The position numbers were made by a program, and so were the translations under genes. DNA of 64,000 bases, from positions 33,127 through 97,126 of the forward strand of contig JABHEG010000200.1 of NCBI GenBank assembly GCA_018676675.1. Reading direction: 5' to 3'. This document shows, in pieces, positions 1-64,000 of the stretch. The stretch comes from Lentisphaerota bacterium (GTDB taxonomy: Bacteria; Verrucomicrobiota; Lentisphaeria; Oligosphaerales; JABHEG01). Position 1 is the first letter of the stretch; every line of letters begins with the position of its first letter. Under the pieces are notes generated by a model. The model worked only from the letters and a program-made list of their open reading frames with translations, was not told where the DNA came from and searched no databases.

Positions 1-77
1 CAGCGCTCAATTCCCCGGGCACTGAGGGATGGAGGGAGTTCATTGGACCGCCCTTCCGCGGCCAGGACAACGGAAGC

Positions 78-2441
78 TCACTGCCCCGCGGTTCCGTTCC
101 CGGCCGCCGGCTCAACCGCCTGAGGCTCAGCCCCGTCAGCGGCAGCCATCACCGGCGAAAGGGGCCGGTCGCTGGAGAGAACGATCATGTCCCCTATGAT
201 CTGGAGGGCTTCGTCCAGGACAGGATCGGTAGCCTGTTCATCTTCGGAGGACGCTGATGAGCCCCGGCGACGTTTCCGAGGCTTGGACTTCTTGAGCTTC
301 TCCGACCAGGCCTCTTCCTCCTGCTGGAGTTCTACCCGCTTGGCCTTGCTGAGGGTCAGTGTCTTTCTGTCTCGCCGCTCGGCGAAACGCTCGATATCCT
401 CAAGCATGGCCTGGTAATCGGGGTCACGGCTCATCCGCTCCTGTGATCGCTCGGACAGAGCCGGCACGTACGGGGTCACATCCACAAAAGGCTCCGTTTC
501 GAGGGCCTCAATCTCGTCCCAGGGCATAACGTGCGGCAGATGCTCCTCCCCGAGTTCCATGTGATCAGTGAACGACGCAAACGTCACATCAGGGGTGACG
601 CCTTTCACCTGGGTCGAGCCCCCGGTCACACGATAGAATTTGGCCATCGTGAACTTGAGCGAACCGGCTTTCTTCTGCCGGAAGATTGGCGTCCGACGCA
701 ACCGATCATCGAGATGAAAAACAGTCTGGACGGTTCCCTTTCCGTGCGATCGCTTCTCGCCGACAATCACGCCACGCCGGTGGTCCTGGATGGCAGCCGC
801 AACAATCTCCGAGGCGGAAGCGCTGAGCCGATCGATCAAGACGAGCAGCGGGCCGTCGTAGATGGTCTCCGGGTCCGGGTCGTGCCGTTTTTTCACCTGT
901 CCACGAGCATCACGGACCTGTACGACCGGTCCCTCAGGAAAGAACAGCCCGGCAAGTTCGATCGCCTCCTCAAGGCTCCCGCCACCGTTGGATCTCAGGT
1001 CCAGGATGAGCCCCGTCATCCCCTTTTCCTTGGCCTCGGAGATCAGGCGTCGGACGTCGCGAGTTGAGCTCTTGTAGTCTTTCGCCCCTGAGTTCTTGGC
1101 CCTGAAGTCCGCATAGAAGGAAGGCAGGTAGATAATGCCTATCCTGGCCTCTCGGGCAGCGTTCTCCTCCGCCTTGTCCTCTCCCGGCGTAGCAGTTGCC
1201 TCGAGCGGCAGCATGATCGGGCGGACCTCGCTCTTCGCTTCCTGGTCGGTGAGCTTCACTTCATCGCGAACGATGTCTACCACGACAGGAACACTGCCCA
1301 GCCCTTTGCCGGCTTCGAGCACAGTCAGATAGACGGTCGTACCTTTAGGGCCACGAATCATCTTCACGACTTTTCTCAGGGGCATATCAATGACGTCGAC
1401 CGATTCCTGGTTCTCCTGGGCGACAGCAATGATCCGGTCACCTTCCTTGAGCTGCCCATCAAGTTCGGCAGGCCCACCTGCGATAATCCCAGCCACCTTC
1501 ACGAACGAGTCTTCGGTGTTCAGCAACGCACCTATTCCCTGCAGGGAGAGCTTCATCGCGATATTGAAATCTTCCTCCGTGTCCGGGGCCATGTACACCG
1601 AGTGAGGATCGAAGATACGGGTCAGAGAAGAGAGGAACAGTTCCACGACTTCGAGCCCTTCCCGCGATTCGACCTGGCGCAGGTAACGCTCATAAAATTG
1701 CAGCACGCGCTCTTTAGGCGTCTTGCGGGGCACAACTGGGGCGGAGGCTTTTTCCTTGGCGCCCCCAGGTGCAGCGCCCCCCTCGTCCGGGGTGTCGCCC
1801 CCCTCGCCTTCCGGTTGCTTCTCCTGCTGTTGCTCCTCGGGCGTGGCCTTCTTCTGCCTGGAGACTTCCATCATCTGGTAGACAAGCATGTTGTTCTTGA
1901 TCCGTTTGCGCCACACCTCATCCAGCTCCGAGACAGACGCACACCAAGGCAGCTCGGACCGGTCAAGGATCATCTGTTCATCTTTGGTGAAATCGAAGGG
2001 CACTTCGAGGCGAGACTTGACGAAAGCCACGCGTTCCCGAACCCGCTGCACATAGCGTTCGTAGACGTCGAAGGCGATGGTCACCTGCCCTTGCAGCACC
2101 AGGTCATCAAGGATCGTCTGGTAGCTCTGGAATTCTTTGATGTCAGCCGCCAACAGGAAGCTCCGGTTGTGGTCCAGTCGGTCAAAGAACTCGTCAAACA
2201 GCTTCTCCGACACGCTGTCGTCGATACGTCGATGGGAGTAGTGGTAGCGGGACATCAGGCTTGCGACATACTTACTGACAACCTTTTCAACTGCTCCGGG
2301 GCCGTTGCCCCTGGCTGCCGCCAGCGCGCGCAGACCGGTCACACTGACCCAGACCAGGACTGCGGTTGTGACCACAGTCGTCAGCCGTTTCAGCATTCGT
2401 CTCGTGATGGCTCTCCGGGCCTTGGTTCGCGTCATCGCCAT
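78..2441 (-). CDS. prc: Tail-specific (carboxy-terminal) processing protease, S41A family
   Basis: This periplasmic serine protease recognises C-terminal tails of envelope proteins and degrades or trims them. The 787-residue product has a basic N-terminus and one hydrophobic segment (about residues 20-43) acting as signal or anchor. A Prc-type helical N-domain follows, then a Gln/Glu/Gly-rich low-complexity linker (about 195-240), a PDZ-like domain (about 295-375) and the S41 core. The Ser/Lys dyad is visible as Ser542 in LSASASE and Lys568 in GKGTVQ. A charged C-terminal extension of the E. coli Prc/Tsp type is present, so the length fits Prc rather than the shorter CtpA. It lies 51 bp downstream of the DUF721 gene on the same strand and is probably co-transcribed with it. 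The acidic linker inside the N-domain is longer than usual. The family call is secure; the substrate is unknown. Confidence 0.93.
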   Translation of the reverse strand: MAMTRTKARRAITRRMLKRLTTVVTTAVLVWVSVTGLRALAAARGNGPGAVEKVVSKYVASLMSRYHYSHRRIDDSVSEKLFDEFFDRLDHNRSFLLAADIKEFQSYQTILDDLVLQGQVTIAFDVYERYVQRVRERVAFVKSRLEVPFDFTKDEQMILDRSELPWCASVSELDEVWRKRIKNNMLVYQMMEVSRQKKATPEEQQQEKQPEGEGGDTPDEGGAAPGGAKEKASAPVVPRKTPKERVLQFYERYLRQVESREGLEVVELFLSSLTRIFDPHSVYMAPDTEEDFNIAMKLSLQGIGALLNTEDSFVKVAGIIAGGPAELDGQLKEGDRIIAVAQENQESVDVIDMPLRKVVKMIRGPKGTTVYLTVLEAGKGLGSVPVVVDIVRDEVKLTDQEAKSEVRPIMLPLEATATPGEDKAEENAAREARIGIIYLPSFYADFRAKNSGAKDYKSSTRDVRRLISEAKEKGMTGLILDLRSNGGGSLEEAIELAGLFFPEGPVVQVRDARGQVKKRHDPDPETIYDGPLLVLIDRLSASASEIVAAAIQDHRRGVIVGEKRSHGKGTVQTVFHLDDRLRRTPIFRQKKAGSLKFTMAKFYRVTGGSTQVKGVTPDVTFASFTDHMELGEEHLPHVMPWDEIEALETEPFVDVTPYVPALSERSQERMSRDPDYQAMLEDIERFAERRDRKTLTLSKAKRVELQQEEEAWSEKLKKSKPRKRRRGSSASSEDEQATDPVLDEALQIIGDMIVLSSDRPLSPVMAAADGAEPQAVEPAAGNGTAGQ

Positions 2442-2492
2442 ATCTCCAATCGTCGATAGTTCAGGCTCGCCCGTCCACAGGTTCGGGCCGCA

Positions 2493-3137
2493 TCAGTCAT
2501 CGCTCTTGCCTCGTTCCCCCGACCGTTCTTCTGCCCCGTTCCACCGTTTCCCACCTCGTCCAGCTCGGGGGCCTTGGGCCCCCTCGCGAGCGCCCGACGC
2601 GACGTACCGCCCCGCCGGGACGAATCTCACATCGGTTATCTGGCCATCAGTCATCGCTTCAAGTTTGACCACAATCTGCGGTCTTCGTTCCCATTTGAGT
2701 ATGTAAAGCCAAGACGAGTTTCTTACCTCGACCTCGAGAATTCCTCGACGAATCGCGGCGGGTACGCTTTGATCGGCGACATCAGATCCCACGCAATCAG
2801 CCCATTGGTGACGAATGGCCTCAAGCAACGCCATGTCCCGGCTGCCGATCTTTGCGAGCACGCCAGTCAACACATCGGACACGTCCCGGGCCGGCGTCTG
2901 GTGAGCGACAATCTCCTCAGTGGAAAAGTCAGCCCCGTACCAGTCCCGCAGCGTCTGTTCACGACGCCACTCCACCCGGTTGGCTCCCCGAGAAAAGTGG
3001 GTGCGTTTCCGGTTGCCGTCCCGGTTGAGCCAACGGCCCGTGCCTTCCCCGGGAGTCTGCGCCGGTTCTTTTGCCATATTGCGGTCTGCCTTACAGCTGC
3101 TATGGATCTCACCAACGGATTCCCGTGCCGAGTCCAC
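2493..3137 (-). CDS. DUF721 (DciA-like) domain protein
   Basis: The central part (about residues 75-175) has the DUF721 pattern: a short helix-rich stretch starting DVLTGVLAKIG, then a beta-rich half containing LEVEVRNSSWLYILKWER. DUF721 proteins include DciA, the ancestral loader of the replicative helicase DnaB, and are usually small. Here extra basic N- and C-terminal tails flank the domain; the C-tail is Gly/Arg-rich and probably disordered. The ORF opens with GTG at 3137 without a good ribosome site. An internal ATG at about 3077 with AAGG upstream is an alternative start. The gene precedes the Prc-type protease by 51 bp and is divergent from yggS. A role in replication initiation is inferred from the family only. 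Confidence 0.75.
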   Translation of the reverse strand: MDSARESVGEIHSSCKADRNMAKEPAQTPGEGTGRWLNRDGNRKRTHFSRGANRVEWRREQTLRDWYGADFSTEEIVAHQTPARDVSDVLTGVLAKIGSRDMALLEAIRHQWADCVGSDVADQSVPAAIRRGILEVEVRNSSWLYILKWERRPQIVVKLEAMTDGQITDVRFVPAGRYVASGAREGAQGPRAGRGGKRWNGAEERSGERGKSDD

Positions 3138-3269
3138 TCGTCAACGCTGCCTGGCCACGCCAGGCAAGACCGGTATTGTACAGGCGTAGCGGACGTCCGG
3201 GCCGCGGGACGCCTCGGGTCCGCCACCCCCTCACCAGTTACGAACTGTAATCTACCGGGAGGATACGCG

Positions 3270-3956
3270 ATGTCGACCACCGCCGTCGGCGAAAGACTGG
3301 GCCGTGTCGTCGCTGACATCGCCGCCCATTCCGAGCAGGCCGGACGAGCAGGGAACGCTGTAAGCCTGGTCGCGGTCTCAAAGACAGTCAGCACAGACAT
3401 CGTGCTGCAGGCTCACGACGCGGGACACCGGGCCTTTGGCGAGAACCGCCCCCAGGAGCTCGAACGCAAAGCTCGTGAACTGCCGGACGACTGCGAATGG
3501 CACATGATCGGGCACCTGCAGAAGAACAAGGTCCGTCCCGTCTGCCGTCATGCCCACTGGATCCATTCGGTAGACTCACCTGCCCTCCTGAAACGCATTG
3601 ACCGAATCGCCGGGGAGGAAGGGACCTGTCCGAATGTCCTGATCCAGGTCAATATCACAGGAGAAGACACGAAGGCAGGCGTTGATCCAGCTGAAGTCCG
3701 CCCCATCCTGGATGCCGCGGCTGAATGCCGTAACCTCACCTGCGCCGGCCTGATGACGATGGCGCCTTTCGGAGCTTCAGAGGCGCTGTTAAGGGAGGCC
3801 TTTGGGGGCCTTCGTCAGCTGCGTGACAAGCTGGTGGTCGAGGGTGAATGCCAGCTTCCTCACCTCTCAATGGGGATGTCTGGAGACTACCGGATCGCCA
3901 TCGCCGAGGGTGCCACAATGGTCCGCATCGGCACAGCCGTATTCGGGGCTCGCTGA
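3270..3956 (+). CDS. yggS: YggS/PLPBP family pyridoxal-phosphate homeostasis protein
   Basis: This is a single-domain, alanine-racemase-like TIM barrel that binds pyridoxal phosphate and buffers the cellular vitamin B6 pool without known catalytic activity. The 228-residue length is typical. The PLP-lysine motif is near the N-terminus (SLVAVSKT). The family signatures FGENRPQEL, WHMIGHLQKNK and the C-terminal LSMGMSGDY with VRIGTAVFG are all present. The ORF track extends it far upstream, but the ATG at 3270 is preceded by GGGAGGA at optimal spacing and is the right start. It converges with the amidohydrolase gene 13 bp downstream. In many bacteria yggS sits near cell-division or envelope genes, which is not seen here. 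Confidence 0.95.
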   Translation: MSTTAVGERLGRVVADIAAHSEQAGRAGNAVSLVAVSKTVSTDIVLQAHDAGHRAFGENRPQELERKARELPDDCEWHMIGHLQKNKVRPVCRHAHWIHSVDSPALLKRIDRIAGEEGTCPNVLIQVNITGEDTKAGVDPAEVRPILDAAAECRNLTCAGLMTMAPFGASEALLREAFGGLRQLRDKLVVEGECQLPHLSMGMSGDYRIAIAEGATMVRIGTAVFGAR

Positions 3957-3969
3957 CCAGCTGTTGAGG

Positions 3970-4809
3970 CTACCGAACCGGCAACCCGTAGGCCCGTCTC
4001 GCATTCGTACTGAAACACCGTGACACCGCCTCCGGACCTTTGCCTCGAAAAAAGGTCAACGCGACACGCAGCGCGGCCTCGAAGGGGGTGGCTCGCTCAC
4101 ACACGGGCCAGTCGCTTCCCCAGATCAGGCGTTCTTCCCCGAACGTCGTCCACAGCGCCTCAAACACCGGTGCGTAGAACGCTGGTTCCACCGGAGCGGG
4201 TGTGGGCACGGCAAGCTCGGTCGCGGCGGATGCCTTCATGAAGACATTCGGTTCAGCCGCCAGCATGGCCATCCGTTCGGCCCACTCGGTCGGCGGCTCC
4301 GCACCGTCAATCTTGACCAACCCCATATGATTGACCACAATGGGGAGCGAGGGCAAGCGCCCGGCAACGGTGGCGATGCCGGGAGCATGGGACGCATTGC
4401 CAAGGACATCAAGGCCAAGCCCGGCATCCGCCAGACGTTCCATATCCTCCATGAAGGCGGGTCTGTCCACATCGTCAAACCACGTCCCCCCCAGACGAAT
4501 CCCCCGGAACAACGGGTTGGATGAGAACCGGGCAAGGTACTCGCGGAAGTGTTCCGAACACGGTTCGAGATGGCCCACAACCCCCACGATGAACGGGTCG
4601 CGCTCGGCAAGCTCCAGAAGCCACTGGTTGTCCTCCAGCCACCCACTTGCCTCGACAACCACCGTTCCCACCACACCGCAGGGCTCGGCTATCTCCCGGT
4701 AGTGATCCGGCAACACCGTTCGGTACAGGACGTCGTCAGACTGGGGCGGCCAGGGAACGCCCTCCCTACGGTGAGGATCGTAGAAGTGCGTATGCGTGTC
4801 AATGAACAT
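3970..4809 (-). CDS. Amidohydrolase family (TIM-barrel metal-dependent hydrolase)
   Basis: The 279-residue protein begins MFIDTHTHFYDP, the HxH metal-binding signature of amidohydrolase-2 type enzymes such as lactonases and decarboxylase-like hydrolases. Further family signs are VNHMGL in the middle and the C-terminal LIWGSDWPV, which carries the catalytic Asp. There is no signal peptide, so it is cytoplasmic. It follows the Gfo/Idh/MocA dehydrogenase by 65 bp on the same strand. This pairing is common in sugar-acid or inositol-type catabolism, where the dehydrogenase makes a lactone and this family opens it. That substrate logic is inference. Confidence 0.85.
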   Translation of the reverse strand: MFIDTHTHFYDPHRREGVPWPPQSDDVLYRTVLPDHYREIAEPCGVVGTVVVEASGWLEDNQWLLELAERDPFIVGVVGHLEPCSEHFREYLARFSSNPLFRGIRLGGTWFDDVDRPAFMEDMERLADAGLGLDVLGNASHAPGIATVAGRLPSLPIVVNHMGLVKIDGAEPPTEWAERMAMLAAEPNVFMKASAATELAVPTPAPVEPAFYAPVFEALWTTFGEERLIWGSDWPVCERATPFEAALRVALTFFRGKGPEAVSRCFSTNARRAYGLPVR

Positions 4810-4874
4810 GGCAGGTTTCCCAGACTTTCAGTTCAGCACATCATAGATGGGATCGGGCAGTTTGCGGAAGTCGA

Positions 4875-5831
4875 TCAGACAGCTGCCTTGGCTCGAATGG
4901 TCCAGCGACTTGCGCTGAGTTCCTCACCCAAGCTCAGCGGCAAGGGTTCTCGACCGACAAAGGCGCCGATCACCCGGTCAAACCAACTCGGACATGGGGC
5001 TTCCGTATCCAGGTCGAGGGGGTCCTTCCCATCCCGCAGCAGGCGGGCAGACTTACGAAGAGCATCCGTCTCCACGATACCGCGCGTGCCGAAAATGCGA
5101 ACGATCTCGTATCCCCATGCGAGCTGTTTCGCGGGGTTGAGGTAGTTGCAGACGGCGCTGGCCAGGCCGCCATTGGCCAACGTCATGATCATGGAAACAG
5201 CCCGACGACACTCGCTGTTGGGGTGGTCGTTCCCGAACGTTGTTTCCCGGATCTGCATGTCGGTGACAGCCACCCCTGCCACGATTTCCACGAATCGAAC
5301 GGGGTAAACGCCCACCTGCAGGGCCAATCCCCCGTCCAACGCTTCGTCAGCGGGCCGCCAGTCACCCCAGGGGTAACATTTCTGGGCCAGCACCTGCACA
5401 ACGTCGCCGATCGCGCCCGAGGCGACACACTCCCGAGCTGCGTTGTACGGTTGCTCAAACCCCGTTCCCCCCATCTCATGGTACTGACAGCCGGTCTCTT
5501 CGCAAGCTGCCACGATCGCGTCCAACCCGGCCTCCGTCAGCGCGGACGGTTTCTCCCCATAGGCGTGTTTCCCAGCCCGCATCGCCCTGACCGCATCGCT
5601 CGCCTGGTCCGCTCGACGGGGGGAACAGAGACTGACGACATCAACGCGGTCGTCAGCCAGGAGTTCGTCCAGCGTCTGATAGCGCGGCACATCTCCCGCC
5701 TGTGTCGGCAAGGGGCGTCCCCCAAACGCACTCACGGCCACCAGTTCGGCATCCGCATGCCCATTGACGAGTCCCTGCACTTGGTGCCCATTCGTCCCGT
5801 AGAGCCCAATCCCAAGTTTGCCTGAGGTCAT
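4875..5831 (-). CDS. Gfo/Idh/MocA family oxidoreductase
   Basis: This is an NAD(P)-dependent dehydrogenase of the glucose-fructose oxidoreductase / inositol dehydrogenase / rhizopine catabolism family. The N-terminal Rossmann fold has a dinucleotide-binding turn (GIGLYGTNGHQ). The family Glu-Lys-Pro motif appears as YGEKPSA at about residue 93. The C-terminal alpha/beta half is Gfo-like. Its 318 residues are slightly short for the family. No Tat signal is present, so it is cytoplasmic. It probably forms an operon with the amidohydrolase downstream. The substrate, a sugar or cyclitol, cannot be read from sequence. Confidence 0.88.
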   Translation of the reverse strand: MTSGKLGIGLYGTNGHQVQGLVNGHADAELVAVSAFGGRPLPTQAGDVPRYQTLDELLADDRVDVVSLCSPRRADQASDAVRAMRAGKHAYGEKPSALTEAGLDAIVAACEETGCQYHEMGGTGFEQPYNAARECVASGAIGDVVQVLAQKCYPWGDWRPADEALDGGLALQVGVYPVRFVEIVAGVAVTDMQIRETTFGNDHPNSECRRAVSMIMTLANGGLASAVCNYLNPAKQLAWGYEIVRIFGTRGIVETDALRKSARLLRDGKDPLDLDTEAPCPSWFDRVIGAFVGREPLPLSLGEELSASRWTIRAKAAV

Positions 5832-5945
5832 CGCTGTATGCTCCCATGTGAGATTCGGAGAAGATCCGGGTGAGTGCGTCCCTGGCGGAGGGATGACCGC
5901 CGTATGTGAATGCCCAAGCCCGGAAGAATCGGGCCACCGTCGCGG

Positions 5946-9209
<3,264 letters not shown>

Positions 9210-9356
9210 GCGCAGAGAAAAACGCAGGGGCTGGCCTCCCCGGATTGGGGCACTTCACCAAAGCAGCGCCCGATCTGACCGGGAACACTGCTGGTTTGGC
9301 GCCTCCGATGGCTGAATGTATCGCCCCCCGTGAAGGCGTCAAGCATATCGACCAGG

Positions 9357-9992
9357 CTACCCGGGAAGCTCAAGCCCAAACTCTGCCAGCCGACTCAGGA
9401 CCTCTTCAGTTGGCAGGCCGATCACGTTGGATCGGGGTCCATCGATCGCGGCCACGATCATGTGACCATGCTCCTGGATGGCATAGGCTCCAGCCTTGTC
9501 GAGGGTGTTCACCAACCCACAGTACGTATCGATCTCCGCGTCTGTGAGTTCCCCAAAGCGCACTGCGGTTCGGCACACCCACGCCGCCTCGTGAACGGGC
9601 ACCCCGCGGACAATGCAGACTCCAGTCAATACGTGATGCGTTCGGCCCGAAAGCCGACGGAGGAAGATCCGGGCCTCGGCCACCGAGGACGGCTTGCCGT
9701 AGACCTCCTGGCCGAGGACCACGACGGTGTCGGCCCCAAGCACGACAGCCCCGGGCAGACGTTCGCTGACGCACCCGGCTTTCAGGCGGGCCAACCGCAA
9801 TACATACTCCGCGGGTACCTCCCCGGGATGTTGCGTCTCGTCCACATCGGCCGGCTCAATGACAGGGCGGAGGCCGGCTTCACGTAGCAGCAGTCGCCGT
9901 CGCGGGGATGCAGAGGCGAGAACAAACGGTGGATGGGGTGAGAGGGATCCCTCTCCGGACGTGTCCGAGTCGTTGGCGTTCTGGGTGCTCAC
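9357..9992 (-). CDS. maf: Maf-like nucleoside triphosphate pyrophosphatase
   Basis: Maf proteins hydrolyse non-canonical or modified nucleoside triphosphates to the monophosphate plus pyrophosphate, and are linked to division arrest. The signature SASPRRRLLLREAG is near the N-terminus, followed by ADTVV and the YxxxxxxxDKAGAYAIQ segment, all expected. The length of 211 residues includes a short N-terminal extension; a start a little downstream, just before PPFVLASASP, would give the usual length. It lies 39 bp after der on the same strand, suggesting a der-maf operon. There is nothing unusual in the active site. Confidence 0.93.
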   Translation of the reverse strand: MSTQNANDSDTSGEGSLSPHPPFVLASASPRRRLLLREAGLRPVIEPADVDETQHPGEVPAEYVLRLARLKAGCVSERLPGAVVLGADTVVVLGQEVYGKPSSVAEARIFLRRLSGRTHHVLTGVCIVRGVPVHEAAWVCRTAVRFGELTDAEIDTYCGLVNTLDKAGAYAIQEHGHMIVAAIDGPRSNVIGLPTEEVLSRLAEFGLELPG

Positions 9993-10031
9993 GGCAATCA
10001 GTCCAGTGTGAGGGGCATCGCACAGCGGCAG

Positions 10032-11510
10032 CTACTTCTTCTTTTTCTTGCGCCAGCCTTTGCGGCGAGATTCATGCCGAGCGTTTGCCTGGCGCACCTT
10101 GCGCTTCTCACGCACTACCCCGGCGATCGCCTGGCGCCCACCGTGTTCGCTCTCCTTGTCCGTTCGCCGTTCACGCAGCTCAATCTCGATCGGCAGCCCG
10201 GTCTCAGGAAAGAAGGCCTCCCGAAACTGATTCTCCAGGAAACGCAGGTAGTTGGCCGAACAGGCTTCTTTGTGGTTGACGAAGAGCAGGAAACGCGGGG
10301 GTGGGTTGCCCTTCATGGTCGCGTACATGACCTTGAGTATACGGTTTCCCGTACTGCTTGGCGGGTTGCGCATCAGCACATCCTGCACGAAGCGGTTGAC
10401 CACGGACGTCGGGACTTTGATCCGCATCTGCTCCCGCAACCTGACCAGAAGATCGAACACGGAGTCGAGACTGTACCCACTCAACGCACAGATGACCGCC
10501 ATCGGCGCATGCTGCATAAAGCGCAAGCGATCACGGAAGAGGGCGATCAGGTCCTTCTGCTTCATCTGGCCTGACAGTAAATCCCACTTGTTAACGATCA
10601 GTATGCAAGGCTTTCTCGCATCGTTGATCATACGGGCAATTCGTCGATCCTGTGCGGTGGCGGGTGCCGTAGCATCGAGGACAAAGAGGACGGCATCGCT
10701 TCGGCGAATGGCGCTTTCTGCCCGGGTCGCGCTGAAGAACTCAACCACGGTGTCCACCTGGCGTTGCCGGCGCAGGCCTGCGGTGTCAATCAGAGCCATC
10801 GGCACGTCATGATCCCCGTGGCTGAACCGGAAGGGCACATCGACAGCGTCGCGGGTCGTCCCGGCGATCTCACTGACCATCACCCGGTCCTCACCGAGAA
10901 TGCAGTTGACAAGCGAAGACTTCCCGACATTCGGTCGGCCGACCACAGCCAGTTGCATCGCCGGCGGTTCGGCGGGCTGCGCATCGCTTTCGGGCAGGAG
11001 GGCGAAACAGCGCTCCATCAACTCTCTAATGCCGTAGTTCTGTGTGCATGATGTGGGTATCAGGGCAGGGGCGCTGAGATCCGCAAATTCAGCTCCGGCT
11101 GACTCCCTGTAGGCATCGTTGTCGGCCTTGTTGGCCGCCATCACCACCGTGCACTCGGAGGCCCGCAGTAGATCACCGATCTCATGGTCCAAGGGAGTTG
11201 TCCCGCAATGGCAGTCCACAACCCAGATGACAACGTCCGCATCTTCGACCACGGCCGCGACCTGGTCACGGATAAGACCATCGAACGTGTCAACCCGCTT
11301 TTCCTTCACGAGGACGCCCAAGCCACCGGTGTCAACCAGCAGGCAATGGTGCCCAAGGCGGTGAACGGGGGCCACGATGGAATCCCGGGTGACCCCGCTT
11401 TGCTCGTGCACGATGGAAATCCGACGCCCGACGATACGGTTGAAAAGCGCGGATTTACCCACATTGGGGCGCCCAACAATGGCGATGATGGGGAGTTCGT
11501 TGTCAGCCAT
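10032..11510 (-). CDS. der: Ribosome biogenesis GTPase Der (EngA)
   Basis: Der is a tandem-GTPase protein needed for assembly of the 50S ribosomal subunit. The 492-residue product shows two complete G domains, with P-loops GRPNVGKSALFN and GRPNVGKSSLVN, DTAGL switch motifs and NKxD motifs (NKAD, NKWD). A C-terminal KH-like domain and a very basic Lys/Arg tail follow. All catalytic motifs are intact. It heads a minus-strand run with maf. The 258-bp gap to the divergent C39 protease gene should hold both promoters and contains a 7-bp stem hairpin (CAGGCCT/AGGCCTG) near 11607-11627. Confidence 0.96.
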   Translation of the reverse strand: MADNELPIIAIVGRPNVGKSALFNRIVGRRISIVHEQSGVTRDSIVAPVHRLGHHCLLVDTGGLGVLVKEKRVDTFDGLIRDQVAAVVEDADVVIWVVDCHCGTTPLDHEIGDLLRASECTVVMAANKADNDAYRESAGAEFADLSAPALIPTSCTQNYGIRELMERCFALLPESDAQPAEPPAMQLAVVGRPNVGKSSLVNCILGEDRVMVSEIAGTTRDAVDVPFRFSHGDHDVPMALIDTAGLRRQRQVDTVVEFFSATRAESAIRRSDAVLFVLDATAPATAQDRRIARMINDARKPCILIVNKWDLLSGQMKQKDLIALFRDRLRFMQHAPMAVICALSGYSLDSVFDLLVRLREQMRIKVPTSVVNRFVQDVLMRNPPSSTGNRILKVMYATMKGNPPPRFLLFVNHKEACSANYLRFLENQFREAFFPETGLPIEIELRERRTDKESEHGGRQAIAGVVREKRKVRQANARHESRRKGWRKKKKK

Positions 11511-11768
11511 GCTCGATCCTGATTGGCAAGTCCGTCAAAACGCGTGCGGAATGCTTCCTGGAAAATCTACAAAAGTATCTCTGATTCAGCACTTTTCAAG
11601 CTCTACAGGCCTCCCCGGAAGGCCTGTCCGCCGGGCGCTCCGGCCCACCGTTTCGTTGCGTTCGTCACCCGGACGCCCTTGAGTCGCGCACCCTGCCGCG
11701 GCATAGTCCGTAGGAAACCGCGGCGGAAATCCGGCTCCGCGGGCACTGCGGTCAAAGGAACCCTCGTC

Positions 11769-13055
11769 ATGCCCAAAGCAAAAGCGACCATATGCCTTCT
11801 TCTCATCGCCATCGGTGCCGTTCGGGCGGGAGACTGGGACGTCGTTAACCGAGCCCTGGGAATCCCCCTGTTCGCCCGGGATCCTCTTCTGGGCGAGCTG
11901 TCTGAACCAGTAGCAGAGCGGCTGGGACTGGTCCGGCAGTCAGACACCAAACGCCGGCCCATCTGGTCTGGCAAGAGCATACGAATGGGGGACCTCCCCA
12001 TCGCTGAACTGCGCCTGTTCACGGACCTCGACAGCACCGTTGACCATGTGGAAATCAATGTCGTCAACAAGGGCGATTTCTACTCGGAGACGAACGTCCG
12101 CGAGTTCGCGCTGGACATCTACAACCATGCCGGGCGGGCCGACAACGCCATCAAGAAAGGATCGGCAAACCTCCGACGCCGACTCAAGCAAGCCTTCGAC
12201 AGGCGCTTCGAGGGATCCCGCGACGCCCTGACTGAAACCCTCACCGCTGTTTTTGGGAAGCCGGAACACGAGCACATGAAGCAGAGCCGGAGACGCCGCG
12301 CGCTGCGTTGGGACTGGCGGGATGTCGCGCTGGTTCTGGATGCGGAAAAGGACGAGTTTCTCATCCTGCGCGTGCTTCCGCGGAAGCTGGCCGATGGAGG
12401 AGGGAGAGGCAAACGCGTGAACGACGGAAAGCTCAAACAACAGCTGCCGAAACGGGTCCTTCAGGCCGAAAGCGGCGACCGCCTGATCCAGGACATCCCT
12501 CTGGTCGATCAGGGCGACAAAGGGTACTGCGCCGTGGCCTCGGGAGAGCGCCTTCTGCGCTACATGGGCATCCCGGTAGACAGCCACCAGCTTGCGGACC
12601 TCGCAAGAACGGACAAGCGCGGGGGAACGACTGAGGACGGCATGGACCACGCCATGCGGGTCATCGCCACCAAGAACAGGCGCAGCTATCGCCGGATCGG
12701 CTCGGAGCCCACCATCAAGACCGTGTCAAAATACATCGACCGCGGCTTGCCGATGCTGTGGAGCGTCAAAGTGATCGAGGCATTCGAGGCGGGTGTGCGG
12801 ACCCGGAATGAAGGACGCGATGCCCCGGGGGGAAGGCGCTGGCGCCTACTGCTGGAGGACGCAAACCGCACGACCCGGGCGCTCGAGAAGCAGCGCGGTT
12901 CACTCCACATGCGTCTGGTTGTGGGATACAATCCCGAGACGAAGGAGATCGCCTACTCCGACACGTGGACCGGCCAAGCTGAAATCCTCTGGATCACCGA
13001 GCGCGAGGCCCGGGCCATCGGAGGACGAGCCGGCCTCGCCATTCTCATGCCGTAA
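11769..13055 (+). CDS. Secreted C39-like cysteine protease domain protein
   Basis: The track extends the ORF to 11523, but the ATG at 11769 has AAAGGA upstream and opens a clear signal peptide (ICLLLIAIGAVRA). The mature protein has an unrecognised N-terminal half, including LPIAELRLFTDLDSTVDHVEI, and a C-terminal papain-like domain of the C39_2 type. The putative catalytic Cys is in VDQGDKGYCAVASGERLL. The His is in LHMRLVVGYN and is followed by YSDTW, supplying the third residue. This fold cleaves peptides or acts as a bacteriocin-processing-like peptidase, but no ABC transporter or leader peptide is nearby. It is 18 bp from the sulfatase start, and the shared transcript may be incidental. 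Confidence 0.75.
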   Translation: MPKAKATICLLLIAIGAVRAGDWDVVNRALGIPLFARDPLLGELSEPVAERLGLVRQSDTKRRPIWSGKSIRMGDLPIAELRLFTDLDSTVDHVEINVVNKGDFYSETNVREFALDIYNHAGRADNAIKKGSANLRRRLKQAFDRRFEGSRDALTETLTAVFGKPEHEHMKQSRRRRALRWDWRDVALVLDAEKDEFLILRVLPRKLADGGGRGKRVNDGKLKQQLPKRVLQAESGDRLIQDIPLVDQGDKGYCAVASGERLLRYMGIPVDSHQLADLARTDKRGGTTEDGMDHAMRVIATKNRRSYRRIGSEPTIKTVSKYIDRGLPMLWSVKVIEAFEAGVRTRNEGRDAPGGRRWRLLLEDANRTTRALEKQRGSLHMRLVVGYNPETKEIAYSDTWTGQAEILWITEREARAIGGRAGLAILMP

Positions 13056-13072
13056 TCAAGGAGATGCCTGAT

Positions 13073-14620
13073 ATGCCAGACGAGCGCCACCCGAACGTCC
13101 TCTTTCTGCTCAGTGATGAACACAGTTTCCGCTGCATGGGGCACGTTCCCGAAGAGGACGGTGGTGAACCGGTCGAGACACCGACGTTCGACCGTTTGGC
13201 CGAGCTGGGAACAGTGTTCACCGATGCGTACTGCCAGATGCCCCTCTGCACGCCATCACGGATGTGCATCCTGAGCGGCCTGGAGGTACGCCGAAGTGGG
13301 GCGTGGACCAACCAATCCGTGCTGCGCCCGGAACTGACCACAATCCCAAAGACCTTTGCGGCCGCAGGCTACGAGACATGCCTGGTCGGCAAAATGCACT
13401 TCGGCGGCAACCTGCAGTTCGCCGGTTTCAGACACCGTCCCTACGGTGACCTTACCGGGGTCTGCGGACACCAGTGGGAGCCGCTGGAGGATGAGAACCG
13501 CAACACCATGCGCGTGCGTACGAGCGGAGCCGGCGTCACCGGCATCCCGGAAAGTGCGATTCAGGACAATGTCGTCGCCCATGAAACGGTGGCCTTCCTG
13601 CGCGAACACACGCACGCAAATCCGGAACAGCCCTGGTTCCTGTGTGCCTCGTTCTCGCGTCCACACTTCCCTCTGACCGCCCCGAAGCGTCACCTGGACC
13701 GCTACTGGCCGAACGGCGTGACCGAACCCCGTGTTCCCGCTTCCGGGGAGGCCTATGACCATCCGATGAGCGTGGGCATGCGGAAGGGGTTCAAAGCCGA
13801 TGATGTCGACCATGATGAAACGATGCGTGCCCGAGCCGCCTATTTCGCCTGCGTTACGTACCTGGATCAGGTGATCGGAGACCTCCTGCTTCGTCTTGAG
13901 ACTGATGGTCTTCTGGACAACACGATTATCGTCTACACCACGGACCATGGGGAGATGGCCGGCGAACACGGGGTCTGGTGGAAAAACGGCTGGTATGAAG
14001 CCTGCACGCGCGTCCCGTTCATCGTCTCTTTGCCCGAACAACGAACAGGCGAAGTGCCGGCTTACCGCTGTCGGACACCTGTTCCACAGCTGGACCTGTT
14101 CCCAACCTGCTGTGGCTTAGTGGGGATAGAGGCCCCGGACACCCTTCAGGGGGTTGATTTGAGCCCATCGGTCTGTTCGGGAGAGGAACCGGAGGACCGC
14201 CCCGTCTTCTGCGATGGACTTACCCCGCGCTGGGGCAAAGGGACAGAATTCCGCTCCGTGCGTTGGCGCCAGTTCAAGTACGTCATCTTCCGGGAGGCAG
14301 AGCCGTTGATGTTCGATCTCGACGGCGACCCCGGTGAGCAGACAAACTTGCTGCAGCATGAACTCATCGGAGACGCACGGGACGCAGCGGCGTTCCTCGC
14401 TGACTGGGCCGCGCAGAGCATCGACTTCAACGCAGCAGCCCAGGAATGGAAACAGCGTGACGGCGGCCTCGCAGAGGAGCATAGGCAAAACGTGGCCCCG
14501 GGAACGCCGAACGCATTCCTCATGCCGTCAGGGAAAGTGGTCAGCGCAGACGATGCCCTCTACAACCCAACCGTTATAGCCGAGACACCGCAGGAAGCCT
14601 TCGGAGACTACCCGGGGTAG
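13073..14620 (+). CDS. Type I sulfatase (Cys-type, formylglycine-dependent)
   Basis: This alkaline-phosphatase-fold enzyme hydrolyses sulfate esters. The N-terminus NVLFLLSDEHSF supplies metal ligands. The maturation motif C-T-P-S-R (Cys59 from this start) is the site converted to formylglycine, and YTTDHGEMAGEH carries further metal residues. Start choice: AAGGAG ends at 13063, so the ATG at 13073 has 9-nt spacing, while the ATG at 13064 abuts the ribosome site. There is no signal peptide, so the enzyme is probably cytoplasmic and acts on imported oligosaccharides. It is 8 bp from the next gene, suggesting coupling with the TIM-barrel hydrolase. No maturase gene is in the window. Confidence 0.93.
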   Translation: MPDERHPNVLFLLSDEHSFRCMGHVPEEDGGEPVETPTFDRLAELGTVFTDAYCQMPLCTPSRMCILSGLEVRRSGAWTNQSVLRPELTTIPKTFAAAGYETCLVGKMHFGGNLQFAGFRHRPYGDLTGVCGHQWEPLEDENRNTMRVRTSGAGVTGIPESAIQDNVVAHETVAFLREHTHANPEQPWFLCASFSRPHFPLTAPKRHLDRYWPNGVTEPRVPASGEAYDHPMSVGMRKGFKADDVDHDETMRARAAYFACVTYLDQVIGDLLLRLETDGLLDNTIIVYTTDHGEMAGEHGVWWKNGWYEACTRVPFIVSLPEQRTGEVPAYRCRTPVPQLDLFPTCCGLVGIEAPDTLQGVDLSPSVCSGEEPEDRPVFCDGLTPRWGKGTEFRSVRWRQFKYVIFREAEPLMFDLDGDPGEQTNLLQHELIGDARDAAAFLADWAAQSIDFNAAAQEWKQRDGGLAEEHRQNVAPGTPNAFLMPSGKVVSADDALYNPTVIAETPQEAFGDYPG

Positions 14621-14628
14621 ACAACGCC

Positions 14629-16392
14629 ATGTTCCAAGCCGTCACACTGGTTGATCCTGCTCGGCCGATCCCCGCCGAATGGCTGGAGGCAGCCGGCATC
14701 GACTATGTCTACACGTCAGGCGCCCTGTCGCTGGCAGCGGACAGCGAAGGACGCCCTGTGCTCTCGGACGCGCAGCAGGCACGTTGGGAAGCCCTGCAGG
14801 CGATCTATGGCACCACGAACGTCCGCGTCCTGATCATGAGCAACTACTACGCCCATCCGCCCGAAGGGACGGAGGCCGTGGACGTGAGTGGACGCCCTCT
14901 CGCGATGGCTTGCCTCCGTAGCGATCGGTTCCACAGCTGGATGCACGACCGGATTACTGCCCAGACCAAAGCCTACAGTGCCTTCAGTGTCTTTGGCGGC
15001 TTTGTGTTCGACGACGGCTGGGGCACCCGCGTCGATGCCTGTTACTGCGATCACTGTCGAGAGATCTTTGGGGATACGCCCCCGACGTTTGCGGTCAGAG
15101 AAGGTACGGGAATCGTTCCGGACGACGCAACTGAGCTGCGTTGGGACGCATTCCAGCGTCAGTCCCATGAGCGCTATATCCGCACGCAGTCGAGCGCCGT
15201 CCGCGAGGTGTCGGACGACGCGATGATGTTGACCATCCCGTCCGACTCCTTTTTCTATGGGCGCCTTCTGAACGCCAATCTCCCTCGTGAAGAGCTCGCC
15301 CTTTCCGCGTCAGCGCTGCTCCAGCGCATTGAGCGGATGCAGGTCCGTGACTGGCACCTCTACCAGAGCTTCCCACTCCCGCGGCTCCCTGAGGGCGACG
15401 AAGAAGGCCTTCAACCGTGGGGTATCGGGGCCCACTTCACCGCAGACTCCCCCAAGCTGGTTCTCTGCAATGAAGGCCCATTCATTCAACACACCTCCCG
15501 GATGCAGATGATGAGCCCGGCCGAAATCGAGCAGATGATCCGGATCACGGTGGTCGAGGGAGCCCAGCGAATGTGCTACTGGGCCTCCGGGGCATACACG
15601 GGCTATCACCCTGACGGCTTCGCGGCAATGGCCAGGGTTTACGAGGAAATACGGCCGATCGAGTCCCTGCTCGCCTCACGCACGCCATTCCCTGCCCGAG
15701 TGGGGCTTCTCTACTCCACAACGACCGAAGTCCTTGAGCAGCCCTGGCGCGAGAACCTGAGTGAACGCTGGCAGCATCTGCACAGTGTTGAGGCGACCGC
15801 CTGGGCCCTCCGAAGAGGCGGTGTTTGGCACCGCATCATTATGGAATCGGATCTGCCGGCAGCCGCGGCAGCCGACCTCGACGTCTTGATTTTGCCATCC
15901 ATCCGCTTTGTTTCCCAGGCCGCCGCGGATGCGCTTGAGACCGCGATGGCTTCGGGCACCGCCGTTGTCGCTTTGGGAGAGACCGTGGACATCCCGGGTG
16001 CAACGCGCCCTGCGCACGATGTCACCTTCTGGCACCGCTGCATTCGCGACGGGTATCGGCAGAGCAGTAACCTTGATCTGCACTACGAGAACGCGGAAGA
16101 GCATCTCCTGCCCCTGATTCGCAGCCTGTCACCGGGACCGGTTGCGGTCTCCGCACAGCACTCGGTCAGCGCTCTGCACTGTGTCGGCAAGGACCTGCTG
16201 CTCATGGCCGCCAACTGGTTGCGCACGGAAACAGACGATGTGGTCCTCACCGCTCAACGGCCGTTCAGAATCACAGACGCTGAATCGGGCGAGGATCTCG
16301 GCATCGTGTCCGCCAACGCCAAACGAACGGTGTCCGTCCCGCCGGCCGGCTGGCGCGTCCTGCGCGTCGAAGTAATGCCGCCCTGTCCGTAG
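14629..16392 (+). CDS. TIM-barrel glycoside-hydrolase-like protein (GHL6 / alpha-amylase-superfamily type)
   Basis: The 587-residue protein has the layout of uncharacterised hydrolase families with an (alpha/beta)8 barrel followed by a beta-galactosidase-trimerization-like flavodoxin-fold domain (the segment LDVLILPSIRFVS). The barrel has VFDDGWG at strand 4, followed by a C-x-C-x-x-C cluster (Cys138, 140, 143). This arrangement recurs in two other barrel proteins in the window. No signal peptide is seen, matching the upstream cytoplasmic sulfatase 8 bp away. The pair looks like a two-step unit that desulfates and then cleaves a glycan. Substrate and true enzymatic activity are unknown. Confidence 0.7.
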   Translation: MFQAVTLVDPARPIPAEWLEAAGIDYVYTSGALSLAADSEGRPVLSDAQQARWEALQAIYGTTNVRVLIMSNYYAHPPEGTEAVDVSGRPLAMACLRSDRFHSWMHDRITAQTKAYSAFSVFGGFVFDDGWGTRVDACYCDHCREIFGDTPPTFAVREGTGIVPDDATELRWDAFQRQSHERYIRTQSSAVREVSDDAMMLTIPSDSFFYGRLLNANLPREELALSASALLQRIERMQVRDWHLYQSFPLPRLPEGDEEGLQPWGIGAHFTADSPKLVLCNEGPFIQHTSRMQMMSPAEIEQMIRITVVEGAQRMCYWASGAYTGYHPDGFAAMARVYEEIRPIESLLASRTPFPARVGLLYSTTTEVLEQPWRENLSERWQHLHSVEATAWALRRGGVWHRIIMESDLPAAAAADLDVLILPSIRFVSQAAADALETAMASGTAVVALGETVDIPGATRPAHDVTFWHRCIRDGYRQSSNLDLHYENAEEHLLPLIRSLSPGPVAVSAQHSVSALHCVGKDLLLMAANWLRTETDDVVLTAQRPFRITDAESGEDLGIVSANAKRTVSVPPAGWRVLRVEVMPPCP

Positions 16393-16637
16393 CCCGAAGG
16401 ACGAATCCGCCCATCCCTTTGGCACTGTTGACAGCATTTTACCGGGAACCGCGTAAGAAACGAAAGCGACGTGCGGAGTCTCCTCTGAAGTCAACGGTAC
16501 GGATGCGCTGTGGACAGGGGGCCAAGTCACTGGTGGTGAATGGCGCTAAGATGGCGGGGGCAGTCGCAGCGCGATAGGTTATCTGGGCGCCGGACCAGTC
16601 CGGACGCAGTGCCAAACCCTCGGGAGGGGTATAAATC

Positions 16638-19136
16638 ATGGCTATGTATGATCCGGCTGAGGAGACTCAGGAAGCGGCGCTTGACGAGATGGAGAGCTCC
16701 GTCGCCCGAAATCTCATTCCTGGCGCCCTCTGCGTGCCGCCACCCGATGAAACGGTTCCTGACAAGATCGACAAGTACCCCATTACCCGCTTCCTTGCTC
16801 ATGGTGGGATGGGGAGCGTGTACTTGGGCTCCCATCCGAATCTCGATATACCGGTCGCCATCAAGCTCATAAAGAAGCGCTATGCAGGCAAACCTACATA
16901 CGTGAGTCGTTTCGTGCGTGAAGCGCGCCTGGCGTCGCAGCTCAACCATCCGAATATCGTCCGGATATATGATGCCGACCAAGACTGCGGGACGTACTTC
17001 ATGGTCCAGGAGTACGTTGAGGGAGGGAACTTACGGGATCTGTTGCGCTCCTTGCCAGACCGGAAGCTTCCCGTGCCCCAGGCGCTTAGGATGGCTAGGT
17101 CCTTGGCCCGGGCACTGGACGCCGCAGAAGGCCTGAGCATTGTCCATGGTGACATCAAGCCGACGAATGTTCTGCTGACGCGGAGTTCGGAACCTAAGCT
17201 CGCCGACTTGGGCCTTGCCCGGGAATTCGACCAGCAGACCACCTTTGACTTCGAGGACCCTCCGCACGCGGCCGGACGCTCCGTCTCAGGATCCCCGGCG
17301 TATATGTCCCCGGAACAGATCAACGACCCACAGAGCATGGACACCCGGTCGGATATCTACGCGTTGGGCATAACCTTCTACCAAATGGTGACGGGCAAAG
17401 TACCGTTCGCGGGATCGACCATCCGGGAATTCCTGCACAAACATGTCAACGAAGAGATTGGCGACCCACGGGACGTCAATCCCAAGATCCCTGGTCGAGT
17501 CGCTCAGATTATCCTGCGGATGTGTGCCCGTGATCCAGAAGCGAGGTACCAGAATGCAGCTTCGCTCCTGGCGGATTTGGAACGGGCATCCCTGCCCTTC
17601 TGGAGGCGCAATGCCACAGTTCTGGCCGCCGTTCTGTTTGTGGTCGCCGTAGCGGGAGTCACACAACTGCTTCCGCAAAGCCGCGACGACCAGTTGGCCC
17701 TCGCTGAACAACACCTCTGCAGTGGCGACTCCGCCCAGGCCATCGCGGTGCTGGAACCGATCACCGACCGATCGCCAGGAGACATTCGGGCCTTCTACGG
17801 ACTCGGGCTCAGTCACCTCCAGGAACGTAATCCCGCGGGTGTTGCACATGCCCGGGAACATCTGGCCAGGCTGCCGGAAGGCTTGGAGTGCGCCCAACAC
17901 CTGGAAGCGTTGGAAGCACTTGACCGGGGTGACCTGGAACGGGCTGAACAGCTGGTGATCGAGTGGGAAAACAAGGCCAAGTACCGCCTTCCCTTCCTGC
18001 ACACAAAGGGAATGCTGCTGCTGCGCAGACGAGACCCGGACGATGCGGCCCTTGCCCTCACGGAAGCCGTGCAGGAAGCAGCGCTCTTCGACTTCCAGCG
18101 TTTCGGCGTTTTCGACTCGCTGGCCAAACTCTTCGCCGCCGAAGGAAAATACGACAAGGCCAGCGCCGTCTATGCCCAGGCGCTGAAGGGACGGACAGGG
18201 GTTGGGAGCCCACCACCCATGCTTCATACCAACTACGCGGTGTCCCTGATGAACGCGGGCAAGACGGCGGACGCGGCCGAGCCGCTGCAGATTGCTCTGC
18301 AGATCGATCCGAAGGATGAAATGGCCCTCTATCTCAATCGCAAACTCAAGCGCCTTGCGGAGGAAACGACCTCGAATGTAACGCAACGTACCATGGCAAT
18401 GCTGGACGACGTGAGCAAGGCCGTCGCCGCCAGGCGCGGGAGCATGGATGCCTGGAGCAGCCGTCCGACAATCCTGACGTTCCCGCCCGCGGAGAACGAG
18501 ACACCACTCCCCAAGCGGCTGGGGGAAGAACAGCGCCTTGCCCAGGAGATCGCTGACGAAGTCCAGCGCCGACGTGCCCTCCCGGTGGTCAATCGCGACG
18601 CATTCGAGCACATTCTCCGCGAGCACAAAGTGTCTGCCTCGGAGTTGGCAGCCGGCGATGCACGAGTGCGCCTCGGGAGACTGTTCCCCGCCTCTGTACT
18701 CGTGCAGGCCACCTACCGCGAACGGGAACGGGCGCGCATGAAACTGCGCCTGGTGGATGTTGCCACATCTGAGATCGTGGCGGTCATCTCGGCTGAACAG
18801 CAGGCGGATCAGGACGACGCGGGCTTTGTCACCGCGATCGTCGATGAACTGCTTGAGAAGGTGCGCACAGCGTACCCGATCCAGGCACGGATCGCGACCG
18901 TGTCCAAGAAGGACTGCAACATTGATGTCGGCAGCTACCATGGGTTGCGTGAGGGGGCCGTTCTGGACGTCTACCCACCGGAGGCCAACCCGAGGAGCAA
19001 AGCCCTCGCCCGACGCCCCCCCATCGCCCGACTCCGGGTTGTTGATGTGAGTCCGTTCACAGCAACGGCACAGGCCGAGGGGGAACCCGCCCCGGCGTTG
19101 GTCCAGGGCATGCTCGTGATGGCGCCCCTCCGGTAG
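16638..19136 (+). CDS. Transmembrane Ser/Thr protein kinase with TPR, CsgG-like and FlgT-like tail
   Basis: A Hanks-type kinase domain spans about residues 47-315. It has a glycine loop (LAHGGMGSVYLG), Lys in VAIK at about 76, catalytic HGDIKPTN (Asp172), DLG (190-192) in place of DFG, and SPE in place of APE. All key catalytic residues are present. A single transmembrane helix lies at about 327-345. The extracytoplasmic part has TPR-like repeats (about 350-570) and a domain resembling CsgG (VVNRDAFEHILREHK, LVDVATSE). It ends with a FlgT C-terminal-like barrel (NIDVGSYHGLREGAVLDVY). The topology is cytoplasmic kinase, outside sensor. It is the first gene of a run with the lipoprotein, sigma factor and FHA genes. 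Kinase-TPR architecture is common in Planctomycetes; the CsgG/FlgT-like tail is less so. Confidence 0.9.
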   Translation: MAMYDPAEETQEAALDEMESSVARNLIPGALCVPPPDETVPDKIDKYPITRFLAHGGMGSVYLGSHPNLDIPVAIKLIKKRYAGKPTYVSRFVREARLASQLNHPNIVRIYDADQDCGTYFMVQEYVEGGNLRDLLRSLPDRKLPVPQALRMARSLARALDAAEGLSIVHGDIKPTNVLLTRSSEPKLADLGLAREFDQQTTFDFEDPPHAAGRSVSGSPAYMSPEQINDPQSMDTRSDIYALGITFYQMVTGKVPFAGSTIREFLHKHVNEEIGDPRDVNPKIPGRVAQIILRMCARDPEARYQNAASLLADLERASLPFWRRNATVLAAVLFVVAVAGVTQLLPQSRDDQLALAEQHLCSGDSAQAIAVLEPITDRSPGDIRAFYGLGLSHLQERNPAGVAHAREHLARLPEGLECAQHLEALEALDRGDLERAEQLVIEWENKAKYRLPFLHTKGMLLLRRRDPDDAALALTEAVQEAALFDFQRFGVFDSLAKLFAAEGKYDKASAVYAQALKGRTGVGSPPPMLHTNYAVSLMNAGKTADAAEPLQIALQIDPKDEMALYLNRKLKRLAEETTSNVTQRTMAMLDDVSKAVAARRGSMDAWSSRPTILTFPPAENETPLPKRLGEEQRLAQEIADEVQRRRALPVVNRDAFEHILREHKVSASELAAGDARVRLGRLFPASVLVQATYRERERARMKLRLVDVATSEIVAVISAEQQADQDDAGFVTAIVDELLEKVRTAYPIQARIATVSKKDCNIDVGSYHGLREGAVLDVYPPEANPRSKALARRPPIARLRVVDVSPFTATAQAEGEPAPALVQGMLVMAPLR

Positions 19137-19231
19137 CACGGGCGGAATGGGCCGTCCCCCAACGCTATTGACTTTCTTTGGAGACGGTCGCGGCACGGCA
19201 GCCCTTCGACCAGGCTCAGGGCCTTGAGCAA

Positions 19232-19412
19232 GTCCCACAGCTGTGGGACGCGTCGAAACGGCCCCTCCCACTCTAGGGAAGCGTACAATGTGGGAGGCGC
19301 GGCGCGGCGAAACGGCCCCCCCACGTTGGCAAAGCGCACAATGTGGGAGGCGGTGCCATCCGGCGACCTCTGCGCCAGTGCAGTGGCAAGACAAAGTTGA
19401 TGGCATCGGTCC
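19232..19412 (+). repeat. Intergenic hairpin cluster with 54-bp tandem repeat and interspersed GTGGGAG element (copy A)
   Basis: This fills much of the 349-bp gap between the kinase and lipoprotein genes. It starts with a perfect 18-bp palindrome (GTCCCACAGCTGTGGGAC, 19232-19249). Two tandem units of 54 bp follow, each starting CGAAACGGCCCC (19254 and 19308) and each containing a CCCAC...GTGGG hairpin. The second unit runs into a 31-bp core at 19340-19370 that is repeated exactly at 30062-30092 and, inverted, at 46451-46481. Homology with the third copy extends about 40 bp further right. It may lie in a transcribed leader or act as a partial terminator or attenuator between the kinase and lipoprotein genes, but no T-tract is seen. 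Confidence 0.85.
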
Positions 19413-19485
19413 GCCCCGCCCGGGCGCATCCGGCGGCGGCGGAACTCAGACTGACGCGCCACGAACCAATTGGGGAACGAGGAAA

Positions 19486-21573
19486 ATGACACGCCAAAGA
19501 CACGCCACTCTCGGAGCGATCCTGGGGTTGGCTCTCTGCCTGTCCCTGTCGTGTCGGCGCATCCCTCGCTCGTCCACCGCGCCCGCCCTGCCCCGATCAA
19601 CGTGGTGGAATTTCTATGCCCGGGGCATCGAGTTCTCACGGCGGAACGAGTGGGACAGTGCGATCCGCGATCTCGAGACGGCAATGGGCAAGCGTAAGGG
19701 AGCCATCTTCCCGGAAAACACCGAGAAGCGGCGAGCCAAGACGTATGGACTTCACTTCCTCGACAACTACTTCCCGCACCGTGAACTTGGCGTCTGTCTC
19801 TACTACCAGGGGCGCCTCAGCGAAGCCGAAGCCGAGCTGCTGGTCTCCCTGAAAATGCTCCCGTCTTCCCGAGCGAGTTTCTACCTCAATCGAGTCCGCC
19901 AGGCACGGTTGCGCAAGCAACAGACAGACGTGCGCCCGGGGCGAATTCGGCTCGATTTTGCCGTCCCGGAAGGCACGGTCTTCACCAACAAGGCCTATGT
20001 CGACCTCGACGGAAAGGCGACAAGTCCCGACTACGTTTCATCGGTCACCGCAAACGGTCACCCCCTCTTCATTGAGCTCGCCCGGCGCAGCGTGGAGATC
20101 AAACACCGGACTGTGCTCTCCCCCGGACAACAGGAGGTCCTCGTGACCGCACAGGATTTGGCCGGCAACCAAGCGACCTGGAGCAGATCCGTCGTTGTCG
20201 ACCTGGCCGGCCCGAGCATCTCTGTGGCGAAAGACCCGACCGCCCCAAAGCAGAATATCCTGCTCACCGTCAGCGACGAGGTCGGTCTGATGGCCGTCAC
20301 CATCAACGGGAGGCGGGTCGTATTGCCTCCCGACTCCCTCACGATGACGCGGGCCGTGCCGGTGACAGGGCGTAGAGAGATCGTCGTCACCGCGATCGAT
20401 AGGGCAGGAAACAAGACCAACTGGCGCCGACGAACCGGCGATTTGCTGAAGGCCTCCCTGGATCCCCGGCAATGCCATCCGACGCGCCAGTTGGCCATGG
20501 CCCCGGTCAGCACTATGCCGCTGTTCATGACGGCCGAGGCTTCCGGGGCCGCCTCAACCAAGGGAGTGAAGCGCCCAGATTCCGCGCCGCCCAGGCTCCA
20601 GCTGTTCCCGGACCTGGCAGACGGCTGTACGGTCACCACGGAGCACTATGTGCTTGACCTGGAGGTGCAGGACGAGGGGATGATTGACTCCGTCTCGATA
20701 AAGATGGGAGCGTGGCATGAACAGCAGTCACTGCGGAGTGCGCAGTGCATGATCCACCGTGTGACCCATACACTGGCCCTGGCCCCGGGAGATAACACGA
20801 TCCGCATTCAGGTCACGGATCTCGACGGTAACGTCCGGACCCGAGAGGCAACCATCACTCGCAAAGTGAATTGCCTGTGGCGCGAAGACCTCCGTATGAC
20901 CGTCGAGTTTCTGCCCATACAGAAGGACCACGTTCCGGCCATGCAGACGGTTGACCTGGCCGGCCCGATCCTTGAGAAACTGGTGGAATCGCCCCGCCGA
21001 CTGAACGTCGTCGATCGGTCTCCCAGGGTTCTGGAGCGCCTGCTTCTCGAGCTCAAACTCAGCCAAACGCCCTTGGCCGACTACCGGGCGGCCGTATCCG
21101 CCGGCAGGCTGAAGGCAGCTGACTGGTTGCTCAGAGGACGCCTCTTCTCCTGGGCCGGCAAGGACAACAGTGAACTGCTGGTCGAGCTGGTGGATGTGGC
21201 CACCTCGGAAGTCGTGGTGATCACCGACATCCATTTTGTGGGCAATGAGGAGCATCACGTTCGTCACCAGGCGCTCGGACTGGTGGGAAAACTGCACCAA
21301 CTGCTGCCTCGTGTGTCCACACCGATCAGCCGCGTCTCCCGGAAAAGCGTCGCCCTGTCTCTGGGGACCAGGGACCAAATTGCTCCGGGAATGGAGTTCC
21401 TTTTCATCCCCGGGGACCATGCTGAGCCGGAGTTTGCTGATCCTAAGACCTCGCAGAAAAGGTGGATTCATGGCAGAGTAACGACGGTCAAGGACAGGAG
21501 CTGTGCCTTGGAGATCCTCCCGCCTGAGGGGCAGAAGGCACTCCGAAAGGGCGATATAGCCGTCCTTCGTTAG
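19486..21573 (+). CDS. Predicted lipoprotein with Ig-like repeats and CsgG-like / FlgT-like C-terminus
   Basis: The ORF track runs from 19243, but the upstream part is repeat DNA. The ATG at 19486, after GAGGAAA, opens a lipoprotein-like leader ending in Cys23 (ALCLSLSC); the lipobox is divergent, with Leu at -2. A TPR-like segment (FSRRNEWDSAIRDLETAM) comes first. At least three Ig-like beta repeats with endings such as DLAGNQATW and DRAGNKTNW follow. Then comes a CsgG-like domain (LNVVDRSPRVLERLL, LVELVDVATSE) and a FlgT-like end (VALSLGTRDQIAPGMEFLF). The tail matches the kinase's outer half, including the identical LVDVATSE. It is 30 bp from the sigma-factor gene. It may sense or scaffold in the periplasm with the kinase; this is inference. 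Confidence 0.8.
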   Translation: MTRQRHATLGAILGLALCLSLSCRRIPRSSTAPALPRSTWWNFYARGIEFSRRNEWDSAIRDLETAMGKRKGAIFPENTEKRRAKTYGLHFLDNYFPHRELGVCLYYQGRLSEAEAELLVSLKMLPSSRASFYLNRVRQARLRKQQTDVRPGRIRLDFAVPEGTVFTNKAYVDLDGKATSPDYVSSVTANGHPLFIELARRSVEIKHRTVLSPGQQEVLVTAQDLAGNQATWSRSVVVDLAGPSISVAKDPTAPKQNILLTVSDEVGLMAVTINGRRVVLPPDSLTMTRAVPVTGRREIVVTAIDRAGNKTNWRRRTGDLLKASLDPRQCHPTRQLAMAPVSTMPLFMTAEASGAASTKGVKRPDSAPPRLQLFPDLADGCTVTTEHYVLDLEVQDEGMIDSVSIKMGAWHEQQSLRSAQCMIHRVTHTLALAPGDNTIRIQVTDLDGNVRTREATITRKVNCLWREDLRMTVEFLPIQKDHVPAMQTVDLAGPILEKLVESPRRLNVVDRSPRVLERLLLELKLSQTPLADYRAAVSAGRLKAADWLLRGRLFSWAGKDNSELLVELVDVATSEVVVITDIHFVGNEEHHVRHQALGLVGKLHQLLPRVSTPISRVSRKSVALSLGTRDQIAPGMEFLFIPGDHAEPEFADPKTSQKRWIHGRVTTVKDRSCALEILPPEGQKALRKGDIAVLR

Positions 21574-21602
21574 CCGAAACGGGGCCGTCTGGAGTCACCG
21601 GA

Positions 21603-22205
21603 ATGGAATCTGCCACATCCGCCAGCCTGCTCGTGCGCCTGAGAGATGTTGGTAACGAGGACGCATGGGACGACTTCTACAGGCTCTACTCCCCCCTCAT
21701 CCTCAGCTTTGCCTGCCGCCGAGGGTGCACCCCTGACGACGCCGCTGATGTACTCCAGGAGACCATGGTCCGCCTCCTGCGCACCTTCCCCGGATTCTCT
21801 TACGAACCCGCTCTCGGCAGTTTCCGTTCCTTCCTTCTGAAGGTCGTGGATGCGCGGATCAAGGATGCGTTCCGGCGAAAGGCCGCTCGGGAAAGGCTGA
21901 GTCAGCGCGTCGAAGGAGGCGCAATCCCACTTACCGAAGAGCCAGACGAGAAGCCGGACCCAGGCGCGGAGTGGGATCGGCTCTGGGACACCAATCTGCT
22001 GCGCCGGGCGCTGGAGCAGGTCAAGAACCGCGTGCAGCCGACGACGTTCGAGTCATTCCAGCTTTACGTTGTCGAAGGGGTGGCGATCTCCGAGGTGCAG
22101 GCCCGGACCGGGCTTCCCCCCAACGTCATCTATCAGCACCGGAATCGCGTCATGAAGCTTCTGCGCAAGCACGTCGAGGCCCTGAAAAGCGAACTGGGAG
22201 AATAG
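21603..22205 (+). CDS. ECF-type RNA polymerase sigma factor
   Basis: The 200-residue protein has region 2 near the N-terminus (WDDFYRLYSPLILSFACRRG, then DAADVLQETMVRLLRTF) and region 4 at the C-terminus (ISEVQARTGLPPNVIYQHRNRVMKLLR). This is the standard two-domain sigma-70 ECF layout. The acidic linker between them is long, as in the group expanded in Planctomycetes that often travels with Ser/Thr kinases. No anti-sigma factor is adjacent. The gene follows the lipoprotein by 30 bp and precedes the FHA gene by 2 bp. Control by kinase phosphorylation, instead of an anti-sigma factor, would fit but is not shown by sequence. Confidence 0.92.
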   Translation: MESATSASLLVRLRDVGNEDAWDDFYRLYSPLILSFACRRGCTPDDAADVLQETMVRLLRTFPGFSYEPALGSFRSFLLKVVDARIKDAFRRKAARERLSQRVEGGAIPLTEEPDEKPDPGAEWDRLWDTNLLRRALEQVKNRVQPTTFESFQLYVVEGVAISEVQARTGLPPNVIYQHRNRVMKLLRKHVEALKSELGE

Positions 22206-22207
22206 GT

Positions 22208-22684
22208 ATGCCCGATGATCCCTTGGAAGATGCGCTGCGGGAAGCAACGTTCGCCGAGACCTCGGCCATGAGCGGACCGCCGGATTCCCTCAGACAGAGG
22301 CTGGATGTGTTGCGCCGGGCGTTTTCCCCGGACACACAGTTCAAGAGCGTGACGTCACTGCAAATCGCCGACCCCGCTCACGCCCCGGGTGCCTTCGCCC
22401 TCACCAGCGCCACCACAGTCGGGACAGCGCCCAAGAACGCGATCTGTCTGACCGGACAGTTTATCTCACGCAAACACTGCTCCCTCCGTCCGATAGACGG
22501 CCAGTGGCTGATTGAGGACAACGATTCCACCAATGGGCTGTACGTCAACGGGGAACGTGTCACAAGTCGCTTTCTCTGCGATGGGGATATCGTCCAGGTC
22601 GGCAACGTGCCCATGGTGTTCCTGAAGGGTGAACAGGGAGCTTCAGGGCCAAGCGGGACACTGCCCCTCGACGAGGGGTCATAG
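22208..22684 (+). CDS. FHA-domain phosphothreonine-binding protein
   Basis: The 158-residue product starts at ATG 22208, only 2 bp after the sigma-factor stop, so translation is probably coupled. After a variable N-terminus (about 1-55) comes one FHA domain. It has TVGTAPKNAICL replacing the usual GR turn, then the hallmark ISRKHCSLRP and the DNDSTNGLYVNGERV segment. FHA domains read phosphothreonine. With a Hanks kinase three genes upstream, this is the natural phospho-reader of the cluster. No second domain is attached, so it probably acts as an adaptor between the kinase, sigma factor or other targets. The usual phosphopeptide-contacting Arg in the first loop is not obvious. Confidence 0.88.
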   Translation: MPDDPLEDALREATFAETSAMSGPPDSLRQRLDVLRRAFSPDTQFKSVTSLQIADPAHAPGAFALTSATTVGTAPKNAICLTGQFISRKHCSLRPIDGQWLIEDNDSTNGLYVNGERVTSRFLCDGDIVQVGNVPMVFLKGEQGASGPSGTLPLDEGS

Positions 22685-23098
22685 AACGACCGGACAGGCG
22701 GCTCCGAACCCAGCTGCGCACAACCTTAAGCGATCCCGCTGCCCTGGAGCCATAGCAGAAACGCCCTGTTCGACCCCCACGCCGCCTCAAAATGAACTCA
22801 CGCGCGGCCGTGATACCTTTCTGGACGGGGTCTGGCTTGCATTCGCCTGCGACAGCCACTAATATCGGCACGCGAGTGCTGGATGGGAGTCCCCACGAAC
22901 CGATCAGATCACGTGACAGCTGCTGGCGGCAGAGACCTGTCCCGTGTCAGTATGTCGCGCGAACGGTCAGTATTGGCGTGTAAGCCACGGGAGGTGGAGG
23001 GAACAGCAGGAGGAGATGATGAAGTCCCCCTCTGTGGGCTGGGCTCCATCTCCTGTGTGTGGTAGCCGGACGAGTTGAGTGAACTGAGGAGGCGCACA
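22685..23098. other. Intergenic region, no gene recognised
   Basis: These 414 bp separate the FHA gene from the broken FadL-like gene. Short ORFs here have no recognisable composition or start. The right end carries GAGGAGG at 23086-23092, a strong ribosome site for the TTG start at 23099. No terminator or repeat was identified. Confidence 0.6.
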
Positions 23099-24401
23099 TT
23101 GAAGAAATACCGTCTGCTGGCATTCTGCGTAGCATTCTGTGTTCCGGGGTCGGTGATGGCCTAGGATTTCGACCTTTCCGCATCCCCGACACCAGTCGGG
23201 TCGGGTGCGCGAGCCATGGGACAGGGCAATGCATTCATTGCGATCGCGGATGACGCGACTGCCGCATCCTGGAACCCGGGCGGGCTGTCGCAACTCGAGA
23301 AGCACGAACTCTCCCTGGCAGTGGAAGGCCTCTACGAACGCGCCAACATGAGCATATCGGGTCATCCGGAGTCCTCAAATACGCACGATTTCGAGCTCGC
23401 TGACCTGAACTACCTCAGTATTGTCTATCCGTTCCAGGCCATGGGCCGGAACATGGTCGTGTCCCTCAACTACCTGAAGCAATACCGCTACGGCAGGGAC
23501 CTGAGCTTCCGCACCGAAGAGCCACATCCCTGGATGCCCCCACCGTGGCAGTGGGTTAACGAACTCCGCATGGAGCAGGACGGGGAGCTGACGTCTCTCT
23601 CGCCTGCATTCGGTCTCGACATTACCAATCGACTTGCCGTCGGTCTCACCCTCAACGTGTGGAACCACGACGTGACCGGCGCAAGCAGGTTCGACAGGGA
23701 TGTGTACATAACAAGCCTTCAGGGAGACCCGACGACTGGCACTTGGTGGGCCCCACAAGACACAGTCTTCAAGAACGTCTACCGAGTGGAGAGAGGGTAT
23801 TCAGTGGTTCTCGGCGCGCTGTATCGCGCCTCCAAGAAGTGGACGTTCGGCGCTGTACTGAAGCCGGCTTACACTATGCACTTCGACCGTGACCTTCAGG
23901 CAACACTGCTATTCGAGGACTACGACGACAAGCTCCGGTTCCCGTTTGGTCGCGGGTGCGGGCGCGGCGTGGCGACCCTCCCAAACACTGACCCTGTCAA
24001 CCGATGTGACATGGACGCAATGGTCTCAGCACGAGTACTATGACAGCCGGTGGTTCTATGCGAACAATCCCCGGAACCCCCTGACACTTGAGAGCATGAG
24101 TGACGATGAGTGCGACGACACCTTCACGTGCCGTTTCGGCCTGGAATACCTGGTGGTCCGCGACGAATCCGTAGTTCCATTGCGCTGTGGCCTTGCCTAC
24201 GACCCGGGGCCTGCAGTGGACGAAATCAACGAGTATTACACAGCCAGCGTAGGCATGGGCTACCAGCGGGGCCGGTATATGCTCGACCTGGCCTACGAGT
24301 TGCGCTGTGGACGCGACGTCAGCGCCAATATTCGCGGGCTGACCACGTCCGAGGACAGGATGCGTCACCGGGCAGTGCTGTCCCTGATTGTGTATTTGTA
24401 G
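23099..24401 (+). pseudogene. FadL/OmpP1-like outer-membrane protein, disrupted (amber codon plus frameshift)
   Basis: Read in one frame from TTG 23099 (ribosome site GAGGAGG 6 nt upstream), the sequence gives a normal signal peptide (KKYRLLAFCVAFCVPGSVMA). A TAG at 23162-23164 follows immediately, where a Gln codon (CAG) would be expected. The same frame then continues with the FadL-type signature GSGARAMGQGNAFIAIADDA up to about 23945. A +1 shift near 23941-23948 moves the match to another frame (LVAGAGAAWRPSQTLTLS), which runs to the normal C-terminus LSLIVYL. The intact convergent paralog at 24943-26286 shows the same order without breaks. Two independent lesions argue for a pseudogene. 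Sequencing error or amber readthrough is less likely. Family role: beta-barrel channel for hydrophobic compounds. Confidence 0.85.
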
Positions 24402-24517
24402 GTGGAAAAGTAGGAATCTCCGCGCCGTAGACAGGCCGATTTGTGTGCACGCTCCGCTGGTGCAGGGCGTGTTGGTGGAGAAGGAAGAAACCGGGAACGC
24501 AGAGAAGGGAGCAGAAC

Positions 24518-24794
24518 ATACCAGGCGTATCAGGTACGGTGACATTGAAGCTGAACTCATCCGGAGCAACGGTTGACGTGAAGAAGAACGGCACGGTGGA
24601 AGTTGGCAACCTGCCTTCGTACCCCACAGGGCCAAGGGTTTGGGACGCAAGTTGCTGGCGGCGATGGCTATACGGTAAAGGCCACGTGCAAAAGCTGCTC
24701 AGCATCCGCCGAGAGTTCTCCAGCCGTGTCCGTAGGGAGTGGGTGGACGCCCATCCACGTGACGGTTGACTCGTGCACGTGCGCGGACAGCTGA
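24518..24794 (+). pseudogene. Possible remnant of a secreted beta-rich protein, frameshifted
   Basis: Two overlapping frames each look like surface-protein sequence but join only with a shift near 24625-24635. The first reads SGTVTLKLNSSGATVDVKK and NGTVEVGNLPSYPTG. The second reads GFGTQVAGGDGYTVKATCK and ends WTPIHVTVDSCTCADS with a TGA at 24792. The Thr/Val/Ser/Gly-rich, alternating pattern is typical of extracellular beta domains, and three C-x(1-2)-C-like spacings occur near the end. No start codon or ribosome site is evident. It sits between the two FadL-like copies. It may be chance, so confidence is low. Confidence 0.35.
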
Positions 24795-24809
24795 TAGTCG
24801 CGACCAAAG

Positions 24810-24843
24810 GCGCACGGTGATGCCGTCAGGCAGCGCCGTGCGC
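24810..24843. other. Inverted repeat between convergent FadL-like genes
   Basis: A perfect 8-bp stem (GCGCACGG / CCGTGCGC) encloses an 18-nt loop. It lies downstream of the broken plus-strand genes and of the minus-strand FadL gene, where a bidirectional terminator would be expected. No T-tract follows on either strand, so the function is unproven. Confidence 0.3.
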
Positions 24844-24942
24844 ATCCCCCTCCACTTGTTGGCGAGGGGGGCGCTTGATCCACATTCCTCCTCACCCGAC
24901 ACCTCCCTTCCTTCGATCCTCCTCCTCAGGCGCGATGCTCTG

Positions 24943-26286
24943 TCACAGATAGAGAATCAGTGACAGAAGAATCCGATGCTGAAGCACGTCCTCCGAGGTA
25001 CTCAGACCGCGTATCCCACCACCGATCACATCCTTTCCCCAGCGCAGTTCGTAGGCCAAGTCCGCCATGAACCGACCTATCTGTAGTCCGACACCGACAC
25101 TCGCGGTGTAGTAGTCATCCACGTCGTCGACCGCGGGAGCTGGGTCGTAAGCCAGGCCACAGCGCAACGGAATCACATGGTCATCGCGAATCAACAGGTA
25201 CTCCGCCCCAAACCGACAAGATACGGTGTCGTCACACGTATCTCCTCCCGCATTCAGGCGCACTCCTGACAGCGGGTTGATCTCAGCATTGAAGTTGGTG
25301 TCATAGGCGATGTACTCGGACCAATCCGTCCAAGTCAGGTCCATCGAAAGAGTGAGCGCGTCTGACGGCCGGTACGCCGTCCCGAGCCCTGCGATGGTGG
25401 GCATCTCAAGGTCAACGTCAAAGTCCCAGTGAGTAGTGATTGGGGAGCCTGCGGGGGAAAGGACGTGGGACGTGAATCTCCGATCAAAATCCAGGTACAG
25501 CGTGTGACCGGGTTTGATCACGGCGCCGACGGTCCACTCCTTCGAGAAACGATAGAGGCCGCCAAGCACAAGTGAGTACCCATCCGTGACCGTGTAGGTA
25601 TCCGTAGACGAGTTGGCTGTGACTGATGTCCCTGGGGGGAGAGGAAAAAGCGTCGGAGTGATGGTCACTGTGCTGATCGAGTCCGTCTCATTCCGGTACT
25701 CGCTGGCGCCGGTGAGACCGTGGTTCCAGATATTGAACGCCAGCCCGAGAGACAGCTTGTCCGAGACCTCGATGCCGAACGCAGGTCCGAGTGACGTGAA
25801 GCTCCCGTGCTGAGCAAACGAGTACCTCTCAAGAACGTCAATCGTGGCAAAGGGAGTGATCAATCCTGTGGCGTAATTAAAGCGTGTATCCAGCTCTAAA
25901 CGGTACTGCTTCAGGTAGTTCAGCGAAGCCACGGCGTTCTTCTCGCGCCACTGAAACGGACAGACCAAGCTGAGATAGTTGAGATCTTCCAAGCCGAAGC
26001 TGTGCGTATTATTCGCCTCGGGGTGGCTCCCGGATGACAGATCTGAACGCCGGTAGAGCCCTTCCACCGCGAGAGAGAGTTCGGGCTTCTCGATTTGCGG
26101 CAAGCCCCCCGGATTCCAGGACGCAGCCGTTGCATCGTCAGCAACACCGATGAAAGCATTCGCCTGCCCCATAGCGCGAGCACCTGAGCCAACCGAGTTC
26201 GGTGATGCTCCCATGATCGGCTGTCCCGCCACCCAGCCGCACATGCCCATGGCTACCAAAACAACACACAGCTTGCGCATCGCCAT
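24943..26286 (-). CDS. FadL/OmpP1 family outer-membrane protein
   Basis: The 447-residue product has a signal peptide (KLCVVLVAMGMCGWVAGQ) and the FadL-family N-terminal signature: a GSGARAMGQANAFIGVADDA stretch followed by a WNPGGL turn. Alternating beta strands continue to a C-terminal barrel strand ending in a hydrophobic/aromatic pattern (LLSLILYL). FadL proteins form 14-strand outer-membrane channels for long-chain fatty acids, aromatics or other hydrophobic molecules. The N-terminal plug segment is present. The gene is tail-to-tail with the broken paralog at 23099-24401, with many identical blocks, so the pair arose by inverted duplication. It is probably monocistronic, being divergent from the gene at 26662. 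Confidence 0.88.
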   Translation of the reverse strand: MAMRKLCVVLVAMGMCGWVAGQPIMGASPNSVGSGARAMGQANAFIGVADDATAASWNPGGLPQIEKPELSLAVEGLYRRSDLSSGSHPEANNTHSFGLEDLNYLSLVCPFQWREKNAVASLNYLKQYRLELDTRFNYATGLITPFATIDVLERYSFAQHGSFTSLGPAFGIEVSDKLSLGLAFNIWNHGLTGASEYRNETDSISTVTITPTLFPLPPGTSVTANSSTDTYTVTDGYSLVLGGLYRFSKEWTVGAVIKPGHTLYLDFDRRFTSHVLSPAGSPITTHWDFDVDLEMPTIAGLGTAYRPSDALTLSMDLTWTDWSEYIAYDTNFNAEINPLSGVRLNAGGDTCDDTVSCRFGAEYLLIRDDHVIPLRCGLAYDPAPAVDDVDDYYTASVGVGLQIGRFMADLAYELRWGKDVIGGGIRGLSTSEDVLQHRILLSLILYL

Positions 26287-26661
26287 CTCCTGAAGTCTCC
26301 CTCACTGACGACTATCGGGAAGATGCCCTCGCCAGCCGGCAATGGCACAACGCGAAATGCCTGGGCCCACGCTAATGAGTTCAGCCCAGAATCACGCCTA
26401 ACGTCTCAGCCGGAACAGGTGACAGCCTCGCCTCCAAACCACATAACGTGTAAGTTTAGGGGGTCAGGAGCACCTGTGCAAACGGGTTCAGAAAGAGGCA
26501 AAATGAGTGTGCGTTTCTGCCCATTCGCCTCTGTTGCCCGAAGCATGGCACGGACTGGCCTGCCCCACGTACTTGGGACGGGGCAAGAGAAGCCGTTCCG
26601 TCCACGCGGACGGGGGGCGCTCCCAATGCCGAGCACCGCAACAGAATCTCGGAGAACACAC
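26287..26661. other. Divergent intergenic region
   Basis: These 375 bp separate the divergent FadL-like gene and the LamG/TIM-barrel gene and should hold both promoters. The ORF track extends the downstream gene into it, but the predicted peptide there has no signal-like or domain-like features. No repeat was recognised. Confidence 0.55.
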
Positions 26662-29600
26662 ATGAGAACCGAACGAATCCAGGCAATCGCTCACGCGGCG
26701 CTTCGAGTCTCTGTGCTGGGGGTGCTGGGCCTGGTGTGTCCTGTCCGTGCCGACCTGATCATCGACGACTTCGAGAGTGGGAAGGCCGGCGAACGTCCAG
26801 CGTTTGGGTTGGTCATCGAGGAAGGAGCAGCTACGGCCCGCATCACCGATCGGCTTGCCGCCTCCGGGAAGCACGCCGTCGAGTTCCGGGATGCAGCAAA
26901 CGTGACGCCCTGGAAACCACACATCTGCGTGGAGTTAAAGCCACGTCCGGGGGAGGTCCACTTTGCCTGTGATGTGCTCAACGACCAATCAACCCCCGCC
27001 CTGCTGAAATTCGAGTTCCGGGATTGGAGCAACCGCAAGCACTTCCTGACCGGGCCCCAGGTACAAATCGACCCCAAGGGTACCGTCATCGCCGGAACGC
27101 GGGAGATCGGCCGCATCCCGCTGGGTCAGTGGATGCACCTCGATATCACGTTCCGCCATGGGCCTGGAAGCGCCAACACGTTTGATGTCGCCCTGAAGCC
27201 GTACGAGGGCAAGACCATCACGGGAAGCGGGATCCCGTTTGAGTCGGGGGAATTCGGAGTCTGCACCTGGTTTGGTGTCACTGGGATGAGCCAACAGGAG
27301 GCGGTCTTCCTCATCGACAACATCGAGCTTGCGGCAACGGCTGATCGTCTCCCGCTGACGAACGAGGACGTGCTGGCCGATCTCCCGCTCGACGAAGGAA
27401 TGGGAACAGAAGCCCGGGACCGGTCCGGGAACGGAAACCATGGAGGCATCTTCGCGCACTGGGTCAAAGGTGCGTTTGGCGAGGCCTTGCGCATGAATGG
27501 CTTCCATGGCGTCAGCCTACCGGACACGCCGGCGCTGACGTTGGGGGAACTCCCCTTTGCCGTCGAGGCCTGGATCGCCCCCGAACAGCTGGACCGGAGG
27601 ATTGTCGAACGCCGAGTAGGCCGGCGCAGGCAGATGAGCCTCTGGGCGCTGCACTCGACTTCGGCCGGAGAGATCGCTCTGATCCTCAGTAACCGCGGGC
27701 GCAATCGCTGGTACCGCTCGCAGGGCAACGCCCGCCTGACAGTCGGGGAGTGGAACCACGTCGTCGTCTCGGTTGCCCCACGGAAACGCCAGGTTGCGTT
27801 CGTCCTGAATGGTGAGCCCGCCGGGACGAGTTCCCTGTCCTCAATGCACCTGCCTGCCCTGCAGATCGCAGGCAACATCATGCTCGGTGGGCACTATGCA
27901 CCGTTCAGGGGGTTGATGGGAAGGGTCCGCATACACAACCGGGCTGTGACAGCAGACGAGGCACAGCGTGCGTATGCGTCGGGTCTGAAGCGTTACACAT
28001 CGACGCAACACACATTAAACAAAGGAAGCCTGCCCATGGAGGACGCGAGTCGACCGATGCCGATGCGCATACGTGGCGTGGAAGCACGCCCCGCATCGGC
28101 TGATCCCGAGCAGTACATACAGTACCTGGTAGAGACACGGTGCAATGTCAGCACGGTCGGGTCAATGTTCGGGACCGGTTGGGCCCTCTTCCCCACCGAC
28201 CGGCTCCCCATCCACCCCAAGATGGACCCGGAATGGCTCCCGGCCGTGCTCAAAGAGGCACACAAACACGGTATCCGACTGACCTGCTGGAACTGCTTCA
28301 ACATTCAGGACACGCGGCGGGTGGAGGACTTCCAGATCGCCAAACGGTTCCCGCAGTGGGCGATGGAGTACATCAAAAATCCGGCCCGGGAGTACCCGCC
28401 GAGAGTGGGGATGTGCCTGCTCTCCTCGCCCTACATCCAGCACCACGCAGAATTCATGAAAGAAGTCGTGCGCCAGGGCGTCGATGCCATGTGGTTTGAC
28501 GGCGTCTACCTGGGTGGAGCCCCCCACCCGCTGCAGCCGGGCTGCGTCTGCGCATTCTGCCGTGATCAATTCCGCAGAGACTATGGGCTCGACCTCCCCA
28601 AACAGGTTGACTGGACCGATCTGACCTTCAAGAAATGGGTGCGCTGGCGCAATGAAAAACTGATTGCCACGGCGACCCACTTCGCAGACGAAATCCGCTC
28701 GGAAAGCCCAGGAATGTCGGTGACCTTCAACTACAACATGTGGCCCTTCGGGACCAAGGACTGGCAGACCGGAATCCCGCTGTGGAAGACATCAGCCTAC
28801 GGGGTATCGCAGCATGCCTACTCCGGCAGCGACAACCTGCGCTGGGTCATGTTGGGGTACAAGGGCCGCCTCACCCATGACCTGAACCCCGACCACTCGG
28901 ATATGTGGCGGACGGGTGATCCCAGCTTCAGCTTTGCGGGGTCCGCAGCTGATGAGGAGCGCTACGAACGCAACATGAACCTGTTCGTGCTGGCCGGACC
29001 AACCTATGGCACGATTCCCTGGCGGAGCCGGCGCCATCCACAGGTCATCCGCAAGGGAAACGACCTGCTGGCCGACGTGGAAGCCTACTTCAGCAAGGAA
29101 CAGATACGGCACACCGGGGTTGTCCTTTCCCAGAACACACACGACTTCTGGGGACACCTTCCCGGAACAGACAACCTGATCGACTACCGGGACGCGATTC
29201 TCGGCACCTGGCTCCTGTTGACGGAGAACCACATGCCATTCGAATTCGTTTTCGACAACCAACTCGGAAGAGACGACCTGAAAGGCTACGAAGCACTTGT
29301 TCTGCCGAACATGGCTTGTGTGTCCGATCCCCAGGCCGACACAATCAGAGATTGGGTGAACGATGGTGGCCATCTGGTCTTGACCGGAAGCACGGGACAG
29401 TTCGATGAGTGGGGAGAAGCGCGGCAGAGGCATGCCTTCAGGGACTGGACAGCGCAGAAGTCGACGGTAGCGGGCAAAGGACGCGTCGATTACGTGGAAA
29501 CGGACCCAGGGCTGGTGTTTGGCCGGCAGCGCAACCAGCGACCGGGAAAGACGCTCCTGGCCGCTTTGCAGCGCCCAACGCCACCATTTGGTGTCACGGC

Positions 29601-29964
29601 GCCCCCCTACGTTGCGGTCAACGCATTCTGGAACCCTCGCCACGATGAGATCTGGGTCCATCTGCTGAATGCATCGTACTTCTACATGCACGGGAAGGAC
29701 TGCGGATTCCGCGGCGTGAACCGGCCGCCCACCACCACGCAGGACCTGGCCAGCGATGGGCAGATGACCCGGCTGAGCGCGGCAGACGACGGGCCGCTGT
29801 ACAAGCACCGACCGGTCCAAGGCATCACCGTTGCGGTGAACAGATGGTCGGTTGCGGCAGCCAGGACCGTGCGCAGTACGCAGACACTTGAGATCAGAGA
29901 TGGGCGAGTCGTGCTCCCGGAACTTGACCTCCACGAGGTGATCGTGCTGAAACTGCGGCGCTGA
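26662..29964 (+). CDS. Secreted LamG plus TIM-barrel glycoside-hydrolase-like protein
   Basis: Translation should start at ATG 26662, with GGAG 7 nt upstream, giving 1100 residues and a signal peptide (LRVSVLGVLGLVCPVRA). Domains in order: a beta-sandwich starting DLIIDDFESGK, a LamG/concanavalin-like domain (LPLDEGMGTEARDRSGNGNH), and a TIM barrel beginning near MPMRIRGVEARPAS. The barrel is followed by a flavodoxin-like domain (YEALVLPNMACVSDPQ) and a C-terminal beta domain. The barrel shows WFDGVYLGG followed by the C-x-C-x-x-C cluster CVCAFC. This is the general plan of putative glycoside hydrolases with a beta-galactosidase-trimerization-like domain. It probably acts on an extracellular or periplasmic polysaccharide. 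No exact family can be assigned. Confidence 0.75.
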   Translation: MRTERIQAIAHAALRVSVLGVLGLVCPVRADLIIDDFESGKAGERPAFGLVIEEGAATARITDRLAASGKHAVEFRDAANVTPWKPHICVELKPRPGEVHFACDVLNDQSTPALLKFEFRDWSNRKHFLTGPQVQIDPKGTVIAGTREIGRIPLGQWMHLDITFRHGPGSANTFDVALKPYEGKTITGSGIPFESGEFGVCTWFGVTGMSQQEAVFLIDNIELAATADRLPLTNEDVLADLPLDEGMGTEARDRSGNGNHGGIFAHWVKGAFGEALRMNGFHGVSLPDTPALTLGELPFAVEAWIAPEQLDRRIVERRVGRRRQMSLWALHSTSAGEIALILSNRGRNRWYRSQGNARLTVGEWNHVVVSVAPRKRQVAFVLNGEPAGTSSLSSMHLPALQIAGNIMLGGHYAPFRGLMGRVRIHNRAVTADEAQRAYASGLKRYTSTQHTLNKGSLPMEDASRPMPMRIRGVEARPASADPEQYIQYLVETRCNVSTVGSMFGTGWALFPTDRLPIHPKMDPEWLPAVLKEAHKHGIRLTCWNCFNIQDTRRVEDFQIAKRFPQWAMEYIKNPAREYPPRVGMCLLSSPYIQHHAEFMKEVVRQGVDAMWFDGVYLGGAPHPLQPGCVCAFCRDQFRRDYGLDLPKQVDWTDLTFKKWVRWRNEKLIATATHFADEIRSESPGMSVTFNYNMWPFGTKDWQTGIPLWKTSAYGVSQHAYSGSDNLRWVMLGYKGRLTHDLNPDHSDMWRTGDPSFSFAGSAADEERYERNMNLFVLAGPTYGTIPWRSRRHPQVIRKGNDLLADVEAYFSKEQIRHTGVVLSQNTHDFWGHLPGTDNLIDYRDAILGTWLLLTENHMPFEFVFDNQLGRDDLKGYEALVLPNMACVSDPQADTIRDWVNDGGHLVLTGSTGQFDEWGEARQRHAFRDWTAQKSTVAGKGRVDYVETDPGLVFGRQRNQRPGKTLLAALQRPTPPFGVTAPPYVAVNAFWNPRHDEIWVHLLNASYFYMHGKDCGFRGVNRPPTTTQDLASDGQMTRLSAADDGPLYKHRPVQGITVAVNRWSVAAARTVRSTQTLEIRDGRVVLPELDLHEVIVLKLRR

Positions 29965-29997
29965 GAGGGTGGCCCGAGCTGTCTTCCTGGGGAACCG

Positions 29998-30110
29998 CAT
30001 CCGGAACGCGTTGAGACCACGGCGGGGACCGCCGCTCTCCACGTTGGCTGCGCTTGACCTCAATGTGGGAGGCGGTGCCATCCGGCGACCTCTTCCTGGA
30101 TGCACGTTCC
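29998..30110 (+). repeat. Interspersed GTGGGAG repeat, copy B, with GC-rich hairpin
   Basis: The segment contains CGGCGGGGACCGCCG (30020-30034), a 6-bp stem with a GGA loop. The 31-bp core AATGTGGGAGGCGGTGCCAT... follows at 30062-30092, identical to copies A and C. Left of the core, CCACGTTGGC matches copy A as well. It lies between the end of the TIM-barrel gene and the convergent UroD-like gene. Confidence 0.85.
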
Positions 30111-30211
30111 GCCGCCCAATCTTGCTCACCCACGGCACAGCCGAGCTTGCGAGAAGGGCGGAGCCAACGCCGTAGGGGTCGTCTTACGGCTTAAGTCAAC
30201 GCCATTCCCCA

Positions 30212-31270
30212 CTAAAGGCTCTTGGACAGTGGGTTTTCGTCGACGACCTCGGAGATCGCGAGGAGACTCTCCTGCCAGCGATCCTTGGGGATATCCTCGG
30301 TAATACCGATGATCACACGATTGGTCTCACGACCGAGGGCCACGAAGTCCCGAGTCGTCTCGCGGATGACCTCGAGCGAAGCAAGATGCAGCGATGAAGG
30401 GAAGTTGATCCAGAGGACCTTGTCGGGCCAGGCGTCCAAGGCTTCGGCCAGCGACATGTCGGTGTCGGGGGCCGGTGTGAAGGCCTCGATGTAGTCCAGA
30501 GGCGCAGCTGCCACGGCCGCCGCCCACGGGCGGTTGTTGCCGTCCAGGTGGGTGCCTTGGAGCTTGCCTTTGGGACGGAAGAGCTCTGCGCACTCCTCAT
30601 AGCAGGGCACACAGAATTCCTTGAAACGGGGCACGCCCATGACCTCCGGCACTTCGTTTCCCCCGTAATTGGCGTGGGTGATGGGCGAATCGGCCAGGAT
30701 CGGGTAGACTCCTCGGCGACTTTCACGCATGACCCGCTCGAGCTCAAGGACCTCATCACGCCGGTCGAGCCACTCAAACGCAAATGTCTCGACCCCCATC
30801 CAGGAGATCATGATCTCATGCAGCGGCGTGAGGCCGATGCCTCCCCGCAAGATCACGTCCTCCCCCATCCATTGCTCTGCAGTTACGTAGCGGTCGTAAG
30901 TAGCGAAGTACTCTCTGCAGGCCACCATGTGCTTGAGGACGCTGTAGTCCTCGGGTCCCTTGAAGAGCTTCTCGACAGCCCAGCTGGTGAAACCGGCAGG
31001 CTCCCGGACCTCAGAGACCTCCCCGACCGGGGTGTACGTCACACGTTTGACCCGCGGCTTACCATCTTCAGCGTAGGTGTGCGTCTCTGTGCGACACCCG
31101 GGTGTCCGGACGCCACACACGGGTTGCTGTCGGTTCACGATGCACAGGCCGTCGTTACGCAACTGTCGTTCCACCGAGCACTGGGGGATCATCCCTTCGT
31201 AGATGGTGAAGGGAATCTTGTCCACAGGCTCTCCGCGGAGTACGGCCATCACACGTTCGCGAGGTGTCAC
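30212..31270 (-). CDS. Uroporphyrinogen-decarboxylase (UroD/MtaA/CmuA) family protein
   Basis: The 352-residue protein starts MTPRERVMAVLRGEPVDKIPF, the standard UroD-superfamily opening. A TIM-barrel pattern follows with LQGTHLDGN near the substrate or metal site and a C-terminal VIIGITEDIP. It lacks the typical heme-pathway UroD residues and stands alone. It is thus more like the corrinoid/CoM methyltransferase-type (MtaA/CmuA) or uncharacterised catabolic members that are abundant in PVC genomes. There is no signal peptide. The gene converges with the large TIM-barrel gene. A second family member is at 57358, also next to glycan-active genes. Biochemical role unknown. Confidence 0.8.
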   Translation of the reverse strand: MTPRERVMAVLRGEPVDKIPFTIYEGMIPQCSVERQLRNDGLCIVNRQQPVCGVRTPGCRTETHTYAEDGKPRVKRVTYTPVGEVSEVREPAGFTSWAVEKLFKGPEDYSVLKHMVACREYFATYDRYVTAEQWMGEDVILRGGIGLTPLHEIMISWMGVETFAFEWLDRRDEVLELERVMRESRRGVYPILADSPITHANYGGNEVPEVMGVPRFKEFCVPCYEECAELFRPKGKLQGTHLDGNNRPWAAAVAAAPLDYIEAFTPAPDTDMSLAEALDAWPDKVLWINFPSSLHLASLEVIRETTRDFVALGRETNRVIIGITEDIPKDRWQESLLAISEVVDENPLSKSL

Positions 31271-31390
31271 TGCAACTCTCCTCTGTGAATCCGAGTCTAC
31301 CCCAGGTGTACCCTACCTGCCTCTTGGGTGGGACTCAACCCAACGGAGCCCCACTGTCCAGGGCATCGCGTCAAGGAGACAGCAGTCACA

Positions 31391-32092
31391 ATGGACTTCC
31401 CAACTCCACTGCTCACCGGAACGCTCATCCGACGCTACAAGCGTTTCTTCGCCGACGTGTTACTGGACAGTGGTGAAACGGTGACAGCCCACTGCCCGAA
31501 CACAGGCCGCATGAGTACCTGTGCGGAAACGGGCTGGAAGGTCGCCCTGAGTCCCGCAACGAATCCCAAGCGCAAGCTTGCCTACACCTGGGAACTCGTG
31601 CACAACGGGCAGTGCTGGATTTGCGTCAACACGCTGCTGGCCAACCGGGTTGCGGCTGAAGGAATCACCGCGGGACACATCCCTGAGCTGGCAGGCTATG
31701 ACAGGCTCCTGCGCGAGCAAACAATCGCCCCGAGCTGTCGAATTGACCTGGTGCTGGAACGCCCGGGCGAGCGCTGCCTGGTGGAGGTCAAAAACGTGAC
31801 GCTCGTGGGGGAGGATGGGGCCTATTGCTTCCCGGATGCAGTGACGGCGCGGGGCCTGAAACACCTTCACGAGTTGGGGAAGGCAACGGCGAAGGGTGAT
31901 CGAGCCGTCATGCTGTACGTGGTCCAACGCTCGGATGGACAGGGCTTCCGCCCGGCCCGGGAGATAGACCCGGACTACGCCCACGGGCTTCGGAAGGCGG
32001 CCGCAAAAGGCGTAGAGATATTCGCCTACAGGACGCACTCATCACTGCAGTCCGTTGCCGTCTCCGAGGCCGTTCCCGTACTGCCGTTCTGA
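31391..32092 (+). CDS. sfsA: SfsA family nuclease / sugar fermentation stimulation protein
   Basis: The 233-residue product starts at ATG 31391; the track extension to 31328 is unlikely. It carries the full SfsA pattern: N-terminal OB-like part (LTGTLIRRYKRFFADVLL), CPNTGRM, the PD-(D/E)XK-like catalytic core RIDLVLERPGERCLVEVKNV with the Asp and Glu-x-Lys, and FPDAVTARGLKHL. E. coli SfsA has been described both as a DNA-binding regulator of maltose genes and as a DNA/RNA nuclease. Length and motifs are typical. It is divergent from the UroD gene and convergent with the thioredoxin gene. Confidence 0.95.
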   Translation: MDFPTPLLTGTLIRRYKRFFADVLLDSGETVTAHCPNTGRMSTCAETGWKVALSPATNPKRKLAYTWELVHNGQCWICVNTLLANRVAAEGITAGHIPELAGYDRLLREQTIAPSCRIDLVLERPGERCLVEVKNVTLVGEDGAYCFPDAVTARGLKHLHELGKATAKGDRAVMLYVVQRSDGQGFRPAREIDPDYAHGLRKAAAKGVEIFAYRTHSSLQSVAVSEAVPVLPF

Positions 32093-32093
32093 G

Positions 32094-32113
32094 CTCAGAA
32101 GACGCTGAGTTTT
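32094..32113 (+). terminator. Possible weak terminator after sfsA
   Basis: A 5-bp stem (CTCAG / CTGAG) with a 6-nt loop is followed by TTTT directly downstream of the sfsA stop. It overlaps the end of the convergent thioredoxin gene by two bases. The stem is short, so the call is tentative. Confidence 0.3.
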
Positions 32114-32663
32114 ACTCGGTGAGGAGGCGCTCCAGGATCACGGCAAGATCCGCTTCAGGCCTCAAGCCCACGAGCTTCTCCTGCTGTTTGCCACCCTTGT
32201 AGATCCGAATGTCAGGGATTGGGCCTACTCCTGCCGTTCGAGCCAGTTCCCCGGATTCCTCGGCGTTGACTGTCATGATCGCCACACGCCCGGCGAACGC
32301 ATCAGCCAGCGAGTGAATCCTCGGCTTCATCATCTCACAGAAACCGCACGTGTCCGTGTAGAACTTGACCAGGGCGACCTCGTTCTCCGCCAGTGCCTTC
32401 TCGAATTCGGCACTCCCGGTTATGTGGGTTACGTGTGCCGAGGGAGTGAAGTCAACCGTCGCCCCCATTCCGCCGCCCCTCTGCGTGGGCGTCCTGGGCG
32501 GCAAGACCATCAGAATCATGATACCCAACATGGCGCCGAATAACACGCCCCCCTGGGGGCTGCAGGAGATGGGGCAGGATCCCCCCTTCTTCTTTGCCCA
32601 TTGCCCGACTAACGCACCGACAAGCCCACCGATCAGAGCTCCGAACACGACCTTTGTTATCAT
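32112..32663 (-). CDS. Membrane-anchored thioredoxin-like protein
   Basis: The 183-residue product has two N-terminal hydrophobic helices (VFGALIGGLVGALVGQWA and VLFGAMLGIMILMVLP) rather than a cleavable leader. Between them lies a short loop with two cysteines (SCPISC). The thioredoxin fold follows with active site TCGFC in the usual place (FYTDTCGFCEMMKPRI) and the cis-Pro loop GPIPDIRIYKGG. It is probably a thiol-disulfide exchange protein of the membrane or periplasm. The CGFC dipeptide is unusual compared with CGPC of thioredoxin. The gene is convergent with sfsA. The long gap to its right should contain its promoter. Confidence 0.85.
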   Translation of the reverse strand: MITKVVFGALIGGLVGALVGQWAKKKGGSCPISCSPQGGVLFGAMLGIMILMVLPPRTPTQRGGGMGATVDFTPSAHVTHITGSAEFEKALAENEVALVKFYTDTCGFCEMMKPRIHSLADAFAGRVAIMTVNAEESGELARTAGVGPIPDIRIYKGGKQQEKLVGLRPEADLAVILERLLTE

Positions 32664-33110
32664 CCGCCTCGCCTCCTGTTCAGATACCTTCCTCTAGCGT
32701 ACCCCGGCCAGAGCACCGTCTTAGTATACGTCGAGGTTCACCTTTCGTCGGCTGCAAGCCCCCTCCCGGGGGCGGTTCTCCCATGCGAAGGGCGCCTCAG
32801 TTCCATGCGTTTGGACCAGGTGTAGGGGGCAGGATGTTCCATATGATCGCACATTTCTCTGGGGAACCTGAGCAACCGAGGTCACATCGGGACCGTTCCG
32901 AGGCGTAGCGCTCGTCTGTAACTTCGGACTGTCAATCAGAGCCGCGACTAACGCATTCGCGTCAAGCTAAGGTGTAATCCGTTCTTCGACAGCGTAGTAC
33001 ACCACGACAAACGATGATATCACAGCCACCGTCTACGTGGTGACCCGTCGCGCGAATGGCGGCCACCGGGGGAGCCGCCGGTCCAATGCCATCGATTCAG
33101 GGCGTTCGGT

Positions 33111-33168
33111 GTACGTAGTTCCGCGTTCACGCGGCCCGGACAAGCCGTCTGAAGACGGAACTACGTAC
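33111..33168. repeat. REP/BIME-like inverted pair with covarying hairpins
   Basis: Two 24-nt arms face each other (33111-33134 and 33145-33168). Each starts GTACGTAGTTCCG and contains its own hairpin: CCGCGTTCACGCGG in one and CCGTCTTCAGACGG in the other (read on its own strand). The arms differ at only four bases, which form two compensating base pairs in the small stem. A GTAG next to a short hairpin is the layout of REP elements moved by RAYT transposases. No RAYT gene is in the window. Confidence 0.75.
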
Positions 33169-33325
33169 GGTTCACTCGTCCGCTCTGGCCGATGTGTGCT
33201 CAAGTCAATAACAGGAGCCGCCGGTCCCCCAGTGGTTGCACGCTCTGAGCCTGCCGAATGGGGGCCTGGTTCAGAGCCCCGGCTCCTCTGCCGCAGGAAC
33301 TTACGGCTTGGCTTGACGCGAATGC

Positions 33326-33428
33326 GCGACTTACGGGAGCGGTATGTCCCCTCCGTCAGAGCCGCGACTTACGGGAGCGGGCGTCTTGGCGTCGTCCCCG
33401 GAAACCGCTCCCGTAAGTCGCGGCTCTG
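33326..33428. repeat. 24-bp perfect inverted repeat plus an extra partial copy
   Basis: CAGAGCCGCGACTTACGGGA... (33357-33380) is repeated exactly inverted at 33405-33428 around a 24-nt loop. The right 17 bp of the arm (GCGACTTACGGGAGCGG) also occur directly at 33326-33342. A more degenerate piece is at 32937. The stem is far longer than a normal terminator and lacks a T-tract, so it looks like a second family of palindromic intergenic elements. Confidence 0.85.
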
Positions 33429-33578
33429 TTCAGGCACAGAACAAGCGCAAGTTACACCCTCCGACATGTCTGCCGGACCTTCGGCAAAGGCGACCGCTCG
33501 TCTGAGACCTGCTATATTGGCCTTTGACGCGGAAGAAACAGTAGCACCGTCTACACGCCCCAAGAGCTGTACTGCACC

Positions 33579-34769
33579 ATGATAGAGCGTTTGACACAGA
33601 CCATTGTGTCCCGTTTCATCCGGGACCACGAGCACACCGATGACCTGAAAGTGCGGGCTCGGTATGGCCAACTGGAGGGGTGGGCCAGCATCGTGACGAA
33701 CACGGTGCTGTTTGCCGTGAAACTGGTGATCGGCATCCAAGCCCGAAGCGTGGCTCTGATTGCCGACGCCGCCCATACGTTTGCGGACTCCGCCACCTCC
33801 GTGGTCATTATCATCGGGTTCCGGGTAGCTTCCACCCCTTCCGACCGGGAACACCCGTTCGGCCACGGACGTATGGAGGCAGTGGCGTCGCTGGTGGTCT
33901 CCGTTCTGCTGTTTGTCGGCGGGGTCGAACTGCTGAAGCATTCTGTGATCCAGACGATGAAGCCGACGGTCACGTCAGTGAGTAACGCTGCTGTGGCCAT
34001 CGTGTCCGTCACCATCGTGATCAAGGAGCTACTCGCGCGTTTCGCGTTCACACTGGGCCGTATGATTGACTCCCGGGCGCTGGAGGCGGATGCCCTCCAC
34101 CACCGCAGTGATGTACTGGCAACGGCTCTGGTAGTCGCTGCCCTCCTTGCCTCGCGAGCAGGCCTGACCTGGGTCGACGGGGCCGGAGGAATTGTCGTGT
34201 CGTTGATGATCCTGTGGTGCGCTTACGCCGTGGCTCGCGATGCAATCGGGCCACTCCTCGGTGAGGCCCCGACACCTGAGCTTCTGCGCGACATCAGAAG
34301 CGCAGCGCTGGGCATAGATGGCGTCCAGGGCGTCCACGACATCATTGTCCACAACTACGGAGGCACACGCCTGGTTTCCCTTCACGCAGAAGTCAGTGCA
34401 GAACGTTCCGCAGCCGAACTGCACGAGCTGGCCGAGCTTGTGGAGGGAGAACTCGAGGGCAAGCTTGGGGCCCACCCGGTCGTCCACATTGACCCCATCT
34501 GCACAGCCCACCCCGACTACCAGCGGATGTGGGATGTCCTCCAGAAGATCATGGACGACGATGGTCGGGTCCACGCGTTCCATGACCTGCGCATCATCGG
34601 GCGAAGCGACGGCCAGGCCAAGGTTGTCTTTGACATCGTCCTGGACAACGATACTGATCGACAGGAAACACACGATGTGATCCACGCATTCGATGAACAG
34701 GTACGCCAACACTTCCCGGGAATGAAGACAATCATCCGGGCCGAGCCGCGCTACACTTACACGGTTTGA
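33579..34769 (+). CDS. Cation diffusion facilitator (CDF) family metal transporter
   Basis: The 396-residue inner-membrane protein has about six transmembrane helices in the first 215 residues, then a cytoplasmic CDF dimerisation domain. The metal-site motifs are visible: DAAHTFADS in TM2 and HHRSD in TM5 supply the Asp/His ligands typical of zinc, manganese or iron exporters. FGHGRMEAVASL is the conserved loop. The tail is longer than usual and appears to hold two ferredoxin-like segments (QGVHDIIVHNYG; and a second from about 315 with VVFDIVLDND). The family exports divalent cations by proton antiport. It is followed 21 bp later by the phosphotransferase gene. Confidence 0.92.
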   Translation: MIERLTQTIVSRFIRDHEHTDDLKVRARYGQLEGWASIVTNTVLFAVKLVIGIQARSVALIADAAHTFADSATSVVIIIGFRVASTPSDREHPFGHGRMEAVASLVVSVLLFVGGVELLKHSVIQTMKPTVTSVSNAAVAIVSVTIVIKELLARFAFTLGRMIDSRALEADALHHRSDVLATALVVAALLASRAGLTWVDGAGGIVVSLMILWCAYAVARDAIGPLLGEAPTPELLRDIRSAALGIDGVQGVHDIIVHNYGGTRLVSLHAEVSAERSAAELHELAELVEGELEGKLGAHPVVHIDPICTAHPDYQRMWDVLQKIMDDDGRVHAFHDLRIIGRSDGQAKVVFDIVLDNDTDRQETHDVIHAFDEQVRQHFPGMKTIIRAEPRYTYTV

Positions 34770-34790
34770 GCCAGCCGAGGTAACCCTCCC

Positions 34791-35843
34791 GTGACCGACT
34801 CACCTGCATCTTCAGACGTCACTCGTGTCCTGCAAGCCTATGCTCTCGGGGATGTGGAAGAAACGGTGCCGCACGCCGGAACAGCAGGCAAGACGTGGCA
34901 AATTCGGACATCCCGGGGCGTGTGGCTCCTGCGTCTTCGCGGGGTCCGCACGTCGACCTCCGAGCTTGTCGCCTACGACCACGGACTCCGTGACCATCTA
35001 TTGCAGCACGGTGTCCCGACAGCCGCTCCTCTGACGACACGGGATGGCCGGCGGTGTGTGCTGCTCGACGGCCGTGCTTTTGAGCTCTATCCCTGGGTCG
35101 AAGGGTGCTGCCTGGGTTCGGCAGATGCCACGACCCTGAGCCGGGCCGCAAGAGGGCTGGCCCAGTTCCACGCGGCAGCGGCCGATTACCCCGGCGCACG
35201 CAGTCTTCCCCCCGTGGCTCAGTACACGACTCTCGGCTGCACAGCGGCCAGCCAACGGATGGAGAACCCCGTGCTCCTGAGTGGAATTTACGCAGACCTC
35301 CGCAGACGTTCCGCTGCTGGATCTTTCGCTCCGGCACTTCGGGTCGCTCGAAGCTGGCTTGAGCGTCTGGAAACGGAATTCGCCGCCAGCCGCTACGACG
35401 CTCTCCCCCAGACCGTCACCCATGGTGATTTCACTCTGGCCAACCTGCTCTTCGATACCAAGGGCAACCTGGCCGGCATCTTCGACTTCGACTGGTCGCG
35501 TTGGGGACCTCGCGTCCGGGATCTGGCCGACGGAATGTACTTCATCGCAGGCATTCGCCGGTCTCCTTTGGAGCCGGGGAACATCTGGTCACTGACCGAA
35601 TCGGTGGGGCTGACCGTCGACCGCTGTGCAGACTGGCTGAATGCATACCAGTCGGTGGCCGTCCTCAGTGCGGAAGAAGCGGCGTGTATCCCCCTTGCGT
35701 TGGCCGCTCGTTGGCTGTCAATCCGGGTCGAAGGAATGGCCAAGGTGCCTCCGGACGAGCGCCTGCGCTTCGCGCTTGCGAACGTCACCGAACCACTGCA
35801 GTGGCTTGAAGAGAACTGGGCCGCCGTAGCTGCTCGCCTGTAA
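34791..35843 (+). CDS. APH-fold phosphotransferase (aminoglycoside/homoserine kinase type)
   Basis: The 350-residue protein starts at GTG 34791. It shows the APH kinase fold: catalytic loop THGDFTLANLLFD (Asp as base, Asn) and the metal motif AGIFDFDWSRWGP replacing the DxD of the family. The family includes homoserine kinase ThrB-like, N-acetylhexosamine kinase, SrkA and antibiotic kinases. Nothing in the sequence picks one. The LYPWVEG segment and the position after a transporter suggest a metabolic rather than resistance role. It is 21 bp downstream of the CDF gene and converges with the DUF4838 gene. Cytoplasmic. Confidence 0.85.
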   Translation: MTDSPASSDVTRVLQAYALGDVEETVPHAGTAGKTWQIRTSRGVWLLRLRGVRTSTSELVAYDHGLRDHLLQHGVPTAAPLTTRDGRRCVLLDGRAFELYPWVEGCCLGSADATTLSRAARGLAQFHAAAADYPGARSLPPVAQYTTLGCTAASQRMENPVLLSGIYADLRRRSAAGSFAPALRVARSWLERLETEFAASRYDALPQTVTHGDFTLANLLFDTKGNLAGIFDFDWSRWGPRVRDLADGMYFIAGIRRSPLEPGNIWSLTESVGLTVDRCADWLNAYQSVAVLSAEEAACIPLALAARWLSIRVEGMAKVPPDERLRFALANVTEPLQWLEENWAAVAARL

Positions 35844-35862
35844 CCGCAGCCCTGTCCGTCCT

Positions 35863-38088
35863 CTATTGCTCAACCTTGACGCGAGCGATCCAGATCTGCG
35901 AGTCAGCCCCCCCCATCCCCAGGCGCTGGCTTTTCCGGCCTTTGGCCAGTAGATCCACCGGAACAGTAAAGACCAGCGTCTGCCATTCTGGCTTGCCGGA
36001 TACGCCTTGTTCCGGTGTCACCGGAGTCCAGACTCCACCATCGATATAGCTCTTTCCCTGCCCTCCCGTGTTGATGACAACCGAATTCAGGTCCGACTCT
36101 CCCCACACATCCATCGTTAAACGAACAGCCTTCGTCTCATCCGGCACGGGAATCAGCATGGTTGCCCACCCGGATCGGTTGTCACCGACACCCGTCTCAT
36201 CCGTATTCCAGCACTTCCGTCCCCCCCGCGTCTCGGCTTCGCCGAAACCAAAGGACATAGCGCCAACCTCAGTCAGGAAACTGAGCGAGTCCAGGTAACG
36301 CCTGGCTTCACGCGTCTTGGCAAACGTCAGGGCTTTCTCTCCCGCGGTCAACGCCCGATTGGCAGCCGCGATTTCGGCGTCTTGACGGAAGGCCTGCATC
36401 GCCTCGATGGCTTCAATCATGTGGTAGCCATACAGGAAGATGCGGCGGACCTCGTCGATCCTGCCGGCATATGGTTCGGTGCCCCCTGCCACGCCAACGG
36501 CCTGCTCCAGGGCCTTCCGGGCCCGGTTCAGATCTTCGGGCACATAAAGCCCCGGGACGTGTCGGGGAGGATTGTCTGAATAGGACTGCCCCGACTTCCT
36601 GACCGCATCCTCCACGGCACCGTAGTAGTTCTTCATGGCCGCAGCCGCGGGCCCGAACATGCACTCCACCCAGTCCCTGGCCAGCGCCTCCGGATCGGCA
36701 GTTGGGTCCCAAAGCAGCTTGGCGATCACGTAGTAGAGCGGCCCGTCCAACCCCCAGTCACGCAACGTGCTCTGGCAATAGTAGCGACGGATGCCAAGGG
36801 AATAGAGGTGCTTGATATCGGCTGAGAAGGGCCTGACCACGGGACGGGGCAGGCGCCACCACATCGACTTACTCACATACCCATAATAGAGCAGATGTGG
36901 AGCACTGCTGGCCCAGCGGGTCAGGATGTCATTGAACTGGGTGTTCGATTCTGACGTCGGGTCGCTGATCGGTCGGGAATAATCGGCTGGCGCATAGTGG
37001 CACAGATAGGGAACAACATTGGGCAGCGGTTTGACGGTGTCAGGAGGCTCCGCGTAATTGATGTAGGCCAGAACGAGCAGGAGTTTCTCCGGATGAACGG
37101 TGCCAACCCGGCGCGCGACCTCGTTGGCGAACCAGAACACGCGGTCACCACGGAACGGCCTGGCAGCGGCGAGCCCCTGTTGCGTTGTCCGGCCGCCACA
37201 GAGCCTCTGATCCAGGGCAAGACACGTCTCGCACTCACACCAGCCGCGGCCATCGTTAGGCGAGATCGAGGTCACCTGGCAATCGGGGTCTCGGTCAAAT
37301 ATCTCAATGATGTTCTTGGCGAACTCGTCAGCCAGCCCATCTGCCGTCACACACAGCTGAGCTCCGTGAAGGGCGCCGGGACGCCTTTCCCCTCCGATCA
37401 GCGGGAACCACTCGGGATGCTCATCAAAATAGACATCGGAAGGGATTACCTGGTGATAGGTGTGGCAACTGGGCAGCTTGTCCGGCATGTAGTAGCAGTT
37501 GCCGTTCTGCTCCCGGACGGCTCCCGTGTAGTAGCCGTTCATGCCGACCTTCACTCCCCAATCCATGGACCTCTCAACCCGACGGCCATTGAAATACCGC
37601 AAGTTGAACGCCGGGGCAGAACGGTGCGTCTCTGCTGACAGCACAAGAGTCTTGTTCTCAGGGACGAAGTCAACGCCCTGCGCCAGCCAGCGGCAGCCGA
37701 GATTGCGTTCAAGGAAGCGGTATACCGCGAACAGTGTTCCCCTGTCTCCCCCGCCCTGAATACCGATACCGGCGGGATCGATGTGAACCAGGATGCTCTC
37801 CTCTGCAAGCGTTCTGCCACCCTTCAGCGTCTCGTTGCGAGCCGTCGCCCCAACGTCCACGCGGACCAAGCCGTCAAGCAAGCCATCCTCGCGAACAACC
37901 GATAGCGTTGCTCCTGAAATCTGCGCGATGTAAACAGCAAGCTGCTCGCCAGCAAAGAGCTCGGTAGAGCTCGGCTGGGCAGGGAGAACTATCTGAGCTT
38001 GCGGGCGGCTGTTGTGCACAAGCTTCACATCGGCCGCTGCGCCGGCACCAAGAACCAGGAAGCACACAACCACAGATATCGGTTTCAT
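35863..38088 (-). CDS. Secreted DUF4838 family protein (alpha-glucuronidase-like layout)
   Basis: The ORF track begins at 38136, but GAGGTG lies just upstream of ATG 38088, which opens a signal peptide (SVVVCFLVLGAGAAA). The 741-residue protein has an N-terminal domain of the kind found in alpha-glucuronidases and hexosaminidases (ELFAGEQLAVYIAQISG, TLFAVYRFLERNLGCRW), then the DUF4838 TIM-barrel core. The core has SISPNDGRGWCECETC, containing a C-x-C-x-x-C cluster. The last 140 residues look like a carbohydrate-binding beta domain. It probably acts on an exported polysaccharide. A second DUF4838 protein is at 58479. The gene converges with the phosphotransferase gene and stands alone. Confidence 0.85.
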   Translation of the reverse strand: MKPISVVVCFLVLGAGAAADVKLVHNSRPQAQIVLPAQPSSTELFAGEQLAVYIAQISGATLSVVREDGLLDGLVRVDVGATARNETLKGGRTLAEESILVHIDPAGIGIQGGGDRGTLFAVYRFLERNLGCRWLAQGVDFVPENKTLVLSAETHRSAPAFNLRYFNGRRVERSMDWGVKVGMNGYYTGAVREQNGNCYYMPDKLPSCHTYHQVIPSDVYFDEHPEWFPLIGGERRPGALHGAQLCVTADGLADEFAKNIIEIFDRDPDCQVTSISPNDGRGWCECETCLALDQRLCGGRTTQQGLAAARPFRGDRVFWFANEVARRVGTVHPEKLLLVLAYINYAEPPDTVKPLPNVVPYLCHYAPADYSRPISDPTSESNTQFNDILTRWASSAPHLLYYGYVSKSMWWRLPRPVVRPFSADIKHLYSLGIRRYYCQSTLRDWGLDGPLYYVIAKLLWDPTADPEALARDWVECMFGPAAAAMKNYYGAVEDAVRKSGQSYSDNPPRHVPGLYVPEDLNRARKALEQAVGVAGGTEPYAGRIDEVRRIFLYGYHMIEAIEAMQAFRQDAEIAAANRALTAGEKALTFAKTREARRYLDSLSFLTEVGAMSFGFGEAETRGGRKCWNTDETGVGDNRSGWATMLIPVPDETKAVRLTMDVWGESDLNSVVINTGGQGKSYIDGGVWTPVTPEQGVSGKPEWQTLVFTVPVDLLAKGRKSQRLGMGGADSQIWIARVKVEQ

Positions 38089-38275
38089 CACCTCAATCTC
38101 CCAATGTTCCGACACGGAATCCACGTTGACACTCAAGCCTGATTAGGCTATGCTGCCCCCCATGTGAAGTCAAGCCTGCCGGGCACCCGAGACGTGTCAC
38201 CCATCGCGTTGCCCGCCTTGACGTTACTCCCGCGATTCCAGATGAAGACGGCCTTCCCGGAGGAGGGAAACGATC

Positions 38276-39097
38276 ATGCATGTAAAGAGCTTACCGGAAC
38301 GAGTGCGCCGCGAAATGGCTGCCCCCCTGGAGTGCCAGGACCCGATCGCGATCGTGCGCGCCAGCGGAAGCCTGGGAGACAGTCCGGGCGAAGGTTATGT
38401 CGTGGGTTTCGCGGAGGAGGTGTTCCTGTTCTCCCGCGACATGGGGGAGTCCGAGTTCACGACCCAGCACTTCTCGTACGCTGATGTCACATTCTCCGTA
38501 CGCAGAGACGCATTTCGCTCATTCCTTGACATCTCGGCCGGCGGCGAGACCTATGAGATCAAGTTCCCTGCCTACGAAGAGAAGAATGTGAAGCCGCTGC
38601 TGGATCTGGCCGGTGGAGCGATCACCTTCAAAACGCCGGCGCCCCCGAAACACGAGCCGCCGCAGGAGCCGGTCTCCGAACCTGCGCCTCCTCCTGTGCC
38701 CCCCGCCGCCGGTGACAGCGCTCCCATGCGTCCCATTGAGATCCTCACCGCAGCGCTCATGTACATGGCAACCGTTGATCAGGATCTTGACGACCTGGAG
38801 GAGCAGTATATCCGCCGTGTGTGCGCCAACGACAAGGAGACCTACGTCAACGCGTTGGCCTTCTACAACGACCATCCGTTCGACGACTTGCTGGGAAAGG
38901 TGGCCGACATCGACAGCCAGCAGGCCTTGTGCATAATGGCAAACGTCGTCGATGTCAGCATGGCAGACGGTGTGCTGCACGCAGCAGAAAATGAGTTGAC
39001 ACAGCGCCTGGCCGTCGCCCTCAAGGTCTCCAGGAACGACTTTCTGGCCCTCCGTGACACGCTCCTCATCAAGAATCAGGTCTCCATTCTCGCGTGA
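38276..39097 (+). CDS. PH-like plus TerB-domain protein
   Basis: The 273-residue cytoplasmic protein has an N-terminal beta-rich segment (about 20-115) resembling a bacterial PH-like domain. A Pro-rich linker (PAPPKHEPPQEP...) follows. The C-terminal helical domain has the TerB pattern: two repeats with acidic helix turns (VDQDLDDLEEQYIRRV and VVDVSMADGVLHAAENEL) that can bind divalent metal. TerB domains occur in tellurite-resistance and stress or phage-defence complexes and as general membrane-linked adaptors. No other ter gene is nearby, so a tellurite role is not supported. Expression is probably independent. Confidence 0.72.
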   Translation: MHVKSLPERVRREMAAPLECQDPIAIVRASGSLGDSPGEGYVVGFAEEVFLFSRDMGESEFTTQHFSYADVTFSVRRDAFRSFLDISAGGETYEIKFPAYEEKNVKPLLDLAGGAITFKTPAPPKHEPPQEPVSEPAPPPVPPAAGDSAPMRPIEILTAALMYMATVDQDLDDLEEQYIRRVCANDKETYVNALAFYNDHPFDDLLGKVADIDSQQALCIMANVVDVSMADGVLHAAENELTQRLAVALKVSRNDFLALRDTLLIKNQVSILA

Positions 39098-39475
39098 GTG
39101 CAAGCCACAAACGCGCTTGATGTTCTTCCGGATGTGAGCTATCAGTAAGAATCGGAGCATGTAAGCTCCCCTCTCAACCAGAAGGAGACACGGACGTGAG
39201 AAAGCGGTAGTACAGCCTGAAGAGGCCCAACCCTGAACGTCTGCCGAACCACTTGGGTTCGCGCGGAACAAGTGGTGTGTTGGTATCTTCGTGAGTGCTG
39301 TGCTGACCGGTCCGTGGCGGCCCTGTCTGACCTCCCCGCTGAGCGTCCCAGTCCCCATTGATCTGTGTCTGTTCCGGCGCAGCCTCGACGAACGTTCCTT
39401 CCCCCAGCCCCTCCGCGCGATGCTTCCGGTCCGACAGCTGACAAATCACCAAACGACTGGACCAAAGGAATCGTC
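39098..39475. other. Intergenic region before hflX
   Basis: This 378-bp region has no supported gene. It contains an imperfect hairpin around 39250 (CCACTTGGGTTC ... GAACAAGTGG, with a 2-nt bulge). The track ORFs here are overlapping frames with no family features. It probably holds the hflX promoter and leader. Confidence 0.5.
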
Positions 39476-40840
39476 ATGAAGCGCCACCACAAACCCGTTG
39501 CCAACTGTCACGCATGCCAACTGAATCTGGACGATCACTGCTGGATCTATGAAGAGCCGCGCAGCCAATGGCAGAAGCACCGCCAATGCCCCGGTTTTGA
39601 GAACGAAGAGCTGTATCAGCAGTTCGACGAGTGGCAACAGAAGCCGACTATCCGGGACCGACGAAAGCACAAGCTGCATGGATCGCGCAAGCGACCACAC
39701 GACTACTTCCCTCGGCAACCCATCGACCGGCGCAAGCTGGATCAACCCGAGCGCGACAGGCTGGCCGAGGTCCGCCCTGAACGCGCCATTCTTGTTCAGC
39801 TTATCGGTGCCCGAACACCTCGCAGTGTCGCCGAGGACTCCCTCGCCGAACTCGCGCGCCTTGCGGACACCGCAGGAGCACCGGTAGTTGGGACGATCGC
39901 TCAACGTCGGTCAAAAGCAGACCCTGCATTCCTGGTCGGGGAGGGCAAATTGGGAGAGATTCAAACGCTCTGCCGGGAGAACGAAGCCAACCTGATCATT
40001 TTCGACAATGAGCTCTCACCAACTCAGGTCAATAACCTGGACCGGGCTCTGGCCATCAAAGTCATCGACCGCACGGAGTTGATCCTTCAGATCTTCGCCA
40101 CACGGGCGGCCTCAGAGGAGTCCCAGACGCAGGTAGAACTGGCTCAGTTGCAGTATATGGAGAGGCGGGTTCCGGACCAGCGTCAACCGCGTTTCGGAGC
40201 CGGTATCGGCATGCGAGGCCCGGGAGAGACGCCTCTGCAAATGCGCCGAGCGAGCATGCGCAGCAGAATCAGACGGCTCAGGAAGAAGCTCGACAGCATC
40301 CAGGCCAGACGGGGCAAGACCCGGGACCACCGAGCCCTGCCAAGCGCCTGTCTGGTGGGTTACACAAACGCGGGAAAGTCAACTTTGCTCAACGCACTGG
40401 CCCGCGCGGACGTCTATGTTGACGATCGACTGTTCGCAACACTGGACACCACCACACGAATGGTTCACCTTGCCGCAGAACAACAGGTACTCGTGTCGGA
40501 CACCGTCGGGTTCATCCGGCATCTGCCACACCGGCTCGTCGCCTCCTTCCGCTCAACCCTGGAGGAAGCCGTGGATGCAGCGGCCCTGATCATTGTCGCG
40601 GATGCCGCCGACCCGTACGTGGTGGACCACTTGCGGGTGGTGGACGAAACACTGGCTGAGGTGGGAGCCGTCGGCCAACCCAGAGTCCTCGTGCTCAACA
40701 AAACCGACACAGAAGCCGGGGGGGAAGCACTCGCCGAACTTCAGGAGACATATCCTGAGAGTCTTCCGATCTCCGCGCGAGGGCGGATTGGCCTGGATGA
40801 GCTCAAGCACGCCATCTGCGACGCCATGAGAAGTGAGTGA
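39476..40840 (+). CDS. hflX: GTPase HflX with Cys-rich N-terminal extension
   Basis: ATG 39476 is the most likely start and gives 454 residues. From about residue 101 it is a standard HflX: N-domain (RAILVQLIGART), glycine-rich linker (GIGMRGPGETPLQMRR), P-loop GYTNAGKSTLLN, DTVGFIRHLPH and NKTD. HflX binds ribosomes and can split stalled 70S particles, notably under heat stress. The first 100 residues are atypical: C11-x2-C14-x7-C22-x15-C38 in a short domain containing CPGFENEELYQQF, then a basic linker. This looks like a small zinc- or iron-sulfur-type domain fused in frame. It could be a redox or metal sensor for HflX. The main call is firm; the extension is unassigned. Confidence 0.93.
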   Translation: MKRHHKPVANCHACQLNLDDHCWIYEEPRSQWQKHRQCPGFENEELYQQFDEWQQKPTIRDRRKHKLHGSRKRPHDYFPRQPIDRRKLDQPERDRLAEVRPERAILVQLIGARTPRSVAEDSLAELARLADTAGAPVVGTIAQRRSKADPAFLVGEGKLGEIQTLCRENEANLIIFDNELSPTQVNNLDRALAIKVIDRTELILQIFATRAASEESQTQVELAQLQYMERRVPDQRQPRFGAGIGMRGPGETPLQMRRASMRSRIRRLRKKLDSIQARRGKTRDHRALPSACLVGYTNAGKSTLLNALARADVYVDDRLFATLDTTTRMVHLAAEQQVLVSDTVGFIRHLPHRLVASFRSTLEEAVDAAALIIVADAADPYVVDHLRVVDETLAEVGAVGQPRVLVLNKTDTEAGGEALAELQETYPESLPISARGRIGLDELKHAICDAMRSE

Positions 40841-40905
40841 GACGGGATCAGACATGCACCGCGTCCCGTGTCAGCGTAGGCGCAACGTAAAGGAAGGTCC
40901 ACACG

Positions 40906-41493
40906 ATGTCCCTGGACATAAGAACTGTTGACGTGTCCTGGCTGCCCACATACGCCGCGATTCCTATTTGCTTCGAGGTCCGGTCCGTGTTGTGCGTTCT
41001 GCCTGTACAAGGAGGACTCGGAGGACTGCGGCTGCAGGAAGTGCCGGTCTCGGCACCGTTTGCGAAGGACTACGACGCCTATGATGAGGATCCCGTCCTT
41101 CACTGGGTGGAGCGTTTCGACACGTCACAATGGCAATTTCTGGCGGCATCTGTGGAGGGTGTCGCTGTTGGGGGAGCCACCGTCGCCTACGGGTCCACGG
41201 ATGTGAACATGCTGGAAGGCCGGAGCGACCTAGCCGTGCTCTGGGATCTACGGGTTGCGCCGGAACACAGACGTCAGGGCATCGGCGCCGCACTGTTCGA
41301 CCATGCTGTTGCCTATGCGCTTGAGAAAGGCTGTCGGCAGCTCAAGATCGAGACCCAGAACGTGAATGTGGCAGCGTGCCGCTTCTACGCATCGCGAGGG
41401 TGTCACCTCGGGGCCATCAACCAGTACGCCTACTCCGCCCATAGCCAAGTCAGCCACGAGACAATGCTGCTGTGGTATCTGGATCTCAGGTGA
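40906..41493 (+). CDS. GNAT N-acetyltransferase, streptothricin-acetyltransferase-like
   Basis: The 195-residue protein has a GNAT fold. The acetyl-CoA-binding motif A is LWDLRVAPEHRRQGIGAALF, followed by CRQLKIETQNVNVAACRFYA and the C-terminal GCHLGAINQYAYS. This combination, including Asn-Val-x-Ala-C-x-F-Y, resembles streptothricin acetyltransferases and related small-molecule or protein acetyltransferases. The N-terminal 50 residues are less typical. The first codons follow AAGGA. It overlaps the convergent FAD oxidoreductase by 8 bp. It may be a housekeeping acetylase; antibiotic modification is speculative. Confidence 0.78.
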   Translation: MSLDIRTVDVSWLPTYAAIPICFEVRSVLCVLPVQGGLGGLRLQEVPVSAPFAKDYDAYDEDPVLHWVERFDTSQWQFLAASVEGVAVGGATVAYGSTDVNMLEGRSDLAVLWDLRVAPEHRRQGIGAALFDHAVAYALEKGCRQLKIETQNVNVAACRFYASRGCHLGAINQYAYSAHSQVSHETMLLWYLDLR

Positions 41494-42895
41494 GATCCCT
41501 CAGTGTGGCCAGAACAGGCGTCACGGCTGCGCGATCGGCAGCCAGTTGATCCACCAGGCGACTCGGCTCGAGTTCCGCTGGGGTCACATCCTCCTGGAGG
41601 CTCAGAGCCGCGGCTGTACCGGCGGCCTGCCCGGTGGACTGGCACGTCTGCTGAATCCGCAGGCTGGCCTGAGCGCCACGCTCGGCCGACACGCAGCGCC
41701 CCGCAACCAGCAGATTATCGAGATCGGCGGCAACGATACAGCCGTACGGAATGTCGAAGTATTCCCCGTGCTTCATCTGCTCAATGCGTCTCTTGTAGAC
41801 CGGGTCTTCCCGGGGCACGGCCGGGGCGTCATAGCTATCCGCCGGCCACATGTCGATGTCCCAGGAGCTCTTCGCGATGCCGTGTGCATGCTTGCGGAAG
41901 TGCCAGGCGTCGTCTGCCGTCACGGTGGTCCGCCCTTTGATTCGGCGCGTATCGCGAACACCTACGTGCTGGTTCGTGTCGAGCAGGTAGGAGGACTCGA
42001 AGCCAGGCACGTGCCGCTTGATGAACTCCGCGCACTGCCACGCTTGTTCCCGCCCTTCGCGCTCAGCCCGGGTAAAGTCCCACGGATCCAGTGTGTTCAC
42101 ATGCAGTACACGACTGGAGAACACGTTCATCTCCGTGCGGTGGGGAGCGACACTGCGATGCACGTTGTTGTTGGCCGAATACGTGATGACACGACCGTTC
42201 GCGACCACGGGGCTGTCGAACTCGCCTCGCGCAACGGCTTGCTTGAGGGCCTTCCTTGCCTGAGTGATCTGCTCAGGACGGTAACCGCCCTCGGGCCAAC
42301 GGACATTGCCCATGCGAAACACTTTGGTTAGCGCCTGGGACCAGGGATTGGTCCCGTCCCCTTGTTCCCACTGAACGCCGGCGGCAGCGCACACGGCTCC
42401 ATCGCCCGTGCAGTCGATCACCCGTTTGGCACAGATGGCACGCCGGCCGGCTTTGGTCTCGACGATCACGCCTCGAACGAGGCCATCTTCCACCATGCAG
42501 TCACTGCACCAGGCGTGGTGCAGGATCTCAACACCCGCAACCGAAAGCAGATCATCCCAGGCATACTTAACCACCTCGGGATCAACGCCCAGCCGGAACA
42601 GGCCGGGCGCCCCGATCAAGTCGGGAGCTGACACCCCGCCGCGCTCACGGACCTGGGCAATCCACTCGTGCCAGATCCCCTGGAAGTCAACGCCGTTCGT
42701 GCTTAGCACATGACCGACCAGCTGGGAGACGGTGGCCCCGCCCAGAAAACCGTCCCGTTCGATGACCAGCGTTCGCGCCCCGTGACGAGCAGCAGCGATC
42801 GAGGCCGCACACCCCGCAGCACCCGCTCCACAAACGACGACGTCGAACTCCCCAAGGACAGGGATCCGCCGCGACGGTTCCATAAAGGTGTCCAT
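41486..42895 (-). CDS. FAD-dependent oxidoreductase
   Basis: The 469-residue protein starts with a Rossmann FAD motif (FDVVVCGAGAAGCAASIAAA, then LVIERDGFLGG), the pattern of the FAD_oxidored family common in polysaccharide loci of PVC and Bacteroidota. A central VIDCTGDGAVCAAAG supports FAD binding, and the C-terminal VAGRCVSAERGAQASLR is typical. No signal peptide is seen. It is the last gene of a tight three-gene run: sulfatase, GH29 (43-bp gap) and this gene (15-bp gap). GAGGA lies 6 nt upstream. It may oxidise a released monosaccharide or open a modified sugar. Confidence 0.87.
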   Translation of the reverse strand: MDTFMEPSRRIPVLGEFDVVVCGAGAAGCAASIAAARHGARTLVIERDGFLGGATVSQLVGHVLSTNGVDFQGIWHEWIAQVRERGGVSAPDLIGAPGLFRLGVDPEVVKYAWDDLLSVAGVEILHHAWCSDCMVEDGLVRGVIVETKAGRRAICAKRVIDCTGDGAVCAAAGVQWEQGDGTNPWSQALTKVFRMGNVRWPEGGYRPEQITQARKALKQAVARGEFDSPVVANGRVITYSANNNVHRSVAPHRTEMNVFSSRVLHVNTLDPWDFTRAEREGREQAWQCAEFIKRHVPGFESSYLLDTNQHVGVRDTRRIKGRTTVTADDAWHFRKHAHGIAKSSWDIDMWPADSYDAPAVPREDPVYKRRIEQMKHGEYFDIPYGCIVAADLDNLLVAGRCVSAERGAQASLRIQQTCQSTGQAAGTAAALSLQEDVTPAELEPSRLVDQLAADRAAVTPVLATLRDLT

Positions 42896-42910
42896 ACTGA
42901 TCCTCGTGTG

Positions 42911-44287
42911 CTACCGCGGCATCTTGAGCGGGGTGAACTCGAGAACCCAGGCATGCTCACACGGCCTCGACTCTGACGGCATGGTGACCACTGCGGCATC
43001 GCCCGTCATCGACCACTCCAACGGGCGCTCACAGCCCAGCATCCGGACGTCACTTCCCGGAGCCGGCCTCAACGCGCTCAGAGCGATCGTTGCGGGCGGC
43101 TCGTCCATCCCCTCCTCTGCCAGCACGATCGCGTTGACGACCTTATCTCTACGGGTGAAACAGATGTTGCCCTCCTTGTAGGGCGCAACCGCCCGGGTGC
43201 CATGAATGGCCCGGGCATTCACGGCCATCCAGTCAGCAATCTCATTCATCCGCAAGATGGCGTCTGGAGCAAAGCGACCGTCCGGATCGGGACCGATGTT
43301 GAGGAGGAAATTTCCGCCCTTGGCCACAATATCCACGAGCATGTGGATGAGCTCACGGGTGGGTTTGTACTGATCGCCGGGCCGATAGGCCCAGCCATTG
43401 CCCATCGTCAGGCAGGACTCCCACGTCTGCCCCAGTGGTTCGGCGGGGATCTTCTGCTCGGGGGTGAGGATGTTCTCGTAAGCCCCTCCGACCGTACGGT
43501 CCACCATGATCAGCCCCGGCTGGTGACGCCGCGCCATGGCCGCCATGTCAGCCATGCGGATGTCCTGCTTGGGTGGTCGAACCTGCCCGCCATCAAGCCA
43601 GAGCGCATCGATGTGTCCGTATCCGGTCATCAGCTCCTCAACTTGACCGTGCACCAACGCGATGAACTCCTCCCAGATCCGCGGGCGCTCAGCGATATCG
43701 TAGTTGACATTCCGGTCTGGATACGGGAAGTCACGACACCAGTAGTGGGGGCAGTGCCAGTCGGACTTTGAGAAGTAACAGCTGATGCCGAAATCCCGGG
43801 CGCGAAAGGCGTCGAACACCTCCCGAGTGATGTTTGCCCGGGGATTCGTGTGGAACGGACAGTCCGTATACGTGCTCCGATAGTTGGTTGTCCGGGTGTC
43901 GAACATGCAGAAGCCATCGTGGTGTTTTGTCGTGAAAGCGACGTACTTCATGCCAGCACGTTCAGCCAATTCAGCCCAGCGTTCAGGCTCGAAGCCCTGC
44001 GGATTGAACGTCTCATTCAGTTTCCAGTAGTCCTGACGGAAACGGGCCAGGTCTTTGCCGCGCTCAGTCCAGGCCGGAAGACCATCCGGGCGGGCCCACG
44101 TATCCGCTTCGACCAGTGGCCAGGACTCGATGCACCCCCACTGACAGTAGGGTCCCCAGTGCATGAACAGCCCGAACTTCAGATTCTCAAACCAGTTCAG
44201 ACGGTCCTGCAACCACGCCGGTTGCCCGTCGGCCGTTCCAGTCCCCGGTTCGTACGAAGCCATGATGTCTTTGCGGACGTCACTCAT
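42911..44287 (-). CDS. GH29 alpha-L-fucosidase
   Basis: The 458-residue protein matches family GH29: GLFMHWGPYCQW near the N-terminus, YVAFTTKHHDGFCMFD, and HIDALWLDGGQ with the nucleophile Asp at about 232. A short beta domain follows the TIM barrel. GH29 enzymes remove terminal alpha-L-fucose by a retaining mechanism. No signal peptide is present, so it should act inside the cell on imported oligosaccharides. Its operon partners are a sulfatase and an FAD oxidoreductase, pointing to sulfated fucose-containing glycans such as fucoidan, though other fucosylated substrates are possible. The second ATG (44263) is an alternative start. Confidence 0.92.
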   Translation of the reverse strand: MSDVRKDIMASYEPGTGTADGQPAWLQDRLNWFENLKFGLFMHWGPYCQWGCIESWPLVEADTWARPDGLPAWTERGKDLARFRQDYWKLNETFNPQGFEPERWAELAERAGMKYVAFTTKHHDGFCMFDTRTTNYRSTYTDCPFHTNPRANITREVFDAFRARDFGISCYFSKSDWHCPHYWCRDFPYPDRNVNYDIAERPRIWEEFIALVHGQVEELMTGYGHIDALWLDGGQVRPPKQDIRMADMAAMARRHQPGLIMVDRTVGGAYENILTPEQKIPAEPLGQTWESCLTMGNGWAYRPGDQYKPTRELIHMLVDIVAKGGNFLLNIGPDPDGRFAPDAILRMNEIADWMAVNARAIHGTRAVAPYKEGNICFTRRDKVVNAIVLAEEGMDEPPATIALSALRPAPGSDVRMLGCERPLEWSMTGDAAVVTMPSESRPCEHAWVLEFTPLKMPR

Positions 44288-44330
44288 CTCGGAAATGACC
44301 TTTCTGTAGTCGGATGCCTTGGTCTCTGGG

Positions 44331-45695
44331 CTAGCGGTTCTCGAAGATCCCTCCGGCCTTGCTTCGCCCGTTCTGCCAAAGGTCGTATTCGGGATCTGCG
44401 TGTTCTGTGAAAAAGCTCCGCAACCGGGCGATCAGCTCGGCCCGAATTTCCGCCTGTCCCATCTCCTCAACGAGGTTGTGGGATTCGCCGGGATCGCTCA
44501 CCAGATCGTACAGTTCATGCGGGCCACTCGGGTGCCGTTGGACGAGTTTCCACTGAGGCGTCTGCACGGACCGGACGTTCTCGTATTCATGGAACGTGAT
44601 CTCTTCCCCCCAATCAACGACCTGCCCCAGCAGAGATCCGGCGTAGCTCCTCCCCGGCAAGGGGAGGCTCTGCAGCTTCCCCTCGCCGAGACCGAGATAG
44701 TCCATCATCGAGGGGAAGAAATCGTAGTGATTGGTCACAGTCCCGATCGCTCTTCCGGCGGGGATCCGGGCAGGATGGCGGAAGATGAGCGGCACGCGCA
44801 GATTCTCCTGGAAGACGTGGAGCGGTCTGGAATGATCGCCCATTCCCCACATGCCATGGTGCCCTGCACAGAGACCGTGATCAGCCGTGAAAACAACAAG
44901 CGTATCGCGCTCCAGTTCGTTCCGCCGCAGGCAGTCCAGAATCGCCCCAACGCCGTCGTCCACCCCACTGACGGCACACGCATAGCTGCGCATGGCCGTC
45001 AGATTCCCGATGCAATCCTGGTTCTGTTTGAGCCAGGGATGAGTGCCTTCGCGCGGGAAGCAAGCGAGGTCTTTGTTCGCATAGTGCGCCGTGTGACGGT
45101 TGCGGTGGCCGGTCCGCATATCATGGTCGAGTCCATAGGGACCATTGTAACCAACGTAGAGGAAAAACGGTCCTTCTCGGGGTTGCTCAATGAAATCGAG
45201 CGCATGTTGCGTAATGGCTTCCAGGTAGTACCGAGGCTCCTTGTAGACCTGCCCCTGCCAAATGGCATCGGCATCATGGAAACTGGATGTGTGTCCCTGG
45301 GGTTTGGCAAACCAATAGCCGAAACCAAGCTGAGGCTTCAGGCTATCCCCAAGGTGCCACTTCCCGCTCATGCCGCAGTCGAAGCCTGCATCTGCGCAGA
45401 TTTGGGGCAAGTTGGCGAATTCTGCAATCGTGCAGTAGGCACCCGGCCCCATCTGGGCATTCGGGTCCTCCCGGCCGAGCCAGCTGTGTACGCCATGCTG
45501 CGATGGCATCAGGCCGGTCATGAGCGTTGCCCGGTTGGGAGAGCACACCGGATTCGTGCAAAACGCATTGGTGAACCGAGTGCCATCGGCCGCCAGACGA
45601 TCGACATGTGGGGTCAGAATCTCCCGGTTGCCGTAACATCCCAGCGTCCACGGGCTCTGATTGTCTGTGACGATGAAGACGATGTTGGTGCTCAC
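44331..45695 (-). CDS. Type I sulfatase (Cys-type)
   Basis: The GTG at 45695 is preceded by GGAGG with 7-nt spacing and starts exactly at the family N-terminus (STNIVFIVTDNQSPW). The track extension to 45809 is therefore not used. It encodes 454 residues without a signal peptide. The maturation motif is C-S-P-N-R (Cys51), and FTADHGLCAGHHG carries the second metal site. It is the first gene of the sulfatase-GH29-oxidoreductase operon. Cytoplasmic sulfatases of this kind remove sulfate from oligosaccharides before glycosidases act. The target is inferred to be a sulfated fucoside from its partner gene. Confidence 0.93.
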   Translation of the reverse strand: MSTNIVFIVTDNQSPWTLGCYGNREILTPHVDRLAADGTRFTNAFCTNPVCSPNRATLMTGLMPSQHGVHSWLGREDPNAQMGPGAYCTIAEFANLPQICADAGFDCGMSGKWHLGDSLKPQLGFGYWFAKPQGHTSSFHDADAIWQGQVYKEPRYYLEAITQHALDFIEQPREGPFFLYVGYNGPYGLDHDMRTGHRNRHTAHYANKDLACFPREGTHPWLKQNQDCIGNLTAMRSYACAVSGVDDGVGAILDCLRRNELERDTLVVFTADHGLCAGHHGMWGMGDHSRPLHVFQENLRVPLIFRHPARIPAGRAIGTVTNHYDFFPSMMDYLGLGEGKLQSLPLPGRSYAGSLLGQVVDWGEEITFHEYENVRSVQTPQWKLVQRHPSGPHELYDLVSDPGESHNLVEEMGQAEIRAELIARLRSFFTEHADPEYDLWQNGRSKAGGIFENR

Positions 45696-46050
45696 CGGAA
45701 GACCTCCTTCGCAGTTCTCGGGCCGGACTGGTGTAGCATGATGCCCCGTTGTCCTCTGTCCAGCCGGGAGGCCGGCGAACCGCGACCATTCCTGGCCCGC
45801 CACGCCCACGATACGCGCTTCCCCATGGGGCGCAGGTACTAGGGGGGGAAGTCAACTCTTTGGGGGGCATGTTGCTGGACAGAAAGGTAGCGCCAACGCG
45901 TAGAGGGCAGAAGCAGAAAAAGCCCGCTTCAAGCGGGCTCAGAGGGTGACGGAAGGCAACGGGCTGTGGGCAGAAAGGTAGCGCCACAGCCGAGGGGAAA
46001 AAGGAACCTGCCGCGGCTCACCGAATGCCGCGGTCCCCACCTGTCGCGCA
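45696..46050. other. Intergenic region with direct repeats
   Basis: This 355-bp gap has no supported gene. A 16-bp direct repeat CAGAAAGGTAGCGCCA lies at 45880-45895 and 45971-45986. A minus-strand terminator at 45916-45939 belongs to the small gene to the right. The left part should hold the promoter of the sulfatase operon. Confidence 0.6.
45916..45939 (-). terminator. Rho-independent terminator
   Basis: On the minus strand AGCCCGC-TTGAA-GCGGGCT forms a 7-bp stem directly followed by TTTTT. It lies about 110 bp past the stop of the 50-residue membrane-protein gene, in the right orientation to end that transcript and insulate the sulfatase operon. Confidence 0.85.
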
Positions 46051-46203
46051 TCAGAGGAACGGCAAGGCCGTCCCAATCAGTGCGGCTAGACCGAAGATCA
46101 CAAGGACCCCCAGAACCAGGACTTTCCGTCCGCTCTCCATGTCCTGCCGAACCCGCTCCTGCGCCATGCGCTCGAAGGGGTCGTGGATACGATGCTCATT
46201 CAT
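46051..46203 (-). CDS. Small single-pass membrane protein (50 aa), not in the ORF track
   Basis: The reading frame ATG-TGA encodes 50 residues: a charged amphipathic N-terminus (MNEHRIHDPFERMAQERV) followed by one strong transmembrane helix (KVLVLGVLVIFGLAALIGTA) ending PFL. GGGAG sits about 6 nt upstream of the ATG, and a strong terminator follows downstream on the same strand, so it looks like a complete small gene. It is not a known family to me. Proteins of this size often act as membrane regulators or subunits. No partner is evident; its neighbours are a sulfatase operon and a huge hydrolase gene. It is too short for the 60-residue track threshold. Confidence 0.72.
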   Translation of the reverse strand: MNEHRIHDPFERMAQERVRQDMESGRKVLVLGVLVIFGLAALIGTALPFL

Positions 46204-46565
46204 GTCTCACTCCCATCTTCTTCTCAATCGCGAGCCCGCCAGCTCGCATCCGTCTTCTGGATGACACCCCTAACTGCAGAAAGTGTGCCAATCGGTTGGC
46301 CGAGGGGGGAGTCGCAGATGTGACACAACCCTTCGCAACACTGCGAGGGGCGTTCTCATCAACGCGAAAACAAGGAAAGTACGGGCCGGCACCGAGATCG
46401 CGGGGGTAGGGCCAATGCTATCAACTTTCTCCTGCCACTGCGCTGGCGGAGAGGTCGCCGGATGGCACCGCCTCCCACATTGTCTGCTCTGTTAACGTGG
46501 GAGGGGTTGCCACGCCGCGACCCCATCTCCGCGAGAGTCAATCGCATTGGGGGGGGGGAGGCCGT
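46204..46565. other. Intergenic region
   Basis: The 362-bp gap contains the third interspersed repeat (listed separately) and a run of nine to ten G residues just before the next gene's stop. The left end should hold the promoter of the small membrane-protein gene. No gene is supported. Confidence 0.55.
46411..46520 (-). repeat. Interspersed GTGGGAG repeat, copy C (inverted)
   Basis: The 31-bp core (46451-46481) is the exact reverse complement of the cores at 19340 and 30062. To its left the match to copy A extends a further 40 bp with few changes, including AAAGTTGATRGCATYGG read on the minus strand. To its right CTCCCACGTT gives the same hairpin potential. It is located between genes, like the other copies. 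Confidence 0.88.
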
Positions 46566-49500
46566 TCAGTCTTTGGCTTCCAGAGCCTGCAGTGTGGCTG
46601 ACCGGTCCGCCTGCGCCTCCTTGCGGGGTTGCCATGCTGTCAAGGCCTGCGTAGCAGTCCTCCGAGCTCGCTGGAATTCCGGTAGACGATGCGGTCGCTG
46701 CCCGATGGCCGCCATCCCATCGACGTGCTCGCGCTCACGCTCGGGCAGTTCGCGCATTACTTCCAGCAGCACGGCGAGCCGCTTGGCGTCGCTTTCACTG
46801 CGGATGCGCTGGACCACGGTCGAGGCATCGGTCTCCGGGCGACGGAACATGGCAAGCGCGTAGACCTCACTGCTGCCGAACACCCCAAAGGCAGCGACGA
46901 TCTTGCACTTTAGCGCGTCGACCCCTGCGGCGAGGACCTCTCCAGAACGAGCCTGGGCGGCCTCCCGAGCCTGAGCCGACGAGGAATGGTCCGGGCTGGA
47001 TGATTTGAGGACGATATCGTCCAGGTAAAGCGCCCCAAAGCTCTTGGCCGGGTCACTCGGCACGGTCATCGACAAGCCGCTGAAGATGACCGGGGCAGGC
47101 TGGGGCAGATCCAGGATGTCCCGATCGTCCATCGCGAGCCTGCAATGCCCATCGCCTGTGACCGTGATACCAACGCGATGTGCGTCGGTATCAGCAGGGC
47201 CGACCATTCTCCTCACGCCAGGCCCCAATTGCCGACCGTGCCTGGTCGCTGCTTCCCAGACCCAGTCCCGCTGCGGATCGACCTTCAGCATGAAGGTGAG
47301 CTCCCCCTTCAGATAGCTGTGAGTGAGGCCATGCTCACTCCAGTTCAGGCCTTGCCCCAACTCCACTTCCAGAACACCGACCCCCTTTTCCGCGAGCTGT
47401 TCGAGCTGAAACGTGAACGTCAGTTGGCCCTCCCGGACGTCAGGCAGGTTGAGGTACTTGAAGAGACGCGGCTTCCCCCTCCAGCTTGCCTCGTTCCCTC
47501 CCAGGCGCAGGCGGCCCTCCGCCAAGGCAGCGTAGTGCGACACGTAGTCCCACCCGGGATTGAGCCAGTCATCAAAACTGTCGGCAAACAGCACATCGCC
47601 ATCCGGTTGCTGGTTGTCGATGAGGAACACCTGGGTCTCGTATGGGAAGTCAAGTCGTGCCTCGAGCACGCCGCCCTCAAGTGTGGTGTGCCGGTTGTAG
47701 ATCCCCTCATAGGCATGCGAGCCAGGCGTGAAACCGATGATGCCGGGGTCAAACGTTACGGTGGTCTCCAGAGGGGGCTTGCTCCAGGACTGGAGAACAA
47801 GACACATCTTCCTGTCCCCTGCGCGGGTCAGCAGTAAGCCCTTGACCAGGTCACTCTCCACGCTGAATGCCCGTTCGTCTCCCCAGTAGAGCCAGGTCCT
47901 GGTGCGGTCCGAACCGTAGCCGAAAGCGGCCAATGTCTTGTTCCACGGCCCGAATTGGCGCACGCCGCCGGAGATGATCTGATGCACGGTACGCATCCCC
48001 CACGAGCGGCGCTGTCGCTCGGTTTTCTCATCGCCCAGCCCCCACGCATCGTGAGGAAGCGACGACTGGAACAGATCGTGCACCAGGTATGGGTAGTTGC
48101 CCACTTGGCGACCGGTGGAGGTGGCCCGCAGGTAGGCTGGACTGAACGGCTCACCCGGGGTGTAGTGCTCCGGGTGCGTCTTGGCGTAGATGCTCTGGCT
48201 GAGTTCCATGTCATAGCTGCAGGTTGCCCAGGAGAAGAAGGGCAGGATGTTGGCATTGGTCATGTGAACAACGAACTCCAAAGGGCGGGCAACGCCCTGC
48301 CGGCGCCAGGCATGCATCAGGTTCCAAGTGCGTCTGTGGTACTCACGCATGTTCCAGTAGAGGCGAGCCGGCTGCACGTTGCCGTCGGCAGTCTCGTAGG
48401 CGGCGCTGGTCCAGGGATTGGTCACCAACCTCGGGTAGGTATTGTCCCAATAGATGGACACGCCCCGCTTCCACCATTCCTCCATCAGGGACAGCGCGTA
48501 GTCCTGGTAGGATCGGCAGTAGTTGACTGGAGCATTCGGGTTGATTTCGCGTCCTCCGGTCCGCCGGTAGACGTCCACGTCAGCGTAACGCTTGTCAGCC
48601 AGGCGACCGTGGCTCCACTCATCCTGGAAGACGTGGTACTCGGGAATGAACGGCAACACCGCCATTTCCTCGAAGTAAACGGGATCAGGACAGTCAGCAG
48701 GCTTTGATCGCCTGGTAAAGATGCCGATATCCTTGCGCCACTCCCTGATGCCGTGCACAGGCGGCGGGTCGTACTGCTCCACAAATGCGTCGAAGAAGGC
48801 CGCGTCAACCGGTCTGCCGGCCCGGGCCTCGATGACCTTATCAACGACCTCCCATCTGTTCATCCAGGGCGACTTCCAGGAGCATGACAGCCCCCCCCAC
48901 GGATGAACGGGCAGACCGACGGAGGGCAGTGTGTCTCCCTTCCTGGCGACATCCTCAGGCAAGGGTTTGGTCGGTGAAGCCTGGAGACCGAAGACCATCT
49001 CACTGGTGCGGTTGATCACTCCAGGCACGTTCACGAGATCGATCCGCAGGGTCACGACCCCGTCTTTACGGGTGATGGACTGCAGCCCTTCGCTGTGGTT
49101 CTTTGCCGTAAGCCAGCCCTTGTCGTTCTCAGCAAACCAGCAGAGCCCCCGTTCTGCGCCACCCAGCCAGATGTAACTGGTGAAGGCGTTGAGCCAGGCG
49201 GGACTGCGAACAGTCTGTCGACTGTCCCAAACGACACCGGCGCCGGGAGGGATCAGTCCGGTGTATCCCATTCGAGGACCATGCCCTACCTCCTGCATCA
49301 GCTCTGCCATCGTTTCCTTGAACGGGATCTCGAGGGAAAGGCGCCGCAGCCCAACAGCATCATCGACGGGGATCAGTCGCAAGCGTACCTGCATCATCCC
49401 GTCCACGTCGATGGTGGACGTGGTTTCCGTCCGAATGGCCCTGCACCGGGTCTCTGCACGAAAGGTCGCCTTGCTCGGGCTCGTGCTGGCCAGTGCCACG

Positions 49501-51395
49501 GAGCCCTCCCACCGCAGTTCCCGTCCCTGTTCATCCAGAGCAACCAGGCGAACCGGGGCGGCAAGAATCTCCCTGGTCAAGCTCCTGACGCTGTCCCAGA
49601 GCCCAAACGCATTCATGCTGTACTCACGGCAGACCACCTCAACGGTCTCTGCTGTGGCTCTGACAGGCTCGAAGGGAGGAAAGACCTCGTCTGTGATGCC
49701 CGATGCGCTGTCTTCCCAGGGGAAGCACTGTCGCTTGAATGGAAGCCCGGGTGTTTCCCGGTCGCCGACCCGTACCGAAATGCGGTACTCACCATCCAGC
49801 GGGGGAAGCTCAAACCGCTGGTAGCCGGAGCTGAATCCGGCTTCCTGCTTAACCACCGCGATCCCTGCAACGTCCCTGATCAGCAGGGCCACCGGGGCGG
49901 ACAGGTCGGAGTCACCCGTCGAGGTGATCTGCGCGTAGAGTGTGCGCGAACTGGGCAAATGCCAGAATGCCAGGTCTGCCACCTTCCGACAGGGCGGAAC
50001 GACCTTGTCAGGATCGACGTAACGCCAATAGGTGTTGGCGGCCTCCGTTTCGGTCAAGCCGCTGTCGTAGATGTACACCTCATCGATGTCGCCAAACGCC
50101 TTTGGGCTGAAGGCTAACGAGCGCAGGCCAGGGCCGGCAAAGTCGGCCTTCATGGCCCCCGCTTTGCGACCATTCACGTACCATGACACGGTCCCATGGG
50201 CCCAAGTTATCACGTAGTGGTACCACTGCCCCGAATAGACCTCCGTGCCCAACGCATCGCGTGCGGCCCGAAGTTGTCGCCGGCCGTTCCCCACATCCTC
50301 GTAGTAATACAGAGTGACCGGCCTCAGGCCACGGGAGCTGTTCCAAAAGTAGAAGGTGAACAAGTTGGTGCTGACGATGGTGCGATTCCGGTCCATCAGA
50401 TTGCAGTAGCCCCGGGGGCGGCTCCAGAACTCAATGGTCCCCTCCTCGGCCGACACCAGAGGGCCGCTGATGGTCAGTGGCCCGGTGAACGCCCGACCGC
50501 AGACGCCGTCAACAGAGTCGCTGTCGCCGACCACCTTGATGCCCTTGACGTTGGAGGCGGGGTGGGTTCCCTGACTGAAATCGATACACAGAACGGGGCG
50601 ACGATCCGGCAGAAGGACCGTTTCCACAGGGCAAAGCCCTTCCTCAGCAACTCGGGCAATCCATGGGTTCCCGGGTTTCGGCCAGAACTTGGCTGTGGAG
50701 GCGTGGACGCGCGCTTCGTCAACCAGCCCGGCCAGGCCATCACCGATCAACAGTGGGACGGCGGCGGATTCCGCCTGGTCAGTGGACAGGCGAGCAGAAC
50801 CGGACGGAAGCAGCCTGCGCCCCACTTCGCAACCATCCGCAAAAAGCGCCAGCGCTTCGTTGCTGATGCCGGCCACATGCTGCCACTGCCCGACCTTGAC
50901 AGTGCCCGGGTCAGACAGCAGCTCTGACCGTTTCCCCTTCAGGTTGCTCACGGCCAGTCCAAGGCCCCCGTCCGCTGTGATGAAAAGCTCAAGTGTGTGC
51001 GCCGCCCCTCTATGAGCCTGGCGCCGCAGTACGTAGCTCCGTTCCCCCGGCAGTCTGTCGAGCCTCACCCACGCCTCGAGGGAAGCACTGTCCCCGGTAA
51101 ACACCGGCGCACCTTCCCACACGTAGGGTTCCGGACCACGCCAGGCCTTGCCGAAACGCCCCTCCTCAACCGCACCATCCGCTGATTCGAAGTGCTCGAG
51201 GAACCATGTCCCCTGATCGGCTTCATAGGGTTTCCAGAATGCAGTATCCACGGCAAAGACAGCCGGCGGAAGCAGCGCGAACACGCAGCAGAGAGCCACA
51301 GACAGGTAGAGATGCCTTCCGCAGCCTGTCATCCAGTGTGACTGGTCGTCGGTCAACAGGAAAGGGATCTTCGGACGGTGAAGACCAATGGGCAT
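46566..51395 (-). CDS. Very large secreted LamG-domain glycoside-hydrolase-like protein
   Basis: The track starts at 51620; AAAGGA upstream of ATG 51395 supports this start, giving 1609 residues. Domains: a signal-type hydrophobic stretch (LYLSVALCCVFALLPPAVFA), two LamG-like sandwiches (about 45-215 and 270-480), and a long beta-rich domain plus TIM barrel with patterns such as WLGGAERGLCWFAENDKGW and GVSIYWDNTYPRL. A third LamG-like domain (VLFADSFDDWLNPGWDY) and a short helical tail come last. It resembles DUF6067-type putative glycoside hydrolases. Odd: the first 21 residues (PKIPFLLTDDQSHWMTGC) look like a sulfatase N-terminus, placed before the real secretion signal. A start at 51332 (MTGCGRH) would remove this. 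It sits 140 bp downstream of the beta-helix gene. Confidence 0.75.
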   Translation of the reverse strand: MPIGLHRPKIPFLLTDDQSHWMTGCGRHLYLSVALCCVFALLPPAVFAVDTAFWKPYEADQGTWFLEHFESADGAVEEGRFGKAWRGPEPYVWEGAPVFTGDSASLEAWVRLDRLPGERSYVLRRQAHRGAAHTLELFITADGGLGLAVSNLKGKRSELLSDPGTVKVGQWQHVAGISNEALALFADGCEVGRRLLPSGSARLSTDQAESAAVPLLIGDGLAGLVDEARVHASTAKFWPKPGNPWIARVAEEGLCPVETVLLPDRRPVLCIDFSQGTHPASNVKGIKVVGDSDSVDGVCGRAFTGPLTISGPLVSAEEGTIEFWSRPRGYCNLMDRNRTIVSTNLFTFYFWNSSRGLRPVTLYYYEDVGNGRRQLRAARDALGTEVYSGQWYHYVITWAHGTVSWYVNGRKAGAMKADFAGPGLRSLAFSPKAFGDIDEVYIYDSGLTETEAANTYWRYVDPDKVVPPCRKVADLAFWHLPSSRTLYAQITSTGDSDLSAPVALLIRDVAGIAVVKQEAGFSSGYQRFELPPLDGEYRISVRVGDRETPGLPFKRQCFPWEDSASGITDEVFPPFEPVRATAETVEVVCREYSMNAFGLWDSVRSLTREILAAPVRLVALDEQGRELRWEGSVALASTSPSKATFRAETRCRAIRTETTSTIDVDGMMQVRLRLIPVDDAVGLRRLSLEIPFKETMAELMQEVGHGPRMGYTGLIPPGAGVVWDSRQTVRSPAWLNAFTSYIWLGGAERGLCWFAENDKGWLTAKNHSEGLQSITRKDGVVTLRIDLVNVPGVINRTSEMVFGLQASPTKPLPEDVARKGDTLPSVGLPVHPWGGLSCSWKSPWMNRWEVVDKVIEARAGRPVDAAFFDAFVEQYDPPPVHGIREWRKDIGIFTRRSKPADCPDPVYFEEMAVLPFIPEYHVFQDEWSHGRLADKRYADVDVYRRTGGREINPNAPVNYCRSYQDYALSLMEEWWKRGVSIYWDNTYPRLVTNPWTSAAYETADGNVQPARLYWNMREYHRRTWNLMHAWRRQGVARPLEFVVHMTNANILPFFSWATCSYDMELSQSIYAKTHPEHYTPGEPFSPAYLRATSTGRQVGNYPYLVHDLFQSSLPHDAWGLGDEKTERQRRSWGMRTVHQIISGGVRQFGPWNKTLAAFGYGSDRTRTWLYWGDERAFSVESDLVKGLLLTRAGDRKMCLVLQSWSKPPLETTVTFDPGIIGFTPGSHAYEGIYNRHTTLEGGVLEARLDFPYETQVFLIDNQQPDGDVLFADSFDDWLNPGWDYVSHYAALAEGRLRLGGNEASWRGKPRLFKYLNLPDVREGQLTFTFQLEQLAEKGVGVLEVELGQGLNWSEHGLTHSYLKGELTFMLKVDPQRDWVWEAATRHGRQLGPGVRRMVGPADTDAHRVGITVTGDGHCRLAMDDRDILDLPQPAPVIFSGLSMTVPSDPAKSFGALYLDDIVLKSSSPDHSSSAQAREAAQARSGEVLAAGVDALKCKIVAAFGVFGSSEVYALAMFRRPETDASTVVQRIRSESDAKRLAVLLEVMRELPEREREHVDGMAAIGQRPHRLPEFQRARRTATQALTAWQPRKEAQADRSATLQALEAKD

Positions 51396-51534
51396 GGTGG
51401 TTCCTTTGCCTGTGGCTGGGTCGCCTCGCAGTCGAGACGGAAGAGCTTGCAGTGCTTGTCGCCGCCGCGGCCGACCACCTTGGCGCGACACAAGCCCGCG
51501 GGAAGGCGGAGAACACGCCACACACAGATCACGT

Positions 51535-53868
51535 TCACTGCCGCGCTGAGGGGGGCTCACTCCCGACGGTGAACGTCCAGAGCGGCCCGGTTGCGACAGC
51601 GCCATCTGAGTCCACGGCATCGACGCGCCAGCAGTACGTGCTCCCGCGCGCCAGGGGGCCCGGAGGCACGATGTTTGTGGTGTCGTCTTTCAGTTCCGCG
51701 ATCAGCTTCAAGCTGTCAACGGTCTCCCCGAACCAGACGTTGTGCCGGGTGCAGCGGTAGGCTTCGAGGAACATCAAGTCGGCATCGGGTTTGACCGTGG
51801 TCGAGCGATCGGGAGGAACCGGAGTGGACGCATGCTCAGACTTGAAGCCGGGGATCCAGTAGTGCCTGGCCCCGTGCTCGTAGGCCCCGATATCGGGCGC
51901 TTTGCCGGAGTACTCCAGACCGTCGAACTGAGCCACAGGGCTCTTTATCTCAGCCGGGGAAACCACCTTCCCGGCATCCACAAGCGGAGAGCCGGCTTTG
52001 GGGCGGAAATCCAGGTTGGTGGGATCACGCAGGTACGCGTAGGCAGCGCCAGGCTCTCGCATGTTGTGGTCGCACACACCCGGAATGACGTAGGGCCCCG
52101 GTTGCTTGTAACCGTCCTTACGCGTCCACCACCCTTTGCCATCCCCGCCCTTGGGCCTCAGGTTCCAGGAGCGATGCGTCACGTTGGCCAGGTTGTTCCG
52201 GGTGACACTGTTGCCATTGCCCTCGATCTCGTGCATGCACTTGAACCCCTGGACGCTCATGTTCATCAGTTCCTTTGCAGGGTCGGGATAGCTGTTGACG
52301 TTCACGACCGTGTTGTTCAGAATCAGATGACGATCCCCTTTGACCTGGCTCGGTTGGGTGTTCCAACAGACGTTGTGCGTGTACACGCCATCCCCGTGGA
52401 TCTGTCCGTCCTCGCGCAGAATGTTGGTGCCGTGATAGTCGAAGCGGACCCCCTGGCGGTTGCAATCGTGAGCCCAGTTGTGGGTGGCAATGGCCTCGAT
52501 CTGGTTGCGTGTCCCGATGTTGATCGCAGAACCGTCATGTTGGAGATTCCCCATATCGAATGCCCGGTTCAACTCGACTCTGACGCCTCTGTCCAGAGCG
52601 CGGATTCCTTCTGAGTTCCCTGTTCGGTGGATCGTGTTCCTTCGGAAGATCCCGCGTTGCCCAACGACTGCGGCTCCCGATGCGCCATTGGAGTTCAGGT
52701 CCCACTCAATGTCGTGGAAATAGCAGTTCTCGATCAGGATTTCTTCGCTGCCGAAGTACAGCGGGGCATTGCAGTAGGCGAACTCGCAGTTGACGAAACG
52801 ATTGCGTTTCCCGCCACGGACAGCCGGCATCTTGTTCGGGATGTGGGCTGCGTTGTGGAACACAAACCAGTCGAACTCGCCGAGCACCCATTTGTTTGTG
52901 CTGGAGAAGCGGAAGGTGCAATCTTCGAACGAAACACTCTCACAGTCGCGAACCCGGAAGGCCCCGCCGAACACATCCACCCCTTCGAACTGCAGGTGGG
53001 CGCAATTGTTCAGATCGAGAACGAAGTCGTGCACTTTGCCCTGGAGATTCAGTAGGTTGGGATCCCCCCCGTCGGGAGGCATGAAGTAGACGGTCCGGGT
53101 ATCCGAATCAGACCACCACTCGTTCGGTCGGTCCAGAGCGGCCAAACCGAGAGCGTACCACACGAAGAAACGGTTCAGGCTCTTCTGTTCGCTCCCGGTC
53201 TCATAGCGGAAGCGATCTGACCCGGCCGAGTGTTCCGTGATCCGGCGCGCCCAGGTCAGCCAGTGACCAATGTTCAAGACGGCCACCGCACCCGTGAGAT
53301 CTTTGCCGGATTCGGCCAGGGAAACCTGCCCTTCTCTGGCGTGGTAGCGGCTGTCCCCCTCATGAAAGCCGGCCTTGCCTGCATGCGACGCGAACGGGGC
53401 ATCAACGATCAACCCGGGCTTGCACTGGCCGCGGAACCGCTTACGCCGTTTGTCATACCCACCATCTGCGGATCGCATACTGTGAGTCATCCGCCACATC
53501 GAGCCGTCCTCAAACGAGGCATCGGGCCAGCGGGCGACGTAGACAAGCCGGTCGTCATTGAACAGCTGCCAGATATCAAAGCTGAGCGTCGCCTTCCAGA
53601 TCCCGTTCCGCCACGGTTCCCAGCGGCAGTCGAGCTTCCGCGTCCCGGAGATAACAGCTCCGCGTTCTGCAACAATGCGGATCGGTTTGTCCCTGGTGCC
53701 TTTGAGCCCGTTTAGGACCACGGGCTTCCCGTAGTGGCCGGCCGGCAGACGCACCGTGTCACCAGGTTGAAACGCTGAAAGGTCCGGGAGCTCGGCAGCG
53801 TGCAACGAAAGTGTCACTCCTACGATTGCGAGAAACAGATGAACACAGTTGCTTGCATGCATGATCAC
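51535..53868 (-). CDS. Secreted right-handed parallel beta-helix protein
   Basis: The 777-residue product has a signal peptide (VHLFLAIVGVTLSLHAA). It opens with the polysaccharide-lyase-like motif QPGDTVRLPAGHYGKPVVLNG, the usual start of a right-handed parallel beta-helix. A series of short strand-turn repeats follows (INIGTRNQIEAIATHNWAHD, GDGVYTHNVCWNT). The last 100 residues form an Fn3-like domain (YCWRVDAVDSDGAV). Such proteins are often polysaccharide lyases, epimerases or glycan-binding enzymes, but no catalytic site is recognisable. With the stop at 51535 and the next gene starting at 51395, the two are likely co-transcribed. Confidence 0.85.
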   Translation of the reverse strand: MIMHASNCVHLFLAIVGVTLSLHAAELPDLSAFQPGDTVRLPAGHYGKPVVLNGLKGTRDKPIRIVAERGAVISGTRKLDCRWEPWRNGIWKATLSFDIWQLFNDDRLVYVARWPDASFEDGSMWRMTHSMRSADGGYDKRRKRFRGQCKPGLIVDAPFASHAGKAGFHEGDSRYHAREGQVSLAESGKDLTGAVAVLNIGHWLTWARRITEHSAGSDRFRYETGSEQKSLNRFFVWYALGLAALDRPNEWWSDSDTRTVYFMPPDGGDPNLLNLQGKVHDFVLDLNNCAHLQFEGVDVFGGAFRVRDCESVSFEDCTFRFSSTNKWVLGEFDWFVFHNAAHIPNKMPAVRGGKRNRFVNCEFAYCNAPLYFGSEEILIENCYFHDIEWDLNSNGASGAAVVGQRGIFRRNTIHRTGNSEGIRALDRGVRVELNRAFDMGNLQHDGSAINIGTRNQIEAIATHNWAHDCNRQGVRFDYHGTNILREDGQIHGDGVYTHNVCWNTQPSQVKGDRHLILNNTVVNVNSYPDPAKELMNMSVQGFKCMHEIEGNGNSVTRNNLANVTHRSWNLRPKGGDGKGWWTRKDGYKQPGPYVIPGVCDHNMREPGAAYAYLRDPTNLDFRPKAGSPLVDAGKVVSPAEIKSPVAQFDGLEYSGKAPDIGAYEHGARHYWIPGFKSEHASTPVPPDRSTTVKPDADLMFLEAYRCTRHNVWFGETVDSLKLIAELKDDTTNIVPPGPLARGSTYCWRVDAVDSDGAVATGPLWTFTVGSEPPSARQ

Positions 53869-54309
53869 TGGTCCTACTCTCTTGGCCTTGTCCGTTCCCC
53901 ACGCTCTCCCCCGTCCAAACTGAAGCCCGTTTCCGGCGTGTCGCCCGGCACCGGCACACGGCCCGAATCGTGTGGGCTGGCCGGTTCAATGATGCTGCCA
54001 ATCGGCGGTAGATACTATACCTTGACGGTTTGTCCTTCACATTGGGTGCAATTGCTGTCCGGTCCTGGCGAGAAGTTGACGGTCTTCAGCGTGGCCTTCT
54101 CTGTTTTCTCAGGGCCGTCAGGCCCGGCCCCGACCGGATCTCTCCCAGAACGGCCAACGTCACACACAATCCTGCCTCACACCTCTGCCTCCACAGCGAA
54201 AGCCACGCTGGGAAGCCGGCACCGCCACCATTCGCCTGTTCCTTTCCTCCTCCCCTAAGGGAGAAATGGGGCGGAGTGGGTTGATTGCGCAGGTGAATCA
54301 CCATACGCT
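53869..54309. other. Divergent intergenic region
   Basis: These 441 bp separate the beta-helix gene (minus) and the TIM-barrel/HEAT gene (plus). They should hold both promoters. A weak CTCCC-CTAA-GGGAG hairpin is near 54250. Track ORFs here show no family features. Confidence 0.55.
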
Positions 54310-54339
54310 TTGTGCCACATGCTGGAAGGACCGCTGACC

Positions 54340-57309
54340 ATGGACTCGAACTGCTGGAGAACAACACTGTGGCGTCTGCTGGCAGCGACCTTCGTCGTGC
54401 TGTGTTCCGGCGGGGGCTCGCGCGCCTTTTCCGCCGAGCCCCGGCGGACCTTCCAGGTCAAACCTGCTCAAGCGAACGAACACCTGACCTGCTACGTCAG
54501 TTCAGGAGACCATCACAATCTCCACTATGCGGCGCCCGTGGACTCGCCACAGAGCGTGGCTGAGTACTTTGAGCTGGTGCGAAAGGTCTACGGCGCCCAA
54601 CGGATCTACTGGCGAGGCATGCAGGCGAACCTGATGCACTCGCATTCCGTCACCCGGCCTGAGAACTTCTACATTGGTGACTACGCGGAGATGGAGCACG
54701 ATATCTGGCACGCCGACGGCCTGACTGACAAGTCAGTGGTCGAGGAAGCACACCGGCAGGGCCTTGAAATCTGGGGATTCGGCCTTGGCATGGACCTGGG
54801 GTGGTTCCCGGTCGACGACGCGGCCAAGGGATATGGACCGTCCTTCTGGCAATGGAAGCTGCTGGCCGCGCACCCGGAATGGGCTCCGATCGATCGCTAC
54901 GGCATCCGCAGAAAGAGCGGCCCGATCTGCTACGCTTACCCGGAGGCGCGCAAAGCACTGGTGAAACTCTTCGCGGCGCTCACGCGCGAGGCAGGCTATG
55001 ACGGCGTCATTGTCCACACGTACCTCGAGAATTTCCAGACGCGCATCTTGAAGGACGAGTATGATGAGTTTGGGTTCAATGCCCCCATCGCTGCCGAATA
55101 CAAGAGGCGCTACGGGATCGACATCCTCCACGAGGAATTCGACAGAGGCAAGCTCTCCCGGCTCAGGGGCGAGTACTTCACCCAGTTCCTTCGAGAACTG
55201 CGTGACACCCTCAAGCAGCAGGGCGTCAAGATTGGGATGATGATGGGGCCGCTGTATCCCGACTACCCATCTCCGTGGTCTCACAATCATCACATGATTG
55301 TCAGCGGGTTGGTCTATTTCGACCGTCGCACCTGGATTAAGGAAGGGCTGGTCGACTCGTTTCTCGTCTGGTGCAGCGGGAACCCCTTCCCGCTGGCCAG
55401 GGCGCTGGTTGAGGACACACGGGGCACAGCGATCAAGGTTGAGCTGTTCTCCAGTGGGGGACAGCCGGACGAGCTCATCTCCGAGGGCGTTCAGCGTGTC
55501 TTCATGGGGTCCTACGACACAGTGGAGTGCGGCTATTTCCAGGCTCTCCCGGAGAGCGCTTTGGGCAGTGACGATTCCATTGCCAGGTTGACCGTCTTCG
55601 ACCAGGCTGTGCAGAAACAAACGACCATCCCCAATGACAGATTGATCCTGGCCATGCGCGACAGATCCGTGTATGTCAGACGCCGGGCGGTCATCGCCGT
55701 TGGCAAGCTGAAGATCAAGGCCCCCGAGGTACTGGACGCCGTACGAACGGCGCTTCTGGACCCCGAGATGGGCGTACGCAGCTACGCGGCCGAGGTCCTC
55801 CTCAAATTGGGGGATCGGGAATCGGTTCGAGCCGTCTACAGCATGCTTGACCAGCACCATCGCATGACGGTCGATCTGGCGGTCACCAGCGCGTTGGCCA
55901 AGACACCGAAAGACCGCGACGAGTACTTCCTGGAAGGCCTCCGGCACAGAAACCCCGATGTACGGAAGACAGTGGTCCGGGCTGCCAGGACCCCACCGAG
56001 GCCCACGGTCCTGCCCGCTCTGCTTACCATGGCGGACGACTCCTCGGCCCACGTGCGGTGGCAGCTTGCCGAGGTCTTGGGGACGTATGTGCGGGAACCG
56101 GAAGCGCGTCGAGCCCTGGAGCGGCTGCTTGTCGACCCGCACGCGACAGTGCGGGGGATGGCTGCTCTGAAACTGAGCAGGAGCTTGGGGTCGAACTCGT
56201 TGTTCATTACCCCGGAAGCTGCGCGCGTGCTGGACACTCTCTCGGGGCTGTTCTGCCGATACAACGACAGCTACCGAGGCGTTGATCGGGAATGGGGATG
56301 GCGGTGCATCGCCGAGGCGTTGCTGCTCCTCAATCCGCGAGGACGAGACCGTCTCCGCCAATGTCTCGTTCAGCGTGACGATGCGACGATGGCGGAGAAC
56401 GCCTGGTATGCTCTTGCCATCAGAAACACGTCTGTGACCTGGAATCCTGTTGAGTGGGATGAAGCGGAGGCCTCCTACGCCATGCATCCCCGGCTGTGGC
56501 AGGAAGCACCGGCGTTCTCCCCCAAACCCGAACCGCCCGTGCTGGCGTACATCGTGCAGGATTTTGAGGGCGACCTGTTCTCCGCCGCAAACGTAGAGAA
56601 GGGAAAAGGGAGGGTCGGTGGCTACGCAGACGATTGCGGATACTGGTTCACGCTCGGGGAGCAGGAGGAGAACTCGCGCGTGGTCGCTCTTCAAGGCGCG
56701 AGAGGCGGGAAACGGGCAATGCAGCTGCCCAGGAGAGAGAGAGGCTACCTGACTGCCTATCGCTCTACCGGCATTTCGCAGGGGAAGATCTACGTCTCGT
56801 TCAGTCTGCGTCTGAAGAGTCGCGACTCCGCAGTGTACATCAGGCTCGCACAGGGCTCGAGCCAAAAGACCAGCGTTGTCTTCCGGGTGACAAACGGGAC
56901 GCTGAAGGTCAATGGCCAGAAGGGCGCGATCATTGATACGGGATACACTGTGCCCATGGACGAGTGGCTGCGTTTTAGATTGCTGGTCGATCTGCCGAAG
57001 CACACGTGGTCACTGGCCGTGGGAAACAACAGGACGGAAGTCGCGACCGACATGCAGCTGGGGCCCGAAAGCCTCAGCTTCAATCGCCTGACGTTCCATT
57101 CGCTCGGGAAAGACGGCACGGTGTCCTATCTCGATGACCTCCTGGTTGCGGTACAGAATCCACTCGTACCGGAAGGGCAGACCATCGATTGGACCGTGGT
57201 GGAACAAACGATTGAGAACCAACGCCACGGACAACGGGCGAAAGGTGGTGCCGCCGCGGTTCCCGTGGCCAGCACTCCAGCCGTGGTTTCCCCCAAGCGA
57301 TCGGAGTGA
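54340..57309 (+). CDS. Secreted TIM-barrel protein with HEAT repeats and a C-terminal beta-sandwich
   Basis: Of three in-frame ATGs, 54340 is preceded by GGAAGGA and opens a signal peptide (LWRLLAATFVVLCSGGGSRAFSA), giving 989 residues. An N-terminal TIM barrel (about 40-420) resembles GHL10-type putative glycoside hydrolases (IYWRGMQANLMHSHS, GYDGVIVHTYLENF, VKIGMMMGPLYPDY). It is followed by at least six HEAT-like helical repeats (about 435-620; AMRDRSVYVRRRAVIAVG, LLDPEMGVRSYAAEVLL). A LamG-like beta-sandwich ends the protein (about 730-960). The HEAT block is unusual for a secreted hydrolase and resembles those of PVC membrane-bound dehydrogenases. It is 48 bp from the UroD gene. Function is unknown but glycan-related by context. 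Confidence 0.72.
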   Translation: MDSNCWRTTLWRLLAATFVVLCSGGGSRAFSAEPRRTFQVKPAQANEHLTCYVSSGDHHNLHYAAPVDSPQSVAEYFELVRKVYGAQRIYWRGMQANLMHSHSVTRPENFYIGDYAEMEHDIWHADGLTDKSVVEEAHRQGLEIWGFGLGMDLGWFPVDDAAKGYGPSFWQWKLLAAHPEWAPIDRYGIRRKSGPICYAYPEARKALVKLFAALTREAGYDGVIVHTYLENFQTRILKDEYDEFGFNAPIAAEYKRRYGIDILHEEFDRGKLSRLRGEYFTQFLRELRDTLKQQGVKIGMMMGPLYPDYPSPWSHNHHMIVSGLVYFDRRTWIKEGLVDSFLVWCSGNPFPLARALVEDTRGTAIKVELFSSGGQPDELISEGVQRVFMGSYDTVECGYFQALPESALGSDDSIARLTVFDQAVQKQTTIPNDRLILAMRDRSVYVRRRAVIAVGKLKIKAPEVLDAVRTALLDPEMGVRSYAAEVLLKLGDRESVRAVYSMLDQHHRMTVDLAVTSALAKTPKDRDEYFLEGLRHRNPDVRKTVVRAARTPPRPTVLPALLTMADDSSAHVRWQLAEVLGTYVREPEARRALERLLVDPHATVRGMAALKLSRSLGSNSLFITPEAARVLDTLSGLFCRYNDSYRGVDREWGWRCIAEALLLLNPRGRDRLRQCLVQRDDATMAENAWYALAIRNTSVTWNPVEWDEAEASYAMHPRLWQEAPAFSPKPEPPVLAYIVQDFEGDLFSAANVEKGKGRVGGYADDCGYWFTLGEQEENSRVVALQGARGGKRAMQLPRRERGYLTAYRSTGISQGKIYVSFSLRLKSRDSAVYIRLAQGSSQKTSVVFRVTNGTLKVNGQKGAIIDTGYTVPMDEWLRFRLLVDLPKHTWSLAVGNNRTEVATDMQLGPESLSFNRLTFHSLGKDGTVSYLDDLLVAVQNPLVPEGQTIDWTVVEQTIENQRHGQRAKGGAAAVPVASTPAVVSPKRSE

Positions 57310-57357
57310 CTTTACCTTCCACAGAGGCGTTGCCACGGTAGGGCGAGAGGATAGACG

Positions 57358-58428
57358 ATGAACGACCGAGAGAGGTTCCGGCGACTGATGGCGTTCGAGC
57401 CGATCGACCGGCTTCCCGTTATGGCGCTCGAGCCGTTCGAACAAAGCGCCATCGAACGCTGGCGGACCGAGGGACTCCCCGACGGAGCTCATCCTGGTGA
57501 GTTCCTCGACATGTCCACGTTCGCGGGTGTTCCTCTGAGTCTTGGTCCCGTGCCTGCCTTCGAGCAGACCGTCCTCGCCGAAGATGCCGGCTCAGTGACC
57601 CAGATCAGTTCCATGGGGGCCACTGTGAAGTCCATGAAAGAGCAGCCGAGCCTGTTCTACGGCCATGTCGACCATCCCATCAAGACGCGTCGTGATTGGG
57701 ATGAGTACAAGTTGCGCTTCGACGCCACGTCTCCGGGCCGCCATCCAGCTGATCTGACAGCGCTGGCGCAACGGCTCGAGCAGTCGCCCAACCCCGTTCA
57801 TCTCAGTTTGTTTCCGTGCTTCTTCCGGTTCGGCTTCTACTCGATGGGGATGGAGCGGTTCCTCACCGCCTTCTACGAAGAACCTGAGTTGATGCACGAG
57901 ATCTTCGCCCACTTGGGGCGTTTCTATCTCGACCTTGTGAAGCCCATTCTCGATGTTGTCCGCGTCGACTGCGTCACGCTCAACGAAGATCTGGCGGGGA
58001 AGAACGGCCCGCTGATCTCACCTTCGCTATACCAGGAGTTCTGGTGCCCGAACCAGGATCCGTTGATCACCCTCTGCAAAGAGCGGGGAGTACAGGTCGT
58101 CTGTATGTGGAGCGCAGGTGGCCTTGATCCGCTTCTGTCGGGGTTGATCGAGCATGGATTCAACTGCACTTGGCCGCTGGAGGCCATGGCCGGGATGGAT
58201 GCCGTTGACTTGCGACAACGATACGGCCGAGACTTACTACTGGGCGGGAACATCGCCAAGGAAGCCGTGATCACCGGCCCAGATGCCATCGACGCCGAAA
58301 TAGAGCGGCTTCGGCCCTTGATCCGTGAGGGTGGCTTTCTGCCCGCACTGGACGACATGGCCTCGCCCGATATGCCGTTTACGCACTACCGTTACCTGAT
58401 CGAGAGTCTGCAGAAGATCGGAGAATGA
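57358..58428 (+). CDS. Uroporphyrinogen-decarboxylase family protein
   Basis: The 356-residue cytoplasmic protein opens MNDRERFRRLMAFEPIDRLPV, the superfamily start. It continues as a TIM barrel with CVTLNEDLAGKNGPLISPSL, a C-terminal half HGFNCTWPLEAMAGMDAVDL, and LLLGGNIAKEAV. These motifs are typical of the catabolic UroD-like clade rather than of heme UroD. It lies between two secreted glycan-active genes, 48 bp after the first, and its stop overlaps the ATG at 58425 (ATGA). It is thus probably an operon member. The first paralog at 30212 has a similar context. The reaction is unknown; methyl transfer is one candidate. Confidence 0.82.
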   Translation: MNDRERFRRLMAFEPIDRLPVMALEPFEQSAIERWRTEGLPDGAHPGEFLDMSTFAGVPLSLGPVPAFEQTVLAEDAGSVTQISSMGATVKSMKEQPSLFYGHVDHPIKTRRDWDEYKLRFDATSPGRHPADLTALAQRLEQSPNPVHLSLFPCFFRFGFYSMGMERFLTAFYEEPELMHEIFAHLGRFYLDLVKPILDVVRVDCVTLNEDLAGKNGPLISPSLYQEFWCPNQDPLITLCKERGVQVVCMWSAGGLDPLLSGLIEHGFNCTWPLEAMAGMDAVDLRQRYGRDLLLGGNIAKEAVITGPDAIDAEIERLRPLIREGGFLPALDDMASPDMPFTHYRYLIESLQKIGE

Positions 58429-58478
58429 TCGGATGGCAGACCTGCTGCCGAACAAGGTCCACCCATGGAGACGTCGTC

Positions 58479-60947
58479 ATGCCCCAGGCAAAGCCCATTG
58501 AGCCGGCAACCCCAAAGCGGGCGCTCTCGGTAGCGGGCGCAGCAGTGGTCCTGTGTGTCGGGACACTGGCCGCCAACCCCGGTCCTCGCGTGTTGATGGC
58601 AGACGGTCAGGCTCAGTATGCATTGGTGCTGCCCGACCGCCCCGTGCCCTTGCACTACCCGGCGGGCGAAACACTCAGCTATGCGGCAGATTTCCTGAAC
58701 AGCTACCTGACCAGGAGCTGCGGGGCGGAACTGCCCGTGCTCCGAGAATCAGCGGCGACCACTCGTCCCCGCCGCGTGTTCATCGGCCCCACCGGATTTG
58801 CCGAGCGTCACGTGGGAGTTCTGGCAAAACTGCAACGCGAGGAACTTGTCCTCCAGACGGTCGGTGATGACATCGTCATCTGCGGACGGGTAACCGAGGG
58901 GGTCGACGAGGGAACGCTCTTCGCGGTCTACGAGTTCTGCGAACGTGTTCTCGGCGTTCGCTGGTATTTCGCCGACCATATCTGGACGTGGAAGAAGTTC
59001 GGAACGGGCGCCATCGTCCCCAAGTCACGCGCCGTCGAGGTCCCGGACCTGACCGTACGCGACCGGCCGGCATTCATCCAACATGAGGGTCTGATCCGCC
59101 ACTGGGGTCTGCCTGAGGCAGTCGCTCGCCGCTGGCACCCTGTGCTGCGCTTCGGCAATGTACGAGAGGACAAGACGCCGAATCACACACAAGGGACATG
59201 GTACAGCCTCTACCATGAAACGCACCCGGAGTACTTCCGCAAGAACGCAACCGGTGAGCCCGTCCTGAACCCGGCAGCCCGCGGGGTCCGCAACTACATC
59301 TGCTTCAGCAGCCCGGCGGTCCTGGATCAGATGCTTCAGAACGTCGATCAGTGGGACACCCACAAGACCTCCGGGCTCTTCGGGTTCACCGACAAACACA
59401 CCCCAGACCCCGCGGCCGTCTACTTCTGTCCGAATGACGGCCTCACCCCGGGGCGCGTCTGCAAATGCCCGGCCTGCCGCAAGCACCTGCGCCCCGACCG
59501 TGACTTTGACGGGCAGCTTTCCGAACTGGTCTGGGGCTTCATCCGCCGTTACGCGTTGGCCATCGACAAGAAATGGCCGGGGCGGCGCCTGTCCGTGCTG
59601 GCGTATTCGTGCTATCAGCAGCCCCCGACCACGGTCGACATCCCGCCAAACGTCGATGTAACGCTCGTCTTCAGAGGCGTCACCCACATGCATGACCCGG
59701 CGGTCTGGGACGCAAACATCGGGCGCTTCGATGCATGGCGCACGCGGCTCGGCGGACACGGAGATCGCATCGCGCTGTGGTACAACATCGGGATCCTGAA
59801 CGTCCATTCGCACGTCCCGGCCATGTACCCGCACACGTTCCGTAGGATGATGCAGTACTTCCAGGACGCCGGCGCAAACAAGCATTTCTTCTGCGGCTTC
59901 AACTCAAAGCTGCAGCGACCCCATTGGCCGGCCAAACAGCGCATCGTCACCGCTCTGCTGTATCCGCTGATCTGGATCCAGGGACAGATTCTCTGGAATC
60001 CCGAGGGAAGTCCTGATCCCGAAGCTCTGCTCAGGCAGTATTGCCAGGACATCCATGGAGGAGCGGCTGAAACAATGTTCGAGTACTATCGCTTCCTCAT
60101 TGAGCGTTGGGAGTCCAGTTGGGCAGGCGCATCTGATCTGACCGAGACTGACTTTATGTACGAGGTCAAATTCCCACCCATCGTTTGCGAGCGCCTCAAA
60201 GCCCTGCTGGCCCAGGCCGAGTCAGAGACGGAGGAAGGCACGGCCGCATACAAGTGGACGCGCTTTGTGGCGCGCGGCCTATCCCCCTCCTTTTTCAGAG
60301 AACTCGACACCCACGCGGCGGCCCAACCGCAGAAGACCCAGCGCACCATCTGCACGGTCACAGACCAATCGCCAACCGTGGACGGCCGACTCGACGAGCC
60401 GGTCTGGGCAAGTCAGACGCAGTTCGGGCTGCGTCGCCGTGCCTGGGGCGAACCGTCGGACCGAGAGACCCGGATCAGGCTCCTGCGCGATGCAACATTC
60501 CTCTACGTGGCCGCTGAGCTCGATGCGGCAGACGGACAGACCGATTTCTCAGCCACTGAACTCCGGATCCACTTCGCTCGACAGTTGCTGAAAGCTGGTG
60601 AAGCGTACGCACCGAACATCGACAAAGCCTGGTCCGAGTTCCGCGAACTCAGAATTACCGCTGACGGCTCCACCCGATCGTACGATGGCCTGACCGCTGA
60701 AGCCGCTTCGGCCACGAACGGCACGATACTGACGGTGGAGGCGCGCGTTCCCCTCGCCAAACTGCCGTTGCGCCCCGGCCAGCAAACGTTGCCGGTGCAG
60801 TTCATGCGGTACTGGGGTGTCTGGAATCGCTACGATACCTGGACACCAGCCATGACACCGCAGGTGGCAGCCTACCCTACAGGCAAGTTCGGCTACGTGG
60901 TTTTCCTGCGCACCGGCCGTGGTGAGACAAGGGATGGGCTGGATTGA
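58479..60947 (+). CDS. DUF4838 protein with C-terminal CBM9-like domain
   Basis: The preferred start is ATG 58479 (ATGGAG upstream), followed by a hydrophobic leader (ALSVAGAAVVLCVGTLAA). ATG 58425, overlapping the UroD stop, is the alternative. The 822-residue protein has the alpha-glucuronidase-like N-domain (AADFLNSYLTRSCGAELPVL, TLFAVYEFCERVLGVRWYF). The DUF4838 core follows with YFCPNDGLTPGRVCKCPAC, holding a C-x-C-x-x-C cluster. A C-terminal domain starts TVDGRLDEPVW, the classical opening of a CBM9-like carbohydrate-binding module. The paralog at 35863 has a different C-terminus. It is likely secreted and active on polysaccharides. Confidence 0.85.
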   Translation: MPQAKPIEPATPKRALSVAGAAVVLCVGTLAANPGPRVLMADGQAQYALVLPDRPVPLHYPAGETLSYAADFLNSYLTRSCGAELPVLRESAATTRPRRVFIGPTGFAERHVGVLAKLQREELVLQTVGDDIVICGRVTEGVDEGTLFAVYEFCERVLGVRWYFADHIWTWKKFGTGAIVPKSRAVEVPDLTVRDRPAFIQHEGLIRHWGLPEAVARRWHPVLRFGNVREDKTPNHTQGTWYSLYHETHPEYFRKNATGEPVLNPAARGVRNYICFSSPAVLDQMLQNVDQWDTHKTSGLFGFTDKHTPDPAAVYFCPNDGLTPGRVCKCPACRKHLRPDRDFDGQLSELVWGFIRRYALAIDKKWPGRRLSVLAYSCYQQPPTTVDIPPNVDVTLVFRGVTHMHDPAVWDANIGRFDAWRTRLGGHGDRIALWYNIGILNVHSHVPAMYPHTFRRMMQYFQDAGANKHFFCGFNSKLQRPHWPAKQRIVTALLYPLIWIQGQILWNPEGSPDPEALLRQYCQDIHGGAAETMFEYYRFLIERWESSWAGASDLTETDFMYEVKFPPIVCERLKALLAQAESETEEGTAAYKWTRFVARGLSPSFFRELDTHAAAQPQKTQRTICTVTDQSPTVDGRLDEPVWASQTQFGLRRRAWGEPSDRETRIRLLRDATFLYVAAELDAADGQTDFSATELRIHFARQLLKAGEAYAPNIDKAWSEFRELRITADGSTRSYDGLTAEAASATNGTILTVEARVPLAKLPLRPGQQTLPVQFMRYWGVWNRYDTWTPAMTPQVAAYPTGKFGYVVFLRTGRGETRDGLD

Positions 60948-61069
60948 GCACGGCGAACAGATGGCCATATGCCTTCCCTAAAGCACCGTCCGGGCGGACA
61001 TCGCGCTGAAGCAGAAACCCGATACGCACAAACGAGGACAAGGGCACCCGTCCCAAAAGGAATGTCTGC

Positions 61070-63718
61070 ATGAGAAATCACACCCAAGCCAGCCGGCCTC
61101 TTGTTGATCGTGCCCCACCGCTGCCCCACTGGGGGGTGGTGCTACTCCTGGTCCTGACGACGTCGGTTGCCGTTGTTGCCGGAGAACCCAAATCGGGGGC
61201 GACCTTTGCCGGAATTGCGCGGCCTTCCCCGCGGTCAAATGGCGCACCGAGGGCTTCGGACGTCTGCTTCTCCACCCGCTGGCCCCGACCGATGAATTCG
61301 GCTGACCCCCACGACTCGTTCACGTCGGCCCGGGCGTTCCACGCCACTCGCCTCGACTGGCTGTACTTGACGGGAAATGAATCGATCGACAAGACGTTTG
61401 TGGCCAAGGCCAAGGAGCACGGATACCTCATAGGCGGCACGCTCAACGGCAGCCTGCACGACACTCCTGCCTCCCGCTCCTTCGACGTCGGGCGCACCGT
61501 CGACCTGCGGGGTGAGCCCCTCAAAGACCCCTGGACGAAGAAGTGGGGCATGCGTTTCGGGTGCCCAAATCATCCTGACTACGCCAAGGTGTTCCTGGAC
61601 CATGCCCGTTACGCCCTCGGTATGGGGGTGGACCACTACCAGATGGACGGCGTTCAGCTCAACGAGATCATGGTGGCCTATGGCGGATGCTTCTGCCCTT
61701 ACTGCATCGAGGGGTTCCGGGAACACTTGGCCGCGCACTCGACTGCGGGGCAACGGACACAGTGGGGCTTGGGAGAGCTCTCAACGTTCAACTACGCGAA
61801 GTTCCTTCTCGCCCTCGGAACCGCCCCCAATTCTGCACTGAATGTTGTGAAGGGGCCGAAGGAGCTCCGTGACCTTTTCAGGGAATTCCAAACCGAGTCG
61901 GGTGTCCGTTTCCTTGCGAAGATGCACGAGGAGATAGACAGGATGGCAGGTCGCGAGCTGGCCTACTCCTGCAACGCCAACCGCGAGTTTCTGACCACCT
62001 ATCACAGAGTCCATGACTTCGCCTTCATTGAGGCCTATCCCTTCCGAGAAGGAACGCCCGCCTTCCTCTACGAACAGCGCTTGAAGAAGGCGCAGGAACT
62101 GGGAAAATCCTGTCTGATGACCTTCGTTTCCGACGACGTGGATCACAACCGGCGCTTCATCGCGACCAGTTATGCACTGGGCGCAAACGTGGTCGTTCCC
62201 TGGGATGTCTTCACGGGCTTTGAGACGCCGCGTTTTTTCGGGACGCCCGAGCAGTTCGCCGATTTGTTCGGCTTTATTCGAGGCACCGCTGCCTTCCTGG
62301 AGGGATACGGAGACGCATGTGTGGTGGGTGCAGGGATCCACGATGAGCGATATGCTGCCGAACGCGTCCCTGTGCAGATCTACGCTGCATCGCCTGTGCT
62401 CGCCGCCGTCCGCGCCAGGCCCGGTGGCCCTGACGCGGCGGCAGTCATCCATCTTGTCGCCGCCACGTCCAAGACAACAGGTCCCCTGCGTCTGAGTCTG
62501 GATCCCTTGCGGTTCTTCGGTGGGCGCCCCCTGAAGATGCGCTTCCTCACGCCGTCCCCCTATGATGCCGCGACTCACGAAAAGGCCGCGGATACCGGGG
62601 ACTATTCCTCCCTCGTCCAGAGCCTTGAGCTTCCGGGCGGACGAGTCAGCATGGTCGAACTCCCCGCCGTGAAGCCTTGGGGTCTTCTGGTCGTCGAGCC
62701 GGCCCTGGACGAGACCGTTACCCCCTGGCAGCCGGGCATCCGCTACGACGAGAGGACGCGCTTCGCTGGAACGCTTGAAGTGCGGCTGGATTGCGCCACA
62801 CCAGACTCGGACATCCGCTACACCCTCGACAACACCAAACCGACGCCGGACTCACAACTCTATACGCGACCATTGCGTCTGCGGGATTCCACGACAGTGC
62901 AGGCGGCAGCCTTTGGGCCGAACGGCACACAGAGTATCCCGGCCGTGGCCCGATTTGACCGCGCTCAGGGGCAGCCTGCTTTGTCCCCTGACGCCGCACA
63001 ACTCAAGCAATCTCTGAGGCTTTGGCTTCGGGCGGATTCACTGGCCCACGCGCTGCCGGACGGGGCACCGGTCCGAAGCTGGCCCGGGGTTGTGGGACCG
63101 GAGGCAACGCTCCCTGACAGCAAGCTGTATTCAGGGGAGATGGCCACTGCGCCCACCTTCGCCAGAGCGGGCCTGAATGGGCGGTCGTGTGTCCAATTCG
63201 ACGGCTTGGCCAATCAGATGGTGATTCCCGGCTTTGCCAACGCCAACCTGGCCGGGAAAGCCTTCACTGTGTTCCTGGTCACCCAGTCCGACGACGGCGA
63301 TTTCGGGGTCTGCGGGAATGGTGGAAATGGGAACGGGGGCGTCCCTCGCCTCTACCTGACCCGCTCAAGGTTCTATCACGACACCCTCAGCCGCTCCATC
63401 CGGGTCGGGCCTGCAACGCCCTCCCTCCCGATCGTGAGTGTCTACCGGCACGACGGCGACCGGACGGCCTCCGCACGGGCCAACGGAATTCCGGGGGCAA
63501 CGGACCACGACCAACCGGTCGTCCCGGCATTCGGCTCGGGCGGCAACCTTGCCATGCCTTTTTGGAGCAGCGCCGTCAACCACCAAGGCGACATCGCGGA
63601 GGTCATTGCCTATGACCGCGCACTGACTGGTACCGAAATTCAGGCGGTCGAGCAAAACCTGGCCATCCGCTACGGCATTGGCATGCGTCCTCTTTGGCGC
63701 GCTCTCGGAAGCGAATGA
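61070..63718 (+). CDS. Secreted TIM-barrel hydrolase-like protein with chitobiase-C-like and LamG-like domains
   Basis: The 882-residue product starts at ATG 61070 (AAAGGAA upstream) with a hydrophobic leader (WGVVLLLVLTTSVAVVAG). The TIM barrel (about 50-440) contains HYQMDGVQLNE and, shortly after, the C-x-C-x-x-C cluster CFCPYC (Cys207, 209, 212). A chitobiase/beta-hexosaminidase C-terminal-type domain follows (VRLDCATPDSDIRYTLDNTKP). Last comes a LamG-like sandwich ending near FGSGGNLAMPF. It lies 122 bp downstream of the DUF4838 gene in the same direction, closing the plus-strand cluster. Its barrel is related to those at 14629 and 26662. Specific substrate unknown. Confidence 0.78.
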   Translation: MRNHTQASRPLVDRAPPLPHWGVVLLLVLTTSVAVVAGEPKSGATFAGIARPSPRSNGAPRASDVCFSTRWPRPMNSADPHDSFTSARAFHATRLDWLYLTGNESIDKTFVAKAKEHGYLIGGTLNGSLHDTPASRSFDVGRTVDLRGEPLKDPWTKKWGMRFGCPNHPDYAKVFLDHARYALGMGVDHYQMDGVQLNEIMVAYGGCFCPYCIEGFREHLAAHSTAGQRTQWGLGELSTFNYAKFLLALGTAPNSALNVVKGPKELRDLFREFQTESGVRFLAKMHEEIDRMAGRELAYSCNANREFLTTYHRVHDFAFIEAYPFREGTPAFLYEQRLKKAQELGKSCLMTFVSDDVDHNRRFIATSYALGANVVVPWDVFTGFETPRFFGTPEQFADLFGFIRGTAAFLEGYGDACVVGAGIHDERYAAERVPVQIYAASPVLAAVRARPGGPDAAAVIHLVAATSKTTGPLRLSLDPLRFFGGRPLKMRFLTPSPYDAATHEKAADTGDYSSLVQSLELPGGRVSMVELPAVKPWGLLVVEPALDETVTPWQPGIRYDERTRFAGTLEVRLDCATPDSDIRYTLDNTKPTPDSQLYTRPLRLRDSTTVQAAAFGPNGTQSIPAVARFDRAQGQPALSPDAAQLKQSLRLWLRADSLAHALPDGAPVRSWPGVVGPEATLPDSKLYSGEMATAPTFARAGLNGRSCVQFDGLANQMVIPGFANANLAGKAFTVFLVTQSDDGDFGVCGNGGNGNGGVPRLYLTRSRFYHDTLSRSIRVGPATPSLPIVSVYRHDGDRTASARANGIPGATDHDQPVVPAFGSGGNLAMPFWSSAVNHQGDIAEVIAYDRALTGTEIQAVEQNLAIRYGIGMRPLWRALGSE

Positions 63719-63722
63719 ACCC

Positions 63723-63845
63723 GAACTCAGAACGTAGAACGCAGAAGTCCGGGAACGGAAACCGAGCCGAGACACCGGCAACGGTGGGATGATCAACGCG
63801 CCGGATTTGCCCACTTCGAAATTCTGAGTTCGACGTTCTGAGTTC
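63723..63845. repeat. Inverted 13-bp pair flanking an intergenic segment
   Basis: GAACTCAGAACGT (63723-63735) and ACGTTCTGAGTTC (63833-63845) are exact inverse copies about 97 bp apart. Further near-copies of TTCTGAGTT are around 63822 and 63843. It lies directly left of the IS element. It may be an older palindromic element or part of the insertion target. Confidence 0.6.
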
Positions 63846-63860
63846 TGAGTCAGGGGACAT

Positions 63861-64000
63861 TGTCTCGTCCTGGTATAGGTTGACACTTATACAAGGAGGA
63901 GACCGGTGTCACAGAGAGTAGTGCGATACAGTGAAGCGTTCAAGATGCAGGTTGTGGATGATCTTGAACGAGGTCGTTTCGGGAGTCCTTTTGAGGCCGC
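63861..64000 (+). mobile_element. Left end of an insertion sequence (IS3-type), truncated by the window
   Basis: The putative element starts TGTCTCGTCCTGG at 63861, with a TG dinucleotide end as is usual for IS3 elements. It contains a transposase start. TTGACA at about 63879 would serve as a -35 box. The right end and target duplication are outside the window, so the boundary is an estimate. Confidence 0.5.
63906..64000 (+). CDS. IS3-family transposase OrfA (partial)
   Basis: GTG 63906 follows AAGGAGG at good spacing. The frame is open to the window end, giving MSQRVVRYSEAFKMQVVDDL and on to SPFEA. This basic helix-turn-helix opening is typical of the small OrfA (DNA-binding) protein of IS3-type elements, which normally makes a fusion transposase with OrfB by -1 frameshifting. 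Only 31 codons are visible. Confidence 0.65.
   Translation, partial: MSQRVVRYSEAFKMQVVDDLERGRFGSPFEA

Follow-up and report, generated by a model that had tools for sequence, protein, structure and literature searches.

A REP doublet of the short-hairpin type in a Lentisphaerota genome and its RAYT partner

The doublet and the closest described systems

Several described systems resemble the element reported here. The REPtron Mb of Marinomonas sp. MWYL1 shares with it the order GTAG, 2 unpaired nt, a 5-bp perfect stem and a 4-nt loop (PMC8266576). The loop of Mb is TTTA, and SELEX and mutants revealed that T, T and A (T12, T13, A15) are needed, while the third loop position (14) is free. In the same study, pairing within the stems counted for more than their exact letters; the tag served as a guide, and for cleavage at CT, strong selection was confined to its last two bases (AG). 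The GTAG REP superfamily of Di Nocera et al. (PMC3733652) comprises 24 families, including ones in Rhodopirellula baltica and Opitutus terrae, and some of them have a dinucleotide between the tag and the stem. GTAG, short stem-loops, head-to-head dimers and complementary stem changes are common to this superfamily and the present element. TnpA-Y1 subclass 2.8 (PMC6006769) was published as 8 proteins from Cyanobacteria with "long" REPs. These proteins are about 199 aa in length and have NHYH, W followed by H (or Y), the Tyr motif YIH-NP and a proline-rich N-terminus; their REPs are tagged with GTAG. E. coli TnpAREP (PDB 4er8) and its BIMEs have a homologous HUH/Y1 core, GTAG and inverted REP pairs in common with the system described below, but the E. 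coli REPs have long bulged stems.

The window, which is the whole analyzed stretch of 64,000 nt, contains at one site GTACGTAGTTCCGCGTTCACGCGG, 10 nt and CCGTCTGAAGACGGAACTACGTAC in succession (Table 1). As the preliminary description stated, two 24-nt arms lie in inverted orientation and differ at four positions, which constitute two compensated pairs, and GTAG stands beside a TTCA-loop hairpin in both arms. Each REP is 20 nt in length and reads GTAG-TT-CCGnn-TTCA-nnCGG, where nn is CG/CG in one and TC/GA in the other. In single-stranded DNA folding, each 20-mer forms this 5-bp hairpin. Alternatively, the whole 58-nt unit can fold into a single long outer hairpin (-19.2 kcal/mol, z -5.3).

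Table 1. Positions of the doublet, the repeats around it and the cognate RAYT gene (window positions unless a contig is given)
Feature	Position	Strand	Remarks
Left terminal inverted repeat of MITE-X	32952-32977	+	
Left copy of the 14-bp direct repeat GGAGCCGCCGGTCC	33071-33084	+	flanks the module
BIME module "element B"	33085-33213	.	short inverted ends AATGCCATCGATT / AAGTCAATAACA (consensus TAATGTCATTGA / TCAATGACAGTA); putative boundary
Conserved core of about 85 bp, GCGTTCGGTGTAY-doublet-GGTTCACTCGTCCGCTC	33102-33185	.	common to copies with differing outer flanks
BIME (REP doublet)	33111-33168	.	GTAG tags outside (GTAC-GTAG ... CTAC-GTAC)
REP 1	33115-33134	+	tag GTAG, spacer TT, 5-bp stem CCGCG, loop TTCA
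REP 2	33145-33164	-	tag GTAG, spacer TT, 5-bp stem CCGTC, loop TTCA; inverted relative to REP 1
Right copy of the 14-bp direct repeat GGAGCCGCCGGTCC	33214-33227	+	
Right terminal inverted repeat of MITE-X	33301-33326	+	88% complementary to the left one
Perfect 24-bp inverted repeat CAGAGCCGCGACTTACGGGAGCGG	33357-33428	.	separate adjacent repeat
RAYT gene	C245:34646-35389	-	REP_Tyr_transpos match; found as a relative of a Pfam Y1_Tnp match

The window element thus has a GT[AG]G tetranucleotide 5' of a short palindrome and is paired in inverted orientation. It is a REP/BIME, ordinary in kind. Its layout corresponds to the Mb type, GTAG + 2 nt + 5-bp stem + loop T-T-N-A, and across the window family the loop is TTNA, with N mainly C or T. 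Our preferred reading, held with a probability of about 0.9, is a REP doublet (BIME) of the short-hairpin type that is the non-autonomous partner of a RAYT encoded elsewhere in the same genome.

Dispersed copies and the RAYT gene within an array

The preliminary description proposed to count the pattern genome-wide and to look for a RAYT gene flanked by it. The genome comprises 14.1 Mb in 390 contigs. Across all of it, GTAGTTCCGNNTTCANNCGG with up to 2 mismatches gives 58 matches versus 14 for the reversed control, and GTAGTYCCGNNTTNANNCGG without mismatches gives 44 exact family members versus 0. The pattern is therefore dispersed and not restricted to the window, although 44 exact copies are a moderate number and not hundreds. 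In the window itself, 2 matches with up to 2 mismatches are seen versus a shuffle mean of 0.01. A chance likeness of two short palindromes has practically no probability left, being refuted by this shuffle expectation and by the genome-wide counts of 44 versus 0.

Copies in the same genome have five types of inner stem pairs (CG/CG, TC/GA, CC/GG, GC/GC, and CT/AG). Of the 37 distinct copies, 35 have Watson-Crick pairing at both inner pairs, versus a mean of 10.7 and a maximum of 21 when partners are shuffled. Most copies descend from a few stem types, so this covariation represents a few events and not 37. In other genomes, both inner pairs are Watson-Crick in 242 of 254 copies versus 155.7 after shuffling. 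These copies were found by a doublet pattern that fixed the outer stem only, and therefore the inner pairs are an unbiased test. The claim that hairpin pairing is kept despite sequence change holds, with few independent changes in the own genome. Covarying copies come from 11 phyla (Planctomycetota, Verrucomicrobiota, Acidobacteriota, Thermodesulfobacteriota, Kiritimatiellota, Lentisphaerota, Armatimonadota, Nitrospinota, Actinomycetota, Pseudomonadota, and Hydrogenedentota), mostly as metagenome bins, among which single cases may be contamination.

A RAYT-like gene exists in the genome, and it is flanked by the pattern. The gene on contig C245 lies inside an array in which GTAGTTCCGCGTTTACGCGG (+) alternates with GTAGTCCCGCCTTCAGGCGG (-) at a period of 84 bp, and the same REPs are present on both sides. 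Its protein scores 20 bits against Pfam Y1_Tnp, where the cut-off is 23, and 57.8 bits (E 1e-15) against NCBIfam REP_Tyr_transpos (NF047646), where the curated cut-off is 80. REP_Tyr_transpos is the sole NCBIfam match for all 18 aligned RAYT relatives, including the protein of the window genome, which has 59 bits in this comparison. Among solved structures, the RAYT profile matches only E. coli TnpAREP 4er8 (E 1e-8). The HUH (NHYH) and Tyr (NYIHHNP) motifs are conserved in the family; the HUH motif, the single catalytic Tyr and a similarity to RAYT rather than IS200 proteins place it among RAYTs. The elements, their dispersal, their covariation and the cognate RAYT within the array are established.

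By motif only, the protein agrees with subclass 2.8 in Table 1 of PMC6006769 (NHYH, W[YH], YIHYNP, about 199 aa, and a proline-rich N-terminus). Unlike the published subclass, the family here occurs in Verrucomicrobiota and Acidobacteriota, and its REPs are short with 5-bp stems and have non-GTAG tags as well. Long canonical GT[AG]G REPs do not flank these genes. The RAYT is called 2.8-like only, because its REPs are short-stemmed and many relatives are non-GTAG. The TnpA of Mb, in contrast, is assigned to group 3 or subclass 2.5 by the papers, a contrast between the two proteins drawn from their descriptions.

Eight genes of the genome lie above the Pfam Y1_Tnp cut-off, and none of them is flanked by this REP. 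Three IS200-like ones among them, L031 (C138:31167-32049), L032 (C351:12246-12601), and L034 (C19:47482), adjoin GTAG-tagged long hairpins, GTAGCCCAGGCC..GGCCTGGG and GTAGCCCCGGGC..GCCCGGGG, which constitute a different GTAG hairpin family. At L031 and L032, these hairpins recur in tandem arrays with a period of 57 or 67 bp, and 36 near matches are found in the genome versus 4 in the control. The layout is REPtron-like around IS200-type, not RAYT, proteins.

The association is seen in relatives as well. The same REPs lie on the flanks of the RAYTs at L122, in a named Verrucomicrobiota genome, and at L139, and homologous RAYTs are flanked alike in at least three phyla. Such hairpins flank 40 of 45 loci of the RAYT clade and 0 of 11 of the neighboring clade; about 0.005 per locus are expected by chance. 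Among 59 relatives, 8 have both REP and RAYT, 2 REP only, 5 RAYT only and 44 neither (Fisher p 2e-5). In the five RAYT-only genomes, the same hairpin is present but differs in its tag or in an outer stem pair. The RAYT-like proteins L291-L301 of the neighboring clade, from the same phylum, have no nnAG-TTYA hairpins within 700 bp; at L300, a different hairpin, tagtagCGCAA-TTTA, is repeated.

The doublet of the window, for which the position relative to genes was determined, is intergenic. The thioredoxin-like gene (32112-32663, -) and the cation efflux gene (33579-34769, +) on either side both point away from it. Side roles of REPs as an intrinsic terminator or an mRNA-stability hairpin pair for neighbor genes have been reported (PMC6006769), and the intergenic position would suit such a role. 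Neither flanking gene reads into the element, however, and the copies have unrelated surroundings, form tandem arrays and flank a RAYT, which makes this explanation very improbable. No promoter or terminator-like site was found in the doublet region.

Guide tags and residue 130

A scan for 5-bp stems that enclose a 4-nt loop of any sequence covered the flanks of 58 RAYT loci. TTCA (127) and TTTA (87) predominate, and every other loop is seen at most 8 times, except for the reverse complements of these two and masked N. The majority tag is GTAG at 21 RAYT loci, GGAG at 10, and one of several others elsewhere. Overall, GTAG, GGAG, TGAG, AGAG, CGAG, CCAG, GGTG, and GTTG are found beside RAYTs of this subfamily. 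Immediately 5' of the tag there is often a GTTY-like motif, with GT at -4 in 49% of loci, for example at L250, L251, and L263.

Genome-wide tag populations agree with the tag at the local RAYT. Genome G007 has 53 copies tagged with GGAG or TGAG (nearly all GGAG) and 0 with GTAG, and G053 has 101 with GGAG and 0 with GTAG. G003, which belongs to the same order as the window genome, has 216 with GTAG and 73 with GGAG or TGAG (mostly TGAG), and its RAYTs lie beside GTAG and TGAG tags. Several RAYTs of the family contain one in-frame stop while their REPs persist: L238 (G003:C366:40064), L236 (G002:C40:71616), L277 (in G210), L330, L331, and L338. In G003, the TGAG RAYT is interrupted and TGAG REPs are still dispersed. 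G003 and the genome of L066, Lentisphaerae bacterium RIFOXYA12_64_32, have RAYTs whose contig coordinates are identical, so the order of this MAG is probably also that of the window genome.

On the RAYT tree the tags cluster, as GTAG requires 6 changes versus 17.0 after shuffling (0 of 500). Among 199 columns, the most informative for GTAG versus another tag is residue 130, which is Asp in 21 of 21 GTAG RAYTs and in 1 of 19 others. In our reading of the profile alignment to 4er8, residue 130 falls at E100 and residue 134 at R104; both E. coli residues are reported GTAG contacts. For a hold-out set, it was recorded beforehand that Asp130 predicts GTAG and non-Asp another tag. In this set, all GTAG RAYTs have Asp (9/9) and all non-Asp RAYTs have another tag (11/11). 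All 30 GTAG RAYTs with a readable tag, including these 9, carry Asp130. The converse failed in the hold-out set, where Asp is seen in 8 of 19 RAYTs with other tags, mostly from Acidobacteriota. Asp130 is therefore necessary for GTAG, not sufficient. Fisher values for residue 130 ignore relatedness, and only 2 independent pairs are well supported. E100 accompanies GTAG in E. coli, whereas Asp does so here; residue 130 is no universal code, because E. coli combines Glu with GTAG.

Taken at a likelihood somewhat better than even, the subfamily switched its guide tag several times while it kept the TTYA hairpin and nearly always AG. At the same grade, residue 130 partly reads the tag, with Asp, and never Glu, Pro, or Phe, required for GTAG.

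A mechanism, including the step to mobility, can be proposed from studied REPtrons. The RAYT, as an HUH/Y1 single-strand nuclease, would bind one REP strand folded into a hairpin, recognizing T, T, A in the loop and the shape of the stem. The substrate of the C245 RAYT would be single-stranded GTAGTTCCGCGTTCACGCGG. The 5' tag might serve as the guide that sets the cleavage dinucleotide, with A3G4 selecting CT. The enzyme would cut and rejoin the single strand, and the doublets would spread thereby. If the RAYT reads hairpin shape, loop and tag in this way, this would be the reason that the two variable stem pairs change only together and that tag and loop are fixed. The natural variation agrees with the Mb data in its loop (TTCA or TTTA), its freely covarying stem, and the AG fixed in nearly all tags. 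Beside the REPs, neither CT nor CA is conserved at a constant distance, and the cleavage site is not visible.

The MITE-like repeat around the doublet

The REP/BIME reading of the preliminary description stands, but it overlooked that the doublet is embedded in a larger MITE-like repeat, possibly its latest copier. MITE-X (32952-33326) is a repeat of about 300 bp with 26-bp terminal inverted repeats, an inner hairpin and many genome copies. No transposase for MITE-X was identified. The separate repeat CAGAGCCGCGACTTACGGGAGCGG is also found at 33325-33342 and has about 199 genome copies when up to 3 mismatches are allowed, often paired in inverted orientation at a separation of about 24 nt. In an Rfam search of 32500-34000, weak sub-threshold matches to microRNA precursors coincide with its inverted repeat in Table 1 and were rejected as chance hairpin matches.

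We collected 13 genome copies of the CG/TC doublet, which have the core of about 85 bp in common and modular flanks beyond it. MITE-X copies without the BIME are present on C198, C81, C230, C141, and other contigs, and the 14-bp direct repeat occurs once in them. Around the module, this direct repeat looks like a target duplication. Several copies share it, and so one old insertion may have been amplified later with the MITE.

With a probability somewhat below even, the window doublet is a fossil passenger, a former REP doublet that is now copied only inside a MITE with terminal inverted repeats (MITE-X or element B). The left half of MITE-X is common to about six of the 13 collected doublets, which suits this reading, as do the BIME-free MITE-X copies and the 14-bp repeat, single in those copies and flanking the module here. 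On the other hand, the copies L006 and L048 have little in common outside the short core and the module ends, and the array at the C245 RAYT is independent of MITE-X. The passenger reading is compatible with an origin as a REP doublet, and hence with the preferred reading of a RAYT-dependent BIME. Since the window doublet is carried inside the MITE-like repeat, the recent copies probably spread at least partly with that repeat.

Beyond the earlier reports (PMC3733652, PMC6006769, PMC8266576), the present data add the phylum breadth of the short TTNA REP, its link to a subclass 2.8-like RAYT, and the tag swaps, the novelty of which is provisional. With the window element, one more REP/RAYT pair is well supported, from a bacterial genome of very large size (14.1 Mb). 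Such systems escape searches limited to GT[AG]G tags and to genes above the Pfam Y1 cut-off. If the tag switching is true, the subfamily provides a natural series in which the reading of the guide by HUH transposases can be tested. A direct mutational test of REP recognition would be possible with these natural tag swaps and the one protein position at the GTAG contact of E. coli TnpAREP.
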